Source: Nodosilinea foveolarum
GTDB lineage: Bacteria; Cyanobacteriota; Cyanobacteriia; Phormidesmidales; Phormidesmidaceae
DNA: 45,009 nt
Reading direction: 5' to 3'
Assembly (NCBI GenBank): GCA_003242035.1
Contig: QBMC01000017.1
Span: 1 to 45,009, forward strand
Numbering within the stretch: the first letter of the stretch is position 1; every line of letters starts with the position of its first letter. The translations under genes and the position numbers were made by a program. The notes below the pieces were generated by a model that did no database searches, was not told the origin of the DNA, and saw nothing but the letters and a program-made list of their open reading frames with translations. Below, one piece after another: positions 1-45,009 of this stretch.

Positions 1-188
1 TTGAGGCTAGCGTGATTGCACCATTTATCCTCTTAAAAAAACCTGAATCCTTACCTCTCTTCAAACCGATAAGCGTAGAGGTTGTGCTTAATCTGAACCT
101 ATTAGGTGACAGCAGCGATAGGCCACTACAGAAATCTTTGAGAAATCCTCGTCCTTTAGCCTGTTGTAGCCAACACGTTCTGTAGACT

Positions 189-222
189 AAAAAGCCTGTC
201 TACTAGGTAACAGCAGACAGGC
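189..222 (-). terminator. Rho-independent terminator of the modular membrane protein gene
   Basis: Read on the minus strand, GCCTGTCT (222-215) pairs with AGACAGGC (201-194); two further pairs extend the stem past one mismatch around a 7-nt loop. A run of five T follows at once (193-189). It lies about 60 bases beyond the stop codon of the minus-strand gene ending at 282, so it most likely terminates that gene. Bases 1-188 show no convincing gene. Confidence 0.75.
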
Positions 223-281
223 TCAAATTGCTCAGCTATTTGTTTTTAAGTAGGAGCTACTGAACGCGTGAGTAAATCACC

Positions 282-3200
282 TTATCCTGCCGCAACTGCA
301 CCTCCAATGGCAGCACAAATCGCAGAAATTAGAGCTGTTCCAAAGAGCCACCAAGAAGCCGCTTCAGCCGCTTTCTTCGTGTCTTCAACCTGCTTGGCGG
401 TTTGCTCCTTAATCGCCACTAGGCGGCTTTCTATTTGCCGCTCTATGCGCTCCGCTTTACCTAGAACTGTGTCTCTAGCCGACTCTACCTTGTCGATGAC
501 TCGGTTGGCGTCGCGCTCGGAGACGCTGCCCTGCGAGGTGACGAGCGCAACGAGTGTGTTGCGGTCGAACTGAGAGAGGCGATCGCGCATGGCTCCAAAC
601 CCAGCGTTTGGATCATCCATCATTAACCGCACGTCATGCTCAATGCCGTCGTAGTTTAGCTCGGGGCGATCTAGCGAATCTAGGAATCGGCGAATCCGGG
701 CGAAGACTTGGTTGAGGACAGACTCTACGTTGCGCTTAACGTTGCGAATCTGTTCCATCATCTGATGGCGCACATCCGCGACCTGCTGGACCACCTGACG
801 GGCTTCTTCTTCGCTCATGTCGGGGCGCTGAGCGAGCAAAGCCACCATGGTCGAGTCGTCCATTTCGGAGATGCGATCGCCTAGCTTGCTAGCCCCTAAC
901 TTAGGATCGCTTAGCAACAGCTTGAGATCGCGCTTAATCCCATCGGGGTTGAGTTCGTTTTTGTCGGTGTTGCTTAAGTAATCTTCCAAAGCGGTTTGGA
1001 AGGAAAGCGCTCTAGACTGCGTTCGGCGAGCAAAGCGACGAGGCAGCTTAACGACGCTATGAATACTAGACATGAGGCTGTCAATAGTCTGATTAACCTC
1101 ATCTTCACTGAGATCCTTACGCGCCGATAGCAACTGCACCAGCGTATCGCGATCCATTTTAGAAAGGCGGTAGCGCATGGCTCGCATGCCTGCCTTCGGA
1201 TGGTTAATCAGCTTTTCGATATCGCGCTGGATGCCGTCGGGGCTAAGCTCGGGCTTGCCGGTGCTGCGGAGATATTCGGCGATCGCATTCGTCGCCTCAT
1301 CGTACTTCGCTTGTGCATCAGCCGTTACCTTTTGCGGCGCATTCATCGCGCCCTGCCAGTTGTGCTCAACGCTATCAACCACGCTGTTCACTTCGCCCTC
1401 GTTAAACTCAGGTCGCCCAGCGAGTAGCTGAATCAACGTGTCGCGGTCAAACTTAGCTACGCGGCTACGGATGCGGCCAATGCCTTCGTTAGGCTCAGAG
1501 AGCAGCTTCTTCAAGTCGCGCTTAATGCCATCCGGATTCAGCTCATCTTTGCCAGTATTGCGCAGATACTCTTCTACAGACTTAGCCTGTTGCTGTACAC
1601 GCACCTTAGCCGCTTCCTGTGCACCTTCTGAATCGGCGATGACTTTGTCTAAAAGCTGATGGTAGCGAGTAGCTAACTCACCGGCTTCGTTGGGGTCAAT
1701 ATCTTCGCGTCCCGTCATCACCTGACGGAACATATCAGCGTGAATTGCCCCAATGCGAGTTCTTAGATAGTCGGCATCAAGGTTCTCTTCTTCAACCAGC
1801 GCTCGGAATGCGCGCGCCCCCATGTCACTGCGCAGCTCGCTAGCTGGCGTGTAGCGGAAGAAGGTCTCTAGCTGCTGATGTACCCGCGCTTCAGCGGCAA
1901 CCGCTTCAGCAGAAATAACATCTTTCAACGTTTGCTGACGAACGATCTCCATCCGCGTTGAAATGTCTTTAATTTCACTCTGCGTCAGCAATCCTCTAGC
2001 CGCTAGCGCCGCTTGAAAAGTTTTGCGGTTAATTGCAGAGAGCTGTTGCTTTAACTCGGTGACATCTGCCGCATCATCGTAAAGGACGTTGCGGAAGACT
2101 TCTTCCATCTGTGGCGACTTCAGCTCGCCAATGTAAGCGTGGTGAATGTAGTACTCTACGTCTGTTTCAACGATGTTTTCATCAGGAGAGAGGGTATCTC
2201 CCAGGCGAGGCGAAATGCCCTCAGCCTGCCCCGAAATTTCTTTTTGAGCCGACTTAATCTGGCCAATAATTTTGTTGGCATCTAGATCCGAAAGACCGGC
2301 TTTGGCCGTCACCATGCCGATGATAGAGCTGATGCCTTGCGAGAGTGCTTGGGCAACGGGGCCATCATTGCTGTCGCTATTCGAATTATCCTTGTCGCTT
2401 TGGCTACCATCTTTCAGTCCGCGAATTTCTCTGACGACCTGATCTAGGCGATCGCCAAGTCCTTCGGAAGCAATCTGTCCGGCGCTAGCAGAAGCAACAA
2501 AGCTCATTAGCTCGCTCATGCCACTGCTTTGGCCGTTACCTGTATGTCGTTGCCAAGATTTGTACAAACGGTTGGCAACGTCGTCGGCTTCGCGCTTGGA
2601 GAGATTGGTGCGATCGCTCAGCATCTCCACAAACGTGTCTTTAGTCACCTCAGGCATATCGCCTTTGGCAACGTCGCCAAAGTCCGCATTTTTGATCAGT
2701 TTTTCAAACTCTTGCTCGATAGACTCAACGTCTACGCTGCTAGGCGCAATTTTAGAAAAGTAGCTTTGCAAGTTGTTTTGTAACCCGTCTACGTCCAGCC
2801 CGTCGGTAAACTCGCGACGGATTGCAGCCGCTGTCTCTTCTGCTGTTCTGACGACTTGACTGCTGGCGGCCTTTGCACCCATCGCCGCCGTAGCCGTACC
2901 AAATAGGGTTTGAAAGCCATCGGTTGCGGACTTAACTACAGAGCCGATTAAAGACCCAACGGTAGTAGAGCTAATCCAGGTAAGCAAGCTGAAATAGGTA
3001 GCCCAAATAACCAGGCCAATGGTGACGCCGATCAAAGGCTCGTCGTACTTACTCAATGAGACGGCTAGCCAGCAGGCAAAAAACAGGGCCAAACTAACGG
3101 TCACCAAAGTCCAGGCTCCGAAGGCCAGCCCAATAGTTTTGATGAGACTGCCGCTGCTGTCGCTGTCGCTGCTATCGCTACTGTTGCTAGAGTGCGCTAG

Positions 3201-3407
3201 GTAAGAGACGCCCGATGCAACTGAAAGATTGGTCAGCAGTAGCTGAAAGCCAAAAGCGAGGATGACGCCAGAGAGAAGCGCTGCGAAGAACTGTCCGCCG
3301 TTGAAGCTTTGGTACTCCTCGTTGACAATGACCTGGGCCAGCAAATGGCCAAATTCTCCAGGATCGTAAAAAGAGTTGGCCCAAGTCAGACCGTCAAAAA
3401 ATTCCAT
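282..3407 (-). CDS. Large membrane-anchored protein with tandem ~100-residue helical modules, function unknown
   Basis: The protein has 1041 residues and no enzyme motif that I recognise. The N-terminal ~170 residues hold several hydrophobic segments interrupted by a Ser/Asp-rich stretch. The rest is a long soluble helical region ending in a last hydrophobic segment at about 1017-1041. Four clear repeats begin near residues 611, 711, 808 and 906. Each carries a pattern like ELNPDGIKRDLKKLL followed 20-25 residues later by a dRdTLvqLLa-type motif and an acidic E-x-E-V-N helix. More degenerate copies seem to precede them near 215, 420 and 518, giving about seven modules. The repeat core loosely resembles a SAP/HeH-like helix-extended-helix fold, which is inference. 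Some cyanobacterial relatives may carry a loose 'MFS transporter' label, but the sequence does not look like a transporter. The ATG start sits next to the hydrophobic N-terminus. The gene stands alone with its own terminator. Confidence 0.85.
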   Translation of the reverse strand: MEFFDGLTWANSFYDPGEFGHLLAQVIVNEEYQSFNGGQFFAALLSGVILAFGFQLLLTNLSVASGVSYLAHSSNSSDSSDSDSSGSLIKTIGLAFGAWTLVTVSLALFFACWLAVSLSKYDEPLIGVTIGLVIWATYFSLLTWISSTTVGSLIGSVVKSATDGFQTLFGTATAAMGAKAASSQVVRTAEETAAAIRREFTDGLDVDGLQNNLQSYFSKIAPSSVDVESIEQEFEKLIKNADFGDVAKGDMPEVTKDTFVEMLSDRTNLSKREADDVANRLYKSWQRHTGNGQSSGMSELMSFVASASAGQIASEGLGDRLDQVVREIRGLKDGSQSDKDNSNSDSNDGPVAQALSQGISSIIGMVTAKAGLSDLDANKIIGQIKSAQKEISGQAEGISPRLGDTLSPDENIVETDVEYYIHHAYIGELKSPQMEEVFRNVLYDDAADVTELKQQLSAINRKTFQAALAARGLLTQSEIKDISTRMEIVRQQTLKDVISAEAVAAEARVHQQLETFFRYTPASELRSDMGARAFRALVEEENLDADYLRTRIGAIHADMFRQVMTGREDIDPNEAGELATRYHQLLDKVIADSEGAQEAAKVRVQQQAKSVEEYLRNTGKDELNPDGIKRDLKKLLSEPNEGIGRIRSRVAKFDRDTLIQLLAGRPEFNEGEVNSVVDSVEHNWQGAMNAPQKVTADAQAKYDEATNAIAEYLRSTGKPELSPDGIQRDIEKLINHPKAGMRAMRYRLSKMDRDTLVQLLSARKDLSEDEVNQTIDSLMSSIHSVVKLPRRFARRTQSRALSFQTALEDYLSNTDKNELNPDGIKRDLKLLLSDPKLGASKLGDRISEMDDSTMVALLAQRPDMSEEEARQVVQQVADVRHQMMEQIRNVKRNVESVLNQVFARIRRFLDSLDRPELNYDGIEHDVRLMMDDPNAGFGAMRDRLSQFDRNTLVALVTSQGSVSERDANRVIDKVESARDTVLGKAERIERQIESRLVAIKEQTAKQVEDTKKAAEAASWWLFGTALISAICAAIGGAVAAG

Positions 3408-3629
3408 AGCACGCTCTCTTGCTCAGCAAAAAGATAAGTATCCTTTCCATTAAGCCGTTTCATGGCCGCTTCCTTCCTCTTCCGGAAGAAAGAACCGAGC
3501 AAGAGAAAAGAGTCTCGAAACGTAGAGAGATTCTATCTTTTGAGGTGTCTACTATCTATTTATGTAGGCTGCTTTACGAGGGACGGGTTTTTGTCGTTCA
3601 ACGAGTTGCCGTTGCTGGTCGTTTGCTCG

Positions 3630-4604
3630 CTATTCGACAGATGGCGACTGGCGCGATCGCTGCGCCCTATATTCTGAACGTGTCTGCGGTAAGTCCGGTT
3701 TTCCTTTGTCTGCGTCTGTGGCGTCGGGTGCGTAGGTAGCGTTCTCATCGGGTTGAATGCGCGAGCCAAAGCGATTTGCATAAACCTGAGTAAACTCCGC
3801 GCCAAATAGTAAAATCTGGGCCGAGTAATAAATCCATAGCAGCAGCACTACAAAAGAACCCGCTGCGCCGTAAGCAGAGGCGGCGCTGCTGTTGCCTATA
3901 TACAGTCCAATTAGCCACTTGCCAATGGTAAATAGCAGCGCGGTAATCGCAGCGCCAATCCAAACGTCGCTCCAGCCAATTTTGGCATCGGGCAGAATTT
4001 TGTAGATTAGGCCAAACAGCAGCGTAATGATGCCAAAGGACAATATTACGTTAGCGATTTGCCAAACAACATCTAGTCCCGGTAGACCTCCGCTTCCTAC
4101 GAGGCCACTTACCGCCGTCAAAGCAGCGCTCAGCAAAAGCGAAACCATCAGCAAAAATCCAATCACTAAGACCATGCCAAAAGAGAGCAGGCGATCGCGA
4201 ATCAACCGCCAAATTCCCTGATCGGTTCTAGCCTCTACGTTCCACACCGTATTTAGCGCGTCTTGTAGCTGAATAAACAGCCCCGAAGCGCCTAAAATCA
4301 GCAGGGCTACGCCGACTACCGTTGCCAAAAAGCTGTTGCTATCTTGAGACTGAGCGCTCACCAGCATCTCTCGCACCATTTCGGCTCCGTCTTTGCCTAG
4401 CAAGCTCTGAAGCTGATCGATAATGCGACCTTGCACGGTGCTTTGCTCAAACAAAAAGCTGGCGATCGCAATCACAATCACCAGCACCGGGGCTAGCGCA
4501 AACGCCGTGTAGTAAGCCAGCGCTGCGGCTAGTCTCGAAACCTTGTCTCGCTGCCATTCTGCAAAAGACTGCTTCAGCAAAGACCAGAATATAGAAGGAT
4601 TCAT
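3630..4604 (-). CDS. YihY/BrkB family inner membrane protein
   Basis: This 324-residue protein has the YihY/BrkB layout: an N-terminal cytoplasmic stretch with the family-typical SRLAAALAYYTAFALAPVL segment at residues 24-42, then about six transmembrane helices rich in Leu, Ile, Gly and Ala. The last helix contains a Gly-Ala-Ala-Gly-Ser-Phe stretch, and a hydrophilic tail of about 50 residues follows. Members were once called ribonuclease BN, which is known to be wrong; the molecular role is unknown and transport has been suggested. The start lies only 25 bases after the stop of the response regulator gene on the same strand, so the two are probably co-transcribed. The 222 bases beyond its 3' end, up to the next gene start at 3407, hold no supported gene and presumably carry that gene's promoter. 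Confidence 0.9.
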   Translation of the reverse strand: MNPSIFWSLLKQSFAEWQRDKVSRLAAALAYYTAFALAPVLVIVIAIASFLFEQSTVQGRIIDQLQSLLGKDGAEMVREMLVSAQSQDSNSFLATVVGVALLILGASGLFIQLQDALNTVWNVEARTDQGIWRLIRDRLLSFGMVLVIGFLLMVSLLLSAALTAVSGLVGSGGLPGLDVVWQIANVILSFGIITLLFGLIYKILPDAKIGWSDVWIGAAITALLFTIGKWLIGLYIGNSSAASAYGAAGSFVVLLLWIYYSAQILLFGAEFTQVYANRFGSRIQPDENATYAPDATDADKGKPDLPQTRSEYRAQRSRQSPSVE

Positions 4605-4629
4605 ATCGAAAGAGTCATATAAAGGCTAG

Positions 4630-5337
4630 CTAGCTAATTAGGCCAGAACGTAAGGCTCGAACGGCTGCTTGGGTGCGATCGCTCGCGCCTAGCTTGTTCA
4701 ATATATTGCGCACATGCGTTTTTACCGTACCCACCGTTACAAATAGCTTCTCGGCAATTTGCGCATTGCTACAGCCTGCCACGATGCACTCCAAAATCTC
4801 TAGCTCACGCTCTGTCAGCGGGTAGGCTTCAATAATTTGCTCGTACTCTGGCTCTACCGCTCTAATTTCTACCGTGCGGCTATTGAAAGATTCGCCAACG
4901 GCAGCAACGGGCTTTACCTGGCTCAACACCAGACTCGCGATAGAAGGATCAATCCAGGAGTTGCCGTCGTTTGTCTCTTGAATCGCCGTAATCAAATCTT
5001 TGGTGTCGATCTCTTTGGTGCAATAGGAGTCGGCCCCAGCCGCAAACGCGGCCAATACAGCCTTTTCGCTGTCGTGCATCGTCAGCATTAAGATGCGCGT
5101 TTCGCTATCAGGGTTTTCCTTTTTGAACCGCTGAATTAGCTCAATCCCATCAATGTCCGGTAGTCCAACATCAACTACAGCCACATCAGGACGCATTTCT
5201 TGCAATAGTGTCAGACCCTTTTCACCATTGTCTGCCTCGCCCAAAAATCTCAACCCAGCCTGCCTAAAGGCGGCCCGAAGACCCATCCGAGTCAAATCGT
5301 GGTCTTCTATTAATGCAACGCCAATTTCCTTGTCCAT
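4630..5337 (-). CDS. NarL/FixJ-type response regulator with LuxR DNA-binding domain
   Basis: The protein has 235 residues. An N-terminal receiver domain (about 6-125) has acidic residues E11/D12, the likely phosphoacceptor D56 in VVDVGLP, and a conserved Lys near 112. A linker of about 45 residues leads to a C-terminal LuxR-type helix-turn-helix (about 172-230) with the hallmark LTERELEIL and GTVKTHVRNIL motifs. Proteins of this design bind DNA as dimers after phosphorylation of the receiver Asp. The YihY gene follows 25 bases downstream. A three-PAS histidine kinase is divergently encoded across a 402-base region, so that kinase is a plausible partner, though the sequence does not prove pairing. 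The targets cannot be read from the sequence. The linker is longer than in typical NarL proteins. Confidence 0.93.
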   Translation of the reverse strand: MDKEIGVALIEDHDLTRMGLRAAFRQAGLRFLGEADNGEKGLTLLQEMRPDVAVVDVGLPDIDGIELIQRFKKENPDSETRILMLTMHDSEKAVLAAFAAGADSYCTKEIDTKDLITAIQETNDGNSWIDPSIASLVLSQVKPVAAVGESFNSRTVEIRAVEPEYEQIIEAYPLTERELEILECIVAGCSNAQIAEKLFVTVGTVKTHVRNILNKLGASDRTQAAVRALRSGLIS

Positions 5338-5739
5338 GTCGTAACGCCTAAAATTTTGCTAGCTGGGAGTAGTTTTTTATGGTGAGTTGCAGTACCAGAA
5401 GTCTTAAAACAAATAAATGAGCGCAATCTTCTCTAGATAATAAAAGTCGCAGTATGGATGTTCTCTCAGCATCTATCAATTGAGGGACAACCTATCTGTT
5501 TGTCTATCTCTAAAGTTAGATAAAGCTGCGGCATAATGCCCGCTCTATTAGGCGCTGGCTATATATTAGACCTATTCCCTCACTCTATTCAAATACGTCG
5601 ATAGAAATAGATGCACGCTATTTATCGCATAGGGTTGAAGCGCTGTGTAACCTAATTATTATTGACTCTTGTCAGTAGCTGTTCTAAATAGCTACTCGCC
5701 ACGCTTCTACAGCAGTCGCAATCTTGTATATTTTTTAAG
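5338..5739. promoter_or_regulatory. Divergent intergenic region between response regulator and PAS kinase
   Basis: This 402-base AT-rich region separates two divergently transcribed signalling genes, so it should hold both promoters. No convincing open reading frame is visible. It has AT-rich hexamers resembling -10 elements (for example around 5568-5574), but no -35/-10 pair that I would defend. No strong ribosome binding site precedes the kinase ATG at 5740. Confidence 0.5.
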
Positions 5740-7782
5740 ATGAACCGTTCTTCTTCGGCTAATGTTTCAGCGACTGAGGTCGGGCCTTTTTTTGACCTAG
5801 CTTCCGATTTTATGTGTGTCCTGGATGAGAAAGGCGGCTACGTTCAGGTTAATCAGGCTTTTGTTCGAGGACTGGGCTACTCTGTGCAATTGTTGCGCGA
5901 TCGCTCTATACGCTCTTTGGCCTACCCAGACGATAGAGACAGCATACAGGCTCAGCTTGATCGCCTGAACGCTGGAGAGAATACGGTCAGCTTTACGCAT
6001 CGCTACGTTGCTAAAGATGCTCAAGTGCTCTGGCTAGATTGGACGGTTTCACGGATCGAAACGGCCTCAGGTCATCAGCTTTACGGCGTTGCCAAAAATA
6101 TTACGCAGGATCGTTCTCTCCAAAGTCAGTTAGCACAGCAATCCGGGGAGCTATCGGCGGCGGTAGACCAATACACCAATCTGCTTCAGGCCGAGCGTCG
6201 GGCGAGCTTACGGGCATCTACTGCCGAAACGCAAATGAAGCTCTACGCTGACGCGACGCACAACATGCCTGTGGGACTACATATTTGGCAGCTAGAGAAT
6301 TTACAAAGTGCCGATAGTCTGCGCTTGATTGCGGCTAACCCAGCGACTATCGAATTTACCGGTCTAGCGCCCGAAAGCGTTGTGAACAAAACTATTTTGG
6401 AATCCTTCCCGGCGTTAGCTGGAACGGAGATTCTAGAGCAGTATGCGGAAGTGATTCGCACTCAGAAAAAGCGTAATTTTGGAGAAGTTGTTTACGGTGA
6501 CGATCACGTTGAGAAAAGCATCTTTGCCATCAAAGCCTTTCCACTGCCCGATAGCTGCATGGGCGTTGTTTTTGACAACATCACCTTGTACAAAAGGGCA
6601 GAAATTCTGCGTCATGAGCAGGAAGCTCAGCTACGCGTTATGTTCCAGCAGGCGAACGTGGGCATGGCCAGACTCTCTGCTTCTGGTCAGTGGATGCAGG
6701 TAAACCGCTATTTGTGCGATTTGCTAGGTTATCCGGCCGAAACGCTGCTAAAGAAGACGTTTTTTGAAGTCACTCATCGCGATGACCAAGCGGCGGCCCG
6801 TTCGCTGTTTCAGCAGTTGCTGTCGGATAATTCTTTAACAGACGCTCAGACTCCGAACGCCCAGGGCGAGATCGAAAATCGCTACATCACAGCCGAGGGA
6901 GAGACGGTTTGGACGCTAGCGACGCTATCGGCTATTCGTAACCAGCAGGGCGAGCTGCTCTATTTCATTGCGGCGGTGCAAGACATCACTAAGCATAAAG
7001 AGACTATGCTGGCGTTAAAATCGCAAAAAAATAGCCTGATGACGACCAACTTGATGCTGACACATACGATGCGGACGCTAGAGCAGCGGAATGAAGAACT
7101 CGATCAGTTTGCCTATGTGACCTCGCACGACTTGAAAGCGCCGCTGCGAGCGATCGCCAACTTAGCCACCTGGATAGAAGAAGATATCGGTAACCAGCTC
7201 CCGGCTGAAAACGCAGAGCAGTTCGAGCTGTTGAAAAATCGGGTGCATCGGATGGAGGGGCTAATTAATGGCCTGTTGGAATACTCTCGCATTGGCCGAA
7301 CGCATCAGAGCAGTGAGCAAGTGGATGTCGCCGCGCTGCTAGCAGACGTGGTGGACTCCCTGCCGACCGCAGGCTTTACGGTGATCATCGCGCCTGATAT
7401 GCCCGAGTTTCAAGCTAAGCGATCGCCGCTATATCAAGTGTTTTCTAATCTAATTAACAATGCAATTAAGCATCATCATCGCTCAGATGGCACGGTGGAG
7501 ATTGGCGTTGAAGACTTAGGCCGGGTCTATCAGTTTACGGTTAAAGATGACGGGCCTGGGATTGCCGAAGCTTTTCACGAGAAGGTGTTCGCTATTTTTC
7601 AGACACTGCGATCGCGCGATGAGCTAGAGAGCACAGGGATTGGCCTGTCCCTCGTGAAAAAAGCGGTTTTGGCCGAAGGGGGCAACATTGAGATTTTTTC
7701 TAAAGGAGAGCAGGGAGCAGGCACCACTTTTCAATTTACCTGGCCCAAAATACCGAACACAGATGACAAATACACCGCCTAG
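5740..7782 (+). CDS. Three-PAS sensor histidine kinase
   Basis: The 680-residue protein has no transmembrane segment and so is probably cytoplasmic. In order it has PAS 1 (about 14-130), PAS 2 (about 170-285) and PAS 3 (about 296-420, ending in a PAC-like IAAVQDITKHKE). A helical linker leads to a HisKA domain with the phosphoacceptor H463 in SHDLKAPLRAI. A HATPase_c domain follows, with an N-box NLINNAIKHH, a G1 box DDGPGIAE and a G2 box GIGLSLVKK. This dimerisation/ATPase type resembles kinases that signal through Rcp1-like receivers, and such a receiver gene follows 68 bases downstream. PAS domains could bind a small molecule or sense redox, but no chromophore Cys or heme ligand is obvious. 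The ATG at 5740 lacks a clear Shine-Dalgarno, so the exact start is less certain than the rest. Confidence 0.95.
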   Translation: MNRSSSANVSATEVGPFFDLASDFMCVLDEKGGYVQVNQAFVRGLGYSVQLLRDRSIRSLAYPDDRDSIQAQLDRLNAGENTVSFTHRYVAKDAQVLWLDWTVSRIETASGHQLYGVAKNITQDRSLQSQLAQQSGELSAAVDQYTNLLQAERRASLRASTAETQMKLYADATHNMPVGLHIWQLENLQSADSLRLIAANPATIEFTGLAPESVVNKTILESFPALAGTEILEQYAEVIRTQKKRNFGEVVYGDDHVEKSIFAIKAFPLPDSCMGVVFDNITLYKRAEILRHEQEAQLRVMFQQANVGMARLSASGQWMQVNRYLCDLLGYPAETLLKKTFFEVTHRDDQAAARSLFQQLLSDNSLTDAQTPNAQGEIENRYITAEGETVWTLATLSAIRNQQGELLYFIAAVQDITKHKETMLALKSQKNSLMTTNLMLTHTMRTLEQRNEELDQFAYVTSHDLKAPLRAIANLATWIEEDIGNQLPAENAEQFELLKNRVHRMEGLINGLLEYSRIGRTHQSSEQVDVAALLADVVDSLPTAGFTVIIAPDMPEFQAKRSPLYQVFSNLINNAIKHHHRSDGTVEIGVEDLGRVYQFTVKDDGPGIAEAFHEKVFAIFQTLRSRDELESTGIGLSLVKKAVLAEGGNIEIFSKGEQGAGTTFQFTWPKIPNTDDKYTA

Positions 7783-7850
7783 CTCGTCCTAACGCCGTTA
7801 GTTCGTAAAAGATACAGCACACACAAAATAAGGCACACAAAAGAAAAGCG

Positions 7851-8291
7851 ATGACAGTAAAGACCGACATGATAGTCACCAACATCCTGCTGGTCGAAGA
7901 CGACAAAGTGGATGTGATGAACGTTCAGCGTTCGTTTAAGAAGGCCAATATTGCGAATCCTCTGTTTGTGGCTGGCAATGGTTTAGAAGCGCTGGATATT
8001 CTTAGAAACGAGTCTGAAACGATGCAAATGCCCAAATTTAGAAGGCTGGTATTGCTAGACTTGAACATGCCTAAAATGGGTGGCATTGAGTTCTTAAAGG
8101 AGCTGAGAAAAGATCCTACTTTGCGGCGCACCCCGGTAATCGTATTAACCACCTCCGACCAGGAGAGAGATCGCGTAGAAGCGTACGACTTAAACGTAGC
8201 TGGCTACCTGCTGAAGCCCGTTACGTTTGCGAATTTTGCCGATGTTATGACCACGCTTAATCGCTACTGGACGCTCTGTGAAATCCCCTAG
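7851..8291 (+). CDS. Rcp1-like single-domain response regulator
   Basis: This 146-residue protein consists of a receiver domain only, with no output domain. It has the acidic cluster E16/D17/D18, the phosphoacceptor D70 in LLDLNMPKMGG, the switch Thr in VLTTSD and the conserved Lys in LLKPV. The extended loop before D70 (residues about 54-65) is typical of the Rcp1/CheY-like receivers found beside phytochrome-type and PAS kinases in cyanobacteria. It starts 68 bases after the three-PAS kinase stop codon on the same strand, so the pair probably forms an operon and a cognate phosphotransfer partnership. A second in-frame ATG at residue 7 (7869) is an equally possible start. Confidence 0.93.
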   Translation: MTVKTDMIVTNILLVEDDKVDVMNVQRSFKKANIANPLFVAGNGLEALDILRNESETMQMPKFRRLVLLDLNMPKMGGIEFLKELRKDPTLRRTPVIVLTTSDQERDRVEAYDLNVAGYLLKPVTFANFADVMTTLNRYWTLCEIP

Positions 8292-8666
8292 ACGAGCGGC
8301 TTCAGCAAAGGGTCTTAAGCAACCTGCAAAAACACTCATTTACGACCTTTTTTCAACGCTTTTCTAAAGACCTTGCGGGTTGCTGTAAGCAGCAACGCTC
8401 CGCCCTTCTAAATATTCAAAGAGAATGGCTATCTAGCTAATATGTCAATACCAATACCTTCCTATTGACACTGGTCAATCTTCTCGTTATCGGGTTAGCG
8501 TGACCTTACCAGGTAATTAACGCCACGCTCGCCGCAAGCGTACGAAACCTAGGATAAGGCAATCATCACACTTGCCCTCGTACCTTGGCTAACCGGTTTT
8601 GCGATCCAACTTTATGTGCCGTTTTATAGCTGCTGCAACTCCTGATATCGGCTTATTGAAACCGTA
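8292..8666 (+). other. Intergenic region with possible alternative hairpins
   Basis: These 375 bases lie between two same-strand signalling genes, and no gene is supported. The segment AGCAACCTGCAA (8318-8329) can pair, with one G-T wobble, with TTGCGGGTTGCT (8373-8384). The end of that second element can instead pair with AGCAAC (8391-8396) in a short local hairpin. The two structures exclude each other. No T run follows, so this is not a simple terminator. The promoter of the next gene probably lies in the second half. Confidence 0.35.
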
Positions 8667-10010
8667 ATGTCAACTTCTCTCGACGAAGCCTTAAACGTAC
8701 TCATTGTAGACGACGACGAAGTCGATAGGATGGCGCTAAGTAGAGCATTGAAAGCGACCTCTTTGAGTGTAGTCATTACCGAAGCTAGCGATGCTGATGC
8801 TGCCTTAGCTGCGGTGGCCGCAGTAGAACCCGACTGTGTTTTTTTGGACTATCACCTGCCCGGTAGAAATGGGCTGTCGCTGGTGAGGCGAATGCGGCGC
8901 ATGGGCGTTCAGGTGCCGCTAATTGTGCTGACAGGGCAGGGCAATGAGCAAACGGCGGTCGAGCTGATGAAGGCTGGGGCCTCTGACTATTTACCTAAAA
9001 GCAAGCTGTCTACGGAAACCATTGCCCGTCTGGTGCGCAGTGCGATGCGGGTTTATAGAGCGGAGCAGACGATAGAAGAGACCAATCGCAGGCTGCGTGA
9101 AAAGAATCAGCTTTTAGAGCAAAAAAATCAAGAGCTAGAGCGTCAGCGTCGCCAAATCTACAAGCAAAATCTTCAGCTACAAGAAGTTTCTAGGCTCAAA
9201 TCAGAGTTTTTGGCGACGATGTCTCACGAGCTGAGAACGCCGCTCAATGCCATTATCGGCTTCTCTCAAATTCTGATTAGTAAAACTAAAGGCCCGCTCA
9301 CTGATTATCAGCAGGATATGTTGAGCCGGGTGCTTTCAAATGGCAAAAATCTGTTAGAGCTAATCAACGATATTTTAGCGTTCTCTAGAATAGAAGCGGG
9401 TCGCCTAGAGCTAGAACCCGTGCCGTTTGATTTGTCTAACCTGGTTAGGGCTACGGTCGAAGAACTGCGATCGCTAGCTGCTCAAAAGTCGATTGCGCTA
9501 GAGCTAGAGGTGGCGCTAGCCGATCCTACCGTCATCAACGATATCGCTCGGGTCCGCCAAATTGTTGTTAATTTGATATCCAACGCCATCAAGTTCACTT
9601 CACAGGGATCTGTTCGCGTAGTGGTAACCGCCGCTGATTGCGCTAATCCGTCTGGTCAGGACGTGGTTATTTCTGTTTTAGACACCGGCTGCGGTATCAG
9701 TGCGCTCGACCAAGTGTATATATTTGATGCGTTTCATCAATCTGACCAAAAGGTCACGCGCAGACATGCGGGCACGGGCTTGGGTTTGGCCATCACCCAT
9801 TCCCTAGTCAATATGATGCGAGGAGAGATTACGGTAGATAGTAAAGTTGGCGAAGGCAGCCTCTTTCGAGTGGTGTTGCCTAGAGAAGTCAAGGCCGATG
9901 AAAAGAAAGCGCCCAAGAATCTTGCTCAGCAGATCAGCACATCTTCCATTAGTAGAGTCAGCTCGGCTATACGACAACAGTCCCCATCAAAAAGCGTTAG
10001 AGAGAATTAG
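8667..10010 (+). CDS. Histidine kinase with N-terminal receiver domain
   Basis: This 447-residue cytoplasmic protein begins with a receiver domain (about 9-128; acidic D15-D17, phosphoacceptor D61 in FLDYHLPGRNG, switch Thr in VLTGQG, conserved Lys in LPKSKL). A coiled-coil helix rich in Gln, Glu, Lys and Arg (about 140-178) follows. The HisKA domain has phosphoacceptor H187 in MSHELRTPLNAI, and the HATPase_c domain has NLISNAIKF, DTGCGI and GTGLGLAI. This order, receiver first and kinase second, is common in cyanobacteria and lets an upstream kinase control the kinase through phosphorylation of D61. The C-terminal ~40 residues are Ser/Lys-rich and probably disordered. It lies in a row of signalling genes on the plus strand, upstream of a second protein of the same design. 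No membrane segment or sensor domain is present. Confidence 0.95.
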   Translation: MSTSLDEALNVLIVDDDEVDRMALSRALKATSLSVVITEASDADAALAAVAAVEPDCVFLDYHLPGRNGLSLVRRMRRMGVQVPLIVLTGQGNEQTAVELMKAGASDYLPKSKLSTETIARLVRSAMRVYRAEQTIEETNRRLREKNQLLEQKNQELERQRRQIYKQNLQLQEVSRLKSEFLATMSHELRTPLNAIIGFSQILISKTKGPLTDYQQDMLSRVLSNGKNLLELINDILAFSRIEAGRLELEPVPFDLSNLVRATVEELRSLAAQKSIALELEVALADPTVINDIARVRQIVVNLISNAIKFTSQGSVRVVVTAADCANPSGQDVVISVLDTGCGISALDQVYIFDAFHQSDQKVTRRHAGTGLGLAITHSLVNMMRGEITVDSKVGEGSLFRVVLPREVKADEKKAPKNLAQQISTSSISRVSSAIRQQSPSKSVREN

Positions 10011-10137
10011 TCGGGGTGGTTACAAATACAGCGATCCTATGCCCTTGGTTATAAACAGAGCAGAGGCTTGTGATGTTACGCTCTATTCATAAATTTCAGT
10101 TCTTAAAGTCCAAACTTTTATAAGTTTTAGTAAGTCT

Positions 10138-11328
10138 GTGAGTTTCCAATCTGCCAGGATATTAGCTGTTGACGACATTCCCGATAATCTTTTCATTCTA
10201 GACTCCATTCTGGGCGACGTAGATGGCTATTTTCTTGATTGCGTAAGCGATGGTGAGGCTGCACTGTCTTATCTAGACGACAACAAACCCGATCTTATTT
10301 TGCTAGATGTGATGATGCCAGGACTCGATGGCTACGAAGTCACCCGGCGCATTCGACAAATTAAGGCAGCTCCCTACATTCCTATTTTGCTCGTGACGGC
10401 TCATGATCAGTCTAGTCTGGCAGAAGGCTTGGATTCAGGGGCGGATGACTTTATTCGCAAGCCGTTCGATATTGACGAGCTGATGGCTCGGGTGCGATCG
10501 CTCCTACGGCTCAAGCGTAGCCTAGATGAGCAGCAGGCCATGATTCGCCAGCGCGATGATTTTGTGGCCCGACTCACGCACGATCTGCGAACACCGCTAG
10601 TTGCGGCTAACAGAATGCTGAGTCTATGCTTGCAAGGCGTGTTTGGCGATCCGCCCGATGACATGGCAGAAGCGATTGAAAACGTAGTGACCAACAACGA
10701 AAATCTGTTGCAAATGACCAATACGCTGCTGCAAGTGTATCGTCATGAGGCTGGGCAAAAAAAGCTGGTGCGATCGCCCCTTTCCATTTACTCGTTAGCC
10801 AAAGAAGTCGTGCAAGAGCTAAAGCCACTGGCCGAAGAAAAAGCCCTGGCCCTAAAGCTGGTTGCCCAGCCGAGCGATGTCCCCGAAACGTCCACCGCTA
10901 AGACAGCAGCCGTTACTCACAGCGACGACGACACGAAAGAGGCTGCAAAGAAGATGGAACAGTCTTATTGTACAGAGGGCGATCGCATTGAGCTGAGAAG
11001 ACTGCTCACCAACCTGCTGGGTAATGCCATCAAGTTTACCGACTCGGGCAGCATTTCGGTTCTACTCTCGGTGAGTCAATCACCCCCTACCCAAATTCCA
11101 TCAGCTCAAGTGATCGAAGTGGCCATTCAAGACACTGGAGCTGGCATTGAACCAGAAGCCCGTGACAAAATATTTGAATGGTTTTATCAGGGCGACCATA
11201 TGCGAGCAGGCAGCGGCTTAGGGCTACACCTATCCAAACGAATTGCCGAAATGCACCAGGGCACCCTCACCCTAGAGTCGGAAGTGGGCCAGGGAAGCAC
11301 CTTTACGCTGTTTTTGCCTAAGCTGTAG
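10138..11328 (+). CDS. Second receiver-histidine kinase hybrid
   Basis: The protein has 396 residues and starts with GTG. It has a receiver domain (about 6-123; D12/D13, phosphoacceptor D57 in LLDVMMPGLDG, conserved Lys in IRKPF), a HisKA domain with H148 in LTHDLRTPLVAA, and a HATPase_c domain with an N-box NLLGNAIKF, DTGAGI and GSGLGLHL. Between the HisKA helices and the N-box there is an extra, poorly conserved insert of about 30 residues rich in Ala, Asp and Lys, which is unusual. It lies 127 bases after the first receiver-kinase hybrid on the same strand. Such tandem hybrids could form a multi-step phosphorelay, but the sequence does not show the order of transfer. The domain order resembles kinases involved in cyanobacterial stress responses; no specific ortholog is claimed. 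Confidence 0.95.
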   Translation: MSFQSARILAVDDIPDNLFILDSILGDVDGYFLDCVSDGEAALSYLDDNKPDLILLDVMMPGLDGYEVTRRIRQIKAAPYIPILLVTAHDQSSLAEGLDSGADDFIRKPFDIDELMARVRSLLRLKRSLDEQQAMIRQRDDFVARLTHDLRTPLVAANRMLSLCLQGVFGDPPDDMAEAIENVVTNNENLLQMTNTLLQVYRHEAGQKKLVRSPLSIYSLAKEVVQELKPLAEEKALALKLVAQPSDVPETSTAKTAAVTHSDDDTKEAAKKMEQSYCTEGDRIELRRLLTNLLGNAIKFTDSGSISVLLSVSQSPPTQIPSAQVIEVAIQDTGAGIEPEARDKIFEWFYQGDHMRAGSGLGLHLSKRIAEMHQGTLTLESEVGQGSTFTLFLPKL

Positions 11329-11363
11329 CCAATCCGTCTAAGCAGGAGATCAGGCGCGAGTAC

Positions 11364-12647
11364 CTATCCCTCAGGCTCCACTTCGGACTGCTCTACGTCG
11401 GTACGATCCGCTTCGCCTTTTTCCGACTGCTTCTTGTTATTAAGCTCATCGGTTGTTCCAATCTCAAAACCTTCAACTGCTAAGACGTTAACATCCAAAA
11501 CAATGTTACGCGACAGTTCTTTTTCTAAAAACTGATGAACCAGCTCAATTTGATTGCGAGCAATAGAGCCTTCTGGCGCAGCTACCTCCAAATCAATTTG
11601 TAAAGCACCATCCACCGCAGCTACTCTGAGTCTGCGAATGTCGGTTTCTGAAAAAGTGAGCGTTTCTTCGCGAATCAGCCGACCGACTAGCGTTCGCGCC
11701 CGTTCCTCAATAATTAAGTCCTTCATTGCGAACCCTAACGGCACCCCGAGTAAAAGTACAGTGGCCGTAGAAGCGGTTAATCCTTTTCTAGCTCGCTTCA
11801 TAGAACCATAGTCTTGCCAGATGAAAACCAGTCCACCGCTGAGGACAATTCCCGCAAGGTTAGTTAAAAACAGTAGGGACGAGCCAAAAAAGATAGAGGA
11901 ATCTCCAAATGCTAGGCCAATCCCAATGACGCTAAGAGGAGGGACTAGCGCTACGGCGATCGCCACTCCTGGCAGCGCATCGGCCACCTCTCGGCGAGTC
12001 TTACCAAAAGAACCTGCTGCTCCAGCCGCCAGTCCAATTGCCAAATCGAGCAACGTCGGACGAGTGCGCTCTAAAATCTCTGGGTTCAGCGTATTGATGC
12101 CAACAATCTGACAAAGCAGGTACGCTGTCCCAATCGTTAGCAACGCGCCAGTCGCTACAGATAGCCCAGCCCGCTTAAGCAACCGGCGATTGCCCATCGT
12201 AATCGCAAAGGCCATCCCTACAATTGGCCCCATCAGCGGAGCCACGATCATGGCACCAATAATAGCCGCCGTACTGCCTGCTAACAGCCCTAGCGTTGCA
12301 ATAACGCTAGAGAGAAACAGCATGATGTAATAGTTGAAAGAGGGTTCAGCCGTTCGCCATAAACTACGATTGAGAATTTTTAGCGGTAGCGGCTTTTGAT
12401 CTAACCACTGCCAATTTCCCCGATTCACCGACAGAACGCCGCTCAGCCTGCGCAGTGTTCGGATCGCTGGACGATGAACCCGCTCAGGCAGGTAATAACG
12501 CACCAGTACCAGAAAAGGCTGCTTGTGGATACTGCCTGCGTTCTCTTCCTCCAGGTTTCTTTTGGCAGGCGGCTTGGACTTAGACGGCTCTAAGTCCGCT
12601 GTTGTATTCGCAGCTTTTTGCTCTGAGCTAGATTCATCTTTAATCAT
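11364..12647 (-). CDS. DUF389 family (TIGR00341-type) membrane protein
   Basis: The protein has 427 residues. A hydrophilic Lys/Glu-rich N-terminus of about 100 residues is followed by a DUF389 core with several transmembrane helices. Family-typical elements are visible: the Gly-rich AAIIGAMIVAPLMGPIVGMA stretch, the DLAIGLAAGAAGSFG loop and the ALPGVAIAVALVPPLSVIGIG segment. The C-terminal ~130 residues form a cytoplasmic domain ending in an acidic tail. The biochemical role of DUF389 proteins is not established. The gene ends 35 bases from the stop of the receiver-kinase on the other strand, so the two converge, with no obvious strong terminator between them. Upstream lies the divergent CsbD gene across 152 bases. 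Confidence 0.9.
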   Translation of the reverse strand: MIKDESSSEQKAANTTADLEPSKSKPPAKRNLEEENAGSIHKQPFLVLVRYYLPERVHRPAIRTLRRLSGVLSVNRGNWQWLDQKPLPLKILNRSLWRTAEPSFNYYIMLFLSSVIATLGLLAGSTAAIIGAMIVAPLMGPIVGMAFAITMGNRRLLKRAGLSVATGALLTIGTAYLLCQIVGINTLNPEILERTRPTLLDLAIGLAAGAAGSFGKTRREVADALPGVAIAVALVPPLSVIGIGLAFGDSSIFFGSSLLFLTNLAGIVLSGGLVFIWQDYGSMKRARKGLTASTATVLLLGVPLGFAMKDLIIEERARTLVGRLIREETLTFSETDIRRLRVAAVDGALQIDLEVAAPEGSIARNQIELVHQFLEKELSRNIVLDVNVLAVEGFEIGTTDELNNKKQSEKGEADRTDVEQSEVEPEG

Positions 12648-12799
12648 CAGTTCCTAATCAACCTACCGTTGCGGATCTAGCATATCAAACTAAACAATCC
12701 CCCTTTAGGCTGAGCCAAAGTCTGTCTCCAGACCGGCCCTTCTTTGGGTATCTCACAGGTAAGTTAATAGTCGATAAAGCTCTTTTTTGGAGAATTCAA

Positions 12800-12991
12800 A
12801 TGGATATTAAAGACAAAGCAGAAGCGGCAAAGAAGGCCACTGAGGGTAAGCTTAAAGAGGCTTTTGGTAGAGCAAACGATAATCCCGATTTACAAAAAGA
12901 GGGCGAAGCTAAGCAAGCGGAAGCTGCCGCTATTGACGCTCAAGATCTCGATAAAAGCAGAAGCGAAGACGCAAAAGATCCTGCTAACTAG
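12800..12991 (+). CDS. CsbD-like stress protein (copy 1)
   Basis: This 63-residue hydrophilic protein is rich in Lys, Ala, Glu and Asp. It starts MDIKDKAEAAKKATEGKLKE and shows the CsbD/YjbJ pattern (K-E-A-x-G-x-A, then D-L-Q-K-E-G-x-A-K-Q-A). CsbD-family proteins are small, highly charged and induced by general stress in many bacteria, but their activity is unknown. An in-frame ATG follows a GGAG Shine-Dalgarno at a normal distance. A second paralog follows about 105 bases downstream on the same strand, which suggests one stress-induced unit. Confidence 0.88.
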   Translation: MDIKDKAEAAKKATEGKLKEAFGRANDNPDLQKEGEAKQAEAAAIDAQDLDKSRSEDAKDPAN

Positions 12992-13096
12992 AACTTAGTT
13001 CTTTAGGGAGCGTAACTCTCTCCGGAAGGTAGAGGCTGCCTCATCTTCTCGTTCATATCATAAAAGAGTAAAGACAAATTATTGGAGGACACCCCC

Positions 13097-13279
13097 ATGG
13101 GACTCGACGATAGAGCTAAAGCTGCTGCCAAAGACGTTGCCGGTAAAGCCCAAGATGCTGCTGGCAAAGCTACTGATAACAAAGAAGCACAGGCAAAAGG
13201 CAAGGCTAAGCAGGCAGAAGCTGACGCTACTAATGCCAAAGAAGATGTCAAAGACGGTGTCAAAGACGCCGTTGACTAA
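13097..13279 (+). CDS. CsbD-like stress protein (copy 2)
   Basis: This 60-residue protein is very rich in Ala, Lys and Asp and has the same pattern as copy 1 (DRAKAAAKDVAGKAQDA, then EAQAKGKAKQAEADA). I chose the ATG at 13097 rather than the upstream in-frame TTG at 13082, because a perfect GGAGG (13084-13088) lies 8 bases before the ATG and would otherwise be inside the coding region. The sequence is an almost uninterrupted amphipathic helix and also resembles LEA-like desiccation proteins, so a protective role is possible (inference). A strong hairpin terminator at 13346-13378 follows. Confidence 0.87.
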   Translation: MGLDDRAKAAAKDVAGKAQDAAGKATDNKEAQAKGKAKQAEADATNAKEDVKDGVKDAVD

Positions 13280-13345
13280 TTAATCTCATGACGTTAGAGC
13301 GATCGCGTTGACTCACCTTCGCGGTTTTACTTTCTAGCCCCAATA

Positions 13346-13378
13346 AAAGCCCAGGTTCATTAGCAACCTGGGCTTTTT
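13346..13378 (+). terminator. Rho-independent terminator after the CsbD pair
   Basis: AAAGCCCAGGTT (13346-13357) pairs perfectly with AACCTGGGCTTT (13365-13376) around the 7-base loop CATTAGC, and the T run reaches 13378. It lies 67 bases past the second CsbD stop codon. Confidence 0.92.
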
Positions 13379-13425
13379 GCTGAAACCGCTATAGCAAGTA
13401 GCCAAATCACTCAAGAAAGACGCCT

Positions 13426-13466
13426 AGTAAAAAAGCTTGGATAGCTAACATCCAAGCTTTTTTACT
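13426..13466 (-). terminator. Strong bidirectional hairpin terminator
   Basis: A 17-base arm (13426-13442) pairs perfectly with 13450-13466 around a 7-base loop. The stem contains A6 and T6 tracts next to a GCTTGGAT core, so it can end transcription in either direction. It is 42 bases beyond the stop of the small minus-strand membrane protein and probably serves that gene, while backing up the terminator of the CsbD unit. Confidence 0.88.
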
Positions 13467-13507
13467 ACCTTTCTGGCTAATTGATCGCCAGACTCTATTT
13501 TCCCAAC

Positions 13508-13711
13508 TTACTTTTCGATGTCTGGCACAATATCCGGACGTTCTTTGTTCTCCCAACCGACAGGACGCTTAGAGTTGTACCAAGCGATAGAACCGATGAC
13601 AGTTGCAGCGATAAAGCCCACAATCCCTACAGTTGCTAAAGAGAACGAATAGGGAGCAGACTCTACGGCGACTTCCGCATTTTTTAAGGCAGTTTCTAGT
13701 AGCAAAATCAT
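13508..13711 (-). CDS. Small single-helix membrane protein, possibly Psb35-like
   Basis: This 67-residue protein has an acidic/hydrophobic N-terminus, one predicted transmembrane helix at about 24-44 (LATVGIVGFIAATVIGSIAW) and a conserved-looking charged tail beginning YNSKRPVGWENKERP. A small conserved protein of this design occurs widely in cyanobacteria. I believe it corresponds to the thylakoid protein Psb35, which is reported to stabilise the CP47 assembly module with high-light-inducible proteins in Synechocystis. That assignment is from memory and should be treated as tentative. An AAGGTG element precedes the ATG. The gene is monocistronic, ending in the 17-bp stem terminator. Confidence 0.7.
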   Translation of the reverse strand: MILLLETALKNAEVAVESAPYSFSLATVGIVGFIAATVIGSIAWYNSKRPVGWENKERPDIVPDIEK

Positions 13712-13827
13712 ATAAACACCTTCAAAACTTGTTTAGACAATAATACAGAGATGCGATCACAAAATAAATCCCCCTGATTGCTGAGATGTCAGCCTCTTGA
13801 ATCAGAAAGTTTGAAATAAAACAACGA

Positions 13828-13855
13828 AAAGGCTCCCGTAGATTGGAGAGCCTTT
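13828..13855 (-). terminator. Terminator of the Dps gene
   Basis: On the minus strand, AAAGGCTC (13855-13848) pairs with GAGCCTTT (13835-13828) around a 12-base loop, and further T residues follow. It lies 31 bases after the dps stop codon. Confidence 0.75.
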
Positions 13856-13885
13856 CTTGTCTATACTTTGCCTGACCAGCGCGAC

Positions 13886-14422
13886 CTACACAGCGGCAGG
13901 CACTCTCAGGTTAGTTTCGCGTTGGCCGCTAGGGGTTACGCTCTGGCCTTCGAGGAAGGAGCGGAGCATCCATGCCATTTCTTCATGCTGTTCCATCAGA
14001 CCCGTCAAGAAGTCGGCTGTGCCCTCATCGTGAAACTTATCACCCGACTGATCGATATGGTCGCGAAAGTTGCGAATTACCTGCTCGTGGTCGCTAACCA
14101 ACTGGGCCACCATTTCCTCGGCGGTGGGAAGATTTCCAGCGTCTTCACTGAGCGTAGCGTTCTCTAAAAAGCCTTTTGCAGTACCGATAGGATATCCGCC
14201 TAGCTGACGCACTCGTTCTGCGATCGCATCAATATTCATGCTAATTGCCTCATAATGTTCCTCCCATAGCTCGTGCAAGGTTCTAAACTGAGGCCCAATT
14301 ACATCCCAATGATACTTCTTCGTCTTAATCACGAGCAGGTAGCTGTCAGACAAATCTTTGTTGAGTAAGTCTACGACACCTTGTCTTTGCTCTTCGCTCA
14401 AACCAATACTGATTTTCTGCAT
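13886..14422 (-). CDS. dps: Dps family ferritin-like DNA/iron protection protein
   Basis: The protein has 178 residues, the usual Dps size, and is a four-helix bundle. Ferroxidase-site residues typical of Dps are present with the right spacing: H38 (in KKYHWD), H50, D65 and E69 (in DAIAER). Dps proteins assemble as dodecamers, oxidise Fe(II) with hydrogen peroxide and store the mineral, protecting DNA in oxidative stress and starvation. The N-terminus is short, without a Lys-rich DNA-binding tail, so DNA binding is uncertain. A GGAG Shine-Dalgarno sits about 9 bases upstream of the ATG. It is transcribed alone and ends at a hairpin. Cyanobacteria usually have several Dps paralogs; which one this is cannot be told from this sequence alone. 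Confidence 0.93.
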   Translation of the reverse strand: MQKISIGLSEEQRQGVVDLLNKDLSDSYLLVIKTKKYHWDVIGPQFRTLHELWEEHYEAISMNIDAIAERVRQLGGYPIGTAKGFLENATLSEDAGNLPTAEEMVAQLVSDHEQVIRNFRDHIDQSGDKFHDEGTADFLTGLMEQHEEMAWMLRSFLEGQSVTPSGQRETNLRVPAAV

Positions 14423-14588
14423 TAATTAAATCTCCACTTCCGTATACTTACACCATTTCAACAAATATCAGCGCAACTTTCGTCTGTCTAAAGAAGAAAA
14501 TCACTTCTACAACGAAATACCTTGAGATAGATATTCAAAAACGGTTCGCACGTGCTTTTTTAGAAACAGCTAACCGAAAACTAGCTAA

Positions 14589-14661
14589 TGGCTCTGGCGG
14601 GATTTGAACCTGCGACCTTGGGCTTATGAGTCCCCTGCTCTAACCACTGAGCTACAGAGCC
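14589..14661 (-). tRNA. tRNA-Met (anticodon CAT), elongator type
   Basis: The 73-base gene folds as a cloverleaf on the minus strand. The 7-bp acceptor stem GGCTCTG/CAGAGCC is fully paired, with discriminator A. The D arm is GCTC...GAGC, the anticodon loop is CTCATAA (CAT) and the T loop is TTCAAAT. The fully paired first base argues against an initiator tRNA. CCA is not encoded. The anticodon stem as read has non-Watson-Crick ends (G27-A43 and A31-G39) and the T stem an A51-C63 mismatch; the last also occurs in bacterial elongator tRNA-Met. Confidence 0.92.
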
Positions 14662-14795
14662 GTAAAACGTTGCGATTCTCAGCTCGAAATCGCAGCTAGA
14701 CAAATGTAACACGAAACGAAAACGCTACCGAAACAAAGCGATTAACTTCTCTCTATCTCGACCTCGCTTATCCGGTAGAAAAGGCTAGAAAGCGT

Positions 14796-14830
14796 AAAGC
14801 CGCTAGATGATACTGCCATCTAGCGGCTTT
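14796..14830 (-). terminator. Hairpin terminator of the M23 peptidase gene
   Basis: AAAGCCGCTAGAT (14796-14808) pairs perfectly with ATCTAGCGGCTTT (14818-14830) around a 9-base loop. It lies about 50 bases after the peptidase stop codon. The T run on the minus strand is short (TTT then ACG), so termination may be partial. Confidence 0.7.
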
Positions 14831-14882
14831 GAACGTAAGCGTGATTTGACTATTCTATAAAGCCGCAGATCACGAGTCAGTT

Positions 14883-16577
14883 CTATCGGCTAGGCAAATA
14901 GGCAACTGGATTGACCGCAGAGCCGCCCTGATGAAGCTCAAAGTGCAGGTGAGGGCCGGTGCTATAGCCGGTGCTGCCCATCTCAGCAATCTGCTGTCCT
15001 TGCTTAACGTTCTGGCCCGAGCTTACATTCAAGCTGTTGTTGTGAGCATAGCGAGTCAGACTGCCATCTGGGTGACGAATTTCGACCATGTTGCCATAAC
15101 CGCCCGAATTCCAGCCCGCCTGTTCGATAATACCGGTTGCTGCTGCTACAACTGGCGTACCCACTGGACCTGCTACGTCAACGCCGCGATGCATTCTGCC
15201 CCAACGCCAGCCGTAACCAGAGGTTACAGTGCCTTGAGTTGGCCAGATAAATCCATCGAAGTAGTCAGGTGCATCTGGTAGGTACTCATCTGCCGAAGGC
15301 AAAATAGGCATGTCTGGAGATACGACTTGCCCTGAGGAACGCTGTGCCGGAATATAGGCATCAGGGCTGATCGGAGCTGCCGCTAGCAGATCAGAACTCG
15401 CCTCAGCCCGGTTAGCTGTCTGATTGCTCGCCATAGAACTTTCAGCTTCAGGCGCGGATGGACCTCGACTCGCTACATTCAATGTAGCGATACGATCCGA
15501 AGAATCGGCGATCGCTAAAAGCTGACTTTCCTCTGACACCGCAGCATCAGCTTCAATCTCAACGGATGCGGCTTCAGAAACTTCAACCGACTGGTCTCGT
15601 ATCTTTTGAACTTCTGCTAGCAGATTGGCCACATAAGGGTCTCTACTCTCTTTGTCTTTGATGCTGCCTAGTAAATTCTGTTCAGTGAGGTTTTCGCCAC
15701 CTACACTCAGCGCTTCTTCAGGGCCTGCGGCGCTAATTTCTTCTAAAACATGAGTTGACTCAGCCGGGACAACCAGGGTAGAGCCGACGAAAATAACGTT
15801 GGGGTCAATGAGTGAATTGGCCCTAATGATCGCTTCTGGAGTAGTGCCCAGCGAGGAGGCAATGCTGCGAAGCGTATCGCCTGATCGAACGCGGTAGTTG
15901 CTATTAGCCGGTGTGGGTGCATAAGCGGTGACGACAGGAGCCTTGGCTTCAGCAGACTCTCCCTGAGCGGTTTCTACAGAGGCATCGGCAACTTTAACCA
16001 CGGGCGTAGGCGTTACCGTCATTTCTAAAACAGCGTTCCGATTTGCTATCGAACGGGCTGTCTCTAACGGCTGAACGGCTGTATCCAGCACAGCGTTAAC
16101 TTCAGCGGAGGCAATCTTTACGGGTTCAGTCTGTAAAAGTTCAGTGGTCGCGCTAGTCGCCGTTCCGCTTGCTGGAACCTTGAGCACCTGACCGACTCGG
16201 ATAGAGGTTTCAGGTGCAAATGCGTTAGCAGCCTTCAAATCTTGTAGGCCGACTCTGTGCTGCTGGGCAATTTGCCAAAGGCTCTCGCCAGCGGTCACGG
16301 TATGGTACCCGACGATCTGCTGAGCGGCGGTATCACCTGATGCGGTGGCCACTTGGGTGGTGCTTGAAAAAGCTTCAGTAGTCGCAGTCGCTGTGGGGGC
16401 GTTGACTGCCGCTGCCGCTTCGGGCGATGGAATGAGCGCTCCAGATGCGCCTACCGAAAGGGCGAGGCCCAGCATCGCTGCCGATTTCAAGCCGCTGCTA
16501 CTATTGTTCTCACTTAACTCAAGAATAAGTGAATGACCTGAATCAGACACAGGTTCCTGTGAAGTTGCTTGTCTCAA
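14883..16577 (-). CDS. LysM/M23 (LytM-type) envelope peptidase
   Basis: The protein has 564 residues. A short cytoplasmic stretch is followed by a hydrophobic segment (about 32-50) that is probably a signal or anchor. It has two LysM domains, near 92-136 (YHTVTAGESLWQIAQQH) and 227-271 (YRVRSGDTLRSIASSLG). A long Ala/Ser/Glu-rich linker leads to a C-terminal M23 domain with zinc-site motifs HRGVDVAGPVG and HLHFELH. LysM domains bind peptidoglycan, and M23 enzymes cut its peptide crosslinks or activate amidases; both zinc motifs are intact, so an active enzyme is expected. I accept the TTG start because a perfect AGGAGG (16587-16592 on the plus numbering) lies 9 bases upstream. A hairpin terminator follows, and a long leader precedes the gene. 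Confidence 0.93.
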   Translation of the reverse strand: MRQATSQEPVSDSGHSLILELSENNSSSGLKSAAMLGLALSVGASGALIPSPEAAAAVNAPTATATTEAFSSTTQVATASGDTAAQQIVGYHTVTAGESLWQIAQQHRVGLQDLKAANAFAPETSIRVGQVLKVPASGTATSATTELLQTEPVKIASAEVNAVLDTAVQPLETARSIANRNAVLEMTVTPTPVVKVADASVETAQGESAEAKAPVVTAYAPTPANSNYRVRSGDTLRSIASSLGTTPEAIIRANSLIDPNVIFVGSTLVVPAESTHVLEEISAAGPEEALSVGGENLTEQNLLGSIKDKESRDPYVANLLAEVQKIRDQSVEVSEAASVEIEADAAVSEESQLLAIADSSDRIATLNVASRGPSAPEAESSMASNQTANRAEASSDLLAAAPISPDAYIPAQRSSGQVVSPDMPILPSADEYLPDAPDYFDGFIWPTQGTVTSGYGWRWGRMHRGVDVAGPVGTPVVAAATGIIEQAGWNSGGYGNMVEIRHPDGSLTRYAHNNSLNVSSGQNVKQGQQIAEMGSTGYSTGPHLHFELHQGGSAVNPVAYLPSR

Positions 16578-17262
16578 GGAATATATCCTCCTAATGTTCA
16601 GCGTTTAACCGCCGGGATTCCAACCGATTGCTGGCCGATGTTAAAGGCGGAGCGTTGGCTGGCCGTCACGATTTTCGTTTAACAGCAGTGTTGCCTGATA
16701 AGCGATGGATGTGGTTGCTGCTGGCAGAATTTAATCGCTCGTACAACTTAGCTTGTCCAACTTAGGCAAGTTTACACGACTTAACGATGATTTCAATATC
16801 GCTGGTCGGGCCTACTCTAGATGCCCAAAAAACTTTGCTGTATAAACTTCAGCAGCGAGTCCTCTTGTGCATCCGCGATTGTTTTCTTCTGCCTAGAGAC
16901 GCGCAAACTGCCCGTAGCTCTAAGCCTTTCAGCATATTTGTCCTCGGCCAATCTATTTACTGGCACAGTGCATAAAAGCTCTCAGATTGGATGCTACTAA
17001 TTTGAACAGGTTTTTAGAACAAATCTGGCCTTCTTCTCTGAAAGCTTTACGGAGAACGCAATTTTGGCTGTGCCTGCGAAATATACGGGATTTCCTGAGA
17101 ATTAATCACGAGTAATCAATAATGGCTTATATGATACAAAATACTTATTTAACGGTGGTCTATCTAGCATCTGAAACGGCTGGTTTTTGATCGAATTAGC
17201 GATCGCAGGCAAATCTCAACCCTGAACAAACCAATACATATGTACGAATTTGAAAGCTATTT
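16578..17262 (-). promoter_or_regulatory. Long upstream region of the M23 peptidase gene with possible structured leader
   Basis: No gene is supported in these 685 bases. The part nearest the peptidase start (about 16600-16725) is GC-richer than the rest and has internal symmetry: CGTTTAAC occurs at 16602-16609 and 16676-16683, GCTGGCCG at 16630-16637 and 16658-16665, and CAGCAG (16683-16688) can pair with CTGCTG (16718-16723). This could be a folded 5' untranslated leader. I did not see the conserved core of a named riboswitch. The promoter should lie in the AT-rich part upstream. A 62-codon plus-strand reading frame here looks accidental. Confidence 0.4.
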
Positions 17263-17724
17263 CTAGCCAAGCTGTTGGGTTTGTCTGAGCGCTTCGAAGA
17301 GTCCTACTGCCGCACTTACGGACAAATTGAGGCTGCGTACGTGACTTTTGCTCATGGGAATAGTGAGGGTCTGCTCGCACTGAGCGATAACTTCGGGCGG
17401 CAGTCCTTGGCTTTCGCAGCCAAATAGCAGCCAGTCGTCAGATTGGTATTTCAATTCGGTGTAGCTGCGAGTTGCCCTAGCGCTAAAGCCAATTAGCCTA
17501 CCGCCTTCGGCTTTGGCGTACTGCCAGAAATCTTCTACCGATGCGTGAACGTGAAGATCGACGTAGGGCCAATAATCTAGACCGGCTCTTTTGAGATAGC
17601 GATCGCTCAACTCAAAACCCAAAGGTTCGATCAGATGTAGCGGTGCGCCAGTAGCTGCGCAGGTGCGAGCGATATTGCCCGTGTTCGGTGGAATCTCTGG
17701 TGTCACTAGGACAACTCTGTTCAT
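17263..17724 (-). CDS. trmL: tRNA (cytidine/uridine-2'-O-)-methyltransferase TrmL-like (SPOUT family)
   Basis: The protein has 153 residues, the length of the minimal SPOUT methyltransferase TrmL. Its hallmark motifs are present in order: PEIPPNTGNIARTCAATG near residues 9-26, the AdoMet-binding knot elements LLFGCESQGLP (about 99-109) and the end motif RSLNLSVSAAVGLFEALRQ. TrmL methylates the 2'-O of the wobble base C34/U34 of tRNA-Leu isoacceptors using S-adenosylmethionine, as a homodimer in the cytoplasm. The gene lies 32 bases downstream of gshA on the same strand and may be co-transcribed with it. A tRNA-Leu gene is encoded nearby at 19210-19292, which may be coincidence. Confidence 0.93.
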   Translation of the reverse strand: MNRVVLVTPEIPPNTGNIARTCAATGAPLHLIEPLGFELSDRYLKRAGLDYWPYVDLHVHASVEDFWQYAKAEGGRLIGFSARATRSYTELKYQSDDWLLFGCESQGLPPEVIAQCEQTLTIPMSKSHVRSLNLSVSAAVGLFEALRQTQQLG

Positions 17725-17756
17725 GAGCTTACGTTTATGGGTTTAGGCGACTGGGT

Positions 17757-18908
17757 TTAGGCGACCAGCGCTGGCTGACAAACTGCTTCGGCTAGAAGGC
17801 TTTCTTGCTGATGCATTTGAGCGATCGCCCCTTGAATAACCTGAGTGGGCGTTGCGGTTTCTGCTTCAACTAGCCAGCGCTGAGCCTGATTGCCGTCGCG
17901 TAGAATTTGCTTGATAGGCGCTAGAAAGCAGCTAATACCTGCGGCCTGGGCAAAGGGGCGAACTTCGTCGTACATCTGACTAATCCAGTCTTGAGCGCTG
18001 AGCGTTCTGCCGTCCTGCCAGTGGCGCAGCTTTGCATTTAAGCTATTTTTGGCCACGGCTTTTTCGTTTTCCAGCGTAATTTCTAATAAATCTTCGCTAC
18101 GCGTTTGTTCGCTGAGCTGGCTACTTTCTAGCGGGTCTAGCTCGGGAGTGGCTAGCATTTGCTGAAGTCTGGCTTCGAGCAGCGTGGTGATGGCCAGCAG
18201 ATGCAGCGGGTCGCTAACAAGATCGCAGATGCGTAGCTCCAGGCGGTTGAGATTGTAGGGGCGGCGATCGCCATTAGGCCGTACCGAACTCCACAGGTGG
18301 CGAACGCTTTGCATGGTGCCAGCCGCTAGCTGCTCTTCTACCCAACGAATATGATGCAGATGGCTTTCAAATAGCGGCACATGCTGAGGCGTTTGAGGGA
18401 AAAGCTGCCAGCGAGTAGAGTGAAAGCCGGTAATATTGCCGTCGAAAAAGGGAGACGAAGCACTCAGCGCCAAATATAGCGGCGCTTCTAATCTGATTAA
18501 ACGACAGGCTCGCATCAGCGCTTCTGGGTCGCTCATGCCGATATTGATATGGATGCTGGCGGTGACAACATCGGTGCCGTAGGTTTGCTCGATATAGTCG
18601 TGATATGGATTTTTAGGGTCGGAGCGGTGAAATTCTTTTGCCCCCCCGAGTGGAAGCGTACTGCCTGGAATGATGGTGTAATCGCCGAGCGTTTTGAGGT
18701 AGTTTCTGAGGCGAACCCTGGGCTTAATCAGTTCACAGAGCAAATGCTCGTAGCGGCAGAACGGCGCCGTGGTGTATTCCACGTTGCGGGTATCCGGTTC
18801 TCTGACGAAGCTATCTAGCGCGGCCACGATTTTGTCAGAAAAGCCGACGACCTCTCCGGCGGGCGTGCCGGTATACATTTCAACTTCAAAACCTTTGGAT
18901 AGCAACAC
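17757..18908 (-). CDS. gshA: Glutamate-cysteine ligase, cyanobacterial type
   Basis: The protein has 383 residues, matching the compact cyanobacterial glutamate-cysteine ligase. It starts with the family-typical LLSKGFEVEMYTGTP and has a conserved NVEYTTAPFCRYEHLL stretch near 40-55, GDYTIIPGSTLPLGG near 76-90 and the IHINIGM motif near 117-123. The enzyme joins L-glutamate and L-cysteine with ATP to form gamma-glutamylcysteine, the first and usually limiting step of glutathione synthesis, in the cytoplasm. The start is GTG at 18908, directly before the conserved N-terminus, with a weak AGGA element about 13 bases upstream. The trmL-like gene follows 32 bases downstream. An unusual perfect palindrome lies about 55 bases upstream of the start. 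Confidence 0.93.
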   Translation of the reverse strand: MLLSKGFEVEMYTGTPAGEVVGFSDKIVAALDSFVREPDTRNVEYTTAPFCRYEHLLCELIKPRVRLRNYLKTLGDYTIIPGSTLPLGGAKEFHRSDPKNPYHDYIEQTYGTDVVTASIHINIGMSDPEALMRACRLIRLEAPLYLALSASSPFFDGNITGFHSTRWQLFPQTPQHVPLFESHLHHIRWVEEQLAAGTMQSVRHLWSSVRPNGDRRPYNLNRLELRICDLVSDPLHLLAITTLLEARLQQMLATPELDPLESSQLSEQTRSEDLLEITLENEKAVAKNSLNAKLRHWQDGRTLSAQDWISQMYDEVRPFAQAAGISCFLAPIKQILRDGNQAQRWLVEAETATPTQVIQGAIAQMHQQESLLAEAVCQPALVA

Positions 18909-18961
18909 GGCAGAGATGTCCTGATTACAGCTAAAAGCAGCGGATGTTAACCGCTATTTTC

Positions 18962-18979
18962 CCTCCTATATATAGGAGG
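18962..18979. repeat. Perfect 18-bp palindrome upstream of gshA
   Basis: CCTCCTATATATAGGAGG is perfectly self-complementary and is followed on the plus strand by TG and seven T (18982-18988). It looks like a Rho-independent terminator for plus-strand transcription, but no plus-strand gene lies upstream. It could instead be an operator for the gshA promoter. On the minus strand the downstream arm presents an AGGAGG element without a nearby start codon. Confidence 0.6.
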
Positions 18980-19116
18980 TGTTTTTTTGCAGTGTTTAAG
19001 ACGACGTTTTGCGAGATAGAAAGGTCGCTTTTCGCACTGGCTACAGGCAGTATAAAGGGCTAGAGGATGGCCGATATGTGCCTGTGGTCTGGTCTATGGT
19101 CTGAGAAATAGCTGAA

Positions 19117-19156
19117 AATAGTAAAGGGGGCAGACTTCAATATGACGCCTACCCCC
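19117..19156 (-). terminator. Probable terminator of tRNA-Leu
   Basis: On the minus strand, GGGGGTAGGC (19156-19147) pairs with GTCTGCCCCC (19135-19126) using two G-T wobbles around an 11-base loop. A T-rich stretch follows (TTTACTATTTT). It lies about 55 bases downstream of the tRNA 3' end. Confidence 0.6.
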
Positions 19157-19209
19157 TACTTGTCGCTGCATCCGCCCAATCGTTTAGATTGAGTACAGCT
19201 TTGTTTTTA

Positions 19210-19292
19210 TGCGGATGAAAGGACTTGAACCTTCACGTCACGAGGACACTAGAACCTAAATCTAGCGCGTCTACCAATTCCGCCACATCCGC
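19210..19292 (-). tRNA. tRNA-Leu (anticodon TAG)
   Basis: This class II tRNA is 83 bases long including discriminator A at 19210. The acceptor stem GCGGATG/CATCCGC is fully paired. The D arm contains the leucine-typical GGCGGAATTGGTAGACGC. The anticodon stem CTAGA/TCTAG closes the loop TTTAGGT (anticodon TAG). A long variable arm (TGTCCTCGTGACG) is present and the T loop is TTCAAGT. CCA is not encoded. Confidence 0.95.
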
Positions 19293-19484
19293 ATTGGATA
19301 ACAATAGTATCAACAAATGGACGTTCTCTACAAATGCACTCTACAAATGCACTCTGCAAATGCAAGCCAACAATGAATCCGGGAAGCGCTTATGATGAAG
19401 GAGCCGTGGATTACGGTTATCCACTGTCTTAGCGCGCTGCGAGCAGTGCTATAGATGAATGCAAGATGAGGAGCAACCGATTGA

Positions 19485-22298
19485 ATGGGTAAGGTAGTTG
19501 GCATAGACCTCGGCACGACTAATTCTGTAGTGGCGGTGATGGAAGGCGGTAAACCCGTTGTCATCGCGAATGCAGAAGGGATGCGCACAACGCCTTCGGT
19601 GGTGGCCTTTAGCAAAGAAGGCGAGAAGCTGATTGGACAAATGGCGCGTCGGCAGTCAGTGCTGAATCCTCAAAATACTTTTTATGCGGTGAAGCGGTTT
19701 GTCGGTCGCAAGTACGACGAGCTTTCCTCTGAGTCTAAGCGAGTGCCCTACACTGTCCGGCGCGATGAGTCGGGCAATGTGAAGGTGAAGTGCCCGCGCC
19801 TGGACAAGGATTTTGCGCCTGAAGAAATTTCGGCGATGATTTTGCGCAAGCTGGTGGAAGAAGCGTCGCAGTATCTGGGCCAGCCAGTGACGGGCGCGGT
19901 GATTACGGTGCCTGCCTATTTTAATGATGCGCAACGGCAGGCGACGCGAGACGCGGGGCGAATTGCCGGACTAGAAGTGAAGCGAATTATCAATGAGCCG
20001 ACAGCGGCGTCTCTAGCCTACGGGTTAGACCAGCAGTACAACCAAACGATTTTGGTGTTTGATTTGGGTGGCGGTACGTTTGATGTGTCGGTGCTGGACG
20101 TGGGCGATGGCGTGTTTGAGGTGCGCTCTACCAGCGGCGATACGCAGCTAGGCGGGCTGAACTTTGACCAGAAGATTGTCGATTGGCTAGCTGAGGAATT
20201 TCTGGAAAAAGAAGGGGTGGATTTGCGGCGCGATCGCCAATCTTTACAGCGCCTCAACGAAGCCGCCGAGAAAGCCAAAATTGAGCTGTCGGGCGTCCCG
20301 GTAACGCCAATTAATCTGCCGTTTATTACCGCTACGGCGGATGGGCCAAAGCATATTGAGACTAAATTGGAGCGATCGCACTTTGAAAACCTGTGTGGCG
20401 ACTTACTCAGCCAAATTCGCGGCCCGCTAAAGCAAGCGTTAGACGACGCCAACGTAACGCCCAGCCAGATAGACGAAGTGGTGCTAGTAGGCGGTAGTAG
20501 CCGGATGCCGATGGTTGAGGATTTGGTGCGCTCGGTAATGAACCGCGAGCCTAATCGCAACGTGAATCCGGATGAAGTTGTGGCCGTGGGCGCGGCGATT
20601 CAGGCCGGGATTTTGACCCAGGAAGTAAAAGACATCCTGCTGCTAGACGTAACGCCGCTATCGCTGGGCCTTGAAACTGTCGGCGGCGTGATGAAGAAAT
20701 TGATTCCGCGCAACACCACTATTCCAGTGCGGCGTTCGGACACTTTTTCGACTTCTGAGAACAACCAGACCGTTGTCGAAGTGCATATTTTGCAGGGCGA
20801 GCGCGAGATGGTGGGTGATAACAAATCGCTAGGCCGCTTTAAGCTAATGGGCGTACCACCCGCGCCGCGAGGCATTCCGCAGGTGCAGGTTTCGTTCGAC
20901 ATTGACGCCAACGGTATTTTGCAGGTGTCGGCGCTAGATAAAACGACGGGACGCCAGCAAAGTATTACGGTGCAAGAGGCTTCCAATCTGTCTGAAAGCG
21001 AAATTCAGGACATGGTGCGGGCGGCAGAAGAGAATGCGGCGACTGACCGCATGATTCGCGAACGCATAGAGAAACGCAACCGGGCGGGGGCTTTGGCCTT
21101 TCGAGCCGAGCGACTGCTGCGCGAGGTGGCGATTGACTTTGGGATGCAGTTTGCCCGAGAGCGACGGCGACGCATTGAAGACTTGGTGCAGACTTTGCGG
21201 GTGGCCGTAGAGCAGTCGGACGAGCGCGGCATTGATATTGCTCAGTCTGATTTGCAGAACGAAGTATACGAGATGAACCGCGAGGCGTACCTGTACGACC
21301 TAGACGATGCTGGCGATGGCAGCATTTTGGGCCAGATTGGGGACACCTTGAAAAAAGCCTTTTCGGGCGACGATGACGACTACTATCGCACGGGCGGCGA
21401 CTACGGCTATGGCCCTAACGCTGGCTACGACGGAGGTGGGGGCTATCCATCCGGTAATGGATATAGCAATAGCTGGGAACGCCAGGCTCAGTGGGATGCG
21501 CCGGACTGGAATCAACAGCGAAGTTCGGGGAGCCAAAACAAGAGCTGGGACGATTGGGATGACGATTGGGATCAGCCTGCTCAGCCGCCTCGACCAGCGC
21601 CCAGCTACGATCAGCTTCCCGAAAGGGGTGGGTACAACCCGTCAACTCCGGCAGAGTACGATCAAAATCGCTACCCCCAAGATGCTTATTCTCAAGACCG
21701 TTACCCTCAAGAGAATACTGGGCGCAGCGGCTACAGTGACGATTATGGTTCGAGGGATTATGGCTCGGGTGGGAGCAATTACGATAGCAGCAACTATGGC
21801 CGAAACGAGATAGGCCAAGGTCGCTACGACCAGGGGAGCAAAGACCAAGGTGCTTATGATCAAGGCTACGGTCAGGACAGCTATGGTCAAGACCGCTATG
21901 GACAAAATGATTACAGACAGAGTGGCTACGATTCGGATGATGGCGCTAGCGATAGATATCAACAGCGAGACTATCAGCGGAGTGATGGCTCGTTAGGGGA
22001 TGGGCGATCGCAACCCAATGCGAACAACCCGTCGTATCCTGCGGACAGTCCTCCAGACAGGAACCCAGACAGTCGCGGTGAATATGATCGTCAGGATTAC
22101 GGTCGTCAAGACTATGACCGCTCGGACTCTGACCGTCCGGATTCTGAGCGTTCGGTCTACGATCGTCAAGACAATAGTCGCCCAGGCAATAATCGCCCAG
22201 ATTCTAGCCGTCCAGATTATGACCGAACCCAAGATGCGCCGCCTAGAAACTCTCAAAGATCTTCCCAAGACAACTGGGACGACGACGCCTGGTTCTAG
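19485..22298 (+). CDS. dnaK3: Hsp70 chaperone DnaK3 with long disordered C-terminal tail
   Basis: The protein has 937 residues against about 640 in canonical DnaK. The nucleotide-binding domain (about 1-380) has [11 protein letters not shown] at 5-15, [11 protein letters not shown] near 191-201 and [10 protein letters not shown] near 328-337. The substrate-binding beta domain (about 390-500) has [15 protein letters not shown] helical region follows to about 625. The remaining ~310 residues are low in complexity and very rich in Asp, Tyr, Gly, Ser, Arg, Gln and Asn (repeats such as [13 protein letters not shown]), ending in WDDDAWF. DnaK3 is the essential, partly thylakoid-associated Hsp70 of cyanobacteria, and its extended C-terminus has been linked to membrane association. 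The dnaJ gene 39 bases downstream matches the known dnaK3-dnaJ pairing. A GAGGAG Shine-Dalgarno precedes the ATG. Lack of frameshifts through the repetitive tail argues that it is translated. Confidence 0.96.
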
Positions 22299-22337
22299 AT
22301 AGGTTCTTTTTCTTCGCAGTACGATACGCTTCGGTTC

Positions 22338-23486
22338 ATGCACAATTTCCGAGACTATTACGAGATTCTTGGTATCGCTAAAGAGGCAGATGCCAGTGAG
22401 ATTAAACGGGCCTACCGAGCGCTGGCCAGACGATATCATCCTGACTTGAATCCTGGCGACAAGGCCGCTGAGGAGAAGTTTAAGCTGCTCGGCGAAGCTT
22501 ACGATGTGCTGTCGGATGTGGAGAAACGCCAGCAGTATGAGGATTACAGTCAGTATTGGAAGCAGGAGGGCTTTAAGAAAGCTCAGCGGAGCGGAAAAAG
22601 CTGGCGCAGCGGTGGGCGCGTTTCAGTTCAAGAAGAATACAGCGCCTTCGAAGACTTTGATAACTTTGTGGAGCAATTGCTGAAGCGACACATGGACGGC
22701 GGGGACAGTACGCCCAGGCAGTCACCGCTTAGGCAGTCACCGTCTAGACCCGCACCCAAACCACCGGCATCTCAACCCAATCTGACCCCTTCACCGCCCT
22801 CTGAAAATGACTGGACAAGTCGCCGTGCCAAACGGTCTGTAGATAATTGGGGCGAGGTGGAGTCGCCCGCAGCGTCGGCAGAAACGGCTAGAACAGAGGC
22901 TAGAGATAATCCTGTAGAATGGTCGCGATCGCGCCAGCAATCGACCTATGCCAGACAGCCTTCGCCTACCTCTCGTCGAGATGCGGAGGCGGATTTGACC
23001 GTGCCGTTAGAGAAAGCTTACGCCGGGGGGCGAGAGCGGATTAGTTTGGAAGATGGGCGATCGCTCGAAGTCAATATGCCTGCGGGAATGGTCACTGGCC
23101 AACGCATTCGGCTCAAAGGTCAGGGCATTGGCGGCGGCAATCTTTACCTCAGAATTGAGGTAGCGCCTCACCCCTACTTCACACTCAACGAAGGCGACGT
23201 GTATTGCCGACTGCCGATTACGCCTAGCGAAGCGGTACTAGGTGGCACGGTTGCCGTCCCGACCCTAGCTGGCTTAGTGAACATGCTGATTCCTCCTGGC
23301 GTACAGGCAGGCCAAAGACTGAGACTTTCGAGCAAAGGCTACCCGGTGGGGCCAGGTCTTTATGGCGACCAGATTGTAGAGCTAGAGCTGGTGGTGCCAA
23401 CCGTTTTAGACGATGAGGAGAAAGCTCTGTATCAGGAGCTACGTAGCCTCGAACGGTTCGACCCCAGGGCGAATTTGCCGGTTTAG
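22338..23486 (+). CDS. dnaJ: DnaJ-family co-chaperone (DnaJ3-type, no zinc finger)
   Basis: The protein has 382 residues. The J-domain (about 5-70) contains the essential HPD at 34-36 in RRYHPDLNPG. A Ser/Pro/Gln/Arg-rich flexible linker of about 140 residues replaces the Gly/Phe and Cys-rich zinc-finger regions of classical DnaJ. A C-terminal substrate-binding domain (about 218-375) follows, with DLTVPLEKAYAGGRERI and EVNMPAGMVTGQRIRLKGQG motifs as in CbpA-type proteins. It should stimulate ATP hydrolysis of the DnaK3 encoded 39 bases upstream; the two almost certainly form an operon. The linker contains a short near-repeat (PRQSPLRQSPSRPAP). The absence of the zinc finger is normal for type II J-proteins. 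Confidence 0.94.
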   Translation: MHNFRDYYEILGIAKEADASEIKRAYRALARRYHPDLNPGDKAAEEKFKLLGEAYDVLSDVEKRQQYEDYSQYWKQEGFKKAQRSGKSWRSGGRVSVQEEYSAFEDFDNFVEQLLKRHMDGGDSTPRQSPLRQSPSRPAPKPPASQPNLTPSPPSENDWTSRRAKRSVDNWGEVESPAASAETARTEARDNPVEWSRSRQQSTYARQPSPTSRRDAEADLTVPLEKAYAGGRERISLEDGRSLEVNMPAGMVTGQRIRLKGQGIGGGNLYLRIEVAPHPYFTLNEGDVYCRLPITPSEAVLGGTVAVPTLAGLVNMLIPPGVQAGQRLRLSSKGYPVGPGLYGDQIVELELVVPTVLDDEEKALYQELRSLERFDPRANLPV

Positions 23487-23502
23487 CTCAAAGCCGCTAG
23501 CG

Positions 23503-24087
23503 CTACACGCCAAAGTACGTAGGCTCTTTCCCAGGTGCCCATTTGATATTGCAGCCAATGCTGGGGTTTTGGTCTTCTGGCACCGTTTTGTTGGCGATGA
23601 CTTGGTCGATGGCGGCTCGTAAATCTTTGCCCGTCACTGGCCGGTCGTTGCCGGGGCGACTGTCGTCTAGCTGTCCGCGATAGGCAAGTTTGTGGTCTTG
23701 ATCGAATAGGAAGAAGTCTGGTGTGCAAGCGGCGGTATAGCTTTTGGCGACTTCCTGAGTTTCGTCGTGGGCGTAGGGGAAATTGAAGCTGGCACGGTTT
23801 ACCTGCTCGCGGAGTTTGTCTGGACTGTCCTGAGGATGAGTTTCGATGGAATTGGCGCTGATGGCTAGAATGCCGAGTCCCTGGGGAACGTAGTCTTGCC
23901 CAAGACGGCTTAGCTCTGCTTCTACGTGGAGTACAAAAGGACAGTGCTGGCAGATGAACATGACCAGCAGACCCTTTTTGTCGGCAAAATTACTGAGAGA
24001 AAGCACGTCGCCGGAGACAACGTCTTTGAGGGTAAATGCTGGGGCAGATGTGCCCAACGGGAGCATTGTGGATTCGGTTCTGACCAT
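23503..24087 (-). CDS. Thioredoxin-fold (AhpC/TSA-like) protein with CxxC motif
   Basis: The protein has 194 residues and a peroxiredoxin/thioredoxin-like fold. It has the N-terminal LGTSAPAFTLKDVVSG strand region, then VMFICQHCPFVL with a CxxC at 46-49. A second Cys lies at about 120 in the AACTPDFFLFD motif, which contains the cis-Pro loop TPD. This is the widely distributed 'thioredoxin family protein' related to ResA/TlpA and AhpC, and probably acts as a thiol-disulfide oxidoreductase or peroxidase. No signal peptide is seen, so a cytoplasmic location is likely. It converges on dnaJ, with only 16 bases between the stop codons. The first ATG at 24087 is used; a second Met at residue 8 (MLPLGTSAPAF) matches the usual family N-terminus and could be the real start. 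Confidence 0.88.
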   Translation of the reverse strand: MVRTESTMLPLGTSAPAFTLKDVVSGDVLSLSNFADKKGLLVMFICQHCPFVLHVEAELSRLGQDYVPQGLGILAISANSIETHPQDSPDKLREQVNRASFNFPYAHDETQEVAKSYTAACTPDFFLFDQDHKLAYRGQLDDSRPGNDRPVTGKDLRAAIDQVIANKTVPEDQNPSIGCNIKWAPGKEPTYFGV

Positions 24088-24503
24088 GGGAAAAAAGAGA
24101 AGTGAATGGGGCGAATAACAGCGATTTTTGCTGCTGGTAAGGCTACGTAAAAGCCTTGTATATAAAGGATTTTAGCCGCCTGCACTCATGCCTGCCATAA
24201 CCAGAACAGAGAGTAAAAGGCCAGGGCTGAGCAGAAGAATAAGTATGCCGAAATCGTGGAGTTCCATAGAACAAAAGCCGGTATAAAAAACAGGTCGGAA
24301 GATGACGCTCTAGAGCGCTTAAGCCAGGGATAGTCAAGCTTTGAGAAAAGGCTAGTTGAGCGTGTCGTTCTTATCGTGGCGAATCAATAGCTAGAATGTA
24401 GCGATTTTTGCATACGAAAGCTAATAATTTAATGAAATTTGCTATATCTGAGATTTGAGATCTGACGTATCCTTACATTGAATTTAATTGGCGGACGCGG
24501 GTC
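24088..24503. other. Region upstream of the AMIN-domain gene
   Basis: These 416 bases hold the short minus-strand micro-ORF at 24172-24267 and otherwise no supported gene. The stretch just before 24504 is AT-rich and probably holds the promoter of the AMIN-domain gene. No hairpin terminator is evident. Confidence 0.4.
24172..24267 (-). CDS. Candidate 31-residue single-helix membrane micro-protein
   Basis: An ATG-to-TAA frame encodes 31 residues. A short polar start (MELHD) is followed by an almost uninterrupted hydrophobic helix (FGILILLLSPGLLLSVLV) and a small Gly/Ala end (MAGMSAGG). This composition is what small photosystem, cytochrome b6f or NDH-1 subunits look like, and would be unlikely by chance in this GC-mixed region. 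I do not recognise it as any named subunit (it does not match PsaM, PetN, PetM or PsbT as I remember them). No clear Shine-Dalgarno is seen. It lies between the thioredoxin-fold gene start and the AMIN gene. Confidence 0.5.
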   Translation of the reverse strand: MELHDFGILILLLSPGLLLSVLVMAGMSAGG

Positions 24504-25751
24504 ATGGGCAAGAGACTAGAGCATCTATTTCAATTTATTCGTTGGGGACTATTGACTGGGGCGGCTTCGATGCTGACCTTGGGGATGAACACACTGCCTG
24601 CTGCCGCTGATGAGCTGAACGATTGGGGTTACGATTCGCAGACGCGATCGCTCACCATCACGCTCCCGCCTAATATTTCACCTAGCGTCTCAGTCCTGGC
24701 ATCCGACCAGCTACTCATAGTGCTACCCAATACTCAAATTGGCGATGTGGCAGGCCTGACCGTAGGCGACGGCGTGGTAGACAACATCGTGCTCGAACAG
24801 ACTACGCCAGAAACCCTCTGGATGATTGTGGAGTTTGCCGAAGGAACCGTACTGGCGAATACGCAGTCTGTCGTTCCCGTGGGTGGCGGCGTAGACTCGG
24901 CGAGCCAGCAGTGGGAAGTTCGACCGGCTGTTGTTGCGAGTAGTGGCGTTGGTTCGAGTGCGATCGCCAATGGGCCTACTGTAAATGGCAGCGGTGCCGA
25001 GAGCCTAAGAACCCCTGCGGTTGATGTGGCTCAAGCAGATTTTCCAGACCTGCCCATTTTAGAACCGGGCATCGTGCTGAGTGAACCTGTGAGGGTGCCT
25101 TCTATACCGCCTGCTTCCATTCCGGCTCCGCCGCCGGTAGCAGAAGCAAGTCGCCCAGCTATTAGCATTTCAGATGTGCCGGAAGAAGTCGCTGAAGAAG
25201 TCGTTGAAGAAGTTGCTGAAGAAGTTGCTGAAGAAGTGATTGCTTCGGAAGAGTCTGTTCCGATAGAAGTGATTTCTAACGATCTGGGTGAAGCCAACAC
25301 AGGCGATGAAGTTGCCGCGAGCGCGGATGTTCCGGCTGAACCACCCTTTTTAGGCGAAGGTGCATTTGAAGTGCCCGTCATTAACGAGACGGCGCTGTCG
25401 GAAGACCGCTCAGACAAGTTTGCCGAAGATTCTGTGGGAGCGGATGAGCCGGTTGCGGTGGCTACGCCTGAAGAACCTGTGCCGACAATGGAAGCGGACA
25501 AAACCCCAGTAGAAGCGGTTGCGGCGGCTGAACGCGAGCCTACGATAGAGGCTGATGTCGTGCCCGGAGATAGGGTTGCTGCCGCTCTTAGTCTTCAGAC
25601 TAGAGTGGATGCTAGCGCTGCGGTGGAGCCTGCACCCGTGGCTGATGAGTTCGAACCAGAACAGATAGATCTCTCTGCGCAAGGCGTTACGCCGCAAAAC
25701 ACAACTAATCGTTGGCCTGACCCCATTCCCTTTGGGGTGCCGTTGCCCTAA
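24504..25751 (+). CDS. Exported protein with N-terminal AMIN-like domain and acidic repeats
   Basis: The 415-residue protein starts with a Lys/Arg-containing N-terminus and a hydrophobic signal-like segment ending in LPAAADE (about 14-36). A domain of about 90 residues follows that resembles AMIN (alternating beta strands such as SLTITLPPNISPSVSV and LWMIVEFAEGTVL). AMIN domains target periplasmic proteins to the septum or to the peptidoglycan/secretin machinery. No amidase or secretin domain follows. The remaining ~280 residues are low-complexity, rich in Pro, Ala, Val and Glu, with five exact tetrapeptide-type repeats (EEVA/EEVV/EEVI) encoded at 25182-25241. An envelope role is likely but unproven. 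The next gene, an ABC-2 permease, begins 110 bases downstream on the same strand. Confidence 0.78.
   Translation: MGKRLEHLFQFIRWGLLTGAASMLTLGMNTLPAAADELNDWGYDSQTRSLTITLPPNISPSVSVLASDQLLIVLPNTQIGDVAGLTVGDGVVDNIVLEQTTPETLWMIVEFAEGTVLANTQSVVPVGGGVDSASQQWEVRPAVVASSGVGSSAIANGPTVNGSGAESLRTPAVDVAQADFPDLPILEPGIVLSEPVRVPSIPPASIPAPPPVAEASRPAISISDVPEEVAEEVVEEVAEEVAEEVIASEESVPIEVISNDLGEANTGDEVAASADVPAEPPFLGEGAFEVPVINETALSEDRSDKFAEDSVGADEPVAVATPEEPVPTMEADKTPVEAVAAAEREPTIEADVVPGDRVAAALSLQTRVDASAAVEPAPVADEFEPEQIDLSAQGVTPQNTTNRWPDPIPFGVPLP
25182..25241 (+). repeat. Five tandem 12-bp coding repeats
   Basis: The unit GAAGAAGTYGYT occurs five times in a row (the last copy reads GAAGAAGTGATT), encoding EEVA EEVV EEVA EEVA EEVI. 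The copies differ by one or two bases, so the array can change length by slippage without a frameshift. Confidence 0.9.
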
Positions 25752-25860
25752 TAGAAAGGGATTTTAGTCTCAACCTGTATGGCAGGCAGGGGCGAAATTG
25801 AGTGACGGGGAGAGCCATATCGCGGGACAATAGGAAGCAGTGTTTTATGCTAGCTGACTT

Positions 25861-26721
25861 GTGAATACTCCTCGCGATCGCCCTATTTCTCCTTTAGAAA
25901 ACCGCTCCCATTCTGTTCAGCGTCAGTCATCCAAAAGCCGTCGCCTCAGGAATTTAGCCGCAGATACGCTGACTGTTTTTTGGGGCGACTGGCTGGATTT
26001 GCGAGTGCGTATTCCTCAAATTGCCGCTTCGGGTTTGGTTTCGCCGCTGATATACATTTTGGCGTTTGGGTTGGGCCTGGGTAGCTCGCTAGACAAGGTG
26101 AGTACGCCTACGGCGGGCGATAGCTACCTGGAGTTTATTTTGCCGGGGATGGTGGCGCTGTCTTCAATGGTGATTAGCTTTGGCGGCACGACGTTTTCGA
26201 TTTGCGGCGAGCGGCTTTTTTCTAAAACTTTTGAGGAAATGCTGCTGTATCCGATTCATCCGCTGGCGCTGCACTTAGGAAAAATGCTGGCGGGCATTGT
26301 GCGCGGGCTAATGACGGCTTCGGCTGTAATCCTGCTAGCCGTCGTCTTTACGGGCAAAGTCTGGAGCTTTCTCAATCCGCTGTTCTTCCTGCTGGTGATT
26401 TTGAACTGTGCGGTATTTGCCGGATTGGGCGTGATCGTCGGGCTAAATGTGAAGTCGCTGGAAAGCGTGGGGCTGTTTAATAATTTTCTGATTGTGCCGA
26501 TGTCGTTTTTGGGCGGCACGTTTTTTGACCCGACCACGCTGCCGACCGCTTTGAAGCCAATTGTATTTGCCCTACCGCTGACTTATACGACGATGGGTTT
26601 GAGAGCGATCGCCTACAAGCCACTATCAGAATTTCCCTGGTATAGCATCCCAATTTTGCTGGCGAGTGCGATCGCCCTTTCCTTCCTCGGCGCGCGACAG
26701 TTCGCTAATCAGCAAGATTAA
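25861..26721 (+). CDS. ABC-2 type transporter permease
   Basis: The 286-residue protein starts at GTG 25861. A hydrophilic N-terminus of about 40 residues precedes an ABC2_membrane-type domain with about six hydrophobic helices and the characteristic GDSYLEFILPGMVALSSM region and SFLGGTFFD loop. Such permeases pair with a separate ATP-binding subunit to export polysaccharides, drugs or lipids. No ATPase gene is adjacent: the nearest one, lptB, belongs to a different operon. The ATPase partner must therefore be encoded elsewhere in the genome, which is common for cyanobacterial DrrB/NodJ-like permeases. The substrate cannot be read from the sequence. The gene converges on the SGNH hydrolase with only 12 bases between stops. 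Confidence 0.9.
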   Translation: MNTPRDRPISPLENRSHSVQRQSSKSRRLRNLAADTLTVFWGDWLDLRVRIPQIAASGLVSPLIYILAFGLGLGSSLDKVSTPTAGDSYLEFILPGMVALSSMVISFGGTTFSICGERLFSKTFEEMLLYPIHPLALHLGKMLAGIVRGLMTASAVILLAVVFTGKVWSFLNPLFFLLVILNCAVFAGLGVIVGLNVKSLESVGLFNNFLIVPMSFLGGTFFDPTTLPTALKPIVFALPLTYTTMGLRAIAYKPLSEFPWYSIPILLASAIALSFLGARQFANQQD

Positions 26722-26733
26722 ATTTTGTACGAG

Positions 26734-27465
26734 CTAAAGAATAGCCTCCATGAGCGGTTGCCAGCTTTTGACCGACTCTAAAATAGTGCGATAACCCAAA
26801 GGATTAGGATGAATGCCGTCGGTGCAAAGGTGATCGCTCACCCAATGCTCGTCTTGCTGCGTCCACTGCTCGTACAGGTCTAAATAAGGCACGTCATGAG
26901 CTTCACATAGCCGCTTTGTAACGTCTCGATAACGCATCTGCTCAGCGTGAGTGAAATATAAAATTTTGGCGAATGGCATTGCTGTCTCGTTTACTGGCAC
27001 CATGCCTACGAAGTAAACCGGGCAGAGCGAACTGGCCTGAGCTAGCAACTGATCCATTTCGCACTCGAACAGATCAATGGCCGTGATAGGTCGTCCGGTC
27101 GGTCGTCCGGCTCTAGCCGAATCGTTAATGCCCACAGAAAGGACTAAAACATCTGGTGTGCGGTGGCGAAGTTCTCCGCGATCGCCAAACTCACTTTTCA
27201 GCCGTTTAGCAACTTGCCTAACGCCATCACCGCGAACGCCCAGGTTGTAGAGAATAGGCCCTGGCTGCTCAGGATTCATATAACTGAGGCGCAGTCGATC
27301 TACCCAGCCGCCGCCCTCACTATCGCCATAGCCATAAATTAGGCTGTCGCCAATCGCAATGACTTTTTTGGGATGAGCGGTAATCGCAGCGCGAACATCA
27401 GCGGAGTGGATGGCTGAGGCCGATTGAGCCGTAGAGGTTGAAGCAGGTGAAAGCGTTACCGCCAT
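26734..27465 (-). CDS. SGNH/GDSL family hydrolase
   Basis: The protein has 243 residues. The nucleophile lies in AIGDSLIYGYGDS (S41), the oxyanion residues are in GVRGDG (block II) and SVGINDS (block III), and the catalytic Asp/His are in DGIHPNPLGYR (D216, H219). All four SGNH blocks are intact, so it should be an active esterase, lipase or acyl hydrolase. No cleavable signal peptide is seen, although the first 25 residues are Ser/Thr/Ala-rich and look non-catalytic. The substrate is unknown. The gene converges with the ABC-2 permease and is followed upstream by glmM on the same strand (95 bases away), but cotranscription is not certain because a possible hairpin lies between. Confidence 0.92.
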   Translation of the reverse strand: MAVTLSPASTSTAQSASAIHSADVRAAITAHPKKVIAIGDSLIYGYGDSEGGGWVDRLRLSYMNPEQPGPILYNLGVRGDGVRQVAKRLKSEFGDRGELRHRTPDVLVLSVGINDSARAGRPTGRPITAIDLFECEMDQLLAQASSLCPVYFVGMVPVNETAMPFAKILYFTHAEQMRYRDVTKRLCEAHDVPYLDLYEQWTQQDEHWVSDHLCTDGIHPNPLGYRTILESVKSWQPLMEAIL

Positions 27466-27505
27466 AGGGATGCTTTAAAGACTTCGTTTAGGAATAGCAC
27501 AAACG

Positions 27506-27539
27506 CTGGCAGCTTTGCAAATCTTCACATTGCTGCCAG
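27506..27539 (-). terminator. Possible hairpin after glmM
   Basis: On the minus strand CTGGCAGC (27539-27532) can pair with GCTGCCAG (27513-27506) around an 18-base loop, 21 bases past the glmM stop codon. There is no T run after it, so it may be an mRNA-stabilising stem rather than a terminator. Confidence 0.4.
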
Positions 27540-27559
27540 AGGAGCTAAGAGCGATCTTT

Positions 27560-29119
27560 CTATGCCAGGTGCTGAGAGACTTTAGCGGCCAGTGCGTCTG
27601 TCCAATGGTCTACTACCTCGGCGTCGGCGGCTTCTACCATGACCCGGATGAGCGGTTCGGTGCCCGAGGCTCTAACCAGGACTCGACCCTGATCGCCCAT
27701 GGCAGATTCGGCCTGGGCGATCGCGCTAGTAATCGCATCGCAAGTTTGCCAGTTGCGGCGAACGTCAGCATCTTCTACCCGCACGTTTTCCAGCCTTTGA
27801 GGATAGGTCTCGAAGCTTTGGTCAACCAGTTCGGCGAGCGAGCAATCGGCCTGCTTGAGCAAATCTGCTAAATGTAGCGCGGTGAGAATACCGTCGCCAG
27901 TGAGGCTGTAGTGATGGCAGAGAATGTGGCCAGACTGCTCGCCGCCTAGCATGGCACCTCGATTGACCATATCGGCAAAGACGTGCTGGTCGCCGACTTG
28001 GGTGCGAATGAGCGTACCGCCCTGCTGTTCCCAGGCCCGCTCGAAGCCTAAGTTGGCCATGACCGTGGAGACAATGGTGTTGTTGGGCAACCGGTTTTGG
28101 CGCTTAAGGGTTTGGCCCCAGAAATACAAAATGTAGTCGCCGTCGATGACGCGGCCTTGAGCATCCACCGCCATCACTCGGTCGGCATCGCCGTCGAAGG
28201 CAAAGCCAATGTCGGCGTTGAGGTCGGCCATTGCGGTCTGGAGTGCGCTTAGATGAGTGGAGCCGCAGTTGACGTTGATGCGATCGCCATCTGGCAAACC
28301 GTGCAAAATTTCCACCTGCGCGCCCGTCGATTCAAACACCTGTTTCGCCACGCTAGTCGCCGCACCCCAGGCCAAATCTAGAACAATGCGCAGGCCGCTC
28401 AGATCGGGCTGAGGCTGAAACGGCTGCTTGATAAAATCGACATAGCGCTCTAGCAAGTCAGGACGCTGATATGTGCGGCCCCACTGCATTTGCGCGGTGT
28501 CATCGAAGACGCAGTTTCCCAAGTCGGGCAGACCTTCGCCGCGCAGCGCTGACTCAATTTGTCGTTGAATGGTGGTAGAAATCTTGGTGCCATCCGAGCC
28601 AAAGAATTTGATGCCGTTGTCAGCGGGCGGGTTGTGGCTAGCGGAGATCATAATGCCGCCCGCGCTGCCGACCATCGCCAAATGTGCGACCGCAGCCGTT
28701 GGACAAAGGCCCATGTTCCAAACTTCTAGACCGGCGGTAGTCAGTCCGGCAGCAAGGCCCGACGCTAGCATATCGCTAGAGTTGCGCGAGTCCTGGCCCA
28801 AAATCACCGGGCCGCTCTCGCCATGAGCGCGCAAAACCTGACCGGCCCAGAAGCCTACCTGGGTGGCCAACGGAGCCGTTAGCAGCGTCCCGGCATGACC
28901 GCGAATGCCATCGGTGCCAAATAGCGGTGTGCTAGGCAATGGCTTCATATCGCAAGCGGCTAGCGCAACGGGAACGAATGACTGCGTTTTTTGCAACGGC
29001 TGACTGGCCAGTGAATTGGCCAGTAAATTGGCCGGTGAATTGACCTGCGAACTGGCTTGCTTTTGATCGTGCTTTTTGGCGACGCGGGTACGGTTGCCTC
29101 GAATTGGAGAACTCACCAC
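27560..29119 (-). CDS. glmM: Phosphoglucosamine mutase
   Basis: The protein is 519 residues long, against about 445 in E. coli. It carries [11 protein letters not shown] (substrate loop), [12 protein letters not shown] with the phosphoserine S161, the metal-binding FDGDADR and the C-terminal [15 protein letters not shown] phosphate-binding loop. It interconverts glucosamine-6-phosphate and glucosamine-1-phosphate, feeding UDP-GlcNAc for peptidoglycan and lipopolysaccharide. About 60 extra N-terminal residues (Ser, Ala, Gln and Lys-rich) precede the catalytic core. Cyanobacterial GlmM proteins often have such an extension beginning MVS, so I keep the ATG at 29119, but M58 (28948) directly before the core is a possible alternative start. 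The extension contains three 12-bp repeats. Confidence 0.95.
29006..29041 (-). repeat. Three tandem 12-bp repeats in the glmM N-terminal extension
   Basis: On the plus strand GGCCAGTGAATT, GGCCAGTAAATT and GGCCGGTGAATT follow each other without gaps (29006-29041). On the coding strand they encode [12 protein letters not shown] in a region without conserved function, so the length may vary between strains. Confidence 0.9.
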
Positions 29120-29411
29120 TGCTATTCACTCCTCACTTAAAATTTATTTTTGCCCACACCTAACGAATACTGAACGAATACTTGGACGAGTATCTGGCTG
29201 CGAGCGTTGAGCAAAAAGCACTGGCTGCGACCATTAGGCTACAAGTGTGGAGAATATCACCTTGACCTCGATAATGTTGGTTAATGTGCCAATTCCTATA
29301 AAGTCACTTAAATTCAATGACTTCAAAAAGCTAAGTAAGTGCCCGATTAACGTCTTATTTAGGTGTCCGCTAGAATCTATCAAACAAAATTGATACAGAC
29401 GCAGAAACACT

Positions 29412-29900
29412 ATGCCCACTCTTTCTTCTGATCGCAACTTTGCCGATGAGGAACCGTCCAAATCCAGTTCGCCCGAAGACGCTATTGAAGGCACGAGTGA
29501 CGCTGCTGAAGTCGCTTCGCTAGCTAGGGGCATTGCCGAATTCAACACCGAGCAGTTCTATTCCTGTCACGACACGCTAGAAGCCGTTTGGATGGATGCA
29601 GAGTATGCAGAGAAGCCTTTCTATCAGGGAATTTTGCAGATTGCGGTGGCCTTCTACCATTTAGGCAATCTGAACTGGCGCGGGGGGGCAATTTTGCTCG
29701 GTGAAGGGTTAGGACGTTTGCTTAAGTTTGAGCCGAGCCACGAAGGGGTAGATGTGGAAGCCTTGGTGGATGAGGCGGTAGAGTGGCTGGCATTGGTACA
29801 GGCGGCAGGGCCGGAGGGCGTAGCCGCGATGATGGCTGAGTTACCGCGATCGCTCCCCAAAATCCAGCCAGCTATGCCCTCGAATGAAGCGACGGTGTAG
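29412..29900 (+). CDS. DUF309 domain protein
   Basis: The protein has 162 residues. A variable, Ser/Glu-rich N-terminus of about 45 residues is followed by the DUF309 core, with the recognisable FNTEQFYSCHDTLEAVW and FYQGILQIAVAFYHL motifs, which contain conserved His and Glu residues. DUF309 proteins are small and helical, and their activity is unknown; the conserved His/Glu pattern resembles a metal or catalytic site, but this is unproven. The gene lies 206 bases before the lptA-like gene on the same strand. It is probably not part of that operon, since the gap holds short imperfect repeats but no shared promoter can be defined. Confidence 0.88.
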   Translation: MPTLSSDRNFADEEPSKSSSPEDAIEGTSDAAEVASLARGIAEFNTEQFYSCHDTLEAVWMDAEYAEKPFYQGILQIAVAFYHLGNLNWRGGAILLGEGLGRLLKFEPSHEGVDVEALVDEAVEWLALVQAAGPEGVAAMMAELPRSLPKIQPAMPSNEATV

Positions 29901-30106
29901 AGTAAATGGAACCGTAGCAAGCTATCTAACGGTTGATTTGAGGGTTATCTGACGGTTGATAAATCGGACGCTCCCTTAGGTTGAATAGAAAGAACCTTCA
30001 CTAGAATAAAAAGGGATGTGTCTGGACTATCTACCCCTCGACCTACCCCTCGACCGCTGACCCTTCGACGATTCCTGAAGACGCTTGAAAAGATGTTTTT
30101 AAAACA

Positions 30107-30634
30107 ATGCCTTTGAAACTGAGTCCAAAGCTGCTTGGCGCTTTTGCAGCCGCTTTACTATTGCCAGTGGTGCTACCGGTGCTGTTACCGGCAACGCTTT
30201 CGCAAGCAGAGGCCCAGTCTAATGGAGTGCCCATTAAGCTTACGGCCAGCAAAGTCGAGGCTAATTCTAATACGGGTGTGCTGACGGCAACGGGCAACGT
30301 GCGCATTGACTATCCCAGTCGGCAAATTTACGCGACCTCGGCGCAGGCGCAGTATTACAGCAATGAGCAGCGCATCGTATTGAGCGGCAACGTGAACGTC
30401 GAGCAAGCAGGTAATACGCTGCGAGCCGAAACGGTGACCTATCTGATTGCAGAAGGTCGATTTGTGGCAACCCCTGGCGCTCAATCTCAGGTAGAGGCTG
30501 TTTACATTCTGCCAGAGGCCCCTAACCCTGAACCCCGCGTAGATTCTAACGCTCAGCCCGCGAGTCCCGCACCGCTGTCTATTCCCGCTCCGCCTGCCGA
30601 GCTGCCCGCAGAGCTAGGGTCGATTAGTCGCTAG
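30107..30634 (+). CDS. lptA: LptA/OstA-like periplasmic lipopolysaccharide transport protein
   Basis: The protein has 175 residues. An N-terminal signal peptide (hydrophobic to about residue 27, ending LSQAEAQS) is followed by an OstA-N/LptA beta-strand fold (about 30-130). This shows the family-type pattern of alternating strands: KLTASKVEANSNTGVLTATG, then YPSRQIYATSAQAQYY and RIVLSGNVNVEQAGNTLRA. The C-terminal 45 residues are Pro/Ala-rich. LptA forms the periplasmic bridge that carries lipopolysaccharide from the inner-membrane extractor LptBFG(C) to LptD in the outer membrane. lptB and an lptF/G-like permease follow at 39 and 59 bases on the same strand, which supports the assignment. 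No lptC gene is visible in the cluster. Confidence 0.9.
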   Translation: MPLKLSPKLLGAFAAALLLPVVLPVLLPATLSQAEAQSNGVPIKLTASKVEANSNTGVLTATGNVRIDYPSRQIYATSAQAQYYSNEQRIVLSGNVNVEQAGNTLRAETVTYLIAEGRFVATPGAQSQVEAVYILPEAPNPEPRVDSNAQPASPAPLSIPAPPAELPAELGSISR

Positions 30635-30673
30635 CTCCTGCTTTGTCCGCTGACCTGTCGCGATTTTCCTGTC

Positions 30674-31465
30674 ATGACTTCCTCTCTGGTAAAATCTGAG
30701 CCTGTTCGCTTAACCAATGTGGATCTTCCCTTAAAGCGCAAGCTTGTGCTCGAAAATGTCCAAAAAACGTACGGGAAGCGCACGGTTGTAAAGGGCGTGA
30801 ATCTTGCGGTGGCTCAAGGTGAGATAGTGGGCTTGCTGGGGCCGAACGGGGCCGGTAAAACCACCACCTTTTATATGGCGACCGGCCTAGTAAAACCCGA
30901 CGTGGGTAAGGTTTCGCTAGACGATGAAGATATTACCAAAGTGCCGATGTATCGTCGGGCGCGGCAGGGAATTGGCTATTTGGCGCAGGAGCCGAGCATT
31001 TTTCGTAACCTGAGTGTGCGAGACAATTTGTTGCTGGTGATGGAGCAGACGGGAGTGCCGTTTCATCAGCGGGAGGCGCGGTTGCAATCTCTGCTCAAAG
31101 AGTTTCGCTTAGAGCAGGTGGCCGACTCGCTGGGCATTCAGGTGTCGGGCGGAGAGCGGCGAAGAACGGAGCTGGCTAGGGCGCTGGCGGTGGGCTTGCA
31201 GGGGCCAGACTTTTTGTTTTTGGATGAACCTTTTGCTGGGGTAGACCCAATTGCGGTGTCGGAGATTCAAACGATTGTGGCGGAATTACGCGATCGCAAC
31301 ATGGGCATCCTCATCACCGACCACAACGTACGCGAAACTCTCCAAATCATCGACCGGGCCTACATCATGAGCGACGGACAAATCCTTGCTGCGGGCAGCG
31401 CCGCCGACCTTTCCGACAATCCGCTAGTACGACAGTATTACTTAGGCGAAGGATTCCGGCTGTGA
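30674..31465 (+). CDS. lptB: Lipopolysaccharide export ABC transporter ATP-binding protein
   Basis: The protein has 263 residues. The Walker A motif GPNGAGKTT is at 56-64, the Q-loop lies around 105, the ABC signature SGGERRR starts at 158, the Walker B/catalytic Glu are in FLFLDEP (D184-E185) and the switch His is H217 in TDHNV. The LptB-specific pattern (EPSIFRNLSVRDNLL near 106-120) is present. LptB hydrolyses ATP in the cytoplasm to power extraction of lipopolysaccharide by the LptF/G permease pair. The gene sits between lptA-like and lptF/G-like genes with short gaps (39 and 59 bases). The N-terminal ~24 residues are a cyanobacterial extension relative to E. coli LptB (241 residues). Confidence 0.96.
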   Translation: MTSSLVKSEPVRLTNVDLPLKRKLVLENVQKTYGKRTVVKGVNLAVAQGEIVGLLGPNGAGKTTTFYMATGLVKPDVGKVSLDDEDITKVPMYRRARQGIGYLAQEPSIFRNLSVRDNLLLVMEQTGVPFHQREARLQSLLKEFRLEQVADSLGIQVSGGERRRTELARALAVGLQGPDFLFLDEPFAGVDPIAVSEIQTIVAELRDRNMGILITDHNVRETLQIIDRAYIMSDGQILAAGSAADLSDNPLVRQYYLGEGFRL

Positions 31466-31524
31466 GTAAACGCCTCCACACTCCTTCTTCTCACTCTCGA
31501 TAAAGCTCCCTCAACAGCCCGCTT

Positions 31525-32679
31525 ATGGCGTCCCTTACCCTCTCTCAAAAACTCTCCGGCTGGTTCCCGCGAATATCCATCATGGATCGCTACATCGTCC
31601 AGGAACTTACCCTACCCTTCTTATTTGCGGTAGGTGCGTTCTCTTCGATTGCGGTGTCTGTCGGCTCACTGTTCGAACTTATCCGCAAAGTCACCGACTC
31701 TGGGCTACCCGCTTCTTTAGCCTTCGAAATTTTTTTGCTGACGATGCCGCAGTTCGTGGTCTTGGCCTTTCCGATGTCAACGCTGCTCTCGACGATGATG
31801 ACCTTTAGCCGTTTCTCTAGCGACAGCGAGCTGATTGCCCTGCGAGGCTGCGGCGTCAGCGTGAAGCGAATTGTGGTTCCAGCCATTATCTTGAGCCTAT
31901 TAGTGACCGCGCTGAGCTTTGCGGTTAGTGAAGTGGTGGCCCCGGCGAGTACAACTAGAGCTAGCGACCTGCTGGCAAAAGCGTTAGACCAGGAAAAGCC
32001 ACCCTTTAAAGAAGGCAATATCACCTTTCAACAGCAGGACGGCGACGAGCTGGTGCGGTTTTTCCACGCCCGCCAATTTGACGGCACCACCATGCGCGGA
32101 ATTACGGTCGTCGATCTCTCTCAAGCAGAGAACAAAGACGGCCTGACGCAAATTGTGAGTGCCGACACGGCCACCTGGGACTTTGCTCGTAACCTGTGGG
32201 AGTTTACCAATGGCACCATCTACGCGGTGTCGCCTAGCGGATCTTTTGGACAAACTATCCGCTTCGATAAGCAAGACTTACAGCTACCGCGTACGCCGCT
32301 GGACTTAGCCGCTAGGCGTAAGAAAACTGAGGAGATGAACATTGCTGAGGCGAACGAATACCTGGGGATTTTGAAACAGACGGGCGATGAGAAAGCGGTT
32401 CGTGATTTAGAGGTGAGCATTCAGCAAAAATATTCGATTCCGTTTGCCTGCGTGGTGTTTGGCTTGGTGGGTTCGGCGGTGGGCGTTCGACCTCAGCGGA
32501 CGGGGAAAGCTACCAGCTTTGGCGTCAGCATCGTGATCATTTTTGGTTACTATTTGCTCAGCTTTATTACTACGGCAATGGGTAAATCTGGCGTAATTAC
32601 GCCCTTTGTGGCCGGATGGCTGCCGCTGGGCTTGGGGCTGGGGGCAGGAATGATTTTGCTGGCGAAGATCTCTCGATAG
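31525..32679 (+). CDS. LptF/LptG-family lipopolysaccharide export permease
   Basis: The protein has 384 residues and the LptF/LptG topology: about three helices at the N-terminus (starting ISIMDRYIVQELTLPFLFAVG), a periplasmic beta-jellyroll domain (about 135-250) and about three C-terminal helices with GLVGSAVGVRPQRTGKATSFG. This permease extracts lipopolysaccharide from the inner membrane and forms the inner-membrane complex with LptB, encoded just upstream. Only one permease gene is present here, where E. coli has two different ones (LptF and LptG). Either a second one lies elsewhere or this protein acts as a homodimer. I cannot decide between F and G from the sequence, so no symbol is given. 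Confidence 0.92.
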   Translation: MASLTLSQKLSGWFPRISIMDRYIVQELTLPFLFAVGAFSSIAVSVGSLFELIRKVTDSGLPASLAFEIFLLTMPQFVVLAFPMSTLLSTMMTFSRFSSDSELIALRGCGVSVKRIVVPAIILSLLVTALSFAVSEVVAPASTTRASDLLAKALDQEKPPFKEGNITFQQQDGDELVRFFHARQFDGTTMRGITVVDLSQAENKDGLTQIVSADTATWDFARNLWEFTNGTIYAVSPSGSFGQTIRFDKQDLQLPRTPLDLAARRKKTEEMNIAEANEYLGILKQTGDEKAVRDLEVSIQQKYSIPFACVVFGLVGSAVGVRPQRTGKATSFGVSIVIIFGYYLLSFITTAMGKSGVITPFVAGWLPLGLGLGAGMILLAKISR

Positions 32680-32697
32680 CGCCATCGCAAAACCAAG

Positions 32698-33240
32698 CTA
32701 CGAGCGAGGACGAATCTGCCAGGGGCGATAACCAGCGCGCAGGCATTGCGTCAGGGCTTCATCCACGACTACTTCTGTCGCATCGACGATATCAACGACG
32801 CAAGCGCCATAGCGGGCGGGCATAAGACTACGACCGCAGTTGTCTAGCACGGCAGTAGAAGGACTCTCAAAAAAGGCATTGTGAATGTCGATGGTGCAGT
32901 TGGCGACTTCGATGGGACGACGCGATCGCCCGCAAACAAACGCCGCACTCTCTGCCGTTAGTCCGGTAAATTCGCTAACATCTATAACGCAAGCACCCAC
33001 ATCCTGTGGATAGCGAGCTGAAGCACAGAGGCCCACGGCTTCTTCCGAGGAAATACCGGCTGCTGTCATATCTTCTGCGCAAGCAAAATAGTCGGGTTCT
33101 CGGACGGCGGCGGCTGGCGCTGCACCGACTGTACCCAGGGCTAACGGTATGGCTAACGAGGCTGATCCAAACGCTAGAGCGGCGGCAAGTTTAGAGATGT
33201 TTTTATCAGACTTTTTAGGACTATCGGACTTGAGGGACAT
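32698..33240 (-). CDS. Exported small protein with four ~30-residue Cys-containing repeats
   Basis: I start the gene at the ATG at 33240 (180 residues) because the protein then begins with a typical signal peptide (MSLKSDSPKKSDKNISKLAA, then a hydrophobic stretch to AAPAAA). The ORF can extend 55 codons upstream to 33405, but that part is not signal-like. The mature protein consists of four repeats of about 30-33 residues, each starting at a Cys and carrying a second Cys 18-21 residues later (CAEDMTAAGIS..., CVIDVSEFTGLT..., CTIDIHN..., CVVDIVD...). The eight Cys could form disulfides in the periplasm (inference). Similar Cys-repeat exported proteins are, to my knowledge, found in other cyanobacteria without known function. 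It is divergent from dxs, sharing a 126-base intergenic region. Confidence 0.75.
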   Translation of the reverse strand: MSLKSDSPKKSDKNISKLAAALAFGSASLAIPLALGTVGAAPAAAVREPDYFACAEDMTAAGISSEEAVGLCASARYPQDVGACVIDVSEFTGLTAESAAFVCGRSRRPIEVANCTIDIHNAFFESPSTAVLDNCGRSLMPARYGACVVDIVDATEVVVDEALTQCLRAGYRPWQIRPRS

Positions 33241-33366
33241 CGGTAACCAATGGGAAAGTAAGAACATTTTCGTTAAGAGGCTTATCAGCTTGCGTGCGCT
33301 CTGATCTAATCTACAGTGAAAGAAGAAGACAATGATACGAAACAGTCGAGTAAGTGAGGATTTGAT

Positions 33367-35280
33367 ATGCACCTGAGTGAAGTCACCCACCCCAACCAGT
33401 TGCACGGTCTGTCGGTGCCCCAGCTAGAGCAAATTGCCCAGCAGATTCGAGAGAAGCACCTACAGACGATTGCGGCCAGTGGCGGACACCTTGGCCCCGG
33501 TCTGGGCGTTGTAGAACTCACGCTAGGACTTTATCAAACGCTCGATCTTGACCGTGACAAAGTGGTGTGGGACGTGGGCCATCAGGCTTATCCGCACAAG
33601 CTGATCACGGGCAGGTACAAAGACTTCCACACCTTACGTCAGCAAAATGGCGTGGCCGGATACTTAAAGCGTTCGGAGAGTAAGTTCGACCATTTTGGGG
33701 CAGGCCATGCTTCGACTAGCATATCGGCGGCGCTGGGAATGGCGATCGCCCGAGATCTCAAAGGCGAAGACTACAAAGTTGCGGCGATTATCGGCGATGG
33801 CGCACTCACGGGCGGTATGGCGCTAGAGGCGATTAACCATGCGGGCCACTTGCCCAATACCAATCTGGTCGTGGTGCTCAACGATAACGAAATGTCGATA
33901 TCGCCCAACGTCGGAGCGATTCCGCGATATTTGAACAAGGTGCGCCTGAGTCCGCCGATGCAGTTTTTAACCGACAATCTCGAAGAGCAGTTTAAACAAC
34001 TGCCCTTTAGCCAGTCGCTGACGCCCGAGCTGAGCCGGTTCAAAGAAGGCATGAAGCGAATTGCGGTGCCCAAAGTCGGTGCGGTGTTCGAAGAGCTGGG
34101 CTTTACCTACATGGGGCCAGTAGACGGTCATAATTTGACCGAGCTGATAGAGGCGTTTAAGGGGGCGCATCATCACGGAGGTCCGGTTCTGGTGCATGTG
34201 GTGACGACGAAAGGGAAAGGGTATGCGATCGCTGAAAAAGATCAGGTCGGCTACCATGCCCAATCGCCCTTCGATCTAGAAACGGGCAAAAAGATTCCGA
34301 GTAGCAAGCCCAAGCCACCCGACTACTCCAAGGTTTTTGCAGAAACGCTAATTAAGCTGGCAGAAGACGATCCCACCATTGTTGGCATTACGGCGGCGAT
34401 GGCTACGGGAACTAGGCTAGACCTGCTCCAGGCCAAGCTGCCCAAGCAGTATATCGACGTGGGCATTGCCGAACAGCACGCCGTTACGCTCGCCGCGGGA
34501 TTAGCCTGCGAAGGGATGAAGCCCGTCCCAGTGATTTACTCCACCTTCTTGCAGCGAGCGTTTGACCAGATCGTTCACGACGTTTGCATTCAGAAGCTGC
34601 CTGTGTTCTTCGCGCTCGACCGCGCTGGCATTGTCGGCGTCGATGGCCCCACGCACCAAGGCATGTACGACATCGCTTACCTGCGCTGCATTCCAAACAT
34701 GGTGCTGATGGCCCCTAAAGATGAGGCCGAGCTTCAGCGAATGGTTGTGACTGGCCTGGAATACGATGGCCCGATTGCGGTGCGCTATCCTCGCGGCAGT
34801 GGCTATGGAGTGCCGCTGATGGAAGAGGGCTGGGAGACACTGCCGATTGGTAAGGCAGAGGTGCTGCGTCAGGGCGATGATGTCCTGCTGGTGGGCTACG
34901 GCGCGATGGTTTATCCGGCGATGCAAACGGCTGAGATTTTGAGCGAGCATGGCGTTGAAGCGACTGTAGTGAATGCTCGCTTTGCGAAGCCTTTGGATAC
35001 GGAACTGATGCTGCCGCTGGCTGAGAAGATTGGCCGAGTGGTGACGATGGAAGACGGCTGCATTATGGGCGGCTTTGGTTCTGGCCTAGCAGAAGAACTG
35101 CTGGATCGAGATATGAAGCCTGATCTGATGCGGTTGGGCGTACCGGATAAGCTGGTAGACCATGCCTCTCCCGATCAGTCGAAGGCGGATTTGGGCCTGA
35201 TGCCTGCGCAGATGGCGGAGCGTATTTTGGAACGGTTTAAGCTGGGTGAGTCGAGTCGGGAGATGGTGGAGCAAAGGTGA
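33367..35280 (+). CDS. dxs: 1-deoxy-D-xylulose-5-phosphate synthase
   Basis: The protein has 637 residues, the normal DXS size. It has the N-terminal [20 protein letters not shown] region, the thiamine-diphosphate pocket [12 protein letters not shown] (about 55-66) and GDG at 143-145 followed by [10 protein letters not shown]. The pyrimidine domain contains the conserved [13 protein letters not shown] and [18 protein letters not shown] motifs. DXS condenses pyruvate and glyceraldehyde-3-phosphate to 1-deoxy-D-xylulose-5-phosphate, the first and controlling step of the MEP isoprenoid pathway, which supplies carotenoids, the phytyl chain of chlorophyll and quinones. It is monocistronic as far as visible. 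The ATG at 33367 lies next to the divergent Cys-repeat gene. No obvious terminator follows; short GAGTGAT repeats occur after the stop codon. Confidence 0.98.
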
Positions 35281-35446
35281 GTGATGAGTGATGAGTGAGA
35301 AGATGGCTTTCGTATTCTGATCATTGTTTGTCTCAATTCATGACTTGAAAGACTCATGTACTGAATAGTAGATTAAAACTCAAGTAGCTGTTTGCATTTC
35401 GCAACCACAGTGTTTTGATAAGGACAGTGTCTTTGCCTCTTTGCCC

Positions 35447-36214
35447 ATGTCTGTAGACTCTAAGTTAGGCTCCCGGCCTACTCCTAAATCGAATGCTGGC
35501 CCCCCTCGCGTTCTGCTATTTTTTGCCATTGGTTTCGGGCTGAGCTTGCTGATGGGTGGGCTGAAGGCGATCGCTTTTTGGCTCACCGACACCTATCTTT
35601 ACGACACGCCCTGGCTAGGCGGATTTCTTAAGAGCATAGAGATCGCTGAAATCTCTAATTTGCTTGTTTTTGCGGTGCTGGGCGCGGGCGTGGGGGCGGC
35701 AACCCTGTTAGTTCCAGACCACTGGACACACTGGCTAAAAATGGCCATATTAGTCGCGCTAGGGCCTTTTGTGTTTTGCGCTAGCTATCTGATGCAGCAG
35801 CATCTGTGGATTCAAAAAGTGGCCAAGCGAGCTGATGTTCCCTACGCCGAAGCCAAAACCATCACCAACGATTTTCTCAAAAAAGAGACGGGAAGCGGGG
35901 GCTTTTTGGGGTTTTATCCGCTCAGTACTCAAATTTCAGAGCTGCCGACGCTGTGGGCTAACCTGGAGGCCGGTACAGCCGCAAATTCCAGCGATGTGCT
36001 CACTGAGGAGCTGTCTAGCTATAACGATCCTATAGCGGATGCGGCGGCTTACGTTTTTGAGCGAGTGGGCTGGGTGGTGCGGTTTATGTATATGACGATT
36101 GCCGTGCTGACGGCCTTGATTTATTACTTCAAAGGACACGATTGGGCAGAGAACAGACGTTACGGCAGCGCTGAGATGCCAGTAGCTCAGCCTCAGCCAC
36201 CCGCGAAGCAATAA
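35447..36214 (+). CDS. Four-helix membrane protein of unknown function
   Basis: I place the start at the ATG at 35447 (255 residues); the frame opens two codons earlier at a TTG, which is less likely. The first ~22 residues are Pro/Lys/Arg-rich. Predicted membrane helices lie near 23-47, 67-89, 97-117 and 208-231, with a hydrophilic loop of about 90 residues between the third and fourth. The third helix runs into a QQHLWIQKVAKRADVPYAEA stretch. I do not recognise a family. It is preceded by dxs and followed 35 bases later by mobA on the same strand, so mobA may be co-transcribed with it. No enzyme motif is visible, so no function is offered. Confidence 0.82.
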   Translation: MSVDSKLGSRPTPKSNAGPPRVLLFFAIGFGLSLLMGGLKAIAFWLTDTYLYDTPWLGGFLKSIEIAEISNLLVFAVLGAGVGAATLLVPDHWTHWLKMAILVALGPFVFCASYLMQQHLWIQKVAKRADVPYAEAKTITNDFLKKETGSGGFLGFYPLSTQISELPTLWANLEAGTAANSSDVLTEELSSYNDPIADAAAYVFERVGWVVRFMYMTIAVLTALIYYFKGHDWAENRRYGSAEMPVAQPQPPAKQ

Positions 36215-36248
36215 AGATAAAGATTAGATTATCTGAGGGGTTGGAGCT

Positions 36249-36872
36249 GTGCCTGTATTAAATGCGTCTGAGCCAGAGGTGTCTAGTCCTCAACTGGCCT
36301 GCGTTATTTTGGCGGGTGGACGGAGTCGCCGAATGGGGCAGGACAAAGCGCTGCTATCGCTGCCGGATGGTCAGCTTTTGCTGAATAGGACGGTGGAAGT
36401 GGCGCGATCGATTACCCCAAACATATTCGTCGTCACCCCCTGGCCAGAACGCTATCAGTCCGTCATCACGTCAGCACCTCAGTGGATAAAAGATACTCAG
36501 GAATCGGGGCCACTCACTGGATTTAGTCAGGCATGGCCACAGATTCAAGCCGACTGGTGCCTGCTACTGGCCTGCGATTTACCTAACCTAGATGCTCAGA
36601 TCCTTCAGCAGTGGTGGGCCTGGGTTGCCGCTCAAAAACAGACAGCGGCGTCTCCTATGGCTTCGCTCGTAAAAGGCTCTAAAGGCTGGGAACCTCTATG
36701 CGGCTACTACCATCGCCGCTGTGTCCCCAGCTTAAATCAGCACCTGGCATCCGGCGATCTGGCGTTCCAATCTTGGCTATCAACGCTAGCCATTGCCGCT
36801 TACTCAGCGGTGCCCAGCGCCATGCTATTCAACTGTAATACGCCTGCGGACTGGAACCGGGTTCGTCTTTGA
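36249..36872 (+). CDS. mobA: Molybdenum cofactor guanylyltransferase
   Basis: The protein has 207 residues and starts with GTG. The nucleotide-binding signature of the MobA family is present at 20-33 (ILAGGRSRRMGQDK). The metal-binding Asp lies in LLACDLPNLD (D110), and a KGWEPLCGYYHR stretch in the second half is also typical. MobA transfers GMP from GTP to molybdopterin to make the bis-MGD cofactor used by nitrate reductase and similar enzymes. No other molybdenum cofactor genes are adjacent, as is common in cyanobacteria. The unknown membrane-protein gene lies 35 bases upstream on the same strand. Confidence 0.93.
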   Translation: MPVLNASEPEVSSPQLACVILAGGRSRRMGQDKALLSLPDGQLLLNRTVEVARSITPNIFVVTPWPERYQSVITSAPQWIKDTQESGPLTGFSQAWPQIQADWCLLLACDLPNLDAQILQQWWAWVAAQKQTAASPMASLVKGSKGWEPLCGYYHRRCVPSLNQHLASGDLAFQSWLSTLAIAAYSAVPSAMLFNCNTPADWNRVRL

Positions 36873-37120
36873 ATCACCTATGAAAGGTATGTTGCAAAGT
36901 GTAAGTTTTCGTATCGTTCTTGACCCTTAAATCTCGAATTCCTCCACATTAACGCCCATTTTTTATTGCCCACAACCTATTCAAAGCATTGCGCCCTCGC
37001 CCTTTGACTAAATATTAAGCTCTGTAATAATTTCCTCAGACTATTCGGACTGAGGTACGGCCCTCCCCTATGATTGAGAGACATTATTGCAGTTGTTTAT
37101 AAAAATCCGGAGATTCAAGC

Positions 37121-37903
37121 GTGGCAATTCCGTTGTTGACCTACCCTCCCAAAAGCCAAAACCAGCGGGTTGAGGGATACGTAGTCCAGGGCGACGATCA
37201 GCCCAGAATCTACAGCGCTGAGGCTCTCCTTGAGTACAGCGAAATGACCGATCTGATCGAAGCGGCTTACCGTCAGGTCTTCTTCTACGCCTTTAAAGCA
37301 GATCGCGAAGTGACATTAGAGTCTCAGCTTCGTAACAGCCAAATTACGGTTCGCGACTTCATTCGTGGGCTGTTGCTTTCCGACACATTTTTGAGAAACT
37401 ACTACGCCAAGAACAGCAACTACCGGTTTGTTCAGCAAGTTATTCAAAGAGCGCTAGGCCGCGATCCTTACAACGAGCGCGAAAAAATTGCCTGGTCAAT
37501 TAAAATTGCGACTAAAGGCATCGGTGGCTTTATTGACGAGCTGCTAGATACCGACGAGTACATGGATAACTTCGGTTACGACATTGTGCCTTACTACCGT
37601 CGTCGGATTCTGCCTAGCCAGACGATTGGCCAGCGGCCTTTCGATATTAAGTCGCCCCGTACGGCTGAGTACTTCCGCGCGATTCAGGGCTTCCCTAGAT
37701 CTAACTGGCAGCAAGAGGTTCGTGGCTATAAGCCTCAGGACAAGAAGCCTACGGCTGGCAACCCAGCGCTGTACCTAGATATGGCTCGCAGCATCAACGC
37801 TCGCCCAGCTAACCAGCCTCGTGTGAATACCGCTGATATCAACATTGGTTCTTCGGTGCCTTACCGCAAGGTGAGCTTTGCGACTAGCGTGAGCAACACG
37901 TAA
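37121..37903 (+). CDS. cpcG: Phycobilisome rod-core linker polypeptide CpcG
   Basis: The protein has 260 residues and starts with GTG after a CCGGAG Shine-Dalgarno. The PBS_linker_poly domain occupies residues about 15-180, with typical [28 protein letters not shown]-type sequence, the [15 protein letters not shown] helix and [17 protein letters not shown]. CpcG links phycocyanin rods to the allophycocyanin core of the phycobilisome, on the cytoplasmic face of the thylakoid. The C-terminal ~70 residues are hydrophilic without a hydrophobic stretch, which argues for the CpcG1-type rod-core linker and against the membrane-linked CpcG2/CpcL type. It is a single gene with its own promoter region (about 245 bases) and a strong terminator, not within a cpc operon. 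Confidence 0.97.
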
Positions 37904-37938
37904 AGACAAGTTTGTTCTTTCCTCAAAAGGTTATCTAG

Positions 37939-37968
37939 CCGAGGTGGTTTTCCGCCTCGGTTTTTTTT
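37939..37968 (+). terminator. Rho-independent terminator of cpcG
   Basis: CCGAGGTGG (37939-37947) pairs with CCGCCTCGG (37952-37960), including one G-T wobble, around a TTTT loop. Eight T follow immediately (37961-37968). It is 35 bases after the cpcG stop codon. Confidence 0.95.
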
Positions 37969-38123
37969 GTTCAATTTCGTTTAATTTCCACAGCCAATTT
38001 TGTAAGTTATCTCTTCGCTGACTCAAAAAAAGTTTGAATGGTTACTTTGAAGATGACGGGGATCGTTTGCCAGCGATCGCTCATTCTTTATGGTTGATTC
38101 AACCGTTATTGGTCAGGTGTTTT

Positions 38124-41100
38124 ATGCGTTACCCATTGAGTCTTGAGGCGATCTCGCTAGGGTTGCTGAGCGCAATCGGCACGGTAATACTGGCAGTCAC
38201 TCCGCTTGCTGCCCAGACGACGCCTGCCGATGATCCTTCTGATGCCGTTTCACCTTTTTGCCAAGCGCTGTTGGATAAGGCTAGTCCCTGGGGATATGAC
38301 CCGGATTTACTAGAGGCTTTGAAGGTGGCTATTGAGCAAGGTGGCGACCTGAATCAGCTCTGTGACTTTTACGGCGAGCAGATACTTCCGCTTAACTTTT
38401 TGGTTGCTACAGATGAAGTGCTTGCCCAACAACTAATTGAACAGGGCGCGGACGTAAACGCTCGTAATGGGAAGGGCGATACGCCTTTGCACTATGTGGG
38501 CGCTTCGGTTGAGATTGCGCGATCGCTCATAGAACGCGGTGCCGATGTGAACGCTCAGAACAACACCGGACTCACCCCTTTGCATAATACTTTTGGTGAG
38601 AAGAGCGCAGCGGTAATGGCACTACTGATTGAGCGGGGTGCAGATGTGAATGCGGCGACGCCAGAGGGGATGACGCCGCTGCACTTTGCTTACAACTTCC
38701 CAACCGGTGATGTGGCTGCGCTCCTAATCAGTAAAGGCGCAGATGTAAATGCTCGCACTGCTGGGAACTTTACGCCGTTGCTCTATGCCTTGTCTTTTCC
38801 TGAGGTGGCCGCGCAGCTACTTCAAGCAGGCGCAGACCCCACTATTCAGAACCGTGAGGGAGCTGCTATTCACGCAGTAAATATCTGGCCTGATGTCCTT
38901 CAGCTTTTATTGGCGGCGGGCGTGGACGTGAATGCTCGCAATCAGGAGGGGCAAACGGCGCTACATAAGCAGCGTTTTAACTTTGAGCTGATGGCGTTGT
39001 TGTTGGCGGCAGGTGCGGATGTCAACGTTCAAGATAACCAGGGGAGGACGCCGCTGTTTGATGTCAACTTGCAGGTGGCGGAGCAGTTGTTGGCGGCGGG
39101 CGCAGATTTAAATATTCAAGATAATTTGGGTCGGACGCCGCTGCATCAGGCGGTGTTGGAAGAACAGAGTTATTTTGGCCCGGAGTTAGTGAAGTTGTTT
39201 TTAGGGCGAGGGGCAGTTGCAACTATTAAAGATTATCAGGGCGAAACGGCGCTAGACCTTGCTCGAAGACTCGATAAACCTGATATCGCCAGCCTCTTTC
39301 CGTCTGACGGTGGGGCGCTAGTAGACGGTGGGACAACAGATTCTGAGGTGGTAGATCCTCAGCTATCGAAAGATATTCAGCGTCAGGTGCAAGATCTATT
39401 GCAATCTGCTCGCGCGGAAGATCAGTCGAGGGAAACGGCTTTATCGCAGTTGAGTCAGGCGACTGAGTTGGCCCAAACAATATCTGATGTGAAGGAGCGC
39501 GATCACCTCCTTCAAGGCATTGGCTGGGCGTTTGTTGAGCTAGATGCGTTAGAGGAGGCTCGGGCGATCGCGCAAGCAATGAACTATGAAACCTACGGCG
39601 AGACGGGAAGATTTCGGCCCGAGCTAGAACAGGCCATTATCAAGGCGTACATTCAATCGGGCCAGATGGCTCAGGCGCTGTCGATAGCGGAGAATGCGCC
39701 GCCAAACGTCCGCGATCAGTATTGGGAAGAGGCGATTGGCGCACTGGTAGATCAAAATTTGCCGGTGGAGGCCGCCGCGCTACTTGATCGCATTGCTGAC
39801 GATTTCGGCTTTGATGTTTATTACAGGCAGCGGGCTATTAGCCGGATCAATCAGGTTTATATTGGCGCTGAACAATTTGAGACGGCTCAGACGTTTTTGC
39901 AGCAGCAGTTGCCTAAGCAAGCTGGAGATGAAGTATCGGGACTGCGAGAAACTGCGCTGTGGGCTGGGCGATCAGGGCGGCTAGAAACGGCCCGTGCGAT
40001 CGCCAATCAAATTCCAGAAAACTATCGAGCCGAAACGCTAATAGAGCTAGCACAGCTTTATCAATATCAAAGTCAGCCAGAGCAGGCAAAGTCGCTGCTA
40101 GATGAAGCGCAACAACTGCTTTCTGACACTAATAAAGATCGGCGACGTAACTTTGAGATAGCTACTAAATTGGCTGAAACTTATGCTGAATTAGGTGAGG
40201 TAGAAGCTGCTAGGAAAGTCTTGATTGCTGCTGAACAATCGGGTGCTGTCCCGGCAGATAGTTATCCTCCCGGCGATTGGGTGAGTGCCTTTGCAAAAAT
40301 TGGCGCGTTTGATCGGGCTATGCAGTTGGTCGATGGTACTTCGGCGGCTCAGCAGCACAAAAATCGGCTGAGCTTGGCGACGGTCTACACTGACCGGGGC
40401 GATTACGACCCAGCGCTGACGACTTTAAGCCAGATTCCTAATAGCGCCCTGTCCCCCTATCGCAAGAGCAAGCAAAAGTTGTTTGAGCGGATTGTGGAAG
40501 AGACGCTAAAGGAGAAAGTTAGCGTTGCTAAACGGGCGGCGCAACTCATAGAAGACCCTACGGATAGCGTTTCGGTTTGGTCGGAAATTGCGGCTTTCTA
40601 TCGAGAGCAGCAGCAGCCTCAAAGCGCGATTGAGATACTCAATCGACTGGTGAATGATCAGGCGTTGACTGCTAATTCTTTGACTGCGATCGCCGAAGAA
40701 TACTGGGCGATAGGGCAGCGCGAGCAGGCAATTGAGACGGCTGAAGGGGCGATCTCGTCCATTCAAAATCTGCCGCCTGCTCCGTGGTCTCCTTTTTATG
40801 CCAATCGGGATGGCAGTCTCGATTTGGAGGCGATCGCCAAACTAGGTCGCAACTGGCAAGCCCCCGAATTGCGGGCCGCTGCTGTGCGCGAAATAGAAAC
40901 TCGAATTGAAGCGGCGGCTTCAGACGAGCTGCCTTTGCTGGGCATAGACTCATCTTATCGACTCGTTAGTTTGGTCGAGCTAGCCTACAATCCCAATCAG
41001 GCTCCTTCTGAACTGTTCAATCGCAATCTCGCTCGTTTGAAAACTGCTTTTGAACAAGCCCCCGCCAATTACCGACTGTCTGTGTTGGATCGCATGGCTT

Positions 41101-41813
41101 CCCTATACAACAACATTGATCGCCCCGATGAGGCTCGTGCCGCTATTGAGGAATTGCTGCCGCTAATTGCCTTGCTTCCTGACGGGAGTCAGCGCATTTT
41201 TTACTACAGTCGGCTGGCTAGCATCACAATCCAGAATGCCGGTTTAGAAGATCAGTTGAAAGTGTTGCCGCGCCTATCTACCCCGCAGCGTTTAAACGTA
41301 TTGACGGGCGTGGTTCAACAGGCGGCTGGCGAGGATGATACCGCCCGGACGATGCAGTATTTTGACCAGTTGCTTCAGTTGAGTGAGCGATCGCAAAGTC
41401 AGAGCGATCGCGATGGTCTTCTCCTCGACTTAGCCTACCAATACGAGAATCATAGCTATGTGAACGGGTTCTACGTTCCCCCGCTGCCGCGCACATCGGC
41501 GGCAGTTGCTTTGTTGATGCGCCTACCTCAGCACATTAGCGATCCGTACCAGCAGGTAGGGGTATGGTCAATCCTGAGTCGTCTCAACCTACCGCCCGCA
41601 GAAACGGACAAAGCCGATAAATGCCTATATGCCAAGCTAAAAGAGATACCCGATGGCTACCGTAAACGCGAGATGTTGTGGATCGAGCTAGAGAATGCGC
41701 TAAATAATCGAGACTTTGAGCGAGCCACCCAAATGGCTTACCAGCTAGAGGGCGAATACTGCCGAACCGCTTTAGGTTGGATTGAGACCGTTCGGCGAGC
41801 AGAGGAGAAATAG
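38124..41813 (+). CDS. Large exported ankyrin-repeat/TPR-like protein
   Basis: I start at the ATG at 38124 (1229 residues) because it is followed by a signal peptide (MRYPLSLEAI..., hydrophobic core, then PLAAQTTP). The frame opens 30 codons earlier with a TTG whose product is not signal-like. Ankyrin repeats occupy about 90-392, with nine or so GADVNAxxxxGxTPLH-type units. After a linker, about 415-1225 is helical and resembles degenerate TPR/SEL1-like repeats (patterns such as ALSIAENAPPNVRDQYWEEA and ARAIANQIPENYRAETLIELA). There is no catalytic motif. Both repeat types mediate protein-protein contacts, so it is probably a periplasmic or surface scaffold (inference). A cpcG terminator lies upstream. 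It converges on the remnant/CHAT genes with 64 bases between. Confidence 0.88.
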   Translation: MRYPLSLEAISLGLLSAIGTVILAVTPLAAQTTPADDPSDAVSPFCQALLDKASPWGYDPDLLEALKVAIEQGGDLNQLCDFYGEQILPLNFLVATDEVLAQQLIEQGADVNARNGKGDTPLHYVGASVEIARSLIERGADVNAQNNTGLTPLHNTFGEKSAAVMALLIERGADVNAATPEGMTPLHFAYNFPTGDVAALLISKGADVNARTAGNFTPLLYALSFPEVAAQLLQAGADPTIQNREGAAIHAVNIWPDVLQLLLAAGVDVNARNQEGQTALHKQRFNFELMALLLAAGADVNVQDNQGRTPLFDVNLQVAEQLLAAGADLNIQDNLGRTPLHQAVLEEQSYFGPELVKLFLGRGAVATIKDYQGETALDLARRLDKPDIASLFPSDGGALVDGGTTDSEVVDPQLSKDIQRQVQDLLQSARAEDQSRETALSQLSQATELAQTISDVKERDHLLQGIGWAFVELDALEEARAIAQAMNYETYGETGRFRPELEQAIIKAYIQSGQMAQALSIAENAPPNVRDQYWEEAIGALVDQNLPVEAAALLDRIADDFGFDVYYRQRAISRINQVYIGAEQFETAQTFLQQQLPKQAGDEVSGLRETALWAGRSGRLETARAIANQIPENYRAETLIELAQLYQYQSQPEQAKSLLDEAQQLLSDTNKDRRRNFEIATKLAETYAELGEVEAARKVLIAAEQSGAVPADSYPPGDWVSAFAKIGAFDRAMQLVDGTSAAQQHKNRLSLATVYTDRGDYDPALTTLSQIPNSALSPYRKSKQKLFERIVEETLKEKVSVAKRAAQLIEDPTDSVSVWSEIAAFYREQQQPQSAIEILNRLVNDQALTANSLTAIAEEYWAIGQREQAIETAEGAISSIQNLPPAPWSPFYANRDGSLDLEAIAKLGRNWQAPELRAAAVREIETRIEAAASDELPLLGIDSSYRLVSLVELAYNPNQAPSELFNRNLARLKTAFEQAPANYRLSVLDRMASLYNNIDRPDEARAAIEELLPLIALLPDGSQRIFYYSRLASITIQNAGLEDQLKVLPRLSTPQRLNVLTGVVQQAAGEDDTARTMQYFDQLLQLSERSQSQSDRDGLLLDLAYQYENHSYVNGFYVPPLPRTSAAVALLMRLPQHISDPYQQVGVWSILSRLNLPPAETDKADKCLYAKLKEIPDGYRKREMLWIELENALNNRDFERATQMAYQLEGEYCRTALGWIETVRRAEEK

Positions 41814-41877
41814 AGGTCTAGATTACGGTTAGTCTGAAATTAAAAAGACTTCTTAAAGTATTCAACAGATAGATCAG

Positions 41878-42366
41878 CTAGGGGAGCTTTTTTCTGCTCA
41901 CCAGAGCGGAGGTGATGAGAGCTGCTAACCCGCCTACGGCTATGCTTACGAGCAAAATTAAAGCGGCACTGAGCCAAAGATTACTTACCGATGGCGGTTG
42001 GTTCTTAGGGATAGGTCGCCAGACTTGAACAATCTGAGCGGCTTGATTGGATAGGCTAGAAGCGGCTAGGGAGGCGACGCTGATGCCTACGCCTGCGATC
42101 GCCACGGTTTGATTCAGTACGCGCTCGTTTTGCGTCCGTTCGATATCGGTGATCCCTTGAACGGTTTGGATAAAGTTGCCTAAGGGTTTGAGCGCACTGT
42201 CGAAGGCGGCGGTGTCGGCTTGGATTTGCCGGAGATATTTTTCTTGGGTGAGGGTGGCGAAGTTGTTGAGGAAGTCGAGATCGGCTTGTTCGTCGGTGGT
42301 TTTTATGCGGGTGAGGGTGAGGCGATCGCAGAGGCTTATACGCCTACATAGGTGAAGGCAGCCCAA
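41878..42366 (-). pseudogene. Truncated C-terminal remnant of a CorA-like/cyanobacterial membrane protein
   Basis: The frame encodes 162 residues from a TTG that lies inside the CHAT gene, 31 bases before its stop codon. No ATG exists before the first conserved part, and no Shine-Dalgarno is seen. Residues about 28-105 (DFLNNFATLTQEKYLRQIQ..., IERTQNERVLNQTVAIAGVG) match, from memory, the C-terminal stalk and first membrane segment of a family of longer (400+ residue) cyanobacterial membrane proteins. A further helix (LWLSAALILLVSIAVGG) and a charged tail follow. The N-terminal sensor or domain part is missing. It could alternatively be a small real gene translated by coupling to the upstream CHAT gene. 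I favour a remnant. Confidence 0.55.
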
Positions 42367-44969
42367 TAGAAAGGATGTGCGAAAGGGTATCGGTTGGGCG
42401 ATCGCGCTAGTTTTTGAGCGATGTCAGGATGTGAGTCCTTAAAATAAGAGACTAGGTTTGGCTTATCGCTATCTCGCAACCAAATCTGGGCTTGGCGAAG
42501 GGCTTCGGGTGGTTCGAGGTTTTCGGTGCGCCACAGATCGTAAAAGCGGCTAAGCAGAATCATGGTGCTGCGGTCGTCTACTGACCAGAGGGAAGACACG
42601 ACGCCCGCTGCGCCTGCTTGTAGTAGTCCAGTCGGTAGGCTAATCACTTCGTCCGGAAGTTTGGTGCCAGGAATACCAGTTTCGCAGGCGGAGAGGATAG
42701 CCAAACGCAGGTTCTGAAGCTTGAGATCGAGTAGGTCTCGTAAGCTGAGAATTTCGTTGTGAGCCATTAACAGTCCGCTATTGAGAGGCGTATCAAAATC
42801 TGCGGAACCGTGGCAGGAAAAATGAGCAACGGTTTTTAGGGGTAACTGTTCTAGAACAGCGGTTCGTGTAGCGTTTTCCTGCTGAAGAATTTTCCAGTTT
42901 CCTTTGCCAAATGTAGAAATTGCTTTGGCGGCTTCAGCACTAGAGCTGGGTAAGTTACCTGCGTTAACAGGCTGAGGTTCATTAATTGCTAGCAGGCTGG
43001 TGGCTGATATCTTGTTAGCTACGATACGGGCTGCGTTTAGAGAAAGGGCATTGGGGGCGTAGGTGAATTGGATGTCGTCACAGGCGTAGCAGCGACCGTT
43101 GGGTTTGGTGGTGTCTGGTTTCCAAGCAGCATGGAGCGGAAGGTAGCTGAGGTAGCCAGTGGAGATAAGGATGGCTTTGAATAGGTTGTTCTGTTGGAGA
43201 TGGCTAATAAGTGGGGCCATTATCCTATCCCAGAGCTGATGAGTGACATCATCAATGGCGTCAAACCAAGCTTGACGGTCTGTTGGGGATTCTCTGTATG
43301 CTTTGAACCAATCGTCGTTGAGAAGGTCAAGAAGTTGAGGTTCTGTTAAATCATTGAGCCAGAGTTCGCTGATGCCTGCGGTGGTGAGGATGAGGGCGAG
43401 GCTACCGTTGGGGATGGAGAGGAGATAAACAAGGGGATGATCGGGTTGGACGGTTGCGGCTACATCTTCAAAAGTGGGGAGCGATAGGAAATTCTCATAC
43501 TCAGGGATTTGGCGGATTTCGGTGAGGCAATCTTTTAGAGACTGCCTAGCCTGAGCAGCTTGCTGACGAAAGTCTTCCTCGCTGTACGCGGGTGATTGGC
43601 TATCAGTTGTGATGCGGCGTTCGGTCGATTCAAGCTGGTTGATGGCGTTGGCTGCTGTTTGGTAGCGCTCTGCAAGGTCAGGGTTGATTTGGCGAATGGT
43701 TTCTAGGTCGGTTCGGTCGCGCTGTAGGGTTTCGCTGAGGCCGCGTGCTCGGCCTTGTTCTAGGGTTGCGATCGCGGCTGTGAGGTTGCCGACTTTAGCG
43801 TAGGCGTAGGCAGCACGACGGTAGAGATCATGAGTTTCAGAAAGCTCGACCTCTTGACTGCTTTTGAAAAGCGCAGCCTGATAAAGAATTTCGGAGGCGA
43901 TTAGCGTTCTTTCGTATGTTTCTTGAGCTTTAAACCATCGACTTGTATCAGCGTAAACGATGGCTAAAATGCGAGCGGTACGGCGACAGTCGCTAGGGTG
44001 ATCCTCTGGAGTCAAGATCTCTAATGATTGAGAATAAATACTAATTGCGGTTTCAACATTCTCAAAGGGGTTACCCTGAATGCGCTCCAGGTAAGCAAAT
44101 GCTAAATTACTCATCGAGTTTGCCCACTCAACGGGCATCGCCTGACGTGTTCTGACTTTCAATAATTGCTCGAAAGTCTCGATTGCAGCTTCGATATTCT
44201 CTGCTTTGTCTCCGTGGACACGATTAGAATAAGCGACTGCTAAACTATTCATTGACTTTGCCCAATCGAAGGGCATAGCCTGGTGCGTCCTGACTTCCAT
44301 CGACTGCTTGTAGGCATCAATTGCAGCTTCGATATTCTCTGCTTTGTCTTCACGAATACGTCGCTGATAGGCACCCGCTAGATTATTCATCGAGTTCGCC
44401 CATTGAACAGGCATGGTGTCACGCGTTCTAACTTCCATTGACTGCTTATGAGCGGAGATAGCGTATTCAATATTTTCAGCTTTGTCCCCACGAAGGCTCT
44501 CAATATAAGCATTTGCCAAATTATTTGTGGACTGTGCCCAATCTAACGGCGTAGATGTTTTCGTCAGTATTTCTAAAGACTGCTTGATGGCATGAATCGC
44601 CCTTTCGACGTTCTCAGTACGATCGCCTCGAAGTCTGTGCTGGTAAGCATTTGCTAGATTACTCATCGATCTAGCCCAATCAGTAGGCATAGTCTCTTTT
44701 GACCTTATTTCCAGAGACTGCTCATAAGCATCAATAGCCTTTTCAATATTGTCGGCACGGTTCCCTTTTATACGAGCAGAATAAGCACTGGCTATACCAT
44801 CCATCGAAATAGACCACTCCACGGGCATAGTCTCAATTGTCCGTACCTGCAAGGACTGCCTATAGGCATGAATAGCCTCCTCAATATTCTCGGCAAGATT
44901 TCCCTCCATACACTGAGTCAAGCTATTGCCTAGATCCAGTTGTAACTCCGCCCACTGAAGGGGTGACAC
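42336..44969 (-). CDS. TPR-CHAT protein, caspase-like (HetF-associated with TPRs)
   Basis: The frame encodes 877 residues from a GTG. Seven 46-residue TPR-like units of the form MPxxWAxSMNNLAxAYxxR lie at 2-323. A helical linker of about 250 residues leads to a CHAT domain (about 570-877). The catalytic dyad typical of CHAT/caspase-like peptidases is intact: H720 in HFSCHG and C762 in SACETG. CHAT proteases act in signalling and, in characterised cases, in defence-linked proteolysis (for example TPR-CHAT with type III-E CRISPR, and the gasdermin-activating proteases). Neither a CRISPR system nor a gasdermin is visible here. An in-frame TAG five codons upstream of the GTG limits the N-terminus, which otherwise looks abrupt; the gene may be N-terminally truncated, or its 5' part may lie in another frame beyond the window edge. 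Confidence 0.88.
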   Translation of the reverse strand: MSPLQWAELQLDLGNSLTQCMEGNLAENIEEAIHAYRQSLQVRTIETMPVEWSISMDGIASAYSARIKGNRADNIEKAIDAYEQSLEIRSKETMPTDWARSMSNLANAYQHRLRGDRTENVERAIHAIKQSLEILTKTSTPLDWAQSTNNLANAYIESLRGDKAENIEYAISAHKQSMEVRTRDTMPVQWANSMNNLAGAYQRRIREDKAENIEAAIDAYKQSMEVRTHQAMPFDWAKSMNSLAVAYSNRVHGDKAENIEAAIETFEQLLKVRTRQAMPVEWANSMSNLAFAYLERIQGNPFENVETAISIYSQSLEILTPEDHPSDCRRTARILAIVYADTSRWFKAQETYERTLIASEILYQAALFKSSQEVELSETHDLYRRAAYAYAKVGNLTAAIATLEQGRARGLSETLQRDRTDLETIRQINPDLAERYQTAANAINQLESTERRITTDSQSPAYSEEDFRQQAAQARQSLKDCLTEIRQIPEYENFLSLPTFEDVAATVQPDHPLVYLLSIPNGSLALILTTAGISELWLNDLTEPQLLDLLNDDWFKAYRESPTDRQAWFDAIDDVTHQLWDRIMAPLISHLQQNNLFKAILISTGYLSYLPLHAAWKPDTTKPNGRCYACDDIQFTYAPNALSLNAARIVANKISATSLLAINEPQPVNAGNLPSSSAEAAKAISTFGKGNWKILQQENATRTAVLEQLPLKTVAHFSCHGSADFDTPLNSGLLMAHNEILSLRDLLDLKLQNLRLAILSACETGIPGTKLPDEVISLPTGLLQAGAAGVVSSLWSVDDRSTMILLSRFYDLWRTENLEPPEALRQAQIWLRDSDKPNLVSYFKDSHPDIAQKLARSPNRYPFAHPFYWAAFTYVGV
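44003..44968 (-). repeat. Seven tandem ~138-bp coding repeats (TPR units)
   Basis: The TPR units of the CHAT protein have a strict period of 46 codons. Adjacent copies share long identical DNA stretches (for example the segment containing TCGATATTCTCTGCTTTGTC in units 4 and 5), which indicates recent duplication or gene conversion between units. Confidence 0.75.
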
Positions 44970-45009
44970 AACGCTCGAAGGCTATGTGGCATATAGGTTT
45001 TGCCTTCTG

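Follow-up and report, generated by a model that had tools for sequence, protein, structure and literature searches.

The window, by which we mean contig C88 in full (45009 bp), from a 4.75 Mb, 299-contig draft genome (G000), contains a locus that is very probably a decayed, chimeric remnant of two different CHAT-protease cassettes. Its TPR-CHAT gene is split by an insertion sequence (IS), both pieces of the locus can be identified, and the cassettes from which they come are conserved in other genomes. We propose that one of these, termed cassette B, would span contigs C176 and C88, with its TPR-CHAT gene interrupted by the IS, and that a rearrangement at the CHAT stop codon would have joined to it the last third of a membrane-protein gene (MP-A) of the cassette A type. 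Most likely, the window locus does not work. A decayed locus had been one of two alternatives in the preliminary description of this DNA, and it is the one borne out by an IS-split CHAT gene lying next to an MP-A tail from another cassette. The coordinates are collected in Table 1.

Table 1. Positions of the features of the window and of the linked contig C176.
Feature	Position	Strand	Remarks
Ankyrin/TPR gene, 1259 aa	38034..41813	+	Convergent, bounds the locus; orthologue in G004
162-codon frame, TTG to TAG	41878..42366	-	Begins in CHAT coding DNA, read at -1
MP-A remnant, C-terminal third	41881..42318	-	Family profile positions 322-459 of 465
HIP1-type octamer GCGATCGC	42322..42329		Between CHAT stop codon and MP-A homology
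3' part of TPR-CHAT gene	42336..44954	-	PF12770 match, dyad, 65% identity to L153 TPR-CHAT (1134 aa)
9-bp target-site duplication	44946..44954		CTCCGCCCA; TGGGCGGAG on gene strand; also on C176 before the other IS end
IS end inside TPR-CHAT gene	44955..45009		18-bp terminal inverted repeat at 44955-44972
Small-B gene	C176 6227-6658		Joined to window through IS
MP-B gene	C176 6662-7582		Joined to window through IS

The split TPR-CHAT gene and cassette B

The open frame of the TPR-CHAT gene runs on the minus strand from 42336 to 44969 (877 codons, stop codon at 42336-42338) and is uninterrupted throughout its length. Its product matched the CHAT domain profile PF12770 with 190 bits, against a curated cut-off of 24, and contained seven TPR-like units of ~46 residues (six by motif plus the first one). 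The positions of the catalytic dyad are occupied by His720 in an HG motif and Cys762 in an SAC motif (numbering of the 877-aa frame). In the intact dyad and the seven TPR units the preliminary description was accurate, as it was in the extents of the 877-codon and 162-codon frames and their overlap by 31 bases. Elsewhere in G000 (L152; C119, 497-6275), a 446-aa CHAT-like protein adjoins what appear, by eye only, to be type III-B CRISPR (Cmr) genes.

The 877-codon frame had been taken for a whole gene, which did not stand. Its GTG "start" (44967-44969) sits within the terminal repeat of the IS and the N-terminal ~130 residues are encoded on C176; the frame is therefore not a complete gene. The TPR-CHAT gene is cut in its first TPR unit by a multicopy IS, and the other part lies on C176, where positions 7628-8020 encode the first ~130 codons and are followed by the 18-bp terminal inverted repeat, CTGAAGGGGTGACACAAC, at TGGGCGGAG. 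At the end of C88 this 18-bp repeat recurs in inverted orientation, next to the 9 bp that also flank it on C176. The two flanks were not merged; instead, each gene piece was compared on its own with the 1134-aa homologue (L153). The C176 piece covered residues 1-133 and the window piece extended from about residue 128, so that the pieces overlapped on the homologue only briefly, at the duplicated site. This N-terminal part of ~130 residues is conserved in several relatives.

The same repeat was found in 45 copies in G000 (44 exact and one with a mismatch), nearly all of them within ~60 bp of contig ends; the copy in the window, at 44955, is the only one there. By their 9-bp flanks, 14 pairs of contig ends could be matched, C88-C176 among them, and each of the 14 pairs unites the two different ends of the element. 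The assembly was broken by this multicopy IS, and these end pairs can be linked through the target duplications. A related element, present as a whole on C232, encodes a DDE_Tnp_1 transposase. We take C176 and C88 to be joined through the IS, a join that rests on the IS ends and homology rather than on spanning reads.

On C176 the order of genes is small-B, MP-B, and then the start of TPR-CHAT. We define cassette B as a TPR-CHAT gene with small-B (~128 aa), which carries a C-terminal CP..DY.W...P.CP.H motif, and MP-B (~305-306 aa), which has two or three predicted transmembrane (TM) segments; loci L158, L162, L159, and L168 are examples. The adjacent small-B and MP-B genes of C176, both intact, are the only ones in G000. 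The gene order of C176 recurs in G307 (L154), where a 127-aa ORF, not flagged by the small-B profile, occupies the small-B position and is followed by MP-B and TPR-CHAT. In the survey sample of 388 cyanobacterial genomes, MP-B was present in 53, about 20 of which had only broken or partial copies, some owing to contig ends.

The lineage of the window CHAT was examined in a tree of CHAT sequences. It grouped with 14 others, which were of the cassette-B or orphan type with none of cassette A (nodes 0.94 and 0.66), and most of this clade carries cassette B. CHAT-region identity was 77% to L113/L153 and 67% to L114/L154. The nearest relatives of the window CHAT were 69, 57, and 55% identical over the matched part, and their genomes, for those in the MP-A sample, had no detected MP-A. 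Because the window CHAT comes from the cassette-B clade, it is not the native partner of MP-A. A simple internal deletion of cassette A was considered as the origin of the window locus and dropped, the CHAT belonging to the B clade. Set against cassette B, the window has a CHAT of the B clade, by tree and by CHAT-region identity, and, via the IS, the adjacent small-B and MP-B on C176; its TPR-CHAT gene is not uninterrupted, with the IS in the first TPR unit.

The insertion might instead be harmless or even regulatory, such that the 877-codon CHAT begun in the IS end, perhaps driven by an outward IS promoter, still works with the MP-B on C176 and the MP-A tail is irrelevant. That the shortened frame retains all of the CHAT domain and seven TPR units, and that small-B and MP-B are intact, would be in line with this. 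However, the conserved N-terminal part of the protein is lost, and in other genomes broken MP-B copies are frequent. We judge continued function of this kind improbable, and the decay reading is preferred.

The MP-A remnant and its junction with CHAT

The 162-codon frame encodes the tail of a protein from an unnamed membrane-protein family, 440-580 aa at full length, which we name MP-A. Full-length members consist of an N-terminal domain, a coiled coil, and a C-terminal hydrophobic hairpin, as far as a low-confidence structure model tells, and conservation is highest in the stalk and hairpin. The remnant contains the second half or last helix of the coiled coil and the TM hairpin, with two hydrophobic segments. 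The earlier proposal that this frame is the stalk and membrane-hairpin tail of a larger cyanobacterial membrane protein is supported by full-length homologues of 470-555 aa in other cyanobacteria. The closest of them, a 494-aa protein from a Pseudanabaenales MAG (L003, the same as L142), shared 52% identity over 132 aa.

MP-A matches were present in 39 of the 388 sampled genomes. G000 gave a single one, the window fragment, and the rest of the MP-A gene is absent from the genome. A profile search of genome contigs returned just the contig already known, and searches of viral contigs found none. Pfam and NCBIfam hold no model for MP-A, MP-B, or the small partner proteins, and the 162-aa frame itself had no Pfam, NCBIfam, or PADLOC match. 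PDB searches gave weak, coiled-coil-like matches only for MP-A and nothing useful for MP-B; an AlphaFold model of MP-A, built from two sequences, reached a pLDDT of 46. A CorA-type channel was rejected as an identity for MP-A (hhalign probability 1%, no Pfam match). Profile comparison gave no match between MP-A and MP-B, or between small-A and small-B.

To define the usual context of MP-A, the surroundings of about 60 full-length genes were gathered and counts were made on the 55 loci for which 1.5 kb or more of upstream sequence was available, the neighbourhoods coming from a simple ORF caller by which small genes may be missed or wrongly started. Of these 55, 45 had a same-strand TPR-CHAT gene upstream at a distance of at most 1.6 kb, and 47 had a small ORF abutting MP-A, often with a 4-bp overlap. 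Since G000 has seven CHAT-domain matches in its 4.75 Mb, this adjacency is far above chance. Cassette A, as defined here, consists of TPR-CHAT, small-A (~125 aa), and MP-A, with the small gene usually between the other two; an intact example is found in Planktothrix agardhii (NZ_LR882948.1, 33458-38625). The window differs from it in that only the C-terminal third of the MP-A profile is covered, in that no small gene separates the overlapping CHAT and MP-A frames, and in that its CHAT is about 27-38% identical to the CHATs of cassette A.

The MP-A homology starts just past the CHAT stop codon, at the GCGATCGC site, and this octamer is a possible recombination point. The 162-codon frame lies in the -1 frame relative to CHAT. 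It contains no ATG, and ahead of the homologous part a TTG within the CHAT gene is the sole start-like codon. Its ~16 initial residues come from CHAT DNA in a different frame or lie beyond the profile match. The overlap of 31 bases arose as a side effect of the joining. Over all of its homologous part the frame is uninterrupted. That both frames are still open counts against decay, and therefore the decay is young or some selection remains. So does the position of the breakpoint, whose coincidence with the CHAT stop codon would be slightly unexpected if chance had placed it.

Eight further C-terminal-only MP-A remnants were found in other genomes (L046, L048, L049, L051, L052, L053, and others), and several solitary C-terminal frames span 147-200 codons. 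None of the eight had a CHAT within 3 kb; the remnant in G365 is 3.3 kb from one that is part of an intact cassette-A copy. Because no remnant adjoins a CHAT, the short form is, as far as the sample shows, a decay product, and the suggestion that it might recur next to CHAT genes fails in the genomes sampled. N-terminal-only remnants were not seen among the MP-A matches, which may in part be a detection bias, the C-terminal part being the best conserved. At L050 (G365, 7573-10970), an intact cassette A is followed downstream by an MP-A fragment. The frame of this fragment opens with a stretch that is also present in the frame of the small gene (LLQAEPEKLHSQPESGNEL), which suggests a partial tandem duplication or a shared repeat.

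The preliminary description had also considered an active protease with a minimal membrane effector, that is, a CHAT piece still made and acting with the short stalk-plus-hairpin protein. The two open frames, the strong conservation of stalk and hairpin within MP-A, and the existence of the other solitary frames would favour such a pair. It is nevertheless highly unlikely, as the IS splits the CHAT gene and supplies its start codon, an ATG is missing from the 162-aa frame, the two partners derive from different cassettes, the CHAT being of the MP-B-paired clade, and the short form does not recur beside CHAT. An assembly artefact that wrongly joined the CHAT end to the MP-A tail might be suspected in a 299-contig draft with a multicopy IS. 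We give it very little credence: the junction is 2.6 kb from the contig end, the window has no copy of the IS repeat besides that at 44955, and the 8-bp octamer at the junction is too short to mislead an assembler. Hardly credible at all is a translational fusion in which a -1 shift at C CCT TTC, close to the end of CHAT, would attach the protease to stalk and hairpin. The MP-A frame, at -1 relative to CHAT, does stay open as far upstream as 42426, and the CCCTTTC heptamer is in register within that open stretch. The heptamer is, however, a weak one, of a kind occasionally expected by chance, and it sits in sequence that is normal for CHAT; the junction, moreover, is a rearrangement between unrelated cassettes.

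The bounding ankyrin/TPR gene has an orthologue with 79% protein identity in the genus relative G004, and was not found at the threshold used in four of six genus relatives. A full-length membrane protein at this site in close relatives had been named earlier as a sign of simple gene decay; the comparison extends to G004 only, in which neither CHAT nor MP-A occurs in the 450 bp available beyond the ankyrin/TPR orthologue. Two partial paralogues of the ankyrin/TPR gene are present elsewhere in G000 (C224 and C74). C176 also has a type I restriction specificity-like gene and encodes PIN-domain proteins and an IS66 transposase. In G003, XisH, XisI, and a zeta-toxin-like gene come after the nearest CHAT. 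These surroundings fit a variable, defence-like region, as an association only.

Intact cassettes and known systems

The window locus itself is a case of ordinary gene decay, and tracing it led to two recurrent three-gene cassettes that pair a TPR-CHAT protease with a membrane protein and a small protein. Of the sampled cyanobacterial genomes, about a tenth have MP-A and about a seventh have MP-B. A literature search, covering open papers only, found no description of cassettes A and B. The earlier idea of a CHAT protease with a membrane partner does not apply to the window pair. It holds for the gene content of the intact cassettes, a TPR-CHAT gene preceding MP-A at 45 of 55 full-length loci, and any joint function there is inferred.

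For the intact cassettes we tentatively suggest, by analogy, a membrane effector under the control of CHAT. The TPR array would sense an infection or stress cue, upon which the CHAT protease would be switched on and would cleave or release its membrane partner, with the small protein as an adaptor or inhibitor. Once freed, this partner would exert its effect at the membrane and probably serve as an effector of defence that damages the cell. More broadly, cassettes A and B could be two unnamed cyanobacterial systems that place a dedicated membrane protein under the control of a sensory TPR-CHAT protease, via a small linker protein, following the logic of caspase and membrane effector with parts unrelated to gasdermins. 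The window would be one broken example, and the frequent breakage of the membrane partner would be as expected of a costly effector. This wider picture is a possibility worth pursuing rather than a probable conclusion. If it is true that the protease activates the membrane partner, the cassettes would represent a further independent form of bacterial membrane attack under caspase control. Each cassette is a small unit that lends itself to testing.

A different role for the membrane protein competes with this mechanism of the intact cassettes, and not with the decay of the window locus. It would be a sensor or anchor that holds and activates CHAT, which then cleaves another target. The layout of MP-A, with a large N-terminal part, a coiled coil, and a short C-terminal hairpin in the low-confidence model, would suit such a role, as would the proposal that the membrane component of EACC1 is a sensor for the caspase (PMC7159879). 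Caspase-like proteases near bacterial gasdermins, however, cut their neighbour (PMC9612521). We consider a sensor or anchor somewhat unlikely, and the controlled effector remains our working model.

Among known systems, the CHAT protease of Craspase cuts a partner encoded in its own locus (PMC10028731). Csx29, the TPR-CHAT protein of this type III-E CRISPR system, resembles the window CHAT in having TPR repeats followed by the CHAT protease; it is the best solved-structure match, and the best NCBIfam match is NF041237 with 52 bits. This score, however, is below the cut-off of 300, no Cas7-11, Csx30, or Csx31 was seen beside the window CHAT, and the partners here are membrane proteins. No cas genes were recognised by eye among the window frames, and the window proteins had no meaningful PADLOC match.

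Bacterial gasdermins, which are cut by neighbouring caspase-like proteases, likewise place a caspase-like or CHAT protease gene beside a membrane-acting partner (PMC9612521). Unlike gasdermins, MP-A and MP-B have predicted TM segments and no Pfam gasdermin match, and MP-A has a coiled coil and C-terminal hairpin, in a model too poor for a comparison of fold. The EACC1 and EACC2 systems of multicellular bacteria also set a caspase-superfamily protein next to a conserved partner, which in EACC1 is membrane linked (PMC7159879, PMC8195603). EACC1 is, however, a short protein with a single TM segment whose caspase is N-terminal to variable C-terminal domains, and the cassettes described here are not so organised. 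HetF of Anabaena is likewise a cyanobacterial CHAT protein with TPR and TM (PMC8406250), but it is one polypeptide with its own TM segment, whereas cassettes A and B encode the CHAT protein and the membrane proteins as distinct polypeptides.
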